Shown here piece by piece: positions 1-32,228 of a stretch of 32,228 bases of DNA (positions within the stretch are counted from its first letter, which is position 1; every line of letters starts with the position of its first letter). This stretch comes from Calditrichota bacterium. Lineage in GTDB: Bacteria; Electryoneota; AABM5-125-24; Hatepunaeales; Hatepunaeaceae. The position numbers were made by a program, and so were the translations under genes. The stretch lies in contig VGIQ01000020.1 in NCBI GenBank assembly GCA_016867835.1, positions 1 to 32,228 of the forward strand. The letters run 5' to 3'. The notes below the pieces were generated by a model, which searched no databases, was not told the origin of the DNA, and saw nothing but the letters and a program-made list of their open reading frames with translations.

Positions 1-215
1 AGCAGAATTGATCTGGTTCGTTCCCTAAATTCCCACCTCCATCCAAACCACCCGGCCGATCCCCGCCTGCTCGGGGACAGGCGCTTGAACTCACTCGGGC
101 GGTTGTTGTCGCTTGCCGATCTCCTATTCGAGATTACACCTCATTCAGTCCCTTCAGTCATCTACCGTCACCCTTCCTGCACCTTTCCTGCACCCCGTAT
201 CTTATTATCCCCCAA
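1..215. other. Non-coding stretch, no gene recognised
   Basis: I see no coding region here. The only structure is a short palindrome around 59-77 (CCCCG, six bases, CGGGG) whose CCTGCT loop resembles the CTGC loop of the hairpin at 16875-16894. The stretch lies beyond the 3' side of the decayed recombinase remnant on the minus strand and may hold further decayed sequence of that element. Confidence 0.4.
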
Positions 216-401
216 TTAGATACTCATATTAAGTGTAGAAGTGTAGATGTTTTGCCACACCCCCCCTCCGCCGCAGTGGGCGCAGTAGATCAAGCCGCTG
301 AGCTGAAACTCAGAATGCACTCCGCGCCCCACGCTGCGGAGATTTGCCTGTCCATATCGTCCCATCCCGCGGCGTCGAGCCAGGCTGCACCAGTGTGCCA
401 C
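216..401 (-). pseudogene. Possible serine-recombinase zinc-ribbon remnant
   Basis: The minus-strand frame reads HSEFQLSGLIYCAHCGGG. This resembles the start of the recombinase zinc beta-ribbon of large serine recombinases, which typically read 'YLLSGLxxCGxCGG'. Only the first CxxC pair is present. The frame then runs into an unrelated tail and stops at 216, and there is no catalytic resolvase domain in front of it. Upstream on the same strand the sequence turns directly into the decayed efflux adaptor. I infer a fragment left by a deletion or rearrangement. The match is short, so the assignment is tentative. Confidence 0.35.
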
Positions 402-932
402 GATCGACGGAGCGTTGGGTAACGACCGAGCGGTAGGGGGTAGTTATCCGGGCATAGTCCAGCCTAAGGCGAGCCTGATCGAACTCGGTTTGCGCGATCT
501 CGAGCGCCGTTACGGCATTGCTGACATCTTGGTCGCTGCCATTTGCCGCTCCGCGAGTCCCTGGAGTCGCTGCAGGTCACCACGGGCTTTGGCGAGCCGG
601 GTTGCGGCCTGCTGCCGGGCCAGTGCGAGTTCGGTGGTGTCGATGAGTGCGAGCAATGCGCCTTTGGAAAGGATGTCGCCAAGGTCGGCGTGGAGTGCCG
701 CGACCCAGCCTTGAACGCGGGAATGTATCCATGTCTCGCGCATCGGCAGGATGTCGCCGGTGAACTCGAGCGACTGCATAATGCGTGCCGGACCGGGCAT
801 TTGAACCCAGACGGCTACCGTGCGGACTCCGGAGGGTCTTCGCGGTTCATCGTCCCTTCGCGCGATGCTGGCAATGCCGAAAGCAAGCGCGCCGAGAAGG
901 GCAATGGCGATCGATATGCGAACTAATGGCAA
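310..932 (-). pseudogene. Frameshifted, truncated RND efflux periplasmic adaptor (MFP/HlyD family)
   Basis: From a TTG at 932 the frame encodes a membrane anchor (ISIAIALLGALAFGIASI), then a biotinyl-lipoyl-like part (SLEFTGDILPMRETWIHSRV, DLGDILSKGALLALIDTTEL) and the start of the alpha-hairpin. It stops early near 510. The homology continues in the next frame from about 530 (DVSNAVTALEIAQTEFDQAR, then YARITTPYRSVVTQRSVDRG) to about 365, so a one-base loss near 525-530 has broken the gene. After 'GTLVQPGSTP' the sequence no longer looks like an adaptor and reaches a stop at 310. The beta-barrel and membrane-proximal domains are absent, as is any RND pump gene. Intact relatives join an inner-membrane pump to an outer-membrane channel. 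The true start is uncertain; an ATG near 982 lies in another frame. Confidence 0.65.
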
Positions 933-960
933 GGGTGGATGCGGATGCTGATTCTGATGC

Positions 961-1098
961 TACTGATAGGTGCAGTTTCATCTTGTCACGTCCCCCCGCT
1001 CTGCGGGGGGGAATATGGATCAATCCAGAATTACCCCCCCTTTATCCCCCCCCGCGAAGCAGGGGAGAGAAGACAAGAACTAACTGCACCAAGTAGTA
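961..1098. repeat. MITE-like element with inverted ends, copy 1
   Basis: The element is bounded by GGTGCAG (969) and CTGCACC (1084-1090). Inside lie two opposed C/G-tract hairpins: CCCCCCGC-TCT-GCGGGGGG near 992-1010, and a matching one with a GCGAAGC loop near 1050-1066. The right 60 bases, read in reverse complement, closely match the left 60 bases of the copy at 16649-16783. Flanking TACTGATA and AAGTAGTA are also roughly inverted. No transposase is encoded, so any mobility would have to be supplied in trans. Confidence 0.65.
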
Positions 1099-1205
1099 TC
1101 TGCATGAGAAAATAATGAAATGCCTCTATTTCATCATCCCCGTGCAGACGGGGATACAGACAGGATTGGCTTGACTGGGTTCCTGTCTTCGCGGTAACGA
1201 TGCCA
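1099..1205. repeat. Dispersed repeat adjoining the inverted-end element, copy 1
   Basis: It contains the palindrome CCCCGT-GCAG-ACGGGG (1138-1153) and then the segment GGATTGGCTTGACTGGGTTC. That segment aligns with AGATTGGCGTGACCAGTTCC at 16860-16880, in the same order after the other copy of the inverted-end element. The two loci therefore share a compound repeat of roughly 240 bases. Confidence 0.5.
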
Positions 1206-1539
1206 AATTCCGACAATTTATCAACATGATACAAACTGAAGGTGAGGCCGGCACGTGAGCTTATCGATCTGCCTGTATACTGCGTGTAATATATGCCGTT
1301 ATCCAAGGTTGCACAAGCCCAATAAATCCCTTTTACCGGTCAAGCCTATAACTACGGACTTATAGTTCCATATCCGTCTGCTTGCCGTGCACCGCCAGCG
1401 TAGGCGATGTGGTCGATGGAAATTCCTTGCCGTTAACGCTTGATTTCTGATCTTGGAAGCATTAGGTTATATGGTATGAAGCGAACATTGCAACATAGAC
1501 GGGTTTGGGGGCTCAACAATCTCACGATTCGCACGTCCT

Positions 1540-2616
1540 GTGGCGAAGCGACGATTTTTCACTACAACCCCTATTCTGACCGAACGCGACATCATCGCCC
1601 TCGCGGCACAGCTTAGGCGCCCTGCCGCGAAGCGGCTCCTTAAGGGCATCGGCGACGACTGCGCCGTTGTCCGCGGCCCCGGCAAGAGCGCGCTTCTCCT
1701 CACCACCGATGTCCTGACCGACGGCGTCCACTTCCTGAGCGCCGTCTGTCCCCCCGAATCCGTCGGCACCAAACTGCTCGCCGTCAGCCTCTCCGACATC
1801 GCTGCGATGGGAGGCGAGCCGCAGGATGCCCTCGTTGCTTTGATGCTTCCGATGGAAACTTCGAGCGAATGGATCGAGCGGTTCTATAGTGGACTTGGCG
1901 ACCTTGCTTCGAGATTCGGCGTCAACCTCGTCGGGGGCGACGTCTCGCGCCATCCCGACCGCATTTCGCTGACGCTGACGCTAACCGGCCGAATGCGTCG
2001 CGACGAAGTGCTCTACCGGTCGGGCGCCCGGCCCGGAGATCTTCTCTACGTGACCGGCACCCTCGGCGACGCCGATACCGGATTGAAGATTCTTGATAGA
2101 AGAAGGGAAGGTGGTATAGGGAACATTTCAGGTGTGACAGCAGACCGCGATTCACTCATACAGAAGTACTTGTGCCCCGAACCGCGGGTTGAGTGGGGAC
2201 AACTGCTCGCGAGGACCCGGACGGCTCACGCCGCTATCGACCTCTCGGACGGCATATCCGTCGCAGCGCGGCAAATGGCATCTGCAAGCAAGGTCAAGAT
2301 GATGATCCGGGAGGCGGCTCTTCCAATATCGGAAGCCCTGAAGACATTCTCATCGGCCGAAGGCTTCAATCCGAAACGCTGGGTGCTTGACGCGGGAGGG
2401 GACTATGAATTGCTCTTTGCAGTGCCGCCGGAAGCAACGCGTCGGGTCGAGCGTTTTCATCTCTCCCGGCCGCATCTTACCCCTGTCGTCTGCATCGGTG
2501 AAGTGCTAACCGGTGAACCGGGTTCGGTTGTCGTCGAGCATTCGGATGGTTCTACCCTGCCGCTTACCGGAGGGGGTTGGGAGCATTTTAGGAGCGGAAG
2601 TCAGATGCCAGATTGA
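1540..2616 (+). CDS. thiL: Thiamine-monophosphate kinase
   Basis: ThiL phosphorylates thiamine monophosphate to the cofactor thiamine diphosphate with ATP in the cytoplasm. The 358-aa product shows the family's nucleotide- and metal-binding motifs: GIGDDCAVV (about residue 37), TTDVLTDGVHF (about 55), GTKLLAVSLSDIAAMGG (about 75) and LVGGDVSR (about 131), and later AAIDLSDGIS and DAGGDYELLFAV. It is slightly longer than the usual ~325 aa, with an insertion after GLKILDRRREG (about 185-205). The GTG at 1540 is the only plausible start in frame after an upstream stop at 1477; no clear ribosome site precedes it. It stands alone, with a convergent acyl-CoA ligase downstream and no other thiamine gene in view. 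Confidence 0.93.
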   Translation: MAKRRFFTTTPILTERDIIALAAQLRRPAAKRLLKGIGDDCAVVRGPGKSALLLTTDVLTDGVHFLSAVCPPESVGTKLLAVSLSDIAAMGGEPQDALVALMLPMETSSEWIERFYSGLGDLASRFGVNLVGGDVSRHPDRISLTLTLTGRMRRDEVLYRSGARPGDLLYVTGTLGDADTGLKILDRRREGGIGNISGVTADRDSLIQKYLCPEPRVEWGQLLARTRTAHAAIDLSDGISVAARQMASASKVKMMIREAALPISEALKTFSSAEGFNPKRWVLDAGGDYELLFAVPPEATRRVERFHLSRPHLTPVVCIGEVLTGEPGSVVVEHSDGSTLPLTGGGWEHFRSGSQMPD

Positions 2617-2653
2617 TGCTGACCTGCATTGCATATTGCGAACCAAGACCTAC

Positions 2654-4333
2654 CTACCGTCCCTTGCCATCCGAAAACCGCCCTGTCCGATATTCCGCGA
2701 AGAGCGGTCTCAACTTGTTCCGTTGATACTTCCCGGTTGAAGTTACCGGCATTTGGTCGCCAAATATGACTACTTTAGGACATTTGGCAAAAGGAAGCGC
2801 TTGGCGGCAGGCTGCGATAATCGCCTCAGCGGTTAATGCCTGCCCGCCGTCCGGCTGGACATAGGCTCCAACTTCCTCGCCATATAGATCATGTTCAAAG
2901 CCCACCGCAATACCGGCTCGAACGCCCGGGAGCGCCATAAGCACTTCGTCGATTTCGAGCGGCGATATGTTCACCCCTCCGCGAATGATCAGTTCTTTTA
3001 ACCGCCCGGTGATGAAGTAGTAAGGCTCGCCGTCTGGTCCGGGGAGAAAGAAGCCCTCATCACCGGAACGAAACCACCCATGCTCAAACGCCGACCGGTT
3101 GGCCGGTTCGTTGTGGTAATAACCGATCATCACATTGTGGCCGCGAATGACGATCTCGCCTCGTTCGCCAGGTCTGATGGGTTTTCCATCAGGATCGTGA
3201 ATCGCCATTTCATTCACCGGCAGCGCCGGGCCAATAGCCGGATAGCCGTGCTGCGAGAGCCATAAGCGGCGATCGGTGGTAGGCAGGTCAACCGGAAGGC
3301 AGCACGAGTAGCATGTCGTCTCCGAGAGGCCATAGCCGTGAGCAATGGGAATGTGGTAGCGCATTTCGAATCGCATCGCCAGATCGACCGTCAGCGGCCC
3401 GGCGCCGCAAATAATGTGGTGAAGTTTCAGGTCCAGGCCGTCGGTCGAGGCATCTGCTTCAAGGAGAAATGCGAGCAGTGTCGGGACGACTGAGACCACC
3501 TCGACGCCCTCGGCGGCCAAACGAGGGAAGAAATGGTGCACTGAAAAGCGTTCGTTTAGCACAAACGAAGATCCCGCGACGAGCGGCGTTACCATCGTTA
3601 CAATAGTCCCGTTGACATGGTGAATCGGCAGAACGCACATCATTCGGGTGTTGGAGGTGATGCGATGATGACTGGCAAGCGCGAAACCATCGACGAGCAA
3701 ATTGTACTGGTCGAGCAGGACGCCTTTCGGGTTGCCGGTGGTGCCTGAGGTATAGACAATGAGGGCTTCGGTGTCGGGAAAGGGTAGGTCGGCATCATTC
3801 GGGAAGTAGCCTTCGGCGGACTCATCTACAGGCTCGACTTGGAGTGGGATGGAGATCGGATCATCGCCGCCGCTTAGAATGGAGCGCAACTTGTCGAGCA
3901 ATTCCGGGCGGGTGAAGATCGATTTCGCCTCAGAATTACGAATGATGTAGCGGAGGTGGGCTTCGTCTTCGCTGACCGAGAGAGGAACGACTGTCGCGCC
4001 GTAGGCCCAGCAAGCAAAGTAGATTAGTGCGGTCTCAGGGAAGTTGCCGGAATAAGTCGCGACCCGGTCACCCGGGCGGATTCCGAGCCGTGCCAATAGA
4101 GTTGCCCGGCCGATAACGCGTCGGTGAAAGTCGTGGTAGGTCAACTCTCCCCGGGTTCCGTCACGATTATACCAGATCATGAAGGCTTTGGACGGCGTTT
4201 CCGCGGCGCGCCGGGAGAGCAGTTCCCCGACCGAGCGGTAGGGCAGCAGCGGTTCCGACCGCGGCCGGCCGGTCAGGTCACGAGCGTGAGCGATCCTGTC
4301 TATGAGGTCAGGGGGTAGAGGAGAATTGCTCAC
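2654..4333 (-). CDS. Acyl-CoA synthetase, AMP-forming (class I adenylate-forming ligase)
   Basis: A cytoplasmic enzyme expected to activate a carboxylic acid as acyl-AMP and transfer it to CoA; the substrate cannot be read from sequence. All core motifs of the family are present in order: P-loop YTSGTTGNPKG, HGYGLSETT, GWFRSGDEGF, the hinge GRLKELIIRGGVNISPLEI, and the C-terminal lysine motif PVTSTGKYQRNKLR. The catalytic lysine is therefore intact. I chose GTG at 4333, 20 bases after the stop of the HMA gene, giving 559 aa. A TTG at 4393 would overlap that gene and add residues that do not look like the family. It is the last gene of the minus-strand run beginning at 6199. Long- or medium-chain fatty acids are the likeliest substrates, but this is inference. 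Confidence 0.88.
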   Translation of the reverse strand: MSNSPLPPDLIDRIAHARDLTGRPRSEPLLPYRSVGELLSRRAAETPSKAFMIWYNRDGTRGELTYHDFHRRVIGRATLLARLGIRPGDRVATYSGNFPETALIYFACWAYGATVVPLSVSEDEAHLRYIIRNSEAKSIFTRPELLDKLRSILSGGDDPISIPLQVEPVDESAEGYFPNDADLPFPDTEALIVYTSGTTGNPKGVLLDQYNLLVDGFALASHHRITSNTRMMCVLPIHHVNGTIVTMVTPLVAGSSFVLNERFSVHHFFPRLAAEGVEVVSVVPTLLAFLLEADASTDGLDLKLHHIICGAGPLTVDLAMRFEMRYHIPIAHGYGLSETTCYSCCLPVDLPTTDRRLWLSQHGYPAIGPALPVNEMAIHDPDGKPIRPGERGEIVIRGHNVMIGYYHNEPANRSAFEHGWFRSGDEGFFLPGPDGEPYYFITGRLKELIIRGGVNISPLEIDEVLMALPGVRAGIAVGFEHDLYGEEVGAYVQPDGGQALTAEAIIAACRQALPFAKCPKVVIFGDQMPVTSTGKYQRNKLRPLFAEYRTGRFSDGKGR

Positions 4334-4352
4334 TGGGTTGACTGCAACTTGC

Positions 4353-4574
4353 TTAGCCTTGATTGCCTGCAAACATATACCCGGCGCTTTCAACAGCCTT
4401 GCGAACGGCGTCGGGATCGAGGGGTTGATCCGAGGCGACTTCGACTTTGCTAGCCATTGCGTCGGCTTTCGCCGAGACGACGCCCGGCAGGCGTTTGATG
4501 GCGTTTTCGACCGACCGCTCGCAGCCGTGGCAGTGCATCCCGAGGACGTTCAGGTGCGATGTTAAGGTGGTCAT
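4353..4574 (-). CDS. HMA-domain heavy-metal (copper) chaperone
   Basis: A 73-aa single-domain ferredoxin-fold protein with the metal-binding motif GMHCHGC (MxCxxC) near residue 13, followed by the typical ENAIKRLPGV helix and a C-terminal AVESAGY. Such CopZ-type proteins carry Cu(I) or a similar soft metal ion to P-type ATPases or target proteins in the cytoplasm. The ATG at 4574 is preceded by GAGGA at a spacing of nine bases, which fixes the start; longer upstream reading is a shadow of the next gene. No copper ATPase or regulator is visible, so its partner may lie elsewhere. A role in metal homeostasis beside Fe-S assembly is suggested by its neighbours. Confidence 0.85.
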   Translation of the reverse strand: MTTLTSHLNVLGMHCHGCERSVENAIKRLPGVVSAKADAMASKVEVASDQPLDPDAVRKAVESAGYMFAGNQG

Positions 4575-4603
4575 ACGGTTGAATCCTCTATGTTTCCGTT
4601 GGA

Positions 4604-4900
4604 TTATGGGCTGCGCTTCCAGACCACGATCGGGTCGCAGTCTTCGCCGTAGAGCACCGCTGCGGCTACCGGAGTCAGATGGGCGAGCAAGAGCATCCAG
4701 GCCCAGGGCGGAATTGCCGGGCCCTTGCCGCAGCCCTTGACGAGCACCCGTTTGCCGGAGAAGCGCGACCAATCTTCCTGCCGCAGTGCGGCCCGGAACG
4801 GCGTCTCGCGAAAGAGGTCGCCTTCGATAAAGGCGCGGATGTCGATCGGTTCAAAGAGCCCCGCCGATTTGGGGCGCGGTTTGGTTGAGGTTAGCGCCAC
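4604..4900 (-). CDS. Short DUF2480-like protein
   Basis: A 98-aa protein resembling DUF2480 of Bacteroidetes: FEPIDIRAFIEGDLFRETPF, then WSRFSGKRVLVKGCGKGPAI, then AWMLLLAHLTPVAAAVLYGE and a basic KR end. Members I recall are about 165 aa with two related halves; this one matches a single compact unit best aligned to the C-terminal half. One cysteine sits in KGCGKGP and another in YGEDCD. The function of the family is unknown; it is often found beside SUF Fe-S assembly genes, which fits the A-type carrier four genes upstream. The GTG start at 4900 overlaps the upstream gene by about 50 bases, so a later start is possible though none is obvious. Confidence 0.62.
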   Translation of the reverse strand: MALTSTKPRPKSAGLFEPIDIRAFIEGDLFRETPFRAALRQEDWSRFSGKRVLVKGCGKGPAIPPWAWMLLLAHLTPVAAAVLYGEDCDPIVVWKRSP

Positions 4901-5249
4901 GTTCCTTGCTTATACGATACTTGTAATCGTCCAGACGTTCGATCAAGATCGCGTCGCCCGGCTTTAGGTTGGCTTGGACGACCCACTTTCCAGTGCCACG
5001 ACTGCGAGAACTGTTGCGAAAAGTCTTCTGGTCGGCGACGATGTCGGTTGTGAAAGTCCAGCCCTGGTCGGTCTCGATGGTTAGTTTGCGGACCGGCGGC
5101 GATCCCGGCAGTGGTCGGCCGGTCGAAGGTGGGCCGATGACTTCGGCCGGAAAGAAGTCGAGCAGACCGAAGAGGGGAATCTGCCGCTCGAGGAACCAGA
5201 GGTTGCGTTCGGTTACGGGTATGCGGCGAAATTTTGGATCGTCAACCAC
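4851..5249 (-). CDS. Hypothetical protein, no family recognised
   Basis: A 132-aa soluble protein from a GTG at 5249 (VVDDPKFRRIPVTERN). It has no signal peptide, membrane span or cysteine. The C-terminal half reads as a small beta-rich fold: KLTIETDQGWTFTTDIVADQ, then GTGKWVVQANLKPGDAILIE and YKYRISKE. The 'W...L..GD.I.IER' spacing is reminiscent of small beta-barrel DNA-binding folds such as B3, but this is only a resemblance. It lies between bacilliredoxin and the DUF2480-like gene on the same strand, overlaps the latter by about 50 bases and so is probably co-translated with it. It could be a redox-operon accessory or a regulator. Confidence 0.55.
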   Translation of the reverse strand: MVDDPKFRRIPVTERNLWFLERQIPLFGLLDFFPAEVIGPPSTGRPLPGSPPVRKLTIETDQGWTFTTDIVADQKTFRNSSRSRGTGKWVVQANLKPGDAILIERLDDYKYRISKERGANLNQTAPQIGGAL

Positions 5250-5292
5250 GGTTCTGAAATCGCGCCCGGAGGTTGGGTATCATCTCCAGCCC

Positions 5293-5321
5293 AAAGGGGT
5301 GGCTGAAAGTCACCCTCCAAG
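5293..5321. repeat. Palindromic repeat at the 3' end of the bacilliredoxin gene
   Basis: The stem GGGTGGCT (5297-5304), loop GAA and AGTCACCC (5308-5315) is followed by TCCAAG. It ends seven bases beyond the stop codon of the minus-strand bacilliredoxin gene. The CCTCCAAG tail is shared with copies at 7454, 15309 and 16537, while the stem bases differ yet still pair. Confidence 0.55.
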
Positions 5322-5327
5322 ACTGAC

Positions 5328-5882
5328 TCAGCCCCTGTAAAGCGGTATCTTACTCCCGCAATACTTCACCATTTCGAGTCCCGCGAAAACCTCGGGGGGG
5401 ATCGAAGGACCCGGTTTGGCGCAGTGCTGGCCGAAGGCTCCCCGTAGAGAGAGGGCAATGTCATCGGCGGACATCTGCTCGATATCCCTTCGCTCGAGGA
5501 TGTGCACCAGTTGCGGTCCTTTGAAGAGGGCCATTGCCGGTGAGGAGGGCGGGTAGCCGGTGAGGTAGTCGCGCACGCGCTGGACTGCGGCTTTCTCCAT
5601 ACCGGCAAAGACCGTCAACAGGCGGTCGGGAATCACCCGGTGCTGGAGACCCAGAGCGGCGCCGGGACGGGCATTTCCGGCAGCGCAGCCGCATACCGAA
5701 TTGACGACCACCAACGTCGTCGTTGGGTTGCCGGACGGCAGCGTGAGTGCAGCGTCAACCTCCTCCGGGGTCAGCAGTTCCCGAAACCCGACGGCGATAA
5801 GTTCCTCGCGGAGCGGCCGGACAGCATCCGGTTCGTAGGTCGGCCGGCTGTCGAGAAGCGAGAGTGGGACCGGCCGGGTCAT
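5328..5882 (-). CDS. Bacilliredoxin, BrxA/BrxB (YphP/YqiW) family
   Basis: Bacilliredoxins are thioredoxin-fold proteins that remove low-molecular-weight thiol adducts from cytoplasmic protein cysteines. The family signature VVNSVCGCAAGNARP (CGC active site, about residue 68) is present, as are VRPLREELIAVGF, TPEEVDAAL, TVFAGMEKAAVQ and YPPSSPAMALFKGPQLVHIL. The 184-aa product is longer than the usual ~145 aa, with an extended N terminus and a C-terminal tail. I chose ATG at 5882 because it overlaps the TGA of the Fe-S carrier gene (ATGA), a classic sign of translational coupling. Whether this organism makes bacillithiol is not visible here; the partner thiol could be different. Confidence 0.9.
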   Translation of the reverse strand: MTRPVPLSLLDSRPTYEPDAVRPLREELIAVGFRELLTPEEVDAALTLPSGNPTTTLVVVNSVCGCAAGNARPGAALGLQHRVIPDRLLTVFAGMEKAAVQRVRDYLTGYPPSSPAMALFKGPQLVHILERRDIEQMSADDIALSLRGAFGQHCAKPGPSIPPEVFAGLEMVKYCGSKIPLYRG

Positions 5883-6199
5883 CCGCAGAACGACTTGCCG
5901 CAACCACAGGTGCGGGCGGCGTTGGGATTGTGAAACGTGAAGCCCGAGTTCATCAGGTCGTTCGAGAAGTCAAGCGTCGAACCGGTCAGATAGGGCAGGC
6001 TCTGGCGATCGACGAGCACTTTGATGCCGCCGAACTCATAGACTTCGTCTTCGGTCTGGATGGTGTCGTCGAGCGCGAGATAGTATTCGAGGCCGCTGCA
6101 ACCGCCGCCCTGAACGCCGATACGGAGATGGGGAGCGTCCTTCTGCTCCTCGACAAGGGTGCGGACCTGGCGAACGGCCGATTCGGTAACGGTTATCAT
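5879..6199 (-). CDS. A-type iron-sulfur carrier protein (HesB/IscA/ErpA family)
   Basis: A 106-aa protein that carries Fe-S clusters from a scaffold to apo-enzymes. All three cluster-ligating cysteines are present: one in GGGCSGLEY and two in the terminal TCGCGKSF. The start is ATG at 6199, preceded by AGGAA at a spacing of nine bases; upstream in-frame sequence is not family-like. It is the first gene of the minus-strand run to 2654 and is followed by bacilliredoxin with a four-base ATGA overlap. Because the operon also holds a DUF2480-like protein and a metal chaperone, a joint role in thiol or metal-cofactor maintenance is a reasonable inference. ErpA and SufA cannot be told apart here. 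Confidence 0.92.
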   Translation of the reverse strand: MITVTESAVRQVRTLVEEQKDAPHLRIGVQGGGCSGLEYYLALDDTIQTEDEVYEFGGIKVLVDRQSLPYLTGSTLDFSNDLMNSGFTFHNPNAARTCGCGKSFCG

Positions 6200-6347
6200 T
6201 CCGGTTGATTCCTGTTGTCGTTGATGAGGGTTATGCCCTCGGGGTAATCGTTCATAATATACGATACCTTCCGGCGTTTGTAGGTATCTGGATTTGTTGG
6301 ACGGCAGAGACATAGAAATGGCTCACAAGTCGGGAAGAGACAGCGCC

Positions 6348-6380
6348 TTCACCTTGCCATAGGTAAGGTGAAATGCTAAC
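6348..6380 (+). promoter_or_regulatory. Hairpin that encloses the putative coaD ribosome-binding site
   Basis: TTCACCTTGCC (6348-6358), loop ATA, GGTAAGGTGAA (6362-6372) form an 11-bp stem with one G-T pair. The 3' arm holds AAGGTG, the best Shine-Dalgarno candidate for the TTG at 6381. If the hairpin forms in mRNA it would hide the ribosome site. The same palindrome could instead be a repressor operator between the divergent Fe-S carrier and coaD genes. Confidence 0.5.
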
Positions 6381-6917
6381 TTGAGTAGAAACGGCATCCA
6401 CCTTCTATCAAAGGGGCTAACAATAGACCTTCACAAGACCGCCATCTATCCCGGCACGTTCGACCCGATCACCAACGGACACATCGACATCATCCGCCGG
6501 GCATCAGCCATCTTCAGCCGGGTAATCGTTACGCTTGCGGTCAATTCATCCAAGGCGACGCTCTTCACTACTGAGGAACGGCTGGCGATGCTGCGCGAAG
6601 CGACCGCCGGCCTGGCCAATGTCGAGGTGGCGAAGTTCAGCGGATTGGTGGTCGAATTCGCCCGCCAGGTCGGCGCGACGGTGATGGTTCGCGGCTTGCG
6701 GGCGGTGAGCGACTTCGAGTATGAATTTCAGATGGCACTTATGAACCGCAAGCAGGAGCATTCGCTCGATACGGTATTCCTGATGCCGGACGAGAAATAT
6801 ACCTACCTATCTTCATCTATCGTTCGCGAGATAGCCCGCCACGGCGGGACGATCGAGTGCTTTGTCCCGAAGTTTGTTGAGGATCGGTTGAAGGCGAAGT
6901 CTCAGAACGGTCAGTGA
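6381..6917 (+). CDS. coaD: Phosphopantetheine adenylyltransferase
   Basis: CoaD joins ATP and 4'-phosphopantetheine to form dephospho-CoA, the penultimate step of CoA synthesis. Key motifs are the nucleotidyltransferase signature [33 protein letters not shown] and [17 protein letters not shown]. The family normally begins just before KTAIYPG, yet here no ATG or GTG lies near it. The TTG at 6381 with AAGGTG upstream gives an 18-residue extension (178 aa in total). Alternatively AAAGGGG stands six bases before an ATA at 6423, which would give a normal length but a very rare start. The next gene begins one base after this stop, so the two are probably co-translated. Confidence 0.93.
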
Positions 6918-6918
6918 T

Positions 6919-7443
6919 ATGACGGCGCGGGAATTTTTGAACGCGCTCACGGGGGGACGGCGGGACATTCTGCAGGATTTCCTGGACATGCTCGATGAAA
7001 CGGGAACGCCTTTCTGCTTGATTGGTGGACTGGCAGTCAATGCCTATGTGGAGCCGGTGGTCAGCCTCGATGTCGATGTCGTCGTAGAAGAGACTAGCCT
7101 GGAGGATATCATAGACCAGGCTCGCAGACGCGAATGGAAGGTCGATCGCTTTGAACATAGTATTAACTTGTCGGCAGTAGATTCGGACTTGCGGATTCAA
7201 CTTCAGGTAGATCCGGAATATCAGAAGTTCATAGACCAGGCGGTCAGGCGCAGTGTGATGGGCTATGAGATACCAGTGGCAAAGGTCGAAGATGTTCTGA
7301 CCGCCAAGATTCGGGCAGCGCTTGATCCAGGACGGCGTCCCGGCAAACGCCTGAAGGACCTGGCAGACATAGTTCGTATCTGCGAAAGTTACCCCGAATT
7401 GGAACGGCTGTTGCCGGATAGTATTCACAGCAAATTGAATTAG
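6919..7443 (+). CDS. Nucleotidyltransferase-like protein (AbiEii/MNT type)
   Basis: The 174-aa product carries the minimal nucleotidyltransferase signature LIGGLAVNAYVEPVVSLDVD: a GG turn followed by a DxD pair near residues 37-55. It continues with VEDVLTAKIRAALDPGRRPG and KRLKDLADIVRICE, as in AbiEii/AbiGii-type and related stand-alone domains. Such proteins may transfer nucleotides to tRNA acceptor ends or proteins, and some act as toxins, but no AbiEi-like antitoxin or HEPN partner is adjacent. The ATG at 6919 follows the coaD stop by a single base. A palindromic repeat begins about ten bases after its stop. Its biological role here is unknown. Confidence 0.68.
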   Translation: MTAREFLNALTGGRRDILQDFLDMLDETGTPFCLIGGLAVNAYVEPVVSLDVDVVVEETSLEDIIDQARRREWKVDRFEHSINLSAVDSDLRIQLQVDPEYQKFIDQAVRRSVMGYEIPVAKVEDVLTAKIRAALDPGRRPGKRLKDLADIVRICESYPELERLLPDSIHSKLN

Positions 7444-7453
7444 ACAGATATGC

Positions 7454-7514
7454 GGGCGGGATAAATTCCACCCTCCAAGAATCAGGTTTTGGCGGGGTAG
7501 ATTCCGCCCTTCAA
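7454..7514. repeat. Two imperfect palindromes after the nucleotidyltransferase gene
   Basis: Hairpin 1 (7454-7473) pairs GGGCGGGA with TTCCACCC and is followed by TCCAAG. Hairpin 2 (7491-7508) pairs GGCGGGGT with ATTCCGCC across a short loop and is followed by CTTCAA. The tails match those of copies at 15309, 15577 and 16537. The repeat fills most of the gap between the stop at 7443 and pta. Confidence 0.5.
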
Positions 7515-7532
7515 TTGAATAGACAAACGGCA

Positions 7533-9623
7533 ATGAAATCGCTCTATGTAGCCTCGACCGAGCCGCGCAGCGGCAAGAGTGCGGTTGCTCTCGGGCTCTT
7601 GAATGTCCTCTCCGAGCGCGTCGATCGGGTCGGTTATCTTAAGCCTATCGGCCGGGGCGAAACGGCCGGCAGCGACGAGGATGTTGAACTGGCGAGGCGG
7701 CTTTTTGCACCAAGCGCCAAGCCGGAGCACCTCAGCCCGATGGGCACCGGCGAAGCGCGACGGCTGCTGGCTTCGGGATCGAACGATGAACTGCTGACCC
7801 GCATACTAAGGGCGGCGCACTCGAACAGCGAGCCACCCGACGTGACGGTTATCGAAGGAACCGATTATTCCGGCGCCATGTCCGCGCTCGAGTTCGACGT
7901 CAATGCCGACATCTCGAAAACACTCGATGCGCCGGTGCTGATGGTCGCCAGCGGGCATGGCCGGTCGGCTGAAGAGATCGTCGCACTCGTCAAAGCCGCC
8001 AAGGAGTCATTCGACGAGCGGGGCTGCGATTTCATCGGGGTCATCGTGACCAAGGTCGAGGCTGCGGTGCACAACCGGGTGACGGCGGCTCTGGAGAAGG
8101 AGTTCGAGCGCGCCGGCATCGACCTTATCGGGATCATCCCCTATAGCGACCTGCTCGGCAAGCCGAGACTGGGTGAGATTGCACGAAAGATCGGCGCCAA
8201 GGTGCTCTACGGCTCGGAATATCTGAATAACCTGGCAACACAACCCCGAGTCGCGGCGATGACCATTGGCAACGTCCTTGAGCGTTTGCAGGAAGGAATG
8301 TTGCTGATCACCCCCGGCGACCGCGAGGACATGCTTCTGGCGGCGATGGTGTCGAGGGTATCGAGCACCTACCCCAATATCTCAGGCGTCGTGCTTACCG
8401 GCGGATTCGAGCCGGCTCCGGCGGTGAAGAAATTGATCGGAGGGCTCGCCGGAGTGATCAATATCCCGGTGCTTTCGGTGCCGCACGACACCTTCGAAGC
8501 CGCTGTTGCGGTGAATCAAATGGAGGTTACACTCTACGCGGGGGACAAGGAAAAGGTCGAAGCGCTTTATCGCGACGCCCGGAGATGGATCCGGCGCGAC
8601 AGGATCGACGCTTTCCTTGAACTGAAACGTCCGCCGCGGACGACGCCGGTGGTCTTCCTCAATGATCTCCTCGAGCGGGCACAGGCAGCCCGTCGCCGGA
8701 TAGTCCTCCCCGAAGGAGGTGAAGAACGCACCTTGAAAGCAGTGGGGCGGGTCATTGCGGACAACGTGGCCGACGTCGTCTTGCTCGGCGAAGAGAAAGC
8801 CATACGCGAGGCTGCCAATCGCGTCGGCGCTTCAATCGAGGGCGCACTCATTATCGATCCAGCACAGAGCGACAGGTTGGAGCCCTACGCCGAGGCCTAT
8901 TTCAAGTTGCGTGAGGCGAAGGGCATCACCCGTGATCACGCCCGCGACGTAATGTTAGACCCGATTTACTACGGGACGATGATGGTGCACCTGGGCGACG
9001 CAGATGGACTCGTATCGGGAGCCGTTCATACGACCCGGCACACCATCACCCCGGCGTTTCAGATCATCAAGACCAAGGCGGGAATTTCGCTCGTTTCGAG
9101 CGTATTTTTCATGTGTCTTGAGGATCGCGTCCTGGTCTATGGCGACTGTGCGGTCAATCCCAATCCCAACGCTGCCGAACTTGCCGACATCGCGATATCG
9201 TCGGCGACTACTGCAGAAGCGTTTGGGTTCGAGCCGCTGGTGGCAATGCTCTCGTATTCTACCGGCACTTCGGGAGTTGGGCCGGAAGTGGAACGGGTCG
9301 CCGAGGCGACCGACCTGGTGCGCAAGAAAGCGCCCGACCTCAAAGTCGAAGGGCCGATTCAATACGATGCGGCGATATCGATCGAGACCGCCCGGACCAA
9401 GTTGCCTGACTCTGCAGTAGCCGGCCGGGCGAACATCTTTATCTTCCCGGATTTGAATGCCGGCAATACAGCCTACAAGGCTGTCCAACGCTCGGCACGG
9501 GCAATAGCCGTCGGGCCGGTGCTGCAAGGTCTTAACAAACCCGTGAACGATCTGTCGCGCGGGTGCCTGGTCGAAGACATTGTCTATACAATTGCGATCA
9601 CCGCTATCCAAGCACAGGGATAG
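7533..9623 (+). CDS. pta: Phosphate acetyltransferase, long three-domain form
   Basis: Pta interconverts acetyl-CoA and acetyl phosphate. The 696-aa product has the long architecture: an N-terminal BioD/CobQ-like P-loop domain (VASTEPRSGKSAVALGLLNV, residues about 5-200), a DRTGG domain (about 200-330, GMLLITPGDREDMLLAA, GVVLTGG) and the catalytic PTA_PTB domain (about 365-690). The last contains RRRIVLPEGGEERTLKAVGR, DPIYYGTMMVHLGDADGLVS and SYSTGTSGVGPEVERV. The ATG at 7533 gives the usual MKSLYVASTE start; a TTG at 7515 is less likely. No acetate kinase gene is adjacent, so its partner must be elsewhere. The N-terminal domains usually regulate or stabilise the enzyme. Confidence 0.95.
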   Translation: MKSLYVASTEPRSGKSAVALGLLNVLSERVDRVGYLKPIGRGETAGSDEDVELARRLFAPSAKPEHLSPMGTGEARRLLASGSNDELLTRILRAAHSNSEPPDVTVIEGTDYSGAMSALEFDVNADISKTLDAPVLMVASGHGRSAEEIVALVKAAKESFDERGCDFIGVIVTKVEAAVHNRVTAALEKEFERAGIDLIGIIPYSDLLGKPRLGEIARKIGAKVLYGSEYLNNLATQPRVAAMTIGNVLERLQEGMLLITPGDREDMLLAAMVSRVSSTYPNISGVVLTGGFEPAPAVKKLIGGLAGVINIPVLSVPHDTFEAAVAVNQMEVTLYAGDKEKVEALYRDARRWIRRDRIDAFLELKRPPRTTPVVFLNDLLERAQAARRRIVLPEGGEERTLKAVGRVIADNVADVVLLGEEKAIREAANRVGASIEGALIIDPAQSDRLEPYAEAYFKLREAKGITRDHARDVMLDPIYYGTMMVHLGDADGLVSGAVHTTRHTITPAFQIIKTKAGISLVSSVFFMCLEDRVLVYGDCAVNPNPNAAELADIAISSATTAEAFGFEPLVAMLSYSTGTSGVGPEVERVAEATDLVRKKAPDLKVEGPIQYDAAISIETARTKLPDSAVAGRANIFIFPDLNAGNTAYKAVQRSARAIAVGPVLQGLNKPVNDLSRGCLVEDIVYTIAITAIQAQG

Positions 9624-9654
9624 CAACGGCATCATCTTAGCAAAAGTCACGTCA

Positions 9655-11421
9655 ATGAGTTATCATAAATCCTGCCTTATCATGGCAGCGACCGGCCTGC
9701 TTCTTATGAGTGCAGGTTCGGCGTTTGCAGCATCCTCAGACGAACCGGTTCGCTTTGCAGTTCTGGGCGACCGAACCGGCGGGCATACGCCCGGTGTCTA
9801 TGAAGATATCATCCGGGAAATCGAGCGCCTCAAGCCCGACTTCACCATCAACGTCGGCGATATGATCGAAGGTTACACCGCCGATACCGTCGAAGTGAAG
9901 CGGCAGTGGGACGAATATATCGCGCTGCTGAAACCGCTCACCGCACCGGTTCATCTCACCCCCGGCAATCACGATATCTGGGGTGAGCCGGGTGATCCGT
10001 CGCTCGACTTTTACCATCGCTATGCAGGACCACCCTATCGCTCGTTTGATTACCAGGGTGTGCACTTCGTCATCCTCGACAACAGCCGGTGGGAGTCGTC
10101 GAATCAGATTCCACAGGAACAGATCGACTGGCTGTCGAAAGACCTTAAGGCTAGTCGCAAGGCTCGACAGACTCTCGTCTTCTTTCACAAGCCGTTTTGG
10201 TTTGAGTCGCTGGCGCTCGGTAAGCCGGACCGACTGCACGATATATTCAAGGCTAATGGCGTCGATGCGGTCTTTACCGGGCATTTCCACATCTATTTCT
10301 GTGGTGAATACGACGGCATCAAATACACCAGTATCGGCAGTTCGGGCGGCGCAACCTCGCCGGGGATTACCGGTCTGATGTATCATTTCGGATGGGTGAC
10401 GATCAACGCTGAAGGCATCCACATTGCGCTGATAAAGAAAGGCTCGGTGCTGCCGTGGGAGGAAGTAACCGCCGAGGATCTGCACACTGTCAACCGGATC
10501 GAAGCGCAATCGGTCTGGTTTGAATCACCCGTGAAAGTTACTGATGAGAGTCCGCTCACCGACGTCGCCTGGGAGTTTCGGCTACGCAACCTCAATCCCA
10601 AGGCGACACTGAGCGACACATTGCGCTGGGAATTGCCGAATGGTTGGAGCATTAGACCTGCTTATCTGCCAGTCCGTCTGCCGCCGGGCGACAGTTTGAT
10701 GGTGAGTGTCTATTTGACGGCGACCGGGCCGCTCTACCCGGCACCGAAATTTACAATTCGGATGCCCTACAAAGTGGGAGGCGATTTTGAACTGACGCGG
10801 CCGGTGATGCTATCGCGGGAGACGATCTGCTGGCGGGCAGAACGCACACTGAACATCGACGGCGTCGTCGAAGAGGCGGTTTGGAGTTCGCCGGTGAGTC
10901 GGCTATATGGCCCGTCAGGAGACGAACCAGCAACCGATGAGACGCGGTTTTACTTTGCCTATGATCAAGAGCATCTTTACCTTGCTGCAATATGTCGGGA
11001 GAGTCAAATGGATATGCTCGCTGCCAAAATCGACAAGCCGGACGGGCCGGTCTATGGGGAGGACTGTGTCGGTTATTTTCTGACGCCCCCTCAGGTTGCC
11101 GATACCGTCTTCAACTATCAAATCTACTTCAATCCGAACGGCATCCCGATGGATCAGAGAATCAGCGTTGCCGGTGGTGTGGTGGCTGGAGCCGACCTCA
11201 AATGGAGCGGCACGTATGAAGTGAAGACCACCCGAAACGGCGATAATTGGACGCTTGAGGCGGCGATCCCGTTAGCCGCGTTAGGCGTCGAGTCGGCACA
11301 GCGGGGTGACGAATGGCAGGTGAACTTTCGGCGCAAGCAGAAGCGAGTGAACAGTTCCGCCGACTGGCAGGTGCCGATTAGTTACGACCCGGCGACCTAC
11401 GGGCGACTGGTGTATAAGTGA
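9655..11421 (+). CDS. Secreted metallophosphoesterase with C-terminal CBM9-like domain
   Basis: The 588-aa protein starts at ATG 9655 with a clear signal peptide (IMAATGLLLMSAGSAFA, cleavage about residue 25). The next ~250 residues are a calcineurin-like phosphoesterase with all metal motifs: FAVLGDRTGG, NVGDMI, TPGNHDIW, FFHKPFW and TGHFHIY. A beta-rich linker (about 300-410) follows. The last ~175 residues (LNIDGVVEEAVW, TRFYFAYDQEHLYLAAICRE, DCVGYFLTPP, YQIYFNPNG) resemble the CBM9/DOMON-like fold used for ligand or carbohydrate binding. It probably hydrolyses a phosphoester outside the cytoplasm, with the C-terminal domain targeting it. It lacks the sorting tail found in the later secreted proteins. 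Confidence 0.88.
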   Translation: MSYHKSCLIMAATGLLLMSAGSAFAASSDEPVRFAVLGDRTGGHTPGVYEDIIREIERLKPDFTINVGDMIEGYTADTVEVKRQWDEYIALLKPLTAPVHLTPGNHDIWGEPGDPSLDFYHRYAGPPYRSFDYQGVHFVILDNSRWESSNQIPQEQIDWLSKDLKASRKARQTLVFFHKPFWFESLALGKPDRLHDIFKANGVDAVFTGHFHIYFCGEYDGIKYTSIGSSGGATSPGITGLMYHFGWVTINAEGIHIALIKKGSVLPWEEVTAEDLHTVNRIEAQSVWFESPVKVTDESPLTDVAWEFRLRNLNPKATLSDTLRWELPNGWSIRPAYLPVRLPPGDSLMVSVYLTATGPLYPAPKFTIRMPYKVGGDFELTRPVMLSRETICWRAERTLNIDGVVEEAVWSSPVSRLYGPSGDEPATDETRFYFAYDQEHLYLAAICRESQMDMLAAKIDKPDGPVYGEDCVGYFLTPPQVADTVFNYQIYFNPNGIPMDQRISVAGGVVAGADLKWSGTYEVKTTRNGDNWTLEAAIPLAALGVESAQRGDEWQVNFRRKQKRVNSSADWQVPISYDPATYGRLVYK

Positions 11422-11458
11422 TGCTATCGGGTCAATTGCCCTTTATCTTTCAACATAG

Positions 11459-11755
11459 ATGCCAACCTACGAATATCTATGCCTCGACTGCGGACATCGC
11501 GTCGAGTATTTTCAATCTATGGCCGAGCCACCCCGCACTGAGTGTCCGGTCTGCCATGGGCACTTGTCGCGGCTCGTTTCGGGCGGCGCCGGACTTATCT
11601 TCAAAGGCAGCGGGTTCTACATCACGGACTATAAAGGCAACTCCAAGGGCAGCCCCAAAAGCGAGCCGGCAACAAAATCTGAATCCTCGTCCCCTGAGGT
11701 CAAGTCCACCGATTCCTTGCCGACAGCGGCAAAATCCGATGCCGGTAAGGAATAA
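11459..11755 (+). CDS. FmdB-family zinc-ribbon protein
   Basis: A 98-aa protein with the FmdB putative regulatory domain: MPTYEYLCLDCGHRVEYFQS, then TECPVCHGHLSRLVSGGAG and IFKGSGFYITDY. The four zinc-binding cysteines (CLDC and CPVC) are intact. The rest, from about residue 57, is a low-complexity Lys/Ser/Glu/Pro tail without predicted structure. Members are small cytoplasmic zinc ribbons of uncertain function. The ATG at 11459 gives the standard family start. It follows the phosphoesterase by 37 bases and may share its transcript. Confidence 0.9.
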   Translation: MPTYEYLCLDCGHRVEYFQSMAEPPRTECPVCHGHLSRLVSGGAGLIFKGSGFYITDYKGNSKGSPKSEPATKSESSSPEVKSTDSLPTAAKSDAGKE

Positions 11756-11856
11756 CCGGGAATTCACAAGCAAAATCCATTAAGCGCAAGATATGGGAAG
11801 CGACTTCTTCCACCTTATGGTCTGAAAAGCAGCCTCAATCCCAATTGGATAACTCT

Positions 11857-12060
11857 ATGAAGAAACTGATCTTCGAGTCAATGCCCGAATTGAAGAAAAT
11901 GATTGACCTCTTCGAGAAGAACAACGTCGAGTATTCGTGGTATTTCCTCAACAAGAAATACGAAATCCATCTCGGCGATACGAAGATCGACCACGTGAAG
12001 TGGATACTGCGCGAACACGGCGCGGGAATCAAGTTCAAGTGGGGGGATTACTACTGGTAG
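11857..12060 (+). CDS. Small hypothetical protein
   Basis: A 67-aa soluble, charged protein starting at ATG 11857 (MKKLIFESMPELKKMIDLFE) and ending in aromatic-rich FKWGDYYW. It reads as two helices followed by a small beta region (VEYSWYFLNKKYEIHLGDTK). Composition is lysine-rich and codons are AT-richer than in its neighbours, which could mean a different origin. No family is recognised. A weak GGA precedes the start by eight bases. The even amino-acid composition supports a real gene, but no partner is visible. Confidence 0.55.
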   Translation: MKKLIFESMPELKKMIDLFEKNNVEYSWYFLNKKYEIHLGDTKIDHVKWILREHGAGIKFKWGDYYW

Positions 12061-12738
12061 TGCGCGGGGCTGAAGTGTTGAAGTGCTCGATGCTCAAGTG
12101 CTCAAGCCTGTTGCTCGGCGCTCTTGGCGGCTTAGCGCGAGACAAGCATGGCGGGGTCAGGTGCCCTCACCTGACGCCACTTGTGATAGGCGGACGAAGC
12201 CGCTCGTAGCCGGCGAGAGACTAATCGAGAGTTGGAGCGTTTCCGCTTGCTTTTGGGCAAGGAAGGTGTTACTTTGCCCTATATCGAGACAGTGAAGTCC
12301 TTGAGCAGTATCGCATTGAATCTAAGGGACAGTTGCTTGACTTTCCTTGCATGTTACTTCCTTTCAATAGATTAGACGAGTCGGGGGGGGGGACTCCTAC
12401 GCCGTTGCCTGACTGCTGCCGCCTTCGCGCGAGGGCAGTCGGGTGAGCCGGTCTCTGCCCTTCACGTGCCTCACCGGACGCCCCTCTGTCATTGGACGCG
12501 CCTCTGTCATTGGACGCCCCTTTGTCATACTGAACGCAGTGAAGCATCTCGTCTGCCTCTCCCTCTTCGGCTTTACCTTTCAAATAGACCACAGCCCCTC
12601 ACCCCGGCATCCGGTGGCGCCTCGAGCCACCCCGTCCGCGGACCGCCTTTAGTTGGATCGGGCAGATAGCGCCTTGGCGCGTCTGCCATCGTCGAATGCA
12701 ACACGCAATGCCAACAGAATCCAACAACGAGTTTCAAG
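12061..12738. other. Repeat-filled intergenic region
   Basis: Nearly 680 bases without a supportable gene. It holds a perfect palindrome GTCAGGTG-CCCT-CACCTGAC (12156-12175), a G-tract at 12382-12391, three 18-base tandem units (12483-12537) and short GC-rich inverted pieces near 12600-12690. Apparent reading frames here, such as one on the minus strand at 12269-12592, arise from the repeats themselves. Confidence 0.6.
12483..12537. repeat. Three tandem 18-base units
   Basis: Units CCTCTGTCATTGGACGCG (12483-12500) and CCTCTGTCATTGGACGCC (12501-12518) differ at one base. The third unit (12519-12537) is diverged to CCTTTGTCATACTGAACGC. The third unit runs into a sequence ending GCAGTGAAGCATCTCG that looks like another dispersed intergenic repeat. 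No function is evident. Confidence 0.7.
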
Positions 12739-13149
12739 ATGCTACGCAAACTTACGCTCCTCAGCATCGCTACCGCGCTGGTGATGCTCGTCTCGCTCGC
12801 CGCCGCACCGAGTGCGTGGGCGACGGATCTGGATGTCGAAATCCGGATTGTATGGATTGGTCAGGCTCCTCCCTACAACATCATGGGGGGTGTTCAACTG
12901 CTCAATTCGAGCGGGGAACCACTCAGCGAGCAGGTGTGGGTCCTCTGGCCTGACATCAACAATGAGGTCTTCTCGACGACGATTCAAAATGTGCCGTCGC
13001 AAGCCGCAGGAGTCCGGTTCATGTGGTGGGATGGCGGAGGTGCATATCGTTTCTGGATAGGCCAAAACGAGGTCTTCTCACCTCAGGATCGAACTATTAA
13101 CTGGGGTGGAACAGTCTTGGAAATGTCTGCCTCGGCAAATGGCAGGTAA
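12739..13149 (+). CDS. Secreted hypothetical protein
   Basis: A 136-aa protein with a strong signal peptide (LTLLSIATALVMLVSLAAAP, cleavage near SAWA at residue 29). The mature part of about 107 aa is rich in tryptophan, glycine and beta-forming residues (VRFMWWDGGGAYRFWIGQNE), which suggests a compact beta domain. It has no lipobox and no C-terminal sorting tail. I recognise no family. The ATG at 12739 is the natural start because the signal peptide begins there; the ribosome site is weak. A strong hairpin follows eight bases after the stop, so it is probably a single-gene transcript. Confidence 0.65.
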   Translation: MLRKLTLLSIATALVMLVSLAAAPSAWATDLDVEIRIVWIGQAPPYNIMGGVQLLNSSGEPLSEQVWVLWPDINNEVFSTTIQNVPSQAAGVRFMWWDGGGAYRFWIGQNEVFSPQDRTINWGGTVLEMSASANGR

Positions 13150-13157
13150 TTCAAAGT

Positions 13158-13186
13158 GGGGGGCGGGCAATTTCTGCCCGCCCCCC
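13158..13186 (+). terminator. Strong GC hairpin after the secreted-protein gene
   Basis: GGGGGGCGGGCA (13158-13169), loop ATTTC, TGCCCGCCCCCC (13175-13186): a perfect 12-bp stem starting nine bases after the stop. A run of T appears only some bases later (CAATTTTC), so it is not a textbook terminator. Its inner core GGGCGGGCA/TGCCCGCCC has the same layout as the dispersed palindromes at 15583 and 16589 and probably belongs to that family. Confidence 0.6.
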
Positions 13187-13217
13187 ATGCACCAATTTTC
13201 ACCTACACGAGGCTAAA

Positions 13218-15575
13218 GTGAAGTCAATAAATCTACTGGTACTTATGCTCGCCATATTGGCTCAAGATATCAAGTCACAGCCTGAATTAGACCTATGGCG
13301 AACATATCATCTCGGCGGTAATGAAGTGTTTGGCGACCTCTATATTCCTGCCGAAGGCGGCTACGTGATTTGCGGCTATTCTCTCGATCGTGGGCTGATT
13401 GCACGTCTTGACGAAGAAGGGAATATTGAATGGAGCACCTTGGTCAATAGCGGCCGCCTTAACAGCATCATCCAGTCCGAAGCCGGTGACTTCATTGCTG
13501 GCGGATATTCCGGTGGCTATTGGGATGGCCATTTCTCTGCCGTGAGATTAACCAGCGATGGCGAAGTGATTTGGCAAAGAGAATACGTCCGACCGGGGAA
13601 ATGTTCAGCTGTAATCGAACTAAAAGACGGGTCATTCGTATTGGCGGGCCAACGAACTCTGGATCAAATGATGCACACAGTAGGTCACGTTATACGAATA
13701 GATGGAGATGGCGAGGCACTTGGGCGTGCCGACTTGCTTGCGCCTGGAAATGAGCAAGATACTTGCACGATATCCTCACTTCGTGAGACTGAGGGAGGAT
13801 TGGTGTTTGCTGGTTTGTTTAGGAGCAATGGATGGCACCGACCATGGGTAGTTAGAACGGACTTCCAAATCAATCCTGTTTGGTCAAATATATTGCGAGG
13901 AGAACTAAGCGTATGGGTGGCCGGAATAGTCTCCACCGAGGGAGGATTCGTTATAGGCACGGAAGATGCCATTCGAGTTGAAGGTAGGTATATTAGAAGA
14001 AGGCCTGCTTTGGCAAAGATTAACAATGATGGAGAAATTGACTGGCAGAGGGTGCATCAACTACCGCTTTCGATGAGTGGTAATGTGGCTGGCATTGGCA
14101 AATTGCGAGACGGATTCACATTATCCGGGTTTATTGCGGAGGTTGATGTTGGATGGTACCCATTCGCCCTCAGAACTAATCTGAACGGAGAATTCATCTG
14201 GATGAGGGGATTTAGAAGAGAAATTGAGGAGACCGGAGTTTTGGATTATCCGAATACATTCAGCAGAGGTATCAGGCAAGTTGGAAATCAAGTAGTGATA
14301 GGCGGACACATTGCCAGTCGCTTGGATGGTAATGGACTGGACGGGCTTATTGTCCGGATGGCACCAGATGTTTTAGGGCCTGAAGTCTTCTACAAACACC
14401 CCGAGGATTCGATTTTGACCGTACTGCAAGAAGATACCATTCGTTTTATCGTGCGGGCCAGGAACAACCATGGCTTTGAAATGAGCTATCAATGGACCTA
14501 CAACAGCCGACCGGTTGCGAGGGACACTACCTTGCTGGTGAGATTCGACACGCTGCGAACCGATACTGTGATTTGTGAAGTAACCGACCCAAATTACACA
14601 GTGAGGATCAGCTGGCTTATCCACGTTCGAAACCTATTCATAGAGACTTATGTCCCTGACTCGCTTCGATTAGTCATACAGCGTAGAAGAGAGATTGAAT
14701 TTGCCATCGAACCTGCCTATTCCGGAGATATGGAGAATTTGCGATATGAGTGGCTGCACTACGATTCCGCGGCGGTGAGGTGGGAGGAAGTGGGAGGGGA
14801 TGACCGTATCGGAATCCGGTCCTACGCGTTCGCCCGGACCGGCGGCTTTGCCCTGAAGGCCAAGGTCTTCGACCCGAACGTCGATCCGGTTCCTGCAGAT
14901 AGTGTCCAGTGGGCGATTCAGGTGCGCGGCGTTATTCGGGCTTATGAGCCCAATCTCCCCGAAATCTCCCTCGAACCGCGGCAGGAAGCGACCTTCGAGT
15001 TAATTCCCTTCAACGTCAACAACGACTCGATTCAGTTCTGGTGGACGCTAAACGAAGCAGACACATTGTCCACCCAGTCACTTCTATCCATATCTTTCCA
15101 AGACACCGGCAGATTTGTTGTGAGCGGCTATGCGCGGGAGCGGGTCGGCGAGGAGGAATGGGAGGAGGACGTGCAGAGGTGGGCGGTGAATGTTCGAATG
15201 TTGAATGCGGAATTCGGAATGCGGAATGAAGGAGACTTGGAAATTGAAGATATTAGTTTGCAGATTGCTCCTAATCCCTTCAACGATCAAGCGACGGTGA
15301 CAGTTGACCTTGGAGGGAAGGCATTCCTGCCTGCCCTAAGGGCGGACAAGAATGTCCGCCCTCCAAGAGCGCAGGTGAGGAGTCTCTTCCCTGTCCGGAT
15401 CGGCCTCTACGCCATAGACGGGCGGGAGGTCCTCCGTCTCCACGACGGCCCCCTATCCCCCGGCACCCATCAGTTTAGATTCTTCACTTCGTTCAGAATG
15501 TCATCGGGAGTCTATTTTCTCCGCCTTCAAACCGGCTCCCATTCCCGGACTGTCAAAACGGTTTTGCTACGTTAG
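13218..15575 (+). CDS. Large secreted beta-rich protein with type A sorting domain
   Basis: A 785-aa protein, GTG start at 13218 with GAGG five bases upstream and an N-terminal signal sequence (INLLVLMLAILAQ). Residues about 25-390 form repeated units of the type 'GGYVICGYS...IARLDEEGNIEW', 'GSFVLAGQR', 'GGFVIGTED', each ending in a W-containing strand, which suggests a beta-propeller. Residues about 395-665 look like Ig-like domains (YQWTYNSRPVARD, YEWLHYDS, FWWTLNEADT). The C terminus (about 680-785) is a sorting module (IAPNPFNDQATVTV, GLYAIDGREVLRL, SSGVYFLRLQTGSHSRTVKT). Two repeat-derived peptides interrupt the C-terminal part: NAEFGMRNE before the sorting domain and KAFLPALRADKNVRPPRAQ inside it. 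Codon use in the first two-thirds is AT-richer than in the tail. Ligand unknown. Confidence 0.82.
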   Translation: MKSINLLVLMLAILAQDIKSQPELDLWRTYHLGGNEVFGDLYIPAEGGYVICGYSLDRGLIARLDEEGNIEWSTLVNSGRLNSIIQSEAGDFIAGGYSGGYWDGHFSAVRLTSDGEVIWQREYVRPGKCSAVIELKDGSFVLAGQRTLDQMMHTVGHVIRIDGDGEALGRADLLAPGNEQDTCTISSLRETEGGLVFAGLFRSNGWHRPWVVRTDFQINPVWSNILRGELSVWVAGIVSTEGGFVIGTEDAIRVEGRYIRRRPALAKINNDGEIDWQRVHQLPLSMSGNVAGIGKLRDGFTLSGFIAEVDVGWYPFALRTNLNGEFIWMRGFRREIEETGVLDYPNTFSRGIRQVGNQVVIGGHIASRLDGNGLDGLIVRMAPDVLGPEVFYKHPEDSILTVLQEDTIRFIVRARNNHGFEMSYQWTYNSRPVARDTTLLVRFDTLRTDTVICEVTDPNYTVRISWLIHVRNLFIETYVPDSLRLVIQRRREIEFAIEPAYSGDMENLRYEWLHYDSAAVRWEEVGGDDRIGIRSYAFARTGGFALKAKVFDPNVDPVPADSVQWAIQVRGVIRAYEPNLPEISLEPRQEATFELIPFNVNNDSIQFWWTLNEADTLSTQSLLSISFQDTGRFVVSGYARERVGEEEWEEDVQRWAVNVRMLNAEFGMRNEGDLEIEDISLQIAPNPFNDQATVTVDLGGKAFLPALRADKNVRPPRAQVRSLFPVRIGLYAIDGREVLRLHDGPLSPGTHQFRFFTSFRMSSGVYFLRLQTGSHSRTVKTVLLR
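15309..15367. repeat. Two-hairpin palindromic repeat inside a coding region
   Basis: It starts CTTGGAGGG and ends CCCTCCAAG, exactly like the copy at 16537-16616 but with a shorter centre. The second hairpin is GGGCGGACA (15340-15348), loop AGAA, TGTCCGCCC (15353-15361). The first hairpin is decayed (GGCATTCCTGCC). It is read in frame in the sorting domain of the 13218-15575 protein. Confidence 0.8.
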
Positions 15576-15576
15576 C

Positions 15577-15603
15577 CTTGAAGGGCGGGATGAATCCCGC
15601 CCC
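15577..15603. repeat. Palindromic repeat directly after a stop codon
   Basis: CTTGAAGGGC begins one base after the stop of the 13218-15575 gene. GGGCGGGAT (15583-15591) pairs perfectly with ATCCCGCCC (15594-15602). The stem differs from the 15340 copy but remains paired. It may act as an mRNA 3'-end hairpin for the preceding gene. Confidence 0.6.
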
Positions 15604-15712
15604 GACAGGCGGTTTGAAAAAGTGTATTGAACTCGCCCGATGATCGCGCTGATCTCACCGATCTAAATCGTCTCGCTTCTCCTCACCACTTTCAACTCAC
15701 CTACATAACCTT

Positions 15713-15741
15713 TTGACAGTTCTCTGTCGGGCTTAAATTGA
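15713..15741 (+). promoter_or_regulatory. Possible promoter of the SCO1-like gene
   Basis: A perfect -35 TTGACA (15713-15718) is followed after 17 bases by AATTGA (15736-15741), a poor -10. If used, transcription would start at or next to the ATG at 15746, giving an almost leaderless mRNA. Confidence 0.25.
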
Positions 15742-15745
15742 ATCT

Positions 15746-16375
15746 ATGGAACAATCCTCTCGAGCAACCAACTTCTCCGGCCCGCGGATATTGCTAATGA
15801 TAGCCGGGCTGATCATCCTCTTCGCGGGAGGTCTCTACTTCGCGATGAAGTCGTCCGATTCCGGTCTTCCGGTGTTGGGACACCTCCCTGACTTCTCCTT
15901 TACCGACCAGACCGGCCGGCAGTATGGCTTGGCGGAGATGAAGGGACGCCTCACCATTGTGGACTTCATCTTCACCCGATGCAAGGGCCCCTGCCCGATG
16001 ATGGCGGTTGAAATGGCAAAGCAAGCCGCGGCGCTGCGGGACTTCCCCGCCGTCCAATTCCTCTCGATCTCGGTCGATCCCGACTACGACTCCCCGGAAG
16101 TGCTCGCAGCCTATGCCGAAGCAATCGGCGCAACAGCCTTTAATTGGACCTTCCTGAACGGACCCGCCCAAGCGGTAGTCAGCCTTTCCGAGTCGGGCTT
16201 CCGGCTGCCGGCAAGCACATCACCGCCCGAGCATTCGACGCGCTTCGTCCTCGTCGATGACCGCGGACAGATTCGCGGCTACTACGCCAGCGAAGACGAC
16301 TTCGCCATGAAGACGCTGACCGAAGACTCCAAGAGGCTTGCGCGGGGACTTGGAAGAAGAGGCTGGAGGAAGTGA
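15746..16375 (+). CDS. SCO1/SenC-family thioredoxin-fold protein
   Basis: A 209-aa membrane-anchored protein: one N-terminal span (ILLMIAGLIILFAGGLYFAM, about 15-34), then an extracytoplasmic thioredoxin-like domain. The copper-binding CxxxC motif appears as FTRCKGPCPMM, and the conserved histidine lies in EHSTRFVLVDDRGQIRGYY. FLSISVDPDYDSPEVLAAYA is the usual family segment. SCO proteins deliver copper to the CuA site of cytochrome c oxidase or act as thiol reductants. No oxidase genes are nearby, so the target is unknown. It stands between two secreted-protein genes on the same strand, and a two-hairpin repeat follows about 45 bases after the stop. Confidence 0.9.
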   Translation: MEQSSRATNFSGPRILLMIAGLIILFAGGLYFAMKSSDSGLPVLGHLPDFSFTDQTGRQYGLAEMKGRLTIVDFIFTRCKGPCPMMAVEMAKQAAALRDFPAVQFLSISVDPDYDSPEVLAAYAEAIGATAFNWTFLNGPAQAVVSLSESGFRLPASTSPPEHSTRFVLVDDRGQIRGYYASEDDFAMKTLTEDSKRLARGLGRRGWRK

Positions 16376-16420
16376 AGGGCAGCGGGGCTATTGATAGGTG
16401 CTGATAATAGAGGCATTCTC

Positions 16421-16475
16421 CCGTAGAATGGGCATTCCTGCCCGCCCTTGGGACAGACAAGAATGTCTGTCCTAC
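16421..16475. repeat. Two-hairpin palindromic repeat, stem variant
   Basis: Hairpin 1 is GGGCA-TTCC-TGCCC (16430-16443). Hairpin 2 is GGACAGACA (16451-16459), loop AGAA, TGTCTGTCC (16464-16472). The loops equal those of the 16537 copy while hairpin 2 has a different, still fully paired stem. Confidence 0.75.
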
Positions 16476-16536
16476 TGATGCTACTATTTGATGCTCCTAC
16501 TAATACTATTAGGAGGTGCAGATTATTGTTGCCGTT

Positions 16537-16616
16537 CTTGGAGGGCGGACATTCCTGTCCGCCCTGATGAAGAGTTCCTATTAGGCAAGGGCGGACAAGA
16601 TTGTCCGCCCTCCAAG
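16537..16616. repeat. Two-hairpin palindromic repeat, best-preserved copy
   Basis: Outer ends CTTGGAGGG and CCCTCCAAG are inverted. Hairpin 1 is GGGCGGACA (16543-16551), TTCC, TGTCCGCCC. Hairpin 2 is GGGCGGACA (16589-16597), AGAT, TGTCCGCCC (16602-16610). A 24-base spacer separates the two. The layout is like a REP doublet (BIME). Confidence 0.8.
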
Positions 16617-16640
16617 TCAACTCTTTTCTGCACTGATTAA

Positions 16641-16791
16641 TACTACATGGTGCAGTTAGTTCTTGTCTTCTCCCCCCCGCTTCGCGGGGGGGAATAAAAA
16701 GGGGGGGTAATATGGGGTTGCACTTCTACCCCCCTATAGTCCTCCCGCGAAGCGGGGGGGAGAATTCAAAAACAATCTGCACCAAGCAATT
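16641..16791. repeat. MITE-like element with inverted ends, copy 2
   Basis: Bounded by GGTGCAG (16649) and CTGCACC (16777-16783). The left arm (GTTAGTTCTTGTCTTCTCCC, then a GCTTCGC-looped C/G hairpin and GGGGGGGTAAT) is the reverse complement of the right arm of copy 1. A second C/G hairpin with a GCGAAGC loop lies near 16743-16759. The arms differ from each other more than from copy 1. Confidence 0.65.
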
Positions 16792-16824
16792 GTATCTGCT
16801 TGATAAGACAAGCGCAATAAGTTC

Positions 16825-16905
16825 AGATCGTCTTGCTCGCGAAGGCCGGCCTCCAGTCAAGATTGGCGTGACCAGTTCCCGCCTGCGCGGGAACGACACC
16901 TTGCA
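16825..16905. repeat. Companion repeat, copy 2
   Basis: It contains AGATTGGCGTGACCAGTTCC and the palindrome GTTCCCGC-CTGC-GCGGGAAC (16875-16894). It aligns with 1160-1203 and sits at the same place relative to the inverted-end element. Confidence 0.5.
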
Positions 16906-17139
16906 ATGCCAACTTTCCAACTTGATACCGGGATGAATGTTCGGTGGGAGAAAGAGTACGAAGTTCTTGAGACCTTGGTATTGGATTGAAGTGTAGGATG
17001 AGTTAACTTGAATGTGGTGTAGGACCTGAACTATGTCGTTGATGGTGCATAGACGCGGAACGTTCCGGCCTTTCAGAGCCGCCGGCTCCTCTTCGCACTT
17101 TCGCACTTTCATATATTAGTGCTTGTCAAGGAATGACTT

Positions 17140-20100
17140 ATGAACGCTCGTCTGTTGCTCCCCCCCGTTCTTCTTGTGCTGCTGACTGCCCTCCCGCTTA
17201 AGGCCCGCATCCTCAACGTGCCGGACGACTTCGACCGCATTCAGACCGCGATCGACTCATCGGCCCACGGCGACACCGTCCTGATCGCCCCGGGCATCTA
17301 TATCGAGACGATCAACTATAGCGGCCGCAACATCACCGTCGCCAGCCGGCACCTCCTCACCGCCGATGACCGCGACATCCTGGAAACGATCATCCAAAGA
17401 CCGGCTAACAGCAATCGCAGCCTCGTCGTCGTCCGGTCGGGCGAATCACAGGGCACCCAACTGGTCGGGCTCACCCTCCGCGGCGCCCGGACCGACTACG
17501 GCGGCGGCATCTACGTCGCCGAATGGTCGGAACTGGCGATCCGTAGCGTTCGCATCACCGACTGCCGCGCCAGTCGAAGCGGCGGCGGCCTCTATGTCAC
17601 CCGCAACAGCAACTGCATCGCCTCCGACCTCTGGGTGACCGACTGCCAGGCAACCACCTCCGGCGGCGGCGTCTGCTTCTTCGACACCTCGTTTGTCTAT
17701 CTGGAAGACTGCCAGTTGCGCGGCAACACCGCCCAATTCGGCGGAGGTCTGGCGTTCTTCAACTACAACGGCATCCATCCCGGCAGCGCCCGCATTCTGC
17801 GTGCTACCATTGAGAATAACACGGCAAGTGTCTCCGGCGGGGGCGTCTATCTGACGAGTTACCAATTCCGCGACTCTGTCCATTTTGAAGACTGCCGCAT
17901 TGCCGGAAACTCGGCGCAACGTGGAGGGGGACTCTATTTAACCCAGTCACGCCTGACGGTCGTCCTGAACGATTGTGAAGTCGCCGGGAACGAAGCCTCT
18001 AACGTCGGCGGCGCAATATGCATCTCGGACCTCGAATCCCTTGCCTCGTTGATCATACGCCGGAGCATTTTTCGCGAGAACGCCTCCCCGCAAGGCGGCG
18101 CCATCTATGGGTATTCAAACTCATCGTTTCCCGTGGCGCTGGAGCACTCTCTAATCGTCGGGAATCGATCGACCAACATCGCTGCAGCGATCTACATCGG
18201 CCGCCCGCTCCTGATGACCAACTGCACCATTGCCGCCAACCACGCCGACTCCAACGGGGTGATCCTCCTCCGCGCCCGTCGCAAGAGCGTCCTGCGCAAC
18301 GTGATTTTCTGGGGCAATGAATCCCGCGATCTGCCCATATCGGGCGCGACCGACACCATCGACGTCGCCTACTCCCTCATCGAGGGTGGTGAGGAATCGG
18401 TCACGGGGGAGCGCGTCATCTGGGGCGAGGGGAACCTCAACGAGCCGCCGATCTTTGCCGATCCCGAACGCGGCGACTATCGCCTAAGTTGGGCTAATTA
18501 CCCCGAGAACGACGACTCCCGCTCGCCCGGCATCGACGGCGGCGACCCCGCGACCGGCTGGGACCCCGACGGAAGTTTGAACGACATCGGCGCTCTCCCC
18601 TATTTTCAGCGTGGCGGGCTTCTCTTCGGGCATATCACGCGGCTCGCGGACGGTTCGCCGGTCGCCGGAGCAAGCGTCCGGTTCGACGACCAGCCGGGAC
18701 TGGTAACTGACGCTCAAGGCAACTACCGGTTCCTCAATATCCTGCCCCGGGTGGCTTCGTTGGTCGTTACCGCATCAGGCTTCAATGACTCCATCTCGGG
18801 AGCGATCTTCGTCGATATCGGAGGCGAACTCGAGTGGAACGTCGCCTTGCGTCACCCCGAGATGACCCTTGACCGGCAGCAGATCGCAACGATCACCGAG
18901 CCGGGCGATTCAACAACCGTCGAGTTCACGCTCACCAACCGCGGCACCGGGACGTTGAGTTGGACGGCTGAAGCCCAGGGGCGGGGGATGATGGGGCGGG
19001 AGATCGGTAGTGAAGTCCTTCGCCTGCCGCTCTTTGAACGAACCGGCATCGACCGCTATCAGGGCGTGGCGCTTATCGACGGGCGCTTCTACTGCGCCGG
19101 TGCCGACCGCAACTTCGATCCACCCCGCAAGGTCATCCACATCTTCAGTCCTGAAGGCGAGTTGCTCGACTCCCTCGATCAACCGGAAGGAGAAAGCCGA
19201 TACGGAATGACCGACATTGCATATGGTTCCAATCTCCTCTGGGGGGCAAATGGCCGGCGAGTCTTCGGGCTTGATTTGCGCGGTGCCGGGATATTTGCGG
19301 AGTTTGAGACGATAGTCGTTCCAGTGGGTGCGCTGGCATACGACTCGATGCGTGATCTAATCTGGGTGTGCGGCAGCACCAGCACAAGCCGGCTGTTCGC
19401 ATATAGCCGCGCCGGGGTTATCCAGGACACAGTCTTAAATCGCAGCTTGCGCATCTATGGTTTGGAATATGTCCCCGACGACCCTGACGGCTACTGCTTC
19501 TATGCGCTAATCCACCATCCAGCGTACCCGGAAAACGCCGGTAGTCTCTACAAGTTCCATCCCGAAACCGGCGATACGATCAGGGTTTACGGGCCTGACC
19601 CACTGTTGGGCAATATGTTGGGGCTGCATATCACCCCCGGCTTCGACCCCTTCCCGAGCCTGGTTGGCTGGACGATCGACAATATACCGGTCAACCTGGG
19701 CGGCGACGCGCTTGTCGGCTTGAGTTTGGGAGCCTCGCTCGACTGGATTCGCCTCGAGCCTCTGCTCGGCACGACGCCCGCCGGCGGACGCGAGACCCTA
19801 CGCCTCACCCTCTCCGCCCGCGATCTTCAGCGCGGGCTGTTCGAGGGCGCGGTCATCTTCCGCCACAACGCCATCCCCTTCGAGACCGAGTTGCCATTCG
19901 CCTTGCGCGTCGAGCCGAACGCGGCTCCGCCGGACGATGCGCTCCCCCTCGAGTTCGCCCTTCACCCGGTCTATCCGAACCCGTTTAATGGCCGGGCGAC
20001 GGTAACCTTCGACCTGCCCGAGCAAGCCGCCTCCCGCATCCTCCTGTTCGACCTTTCCGGGCGAGTCGTGAGTCTTATCGAATCCGGGCCGCTCGAGGCG

Positions 20101-20211
20101 GGACGGCACCGTATTGCGCTCGATACAGCCAACCTGCCGAGCGGGGTTTACGGGCTGAGATTGGAGGACGAGAGGCGGTCGCAGTCGCGCAAAGTCGTAG
20201 TGCTGAAGTGA
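17140..20211 (+). CDS. Secreted parallel beta-helix protein with type A sorting domain
   Basis: A 1023-aa protein with a signal peptide (LLLPPVLLVLLTALPLKA, cleavage about residue 22) from ATG 17140, preceded by AAGGA. Residues about 25-430 are a right-handed parallel beta-helix with repeated GGG[IL]Y-type turns (GGGIYV, GGGLYV, GGGVCF, GGGLAF, GGGVYL, GGGLYL, GGAICI, GGAIYG). The helix is closed by FADPERGDYRLSW and SPGIDGGDP. A carboxypeptidase-regulatory-like Ig domain follows (about 490-570, GHITRLADGSPVAGASVRFD), then a propeller-like region (about 575-930). The sorting domain occupies the last ~85 residues (HPVYPNPFNGRATVTFDL, LPSGVYGLRLEDE, KVVVLK). It is probably exported by type IX secretion and surface-attached. 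An adhesive or polysaccharide-binding role is plausible, but no catalytic residues are evident. The next gene is a paralogue. Confidence 0.88.
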   Translation: MNARLLLPPVLLVLLTALPLKARILNVPDDFDRIQTAIDSSAHGDTVLIAPGIYIETINYSGRNITVASRHLLTADDRDILETIIQRPANSNRSLVVVRSGESQGTQLVGLTLRGARTDYGGGIYVAEWSELAIRSVRITDCRASRSGGGLYVTRNSNCIASDLWVTDCQATTSGGGVCFFDTSFVYLEDCQLRGNTAQFGGGLAFFNYNGIHPGSARILRATIENNTASVSGGGVYLTSYQFRDSVHFEDCRIAGNSAQRGGGLYLTQSRLTVVLNDCEVAGNEASNVGGAICISDLESLASLIIRRSIFRENASPQGGAIYGYSNSSFPVALEHSLIVGNRSTNIAAAIYIGRPLLMTNCTIAANHADSNGVILLRARRKSVLRNVIFWGNESRDLPISGATDTIDVAYSLIEGGEESVTGERVIWGEGNLNEPPIFADPERGDYRLSWANYPENDDSRSPGIDGGDPATGWDPDGSLNDIGALPYFQRGGLLFGHITRLADGSPVAGASVRFDDQPGLVTDAQGNYRFLNILPRVASLVVTASGFNDSISGAIFVDIGGELEWNVALRHPEMTLDRQQIATITEPGDSTTVEFTLTNRGTGTLSWTAEAQGRGMMGREIGSEVLRLPLFERTGIDRYQGVALIDGRFYCAGADRNFDPPRKVIHIFSPEGELLDSLDQPEGESRYGMTDIAYGSNLLWGANGRRVFGLDLRGAGIFAEFETIVVPVGALAYDSMRDLIWVCGSTSTSRLFAYSRAGVIQDTVLNRSLRIYGLEYVPDDPDGYCFYALIHHPAYPENAGSLYKFHPETGDTIRVYGPDPLLGNMLGLHITPGFDPFPSLVGWTIDNIPVNLGGDALVGLSLGASLDWIRLEPLLGTTPAGGRETLRLTLSARDLQRGLFEGAVIFRHNAIPFETELPFALRVEPNAAPPDDALPLEFALHPVYPNPFNGRATVTFDLPEQAASRILLFDLSGRVVSLIESGPLEAGRHRIALDTANLPSGVYGLRLEDERRSQSRKVVVLK

Positions 20212-20258
20212 TTTATTCCCACCCGAGAGGATAAAGTGCAGTGATTCAATCCGCCTCC

Positions 20259-20343
20259 AGTAGGACAGACATTCCTGTCTGTCCTACTCGTGAATCGCAC
20301 ACTACCGTCAGAAGCACGGACAGACAAGAATGTCTGTCCCACT
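20259..20343. repeat. Two-hairpin palindromic repeat between the beta-helix paralogues
   Basis: Hairpin 1 has a perfect 13-bp stem AGTAGGACAGACA (20259-20271), loop TTCC, TGTCTGTCCTACT (20276-20288). Hairpin 2 is GGACAGACA (20318-20326), AGAA, TGTCTGTCC (20331-20339). It lies about 50 bases after the stop of the upstream gene. Confidence 0.8.
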
Positions 20344-20378
20344 GAATAGGTGTCTGATCAAATGCAAACTGGTATGAT

Positions 20379-21191
20379 ATGGCAGTAAACCTCAGAACGT
20401 TTCGTCTTACGGCCCTGCTGACGACTGCGCTCGGTATTGCCCTCCCGCTTGAGGCCCGCATCCTCAACGTGCCGGACGACTTCCAGCGCATCCAGACCGC
20501 CATCGACTCGTCGGCTAACGGCGATACCGTCCTGATCGCCCCCGGCACCTACCGCGAAACGATCGACTTCCTGGGCCGCAACATCACCGTCGCCGGGCAG
20601 TACCTGACGACCGGTGATGAGGGGCTGATCAACCGCACTATGATCAGCGGCAACATCGGCAACAACCGCAGTGTCGTCAGTATCCGGACGGGCGAATCGT
20701 CGGCTGCGCAATTGATCGGCCTGACAATCCGAGATGGCCGAGCCGTCGCCGGAGCCGGTATTTTCATCGCGGGTTCGAGTCCGGTAATCCGGCGGGTGCG
20801 AATCACTCGCTGCCTGGCCAGTGTTTGCGGAGGAGGCATCTATGCCACTCGAGTCTCGATGCCAATCATCCGGGACTGCATCATCGACAGTTGTCAAGCT
20901 GCAGAGTTCGGCGGAGCGGTCGCTGTGGACGACGGTGCGGAGATCCGTATCGAAACGTCCGATCTCCGGAGAAACCAATCCAATAAGGGAGGCGGGTTGG
21001 CGCTGCACGGCACGCGCAGCCGGCCGCCGTCGGGCTGGTTTGAGGGGGTGAATTTCACCGCAAATCAAGCAATCAGTAATGGAAATCGCTCTACTCAAGG
21101 CGGAGGCGCCTATCTCATCTATTCCGACACCGTGCGCAATGCTTATGCCGCCTTTGTCGGGTGCAAGTTTGAGGCCGATACCGCCTATTAA
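20379..21191 (+). CDS. Beta-helix paralogue, N-terminal part (broken by in-frame TAA)
   Basis: A 270-aa open segment from ATG 20379 with a signal peptide (LTALLTTALGIALPLEA) and the first half of a parallel beta-helix. It is closely similar to the upstream gene at its start (ARILNVPDDFQRIQTAIDSS, GDTVLIAPGTY, GRNITVAG). It ends at TAT TAA (21189-21191). The next codons in the same frame, GGG GGA GCA ATC TTC, continue the helix (GGAIF), exactly where a GG turn is expected. A single C-to-T change of CAA would explain the stop. On its own this piece lacks the sorting domain and would not be anchored. I regard 20379-23456 as one gene inactivated very recently, or as a sequence error. Confidence 0.8.
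   Translation: MAVNLRTFRLTALLTTALGIALPLEARILNVPDDFQRIQTAIDSSANGDTVLIAPGTYRETIDFLGRNITVAGQYLTTGDEGLINRTMISGNIGNNRSVVSIRTGESSAAQLIGLTIRDGRAVAGAGIFIAGSSPVIRRVRITRCLASVCGGGIYATRVSMPIIRDCIIDSCQAAEFGGAVAVDDGAEIRIETSDLRRNQSNKGGGLALHGTRSRPPSGWFEGVNFTANQAISNGNRSTQGGGAYLIYSDTVRNAYAAFVGCKFEADTAY
21189..21191 (+). other. In-frame TAA interrupting the beta-helix gene
   Basis: TAT-TAA-GGG-GGA: one nonsense codon with an open frame on both sides. TAA also ends other genes here (the FmdB-like gene and hutH), so a reassigned code is not supported. Confidence 0.85.
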
Positions 21192-21266
21192 GGGGGAGCA
21201 ATCTTCGATAGCGCCAGCAGCGTCCCAATTCACATTGATAACTGTCTGTTTATTAGGAACAAGGCT

Positions 21267-23456
21267 ATGTATGGCGCCGCCCTCCGTTTTGTTCGAGAGG
21301 CGAATGGCAAGGTGTCGAATTCTATATTTATGGGAAATCAAAGTTCCTCTGGTGCGGTAGTAAATGCTTTTGGCTATTCTAATGATGCCAATATTATACT
21401 TGAATTTGACAAGTGTGTGATAGCAGGCAACATAAGCACCTCCCGGTATCCCCTTATCCAAATTTGGCAAAGGTCGAGGATTGAGGGTTGCACGATTTTC
21501 GATAATGATCTCGGTCCGGGGACACTGGCCGATCTTAGCTACCAAAATCAACCTACTGTTGTGCGCAACACAATGATTTTACGAAATGTCGCCCAGGGAG
21601 GAGTAAGGCCAATGGCTATATCTCGCGGCGACATCAGTTACTGCAACATCGAGGGAGGAAGAAATGCCATAACATCCAACAACCTCACCTGGGGCCCCGG
21701 CAACTTCGATGTCGCGCCGATTTTCGCCGATCCCGACGAAGGCGACTACCGGCTTGCTTGGGCGAACTACCCAACCCTTGACGGCACCCGTTCCCCCGGC
21801 ATCGACGCGGGCGACCCGGCATCGGGCTGGGATACTGACGGCAGCCGCCGCGACATTGGCGCACTGCCCTTCTATCAGCGCGGCGGTGAGATAATTGGCC
21901 AGGTCACCCGGCTCTTGGACGGCGCGCCAGTAGCGGGCGCACGGGTTAGATTCGGGGATCAGATTCCTACCACCTCCGGCTTCGACGGTTGGTTTCGCAT
22001 CCTTAATGCCCTTCCTCGACGTGGAGTGCTTTCTGTAATCGCCACCGGCTATGTTGACTATTTTTCAGATTCACTATTCGTTCCGATTGGCGAGGAGTTG
22101 AGTTGGAATCTCTCCCTGCGCCATGCTGAGTTCACCATCGACCGGCGAGCCATCGACTTGACCCTAGAGCCGGGCGATTCTGCAGAGATTGCGCTCGCCG
22201 TCCAAAATGGCGGAACCGCACAGTCGAATTGGACCTCAACGATCGTCGAGCGGGGTGTTATTGGGAATCGGCTGGGGGACGAGGTGTTGCGTCTAAATTT
22301 GTCAGAGAATTTCAGAAGCGATCGTTTCAGAGGCGTGGCACTGATCGACAGCCTCTTTTATTGTGTCGGTGCACTTGAAGCTGTCAATCCTCCCCGGAAA
22401 CTCATCTATATTCTGAACCGTCAAGGCGACTTTCTCGAAGTTATGAACCAGCCGGAGAGCCAATCACAATTGGGTATGACTGACCTCGCTTATGGCGGCA
22501 GACTGTTGTGGGGAGCACAATTGAACCGCGTCTTTGGCTTCGATCTGAATGGCGCGGGAGTATTCGTAGAGTTCGATGTGACACCGAATCCGGCGCAAGC
22601 CGTGGCTTACGATTCCGACCGCGACGAGATTTGGGTGTGCGCTGTTGCCAGCAACATCTTTTGTTACAATCGCGCAGGTGTGCAGCAGAGATCAGTCAAC
22701 CGCCTGGGACTACGCATCTATGGCTTGGAATACATCAACGACGATCCTGACGGCTACTGTCTCTATGCGCTTACGCACCAACCCGGCTGCCTCTATAAGT
22801 TTCATTCCGAAACCGGCGATACGATTCGTATTTTTGGCCCCGATCCGCGACTTGGGACAATGCAGGGGCTGCATATAACCCCTGGAATATACCCCTTTCC
22901 CAGTCTCGCCGGCTGGACGATCGACATCCGCCACGCCAATCAGGACGGTGACCATCTTGTTGGGCTGCACTTGGGGACGGACTTCAGATGGGTGACTCTT
23001 GAGCCAAATGCCGGGACGATTCTCGCTGGGGAGAGGATAAACTCGACCCTCACCCTCTCGGCCCGCGACCTGCAGCGAGGGCTTTTCGAGGGCGCGGTCA
23101 TCTTTCGCCACAACGCCATCCCCTTCGAGACCGAGTTGCCGTTCGCCTTGCGCGTCGAGCCGAACGCGGCTCCGGAGGGCGATGCGCTCCCCCTCACGTT
23201 CGCCCTTCACCCGGTCTATCCGAACCCGTTCAACAGCCGGGCGACGGTAACCTTCGACCTGCCCGAGCGAGCCGCCTCCCGCATCCTCCTGTTCGACCTT
23301 TCCGGGCGGGTCGTGAGTCTTATCGAATCCGGGCCGCTCGAGGCGGGACGGCACCGCATCGCACTCGATGCCGCCAACCTGCCGAGCGGGGTTTACGGGC
23401 TGAGATTGGAGGACGGGAGGCGGTCGCAGTCGCGCAAGGTCGTGGTGCTGAAGTGA
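21267..23456 (+). pseudogene. Beta-helix paralogue, C-terminal part with sorting domain
   Basis: The same frame as the upstream piece continues from 21192 to the stop at 23456. The first ATG is at 21267, with AGGA eight bases before it. It holds the rest of the helix (NSIFMGNQSSSGAV), FADPDEGDYRLAW, SPGIDAGDPASGW, the regulatory-like Ig domain (GQVTRLLDGAPVAGARVRFG), the propeller-like region and the sorting tail (HPVYPNPFNSRATVTFDL, KVVVLK). With the first piece it makes 1025 codons against 1023 aa for its neighbour, so nothing but the stop is missing. Without the signal peptide this half could not be exported. The last ~410 bases are nearly identical to the upstream paralogue while the middle is much more diverged. 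Confidence 0.8.
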
Positions 23457-23621
23457 GCGAGCATCGATGATGAGACTGGCAGGCGGCTTCGTGTTCGAAA
23501 GGAAAGGGCAGAATCGCCTTTCAGCCGATTGGCTGCGTCTTCGGTTTGCCCCGTCCGGTCGCCCCTACGTGCCCCGTCCTCCCGCTCGGCGGGGGGACCA
23601 TAGGGGGGCGATGCATAGCGT

Positions 23622-23650
23622 TTGCAATCCGAATTTGCGTGGATTATATT
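23622..23650 (+). promoter_or_regulatory. Possible sigma-70-type promoter of the propeller gene
   Basis: TTGCAA (23622-23627) and TATATT (23645-23650) are separated by 17 bases, which fits consensus spacing with 4/6 and 5/6 matches. A start near 23657 would leave a leader of about 48 bases before the ATG at 23705. Confidence 0.45.
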
Positions 23651-23704
23651 GAACTCAACGAACGACTGAATTGGCAACGAACCCACTCACTTTGGAGAAC
23701 GATC

Positions 23705-25960
23705 ATGTTGGTCAGGATTCTTTCTTGCGCGTTCGCCCTCCTATTGGCGACCCACCTCAATGCCCAGCCGCCTCGCATGGAGAAGGTCGGTGAATACCTT
23801 GTCGGCGGCAGCCTCGAACGCATCGCGGTCCGCGACGGATATGCCTACACCCTCGGCGGCTACGGCTTGCAAGTCTTCGACATCCGCAATCCCCAAGACA
23901 TCCGGCGCGTCTATGCCGAGGCGCTCGATTGGATACCCTACTATGGCAATTTCGCTCCGCAGTTCGACCGGGACACGCTTTACATTCCCGATTCGCCTTT
24001 CGCCCGATGGGATATTTCCGACCCGCTGCAGCCGATAAGGCTGGGCGATCTTCCCCTGCCCGAAATATGCAAGTTTATACTCTTTCGGGACCAGCATTAC
24101 TACGCATTGTCTGCAAGAGGAAGTCTCCACACCTACGATCGATCAGGCCCGGAGAATCCGATGCCGGTTGATACCGTGGCCGTTTGGGCCAATAGACTGA
24201 TCCTTCACGACACACTCCTTATAGGTATCAGATACAGTTTCATCACCTTCACCTTCTTCAGCCTGACGAATCCCGACCACCCCGAGCGACTGTCGGAATT
24301 CGTGGATAGAAGCCAATGGAACCACTGGGGACAGGATCACGCCCTAATCGGAAACTTCTTTATCTACCCTACAGGCAACGCGCCCGCGACTATCAACTGT
24401 CTTGATATCTCCGATCCAACTTCGCCCGCGAGGGCTTGGGACGTCCGCCTGGAAGAACTATATACACTAAGACAATTTGGAGATTATATTTATACCAATG
24501 AGTATGTTGATAGAAGTTCACGACGAGTTCTCTATACCTTGGAGGATCTGAGCCGAAACGAACCGACCATCCTGTTGAATAACATTTGGTTTGGCAATGA
24601 CTTTGCAGCATCGGGCGCGCATCTCTTTACTGTGCATTTTGATGGGATGACATTTTTCGACATTTCCGATCTCGAGAACGTTCGCTTTTCCAGCGCTTTT
24701 CGTTCTCCAGCGATGCTCTTGATAGGAAATCCGGTTGTTATCGACAATGATAGACTATTGACGGCATACAATGATAGCACACTCCGTCTGTTTGACATTT
24801 CCGACCTTGCGGAGCCGATCGACATCGACGCACTGCACTTCGACTCCAGGGTCATGATTGGAGCGAAGCATATCGTTCAACGCAGAGTCCTATTTTCGGC
24901 GTGCAGTGGGTCTGAACTGCACTTCTACGCCATCGAAGGCGACACCTTCGCACTGCAAAGCCGGCTGTTTCTTCCCGACGAGCGCATTCCCGTGGACCCT
25001 ATCGGCAGATACTATCAGGTGCGCAACTGGCGAAATGGTGTCGTCGTATCCGCCTGCTGGTTGGAAGGGGAATGGGCAGAGCAACTGAACGGTCAGATTT
25101 GGATCGTGTCGCTGGAAAATCCTAATGAGCCGGAAGTCATCGGTGTCATAGAGGATGTGGTTGGTTACGCCCCTGCCATTAAGGACGATTATATCTATTT
25201 TTCCAGTAGTTATGTTTGGTTGAACGAGCCCGTTCAAGGCACGATCATCTCAATTGCCGAGCCGACGCGCCCCGAGCGGGTTGGACGCCTTCCTGCTGAC
25301 GGTTCCCTTTCATCTGGTTCAATCGCAATAGATGGAAGTGTGATGTTGCTGGGAGACTCTTTCTATGACATTTCCAATCCGACCAATCCCCGGCTGCTAA
25401 GCCGCTATCCGGGGGAGTATGACCATTTTGCGGCGACAATGCGCAATGGCATTGCCATAGCCAGTGTGGGTCGATGGGGCGGTGATGATGGTCCATATAT
25501 TGCACTTCTCGATGTTTCAGACCCCGTTCATCCACAACTTCTTCAGCAGATTACTATGAATCAGAACGATGGTTGGGGAGTGCCTTCATTAGAAGGTGAC
25601 CTCGCTGTCAATCCGACTTTGAGCACCCTCAACTTCTACCGCATCCACAACCTCAATTCCGCGCCGGGGGAAGCCGATGCCCGGCCGCAGGACTTCACTA
25701 TTGAAGTCAGTCCCAATCCCTTCAACGCGCAGGCCGAGATCCATTTCACCCTCCCCGAACCGGGGTCCGTCACTTTCGAACTCTTCACCCTCGCCGGACG
25801 GCTGCTCAATAGGCGCGATATGGAGGGTCTCTCCGCCGGAATGCACCGTGCGCCGCTGGGGGATGACCGCCTCAGCACTCCGCTTGAATCGGGCATCTAT
25901 ATCCTTCGCCTGACAAGCGGCTCGCGGTCGCTGGAGTCAAAGATAGTCGTCTTGAAATGA
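23705..25960 (+). CDS. Secreted beta-propeller-like protein with type A sorting domain
   Basis: A 751-aa protein from ATG 23705, with GGAG eight bases upstream and a signal peptide (ILSCAFALLLATHLNA, cleavage about residue 21). The body consists of repeated units containing 'YLVGGSLERIAVRDGYAYTL' and short 'FDISD/WDISD/LDVSD P..P' motifs (QVFDIRNPQD, RWDISDPLQP, NCLDISDPTS, RLFDISDLAE, LLDVSDPVHP). These are typical of LVIVD-type repeats, which fold as bladed propellers. The sorting domain begins near residue 665 (VSPNPFNAQAEIHFTLPE) and ends ESKIVVLK. No catalytic motif is seen; a surface binding or structural role is inferred. It is the last gene of the secreted-protein island and converges with citrate synthase. 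Confidence 0.85.
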   Translation: MLVRILSCAFALLLATHLNAQPPRMEKVGEYLVGGSLERIAVRDGYAYTLGGYGLQVFDIRNPQDIRRVYAEALDWIPYYGNFAPQFDRDTLYIPDSPFARWDISDPLQPIRLGDLPLPEICKFILFRDQHYYALSARGSLHTYDRSGPENPMPVDTVAVWANRLILHDTLLIGIRYSFITFTFFSLTNPDHPERLSEFVDRSQWNHWGQDHALIGNFFIYPTGNAPATINCLDISDPTSPARAWDVRLEELYTLRQFGDYIYTNEYVDRSSRRVLYTLEDLSRNEPTILLNNIWFGNDFAASGAHLFTVHFDGMTFFDISDLENVRFSSAFRSPAMLLIGNPVVIDNDRLLTAYNDSTLRLFDISDLAEPIDIDALHFDSRVMIGAKHIVQRRVLFSACSGSELHFYAIEGDTFALQSRLFLPDERIPVDPIGRYYQVRNWRNGVVVSACWLEGEWAEQLNGQIWIVSLENPNEPEVIGVIEDVVGYAPAIKDDYIYFSSSYVWLNEPVQGTIISIAEPTRPERVGRLPADGSLSSGSIAIDGSVMLLGDSFYDISNPTNPRLLSRYPGEYDHFAATMRNGIAIASVGRWGGDDGPYIALLDVSDPVHPQLLQQITMNQNDGWGVPSLEGDLAVNPTLSTLNFYRIHNLNSAPGEADARPQDFTIEVSPNPFNAQAEIHFTLPEPGSVTFELFTLAGRLLNRRDMEGLSAGMHRAPLGDDRLSTPLESGIYILRLTSGSRSLESKIVVLK

Positions 25961-26013
25961 GCGGGTAAGCGAGTGCTTCAGACTCGCTCCCTCGCTCCCT
26001 CGCTCACCCGCTC
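25959..26013. repeat. Inverted repeat with three tandem 8-base units
   Basis: GAGCGGGTAAGCGAG (from 25959, overlapping the TGA stop) pairs with CTCGCTCACCCGCTC (25999-26013) with one mismatch. The loop side contains CTCGCTCC, CTCGCTCC, CTCGCTCA in tandem (25983-26006). It has no T-run on the plus strand, so a role as terminator of the propeller gene is uncertain. Confidence 0.6.
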
Positions 26014-26053
26014 AAAAAGCCGAACCGCCTGCGACAGTGCAGGCGGTTCCGGC
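26014..26053 (-). terminator. Rho-independent terminator of citrate synthase
   Basis: Read on the minus strand, GCAGGCGGTT-type arms (26023-26032 with 26039-26048, extended to 14 bp with one bulge) enclose a six-base loop and are followed by CTTTTTGAG. It lies 20 bases beyond the gene's stop. Confidence 0.85.
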
Positions 26054-26072
26054 AAGGCGAACACCTTCAACC

Positions 26073-27371
26073 TTACATTCCCACCTGCTTCTTGATCCAG
26101 GCTGTCGAGACGGACTTTGGACGGGTGATCGCCGTCCCAATTGCCCGGTTGAGCACGAGTTGCGCCAGCATCCCCATCGCCCGAGAGACGCTGAAGAGCA
26201 CCGTATAGTAGGGGAATTCGGTCAGCCCGTAGTGATAGAGCAGTGCGCCCGATCCGGCATCGACATTGGGCCATGGATCCTTCACCTTCGGCTTCCCGTC
26301 AGCGCCGAGGAACTCCTTCTGCAGTATTTCCGGCATCACCTTGAAGGTGAGCGCGACGGTCTTGAAAACCGGATCGTCCGGCAGATACTGGTTGCCGAAA
26401 TCGATGAATCCAGTGAACCGCGGATCGCAGACTCGCAGCACGGCGTGCCCATAGCCCGGCACAACCCGGCCCGAGTTAAGCGTCTCGAGCGCGTAGTCGT
26501 GGAGTTGATTTTCGGTCGGAACACCGCCGAACTTCTCCATCGTGTCGAGTATCCAGCCGAGGCATTCCTGATTGGCGAGCCCGTGAAGCGGCCCAGCCAG
26601 TCCGTTCAAGCCGGCAGAGACGGCATAGAACGCATCCGAGAGCGCCGACCCGACCGTGTGGCAGGTGAATGCCGAGACATTACCGCCCTCGTGGTCGCTG
26701 TGGAAATTGAGATAGAGCCGCATCAACTTCGCAAAGTCGCCCTTGTCGTCGGGAAGTCCGAGCATCCGAACGTAGTTCGCGCCCCAGTCGAGCGCCGGAT
26801 CATATTCGATCGGGTCGCCCTTTTCGTAGCGAATCCGGTAAATGCCGGCGGCGATGACCGGGATGACGCCGAGAATGCGCAGCGCATCCTCAAGCATCGG
26901 AATCCAGTAGTCGTCCTTCTTCATTCCCCGGTCATACCAGGCGCGAAAGACCGACTCGCGCTCCATCACCAGAATCGCAGCATTCAGCATCGCCATTGGA
27001 TGCGAATCGGGCGGCAGCGCGTCGATCATATCCCAGACATAGTCCGGGACGTGCGAACGAGCCGCCAAATCCATCTGCAGCGCAGCACGCGCCCGGTCAT
27101 CGGGCTTGTCGCCGGTCAGCAGAAGATAGAAAATGTCTTCCGGCCAGAGATCCCTGATCTCAAGCAGCGGATTACCGCGAATAATAAGCCCTTGATCGGG
27201 CTCGACGACCGAAGTGTCGCAGATGAGGCCCTTGACGCCGCGCATTCCGCCGTAAGCCTGTTCGATGGTAACATCGGAGATCTTGACCTGGCCCTGTTCC
27301 TTGACGATCGTTTTGATTTCCTTGCGCAACTCCGGGATGAGTTGAGCAAGCCGCTCCTGTAAGATTGCCAT
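26073..27371 (-). CDS. Citrate synthase, eukaryote-like (mitochondrial) type
   Basis: It condenses acetyl-CoA with oxaloacetate at the entry of the TCA cycle. The 432-aa product carries all active-site motifs: NFHSDHEGGNVSAFTCHTVG, GLNGLAGPLHGLANQE (catalytic histidine in PLHG), VVPGYGHAVLRVCDPRF (catalytic histidine in GYGHAVLR, plus a conserved aspartate), and DPWPNVDAGSGALLYHYGL near the end. These wordings match the mitochondrial type and not the usual bacterial GltA (for example HSDHEGGNVS, PGYGHAVLR, PWPNVDA). The start ATG at 27371 has AAGGAG six bases upstream. A promoter with a perfect -35 lies upstream and a terminator downstream, so it is probably a single-gene transcript. Bacterial homologues of this type are known, for example in Geobacter. 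Confidence 0.94.
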   Translation of the reverse strand: MAILQERLAQLIPELRKEIKTIVKEQGQVKISDVTIEQAYGGMRGVKGLICDTSVVEPDQGLIIRGNPLLEIRDLWPEDIFYLLLTGDKPDDRARAALQMDLAARSHVPDYVWDMIDALPPDSHPMAMLNAAILVMERESVFRAWYDRGMKKDDYWIPMLEDALRILGVIPVIAAGIYRIRYEKGDPIEYDPALDWGANYVRMLGLPDDKGDFAKLMRLYLNFHSDHEGGNVSAFTCHTVGSALSDAFYAVSAGLNGLAGPLHGLANQECLGWILDTMEKFGGVPTENQLHDYALETLNSGRVVPGYGHAVLRVCDPRFTGFIDFGNQYLPDDPVFKTVALTFKVMPEILQKEFLGADGKPKVKDPWPNVDAGSGALLYHYGLTEFPYYTVLFSVSRAMGMLAQLVLNRAIGTAITRPKSVSTAWIKKQVGM

Positions 27372-27497
27372 ACCCGGCTCCTTGTGATGTTGATATGACC
27401 TCCGGCAGCGTCATTTGACGCAATGCCTGGCGGTCGGATACAATAGTCGAATCCAAGCGCGCAAATGCCGCGCCAGTCGCGTCCGATTCCAAAAGTC

Positions 27498-27526
27498 AAA
27501 TTAGGAAGCGGATTTTACATTGTCAA
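27498..27526 (-). promoter_or_regulatory. Possible sigma-70-type promoter of citrate synthase
   Basis: On the minus strand TTGACA (27526-27521) is followed after exactly 17 bases by TAATTT (27503-27498). The -35 is perfect and the -10 is moderate. The leader to the ATG at 27371 would be about 120 bases. Confidence 0.45.
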
Positions 27527-27556
27527 GGTGCAGTTTTATCAATGATGAACCCGGCA

Positions 27557-27593
27557 AAAGAAAGAAGAGGCTCCGTCGTCCGACAGAGCCTCT
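27557..27593 (-). terminator. Rho-independent terminator of the CapD-like gene
   Basis: On the minus strand AGAGGCTC-(T)-GTCG, a two-base loop, CGAC-(C)-GAGCCTCT (27593-27566) is followed by TCTTTCTTTT. The hairpin sits about 25 bases past the stop codon. Confidence 0.85.
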
Positions 27594-27617
27594 CCCAGAC
27601 TGCGCAGTATGCCGCAC

Positions 27618-29588
27618 CTAACCCAATCGCGCCTCGCCGCTGCCTTCCCGATGGGTCGCCCGCATCACCTGAGCTTCGATAGTCTCGAATGAGGGGATAT
27701 AGAATTCATCGAATGACGGATCGAAGTCCGGCACCAGACTCGCGATTCCGGAATAGAGTTGGTCGCGGGTAAGGTTCAGACAATTCTCAAGCAGGTCGTC
27801 GAGGCGCCCCAGGAACTTATCTGGATCGACCCGGGGGGGATTGGTCATCCAGATCTTTTCGATCTGCGTCCGTCCGAATTCGGCGGTGTGGAAGAGTTCC
27901 TCATGCAGCTTTTCGCCCGGCCTTAGTCCGGTATAGACAATCTCCACTTTCCGGGGAGACTCCGAGCCGTAGAGGTGGATCATATCCCGCGCCAAATCGG
28001 AGATCCGGACCGGCTGTCCCATGTCAAGAATATAGATCAGGTTGTCGCGGTCGAAGGCGGCGGCTTGCAGCACCAATTGAACCGCCTCGGACGTGAGCAT
28101 AAAGAAGCGCGTCGTATCTTTATCTGTAACCGTTACCGGCCCGCCGTTTCGAATCTGAGACTCAAACTTCGGAATGACCGAACCTGAACTCCCCATCACA
28201 TTGCCAAACCGGACCGCGCAAAAGACCGAGCCTTCCGGACGCGGCTGAAGTTGCACCAAAATCTCGCAAATGCGCTTGGTCGCGCCCATTACGCTGGTGG
28301 GCCGCACCGCCTTGTCGGTCGAGATCATCACGAACCGCTCGATCCCAAAGTTCGCCGATACCGCAGCCAAAACTCTCGTCCCGATGACATTGTTGACGAT
28401 TGCCGACCACGGATTGTGCTCCATCAGCGGTACGTGCTTGTAAGCGGCAGCATGGAAGACGATGCGTGGCCGATGCTGTTCGAATACCATGTTCAATAGC
28501 CGGCGCTGGCAAATGTCGCCTACCACCGGGACAAACCGCATCTCGGGGAATGTCGCGGATAATTCCTCGTGAACCGTATAAAGGCTCGCCTCGCTGAGAT
28601 CGACGAGGATGACCTTGTCGGGATGGCACTGACTCACCTGCCGGCAGATTTCACTTCCGATCGATCCTCCCGCCCCGCTCACCAGCACCGTCCGCCCGCC
28701 AATCAGTTGCCGCACCGGCTTCACATCGAGTTCGACCGGCGAACGTCGCAGCAGGTCGCGCACATCGAACTTCCGGACATGTTGAAGTCCTACCTTGCCG
28801 CCTATCACTTCGGAAAGCGCCGGCAGGGTGCTTAATGCCACCGACCGCCCCAAGGTCGATCTCAGGACTTTTAAAAGTTCCCGTATCTGCTCACCGGCCA
28901 CACTCGGCATGGCAACGATTATTCCATCGACCTCGAACTTCTCTACCACTAACTTCACCTGATCGCGGCCGCCCAATACCGGACAACCGTGAATCGACTT
29001 TCGCTGCTTGAATGCTGCATCGTCGATAAATCCGATCAACTTGCGGTTGTAAGCCGGGCTTTGCAGGATATCCCGGGCGATCATTTCGCCCGCATCACCG
29101 GCACCATAAATGAGCACTCGCTTTTGATCGTCGCGATTTTCATTCCGTGAAAATCTGCGCACCCAGCGAATGGATAGCCTCACCCCTCCAACCATTGAGG
29201 CAAGCAATAGCCACTCGACAACGAGAAACGACCAGACAAATCCCTTCACCCCCATCAGGCGATGGATCACACCTGGAACACCGACGGCAAGCATCGAGAC
29301 TCCGGCGACATAGAAGACGGCATCGACACTGGCGTAGCGCCACAGTGTCCGATACATCCGGGTCAAGACAAAAACCAGAAATCCGCCCAGCAAATAGAGC
29401 GGATAGTAAGAGAGTATGACCGGCAGTTTGAGATTCCACTCCGAAAGCGACATCCGCAGGAAATGGGATCCAAAGTATGCCAGCGTCAGCGCAACCCCAT
29501 CGCCGCCGATCAAAATGAGATTGCGCATCACCGGCCCAACATGCCGGTTTTGCAGCCTGTCGAGAAACGACTGCCAATTGAAGGTCAT
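27618..29588 (-). CDS. Membrane-bound nucleotide-sugar 4,6-dehydratase-like protein (CapD/WbpM family)
   Basis: A 656-aa protein. Four N-terminal membrane spans (about residues 20-125, including YLLGGFLVFVLTRM and FLVVEWLLLASMVGG) precede a first Rossmann domain (RVLIYGAGDAGEMIARDIL). The second Rossmann domain is the catalytic one (TVLVSGAGGSIGSEICRQVS, then AAAYKHVPLMEHNP and STDKAVRPTSVMGATKRICE). The usual YxxxK catalytic tyrosine is replaced by methionine (MGATK), as in WbpM-type enzymes. These convert UDP-GlcNAc to the 4-keto-6-deoxy sugar for capsule, O-antigen or glycan synthesis at the inner membrane. ATG 29588 has GGAAGG just upstream; a TTG at 29606 is less likely. No glycosyltransferase gene is adjacent. 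Confidence 0.92.
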   Translation of the reverse strand: MTFNWQSFLDRLQNRHVGPVMRNLILIGGDGVALTLAYFGSHFLRMSLSEWNLKLPVILSYYPLYLLGGFLVFVLTRMYRTLWRYASVDAVFYVAGVSMLAVGVPGVIHRLMGVKGFVWSFLVVEWLLLASMVGGVRLSIRWVRRFSRNENRDDQKRVLIYGAGDAGEMIARDILQSPAYNRKLIGFIDDAAFKQRKSIHGCPVLGGRDQVKLVVEKFEVDGIIVAMPSVAGEQIRELLKVLRSTLGRSVALSTLPALSEVIGGKVGLQHVRKFDVRDLLRRSPVELDVKPVRQLIGGRTVLVSGAGGSIGSEICRQVSQCHPDKVILVDLSEASLYTVHEELSATFPEMRFVPVVGDICQRRLLNMVFEQHRPRIVFHAAAYKHVPLMEHNPWSAIVNNVIGTRVLAAVSANFGIERFVMISTDKAVRPTSVMGATKRICEILVQLQPRPEGSVFCAVRFGNVMGSSGSVIPKFESQIRNGGPVTVTDKDTTRFFMLTSEAVQLVLQAAAFDRDNLIYILDMGQPVRISDLARDMIHLYGSESPRKVEIVYTGLRPGEKLHEELFHTAEFGRTQIEKIWMTNPPRVDPDKFLGRLDDLLENCLNLTRDQLYSGIASLVPDFDPSFDEFYIPSFETIEAQVMRATHREGSGEARLG

Positions 29589-29779
29589 TGCCTTCCGCCC
29601 TAACAATTTACGCCAGATTCCCCGGTTGACTCTTCAGCATCGCCTCCCGCTCGCGGTCGGGGTATATCGAGATAATAGAACTTAGAGACGCCTGCAATCG
29701 TCGGAATTGACACCGGTCACAAATCGGGTTGACGAAGATAGACGCAATGCAGCAAATGGAATGAACAACACCCTGATTC

Positions 29780-29854
29780 TGGTAGCGCGTAGGGGAGTCG
29801 AACCCCTGTTACCGGCGTGAGAGGCCAGCGTCCTGACCACTAGACGAACGCGCC
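29780..29854 (-). tRNA. tRNA-Glu (anticodon CTC)
   Basis: The minus strand folds as a complete cloverleaf: acceptor GGCGCGT/ACGCGCT, D-arm TCTAGTGGTCAGGA, anticodon arm CTGGC-CTCTCAC-GCCGG with CTC at 34-36, T-arm AGGGG-TTCGACT-CCCCT. An encoded A73 and CCA follow. A candidate promoter lies just upstream. Confidence 0.96.
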
Positions 29855-29870
29855 ATTTTTCATAACCTTT

Positions 29871-29899
29871 ATAATACCGCTAAAAACCTTAATCCGCAA
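29871..29899 (-). promoter_or_regulatory. Possible promoter of tRNA-Glu
   Basis: On the minus strand TTGCGG (29899-29894) and TATTAT (29876-29871) are spaced by 17 bases. The start would fall about ten bases before the tRNA. The -35 lies within the last codons of hutH. Confidence 0.45.
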
Positions 29900-31433
29900 G
29901 CCCTTCCGGAATGTCAAACCACAACTCGCCGCAAATGGTCTCAATATCGGCAACTACATCTCCCGTTTCCACCAGCCGTCGAACGGCTTCGATCTCAGGA
30001 TAAAGCAGCCGGTCTTCATCCCAATGAGAAACGATCTGGCGAATTGTCTTATGCGCAACCGCGGTCCCCCGGCCGGACGAGAGTGGCAGCCTGAAGTCGA
30101 GTGCCTGCGCTGCAGCAAGCATCTCGATAGCGATCACCGACTGGCCGTTGCGTATGATTTCACCGCACTTGCGGATGGCAATCGGAGTCATTGCGACGTG
30201 GTCCTCCTGATCGGCCGAAACGGGAATCGAATCGACCGACGCCGGATGCGCCAGGACCTTATTCTCACTCGCCAATGCAGCGGCCGTATATTGCGCGACC
30301 ATCAAGCCGCTGTTGAGACCTTTGCCTTCGACCAGAAAGTCAGGCAAACCCGAAAGCACCGGATTCATCATCCGGTTGATATGGCGCTCCGCCAGATTCG
30401 ACACCTCAGCCAGTGCAATACCCAAAAAGTCCATCGCCAGCGCGATGTTCTCACTGTGAAAATTGCCGCCTGCCAGACAGACTTCATCGTCGGTGAAGAA
30501 CAGGGGATTATCGGTCGAAGCGTTCATCTCGGTTTCGACTTCCTGTCGCACATACCTCCAGCAGTCGATGATCGGCCCCAGAACCTGCGGGGTGCAGCGC
30601 AGAGAGTAGCCATCCTGCACCCGCGTCGAGCCGTCGGCGATGATGGCGCTTCCCTCCATCAGCAGGCGTAAATGCCGTGCCACAACATTCTGGCCGTTGT
30701 GCGGGCGAGCTCTGTGCACACGCGCATCGTAAGCCGACACGACACCCTTGAGCGCGTCGATGGTCATAGCCGCAGCGATGACCGCGTTCTTCAAAAGGCG
30801 TCGCGACTCGACCAAGAGCAGCGCCGCGCCCCCAGTCGAGACCTGGCTTCCGTTGATGAGCCCAAGCCCCTCCTTGAAGGTCAGTTCGACGGGCTTCAGG
30901 CCTGCCCGGTCGAGTGCCTCACTGCCGGGCAGTCGTTCTTCTCCCCACCACGCCTCACCCTCGCCGATGCAAACCGCCGCAAGTTGCGCCAACGGGGCGA
31001 GGTCCCCCGATACTCCAAGGGAGCCTTTTTCATAGACTACCGGCGTGACGCCTCGGTTCAGCATCTCAACCAGTTGCTCAGCCGTCGCAAGCCGCACCCC
31101 CGAGTTCCCGCGCGCAAGAGTATTGAGGCGCAGGATCATCGCTGCCCGGACGACCGGCTTAGGAAGCGGATCACCAATACCAGCCGCGTGCGAGAGGATG
31201 ATCCGCCGCTGCAACTCGGCGCCCTGCACCGGCGAAACGCGCACCTTCGCAAACTCCCCGATTCCCGTCGTTACACCATAGATCACATCCCCGCGCTCGA
31301 CCATCCGTCGAACCAAGTCGGCGGACCGGGTGATCCGGTCGCAGGCATCCTTGGAAAGTCCGACTTTGACGTCACCCGTTGCAGCACACAGAAGGCTATC
31401 AATGTCGAGGCTGTGGCCGTCGATCTCAAGCAT
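29889..31433 (-). CDS. hutH: Histidine ammonia-lyase (HAL/PAL family)
   Basis: HAL removes ammonia from L-histidine to give urocanate in the cytoplasm, using the self-made MIO cofactor. The 514-aa product shows VIYGVTTGIGEFA (catalytic Tyr loop), RRIILSHAAGIGDP, NGSQVSTG, QDGYSLRCTPQVLGP, AGGNFHSENIALAMD and HPASVDSIPVSADQEDHVAM. These fit histidine specificity over phenylalanine or tyrosine. The MIO triad, normally Ala-Ser-Gly, reads Val-Ser-Gly here (GSLGVSGDLAPLAQL). ATG 31433 is preceded by GGGGGA; a TTG at 31478 is weaker. No hutU, hutI or regulator is near. It lies between tRNA-Glu and the amidotransferase gene on the same strand. Confidence 0.92.
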   Translation of the reverse strand: MLEIDGHSLDIDSLLCAATGDVKVGLSKDACDRITRSADLVRRMVERGDVIYGVTTGIGEFAKVRVSPVQGAELQRRIILSHAAGIGDPLPKPVVRAAMILRLNTLARGNSGVRLATAEQLVEMLNRGVTPVVYEKGSLGVSGDLAPLAQLAAVCIGEGEAWWGEERLPGSEALDRAGLKPVELTFKEGLGLINGSQVSTGGAALLLVESRRLLKNAVIAAAMTIDALKGVVSAYDARVHRARPHNGQNVVARHLRLLMEGSAIIADGSTRVQDGYSLRCTPQVLGPIIDCWRYVRQEVETEMNASTDNPLFFTDDEVCLAGGNFHSENIALAMDFLGIALAEVSNLAERHINRMMNPVLSGLPDFLVEGKGLNSGLMVAQYTAAALASENKVLAHPASVDSIPVSADQEDHVAMTPIAIRKCGEIIRNGQSVIAIEMLAAAQALDFRLPLSSGRGTAVAHKTIRQIVSHWDEDRLLYPEIEAVRRLVETGDVVADIETICGELWFDIPEGLAD

Positions 31434-31510
31434 AGGTTTCCCCCCGGCGAATGACGCCCGTCCTCGGACTTTCTGCAAGTCCCAATTCAGTATAATTTAT
31501 GAACATAGCA

Positions 31511-32228
31511 TTAGCCTCCTAAGGATGACATCAACCGGGCGAGGACTCTGCTTCCGGCTGCGCGCCCCCTAAGCGGATGCATTGCCACTCCCATAGCATA
31601 TCGGGTCCTCGCCTCAGGCGATTGAGACTTGACCGACGACAAAGACCCTATCGCCATTTTGATTGCGGCTTCCACTTCCTCCTCCGTTGCCGCCATAAGC
31701 CCCAGACGGTCCGCAAGCAGACCCCAATAGTTCGATCCCCTGCGGCCTGACTCTTCGAGCAGAAGTCGCGCACCGAGTTGTCCTATCTTTCGCACCCGAA
31801 CCAATGCCAACAGCGATTCGAGTTCATCCCGCGAGAGGAGTTCCACCTCCGCCTTCATTCTCATCCTGCGAGTGAGCAACTCGACGACGAGGCTCCCCGC
31901 GAGCCGTGGCGGCAAACCTTCATGAACAGCCCTTTCAAAAGCGACAGCCCGATCATTCCAGCGCAGGAGATGCCGGACCCAATGCTCGGGCAGTCCCATT
32001 GCCTCGTACCGCGCCCGACGGCGCCCGGTATCTTCCGGAAGTCGCTCCCGAATTGCTTCAACGCGTTCGCGCACGATCTCGAGAGGTGGAGAGTCAGTAT
32101 CGGGATACATACGGTCCGGGCCGGGTAGTATCCGCTCAAAGTCGGTCTCACCGCCCGGGAGGCGCCGACGTGTTTCGCGCGGAATGCCATCCAGTGCTTC
32201 GCGGATGCGCGCTTCGATTTCATCGAGC
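31511..32228 (-). CDS. GatE-like Glu-tRNA(Gln) amidotransferase subunit, C-terminal part (runs off window)
   Basis: The open frame enters from the window's right edge and stops at 31511, giving about 238 codons. It begins EIEARIREALDGIPRETRRR and continues LPGGETDFERILPGPDRMYP, then DTDSPPLEI. The words 'GIPRETR', 'LPGPDRMYPDTDSPP' match the end of the archaeal-type GatE catalytic region better than bacterial GatB, which has RYFPEPDLPP there. The remaining ~200 residues are the helical and YqeY-like tail that binds tRNA. The subunit would amidate Glu-tRNA(Gln) together with an asparaginase-like GatD, not seen here. The start and catalytic core lie outside the window. A divergent bacterial GatB is the alternative. 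Confidence 0.72.
   Translation of the reverse strand, partial: LDEIEARIREALDGIPRETRRRLPGGETDFERILPGPDRMYPDTDSPPLEIVRERVEAIRERLPEDTGRRRARYEAMGLPEHWVRHLLRWNDRAVAFERAVHEGLPPRLAGSLVVELLTRRMRMKAEVELLSRDELESLLALVRVRKIGQLGARLLLEESGRRGSNYWGLLADRLGLMAATEEEVEAAIKMAIGSLSSVKSQSPEARTRYAMGVAMHPLRGRAAGSRVLARLMSSLGG

Follow-up and report, generated by a model that had tools for sequence, protein, structure and literature searches.

The paired hairpins of the window, by which we mean the whole 32,228-nt stretch of DNA analysed here (contig C20 of an assembly of 2.9 Mb and 214 contigs from an uncultured bacterium), belong to a REP/REPIN family with compensated stems and a near-constant loop. Very probably they are non-autonomous miniature elements, mostly inverted doublets of the kind called REPINs or BIMEs, which are copied by a RAYT, a REP-associated tyrosine transposase of the Y1/HUH, IS200-like type. 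The genome carries a RAYT gene that is flanked by the same hairpins, and the corresponding gene is intact in relatives. One point against this reading is that many units are headed by GGAG, the canonical head being GTAG.

On the forward strand the palindromic unit reads GGRCRGRCA-TTCC-TGYCYGYCC, and it consists of a four-base head at the 5' end (GTAG or GGAG) and a GC-rich stem, some 8–9 bp long, with the loop TTC[C/T]. GTAG heads one group of copies and GGAG the other, relatives have GTAG, GTGG or GGAG, and the CGTC tag is absent. The original prediction described two hairpins per copy, with loops TTCC and AGAA/AGAT, at 15309–15367, 16421–16475, 16537–16616 and 20259–20343, and all of these are present. 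The "AGAA/AGAT" hairpin is a REP unit on the opposite strand, where its loop is TTCT or ATCT; hence both hairpins of each copy represent a single unit, the second being inverted. Inverted units are separated by a linker of about 3 or about 24 nt. The list of perfect hairpins in the window, with a minimum stem of 8 bp, has 29 entries, some hairpins being entered several times with different loops, against 2–7 in dinucleotide-model sequences. An Rfam search returned tRNA only. A covariance model made from 38 units, partly those of the window itself, matched seven window units at 37–49 bits with filters off.

The first pair lies inside a 785-aa gene (13218–15575, + strand; defined by ORF, Pfam and paralogue comparison), in frame and within its C-terminal Por_Secre_tail domain. 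Its halves are a unit with loop TTCC (GGGAAGGCATTCCTGCCTGCCC) at 15310–15341 on the + strand (cmsearch, 37.4 bits, E 8e-10) and one at 15335–15366 on the − strand with loop TTCT (AGAA on +; 49.2 bits), giving a start-to-start spacing of 25 nt. Next come a decayed unit (AGAATGGGCATTCCTGCCCGCCCT; repeat D3) at 16425–16448 (+), matched at 15.3 bits over the core 16430–16443 only, and a GTAG-headed unit (CAGTAGGACAGACATTCTTGTCTGTCC on the − strand) at 16446–16477 (−; 47.7 bits). The GGAG-headed unit TTGGAGGGCGGACATTCCTGTCCGCCC at 16538–16569 (+; 47.8 bits) and its inverted partner with loop ATCT at 16584–16615 (−; 40.1 bits; inverted repeat I5) form a REPIN of 46-nt spacing, the arms of which (16537–16565 and 16588–16616) are 93% complementary. 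Finally, a GTAG-headed unit (CAGTAGGACAGACATTCCTGTCTGTCC) at 20258–20289 (+; 47.2 bits) and its inverted partner at 20313–20344 (−; 38.2 bits; inverted repeat I7) constitute a REPIN of 55-nt spacing downstream of a gene that ends at 20211. Stem pairing is imperfect in the first hairpins at 15309 (an A/G mismatch) and 16421 (GGGCA, the 15-bit match). The four "simpler relatives" that had been proposed are not clear members of the family: those at 13156 (E = 0.004) and 15578 (E = 0.02) are weak, and those at 7449 (E = 0.65) and 5291 (E = 0.85) score at chance level in the covariance model, so that sites 5293 and 7454 were rejected. A second inverted-repeat family, of the CCCCCCGCTTCGCGGGGGG type, was seen in the window at 992–1099 and 16648–16784; genome-wide it has about 49 matches with at most 2 mismatches, some places being counted on both strands, and the reversed control has 0.

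Across the genome the covariance-model search accepted 149 of the 150 candidates that it scored, so that there are at least 149 REP units, in 81 clusters. Inverted pairs occur in 57 of the 81 clusters, and 42 of those 57 have a start-to-start spacing of exactly 25 nt, by far the commonest value, with 46 nt ranking second. Three forms of the element were distinguished: GTAG-headed pairs of 25-nt spacing between genes, GGAG-headed pairs of 46-nt spacing between genes, and GGAG-headed pairs of 25-nt spacing, which were seen only inside genes. Single units and direct-repeat arrays also occur, such as the three same-strand units on contig C29 and beside the RAYT gene.

The compensated change of the stems, which had been predicted from a few copies, holds well beyond the window. 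The pattern GGNNNNNCATTCCTGNNNNNCC, in which the N arms are free and pairing is not demanded, has 67 genomic matches against 0 for the reversed control, and the N-arm pairs in these matches comprise 311 Watson-Crick, 16 G-U and 8 mismatched. In a set of 52 distinct units, Watson-Crick pairs make up 422 of 468, compared with a mean of 354 and a maximum of 374 in 1,000 shuffles; kinship among the sequences inflates such counts, but the direction of the result is clear. The 38-unit alignment was picked for pairing, and its 100% paired score therefore proves nothing. The constant loop and covarying stem of the original prediction match the published picture of REPs and RAYTs. Compensation alone is no proof of an mRNA function, because it is also predicted if a RAYT recognises folded single-stranded DNA.

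A REP-associated tyrosine transposase, proposed beforehand as a check, was found on contig C98 with the same repeats on both sides, three REP units upstream and two inverted units downstream, and the REP/BIME-like reading was right in this respect. Pfam Y1_Tnp identified three genes in the genome, and for all three proteins the best family is NCBIfam REP_Tyr_transpos at 75–76 bits, just below the cut-off of 80. The C98 gene is interrupted by one internal TGA. The other two Y1 genes are flanked by palindrome families of a different type: the second RAYT (L032, G000:C102, about 1095–2180) lies amid repeat arrays of 72-nt period with GTAG-headed CGCCGAAT-TCCG-ATTCGGCG hairpins, and the third gene (L033, G000:C89, about 1277–1904) has flanking palindromes GTCAGGTG...CACCTGAC. 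That RAYTs are flanked by inverted REPs is established in an earlier report (PMC2817692).

Homologues of the RAYT in three relatives (G018, G027 and G021) are open, begin with RRxLPHW and are bracketed by CATTC[CT]TG hairpins, whose heads include GTAG and GTGG. The intact RAYTs of relatives contain the HUH motif (H-x-H) and the catalytic Tyr (Y..NP), and one of them matches E. coli TnpA_REP (PDB 4er8) at E 1e-6. Flanking hairpins are weaker, less regular or variant at the RAYTs of G006, G014, G002 and G091, and many other RAYTs from the clade search have unrelated hairpins. A search for related loci with the local RAYT as query returned distant RAYTs only, in the flanks of which model R1 had no match. 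Over 147 genomes, the RAYT clade is present in 13 of 19 repeat-positive and 19 of 128 repeat-negative genomes (Fisher p 3e-6), and within the phylum in 12 of 16 versus 5 of 23 (p 0.001); this co-occurrence is partly phylogenetic, reflecting shared ancestry. Six repeat-positive genomes (G004, G008, G011, G030, G092 and G132) gave no match to the RAYT clade at E 1e-8, though all except G132 have some RAYT.

In the mechanism that we propose, the spreading element would be two inverted units with their linker of about 3 or 24 nt, as in REPINs, for which the inverted doublet is the replicative unit and compensatory changes are known (PMC3116915). The RAYT would recognise the folded single strand via head and loop, cut beside it and join copies elsewhere; the stem would then be free to drift, in paired steps only, while the loop would stay nearly fixed. 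A loop that is conserved across genera and beside its transposase fits the loop-dependent recognition reported for TnpA_REP (PMC8266576). A RAYT of the C98 type would be the agent that mobilises the repeats. Since the local gene has an internal TGA, the family may no longer be spreading in this organism, or a different copy may act, and for this genome current mobilisation is a matter of inference.

Placement was assessed with gene positions from a simple home-made ORF caller, and bears on the proposal that selection keeps the hairpins at gene ends as intrinsic terminators or to stabilise mRNA 3' ends, a reading that we consider unlikely. Of the 81 clusters, 49 are intergenic and 21 genic; the other 11 lie at contig edges or at the ends of retrieved stretches. 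Between genes, 44 lie in co-directional gaps, 5 in convergent and none of the 49 in divergent ones (13.7% expected, p 7e-4), and 32 of the 49 are within 100 nt of a stop codon against 45% at random, a modest enrichment; these counts, together with the stability of the folds, speak for a role at gene ends. Avoidance of divergent gaps is, however, general to REP families (PMC3733652). Within 50 nt of a stop there is no enrichment (11 of 49 against 31% at random), and the statement that seven of eight window sites begin within about 50 bases of a stop conflicts with the two exceptions given along with it. No T-rich tract (at least 5 T in 8 nt) follows any of the 174 intergenic hairpin ends, hence these are not intrinsic terminators, and the repeats flank a transposase gene and also sit in coding frames. 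When the 20 paralogue copies described below are set aside, genic clusters account for only 1 of the 50 that were classified, compared with 88% expected. The mild preference for 3' ends may arise because the element avoids promoter regions and coding sequence, and its distribution is in keeping with an element tolerated at the least harmful sites.

Near-palindromic doublets whose outer arms match, such as TTGGAGGGCGG...CCGCCCTCCAA, would also be given by MITEs, miniature elements of a DDE transposon that has terminal inverted repeats. Each unit, though, is a hairpin in its own right, it also occurs singly and in direct-repeat arrays (on C29 and beside the RAYT gene), and the associated enzyme is Y1/HUH and not DDE, which makes this origin highly improbable. 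That unrelated GC-rich hairpins are alike by chance or composition would fit the weaker sites at 5293 and 7454. For the main copies chance is refuted by the reversed-pattern control, the exactly recurring doublet spacing and the loop shared with RAYT-flanking hairpins in other genera, and as a general account it is scarcely credible. What survives of the original prediction, then, is the REP/BIME-like family, now with its RAYT, the hairpins and their compensation; the terminator reading is unsupported, the 3'-end preference is only mild, and the simpler relatives and the stop-codon count had to be corrected.

The pair at 15309, noted beforehand as an in-gene exception, is indeed inside a gene, and it belongs to a set of 25 REPINs that occupy the same codon position, in frame, in one Por_Secre_tail paralogue subfamily. 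In 20 of the 21 genic clusters the REPIN has the same frame, orientation and site, 209–263 nt from the gene end. The insert encodes LGGKAFLPALRADKNVRPP in the window gene; the match of the window copy to Pfam PF18962 (Por_Secre_tail) is weak (E 9e-5, residues 4–101 of the 104-aa tail, profile positions 3–74). With the domain minus its insert as query, 25 close matches were obtained (65–95% identity), all of them REPIN-bearing sites, and the next match, at 44% identity, aligns straight across the REPIN site. About 100 further such domains in the genome, and the best matches in 20 relatives, align through the site without a REPIN, the relatives searched being of other genera. The simplest history has a single insertion, after which the domain spread among paralogues: one REPIN entered a Por_Secre_tail domain in frame, and all 25 members of the subfamily now carry it.

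In 21 comparable copies the element has a third-position diversity of 0.036, compared with 0.33 in the sequence immediately upstream and 0.28 in that immediately downstream, and the element window is the lowest of 498 windows over 16 full genes. Of the 19 element codons 3 are variable at the third position, versus 39 of 49 flanking codons (p 2e-6), whereas at first and second positions there is no significant difference between element and flanks. Variants upstream of the element occur in mixed combinations with those downstream of it, so the region recombines; when the tree of element variants was set against gene history, the flanking codons were themselves scrambled. Any one of four causes could account for the low third-position variation: selection on DNA or RNA structure, REP-level conversion, a later insertion event at a single site, or effects of assembly around repeats. 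We put forward only tentatively that a REPIN was captured as a 19-codon segment of the Por_Secre_tail sorting domain and amplified to 25 paralogues, that the DNA and not the peptide alone is held constant, by selection or REP-level homogenisation, and that the element may anchor recombining variable C-terminal cassettes. A mobile palindrome at one codon site in 25 paralogues of secreted proteins is unusual, and the set offers a testable case of mobile DNA taken into coding sequence under DNA-level constraint.

Other repeats were noted around these genes. In the linker before the C-terminal domain of in-gene family members such as L052, L062, L068 and L090, upstream of the in-frame REPIN, the peptide LDSGFRRNDD resembles another palindromic repeat in translation. 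The 15577-type hairpin (GGCGGGATNNATCCCGCC; GGCGGGATGAATCCCGCC, window 15583–15602) directly after the gene end is a separate motif with 11 genomic sites, several of which come right after members of the in-gene paralogue family. The neighbouring Por_Secre_tail genes at 17140–20211 and 21267–23456 have a 300-nt stretch in common at 94% identity (19803–20102 and 23048–23347), a sign of recent duplication or conversion.

The element kind itself is already known, and the present work adds a RAYT/REPIN family from an uncultured lineage. The elements described here resemble the REPINs of Pseudomonas fluorescens SBW25 (Bertels and Rainey 2011, PMC3116915) in that the REPs form inverted doublets at a preferred spacing, lie mostly outside genes, show compensatory changes and are associated with RAYTs. 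They differ in loop and stem sequence and in having GTAG or GGAG heads; moreover, the local RAYT is broken, and one type of REPIN is fixed within a gene family of 25 members. GTAG-tagged REPs and REPtrons (Di Nocera et al. 2013, PMC3733652; Nunvar et al. 2010, PMC2817692) share with them a GTAG-headed palindrome, seen here in one group of copies, a RAYT flanked by inverted REPs, the preference for unidirectional and convergent gaps and the presence of some REPs inside ORFs, whereas in the present genome the variant head GGAG is common. The portions of these papers that were consulted describe no paralogue-wide REPIN at a single codon position such as the one found here. The Rickettsia palindromic elements, as summarised in PMC3733652, likewise place a palindromic repeat in frame in protein-coding genes; theirs are CGTC-tagged and occur in various genes, in contrast to the one site, the one paralogue family and the accompanying RAYT in the present genome.
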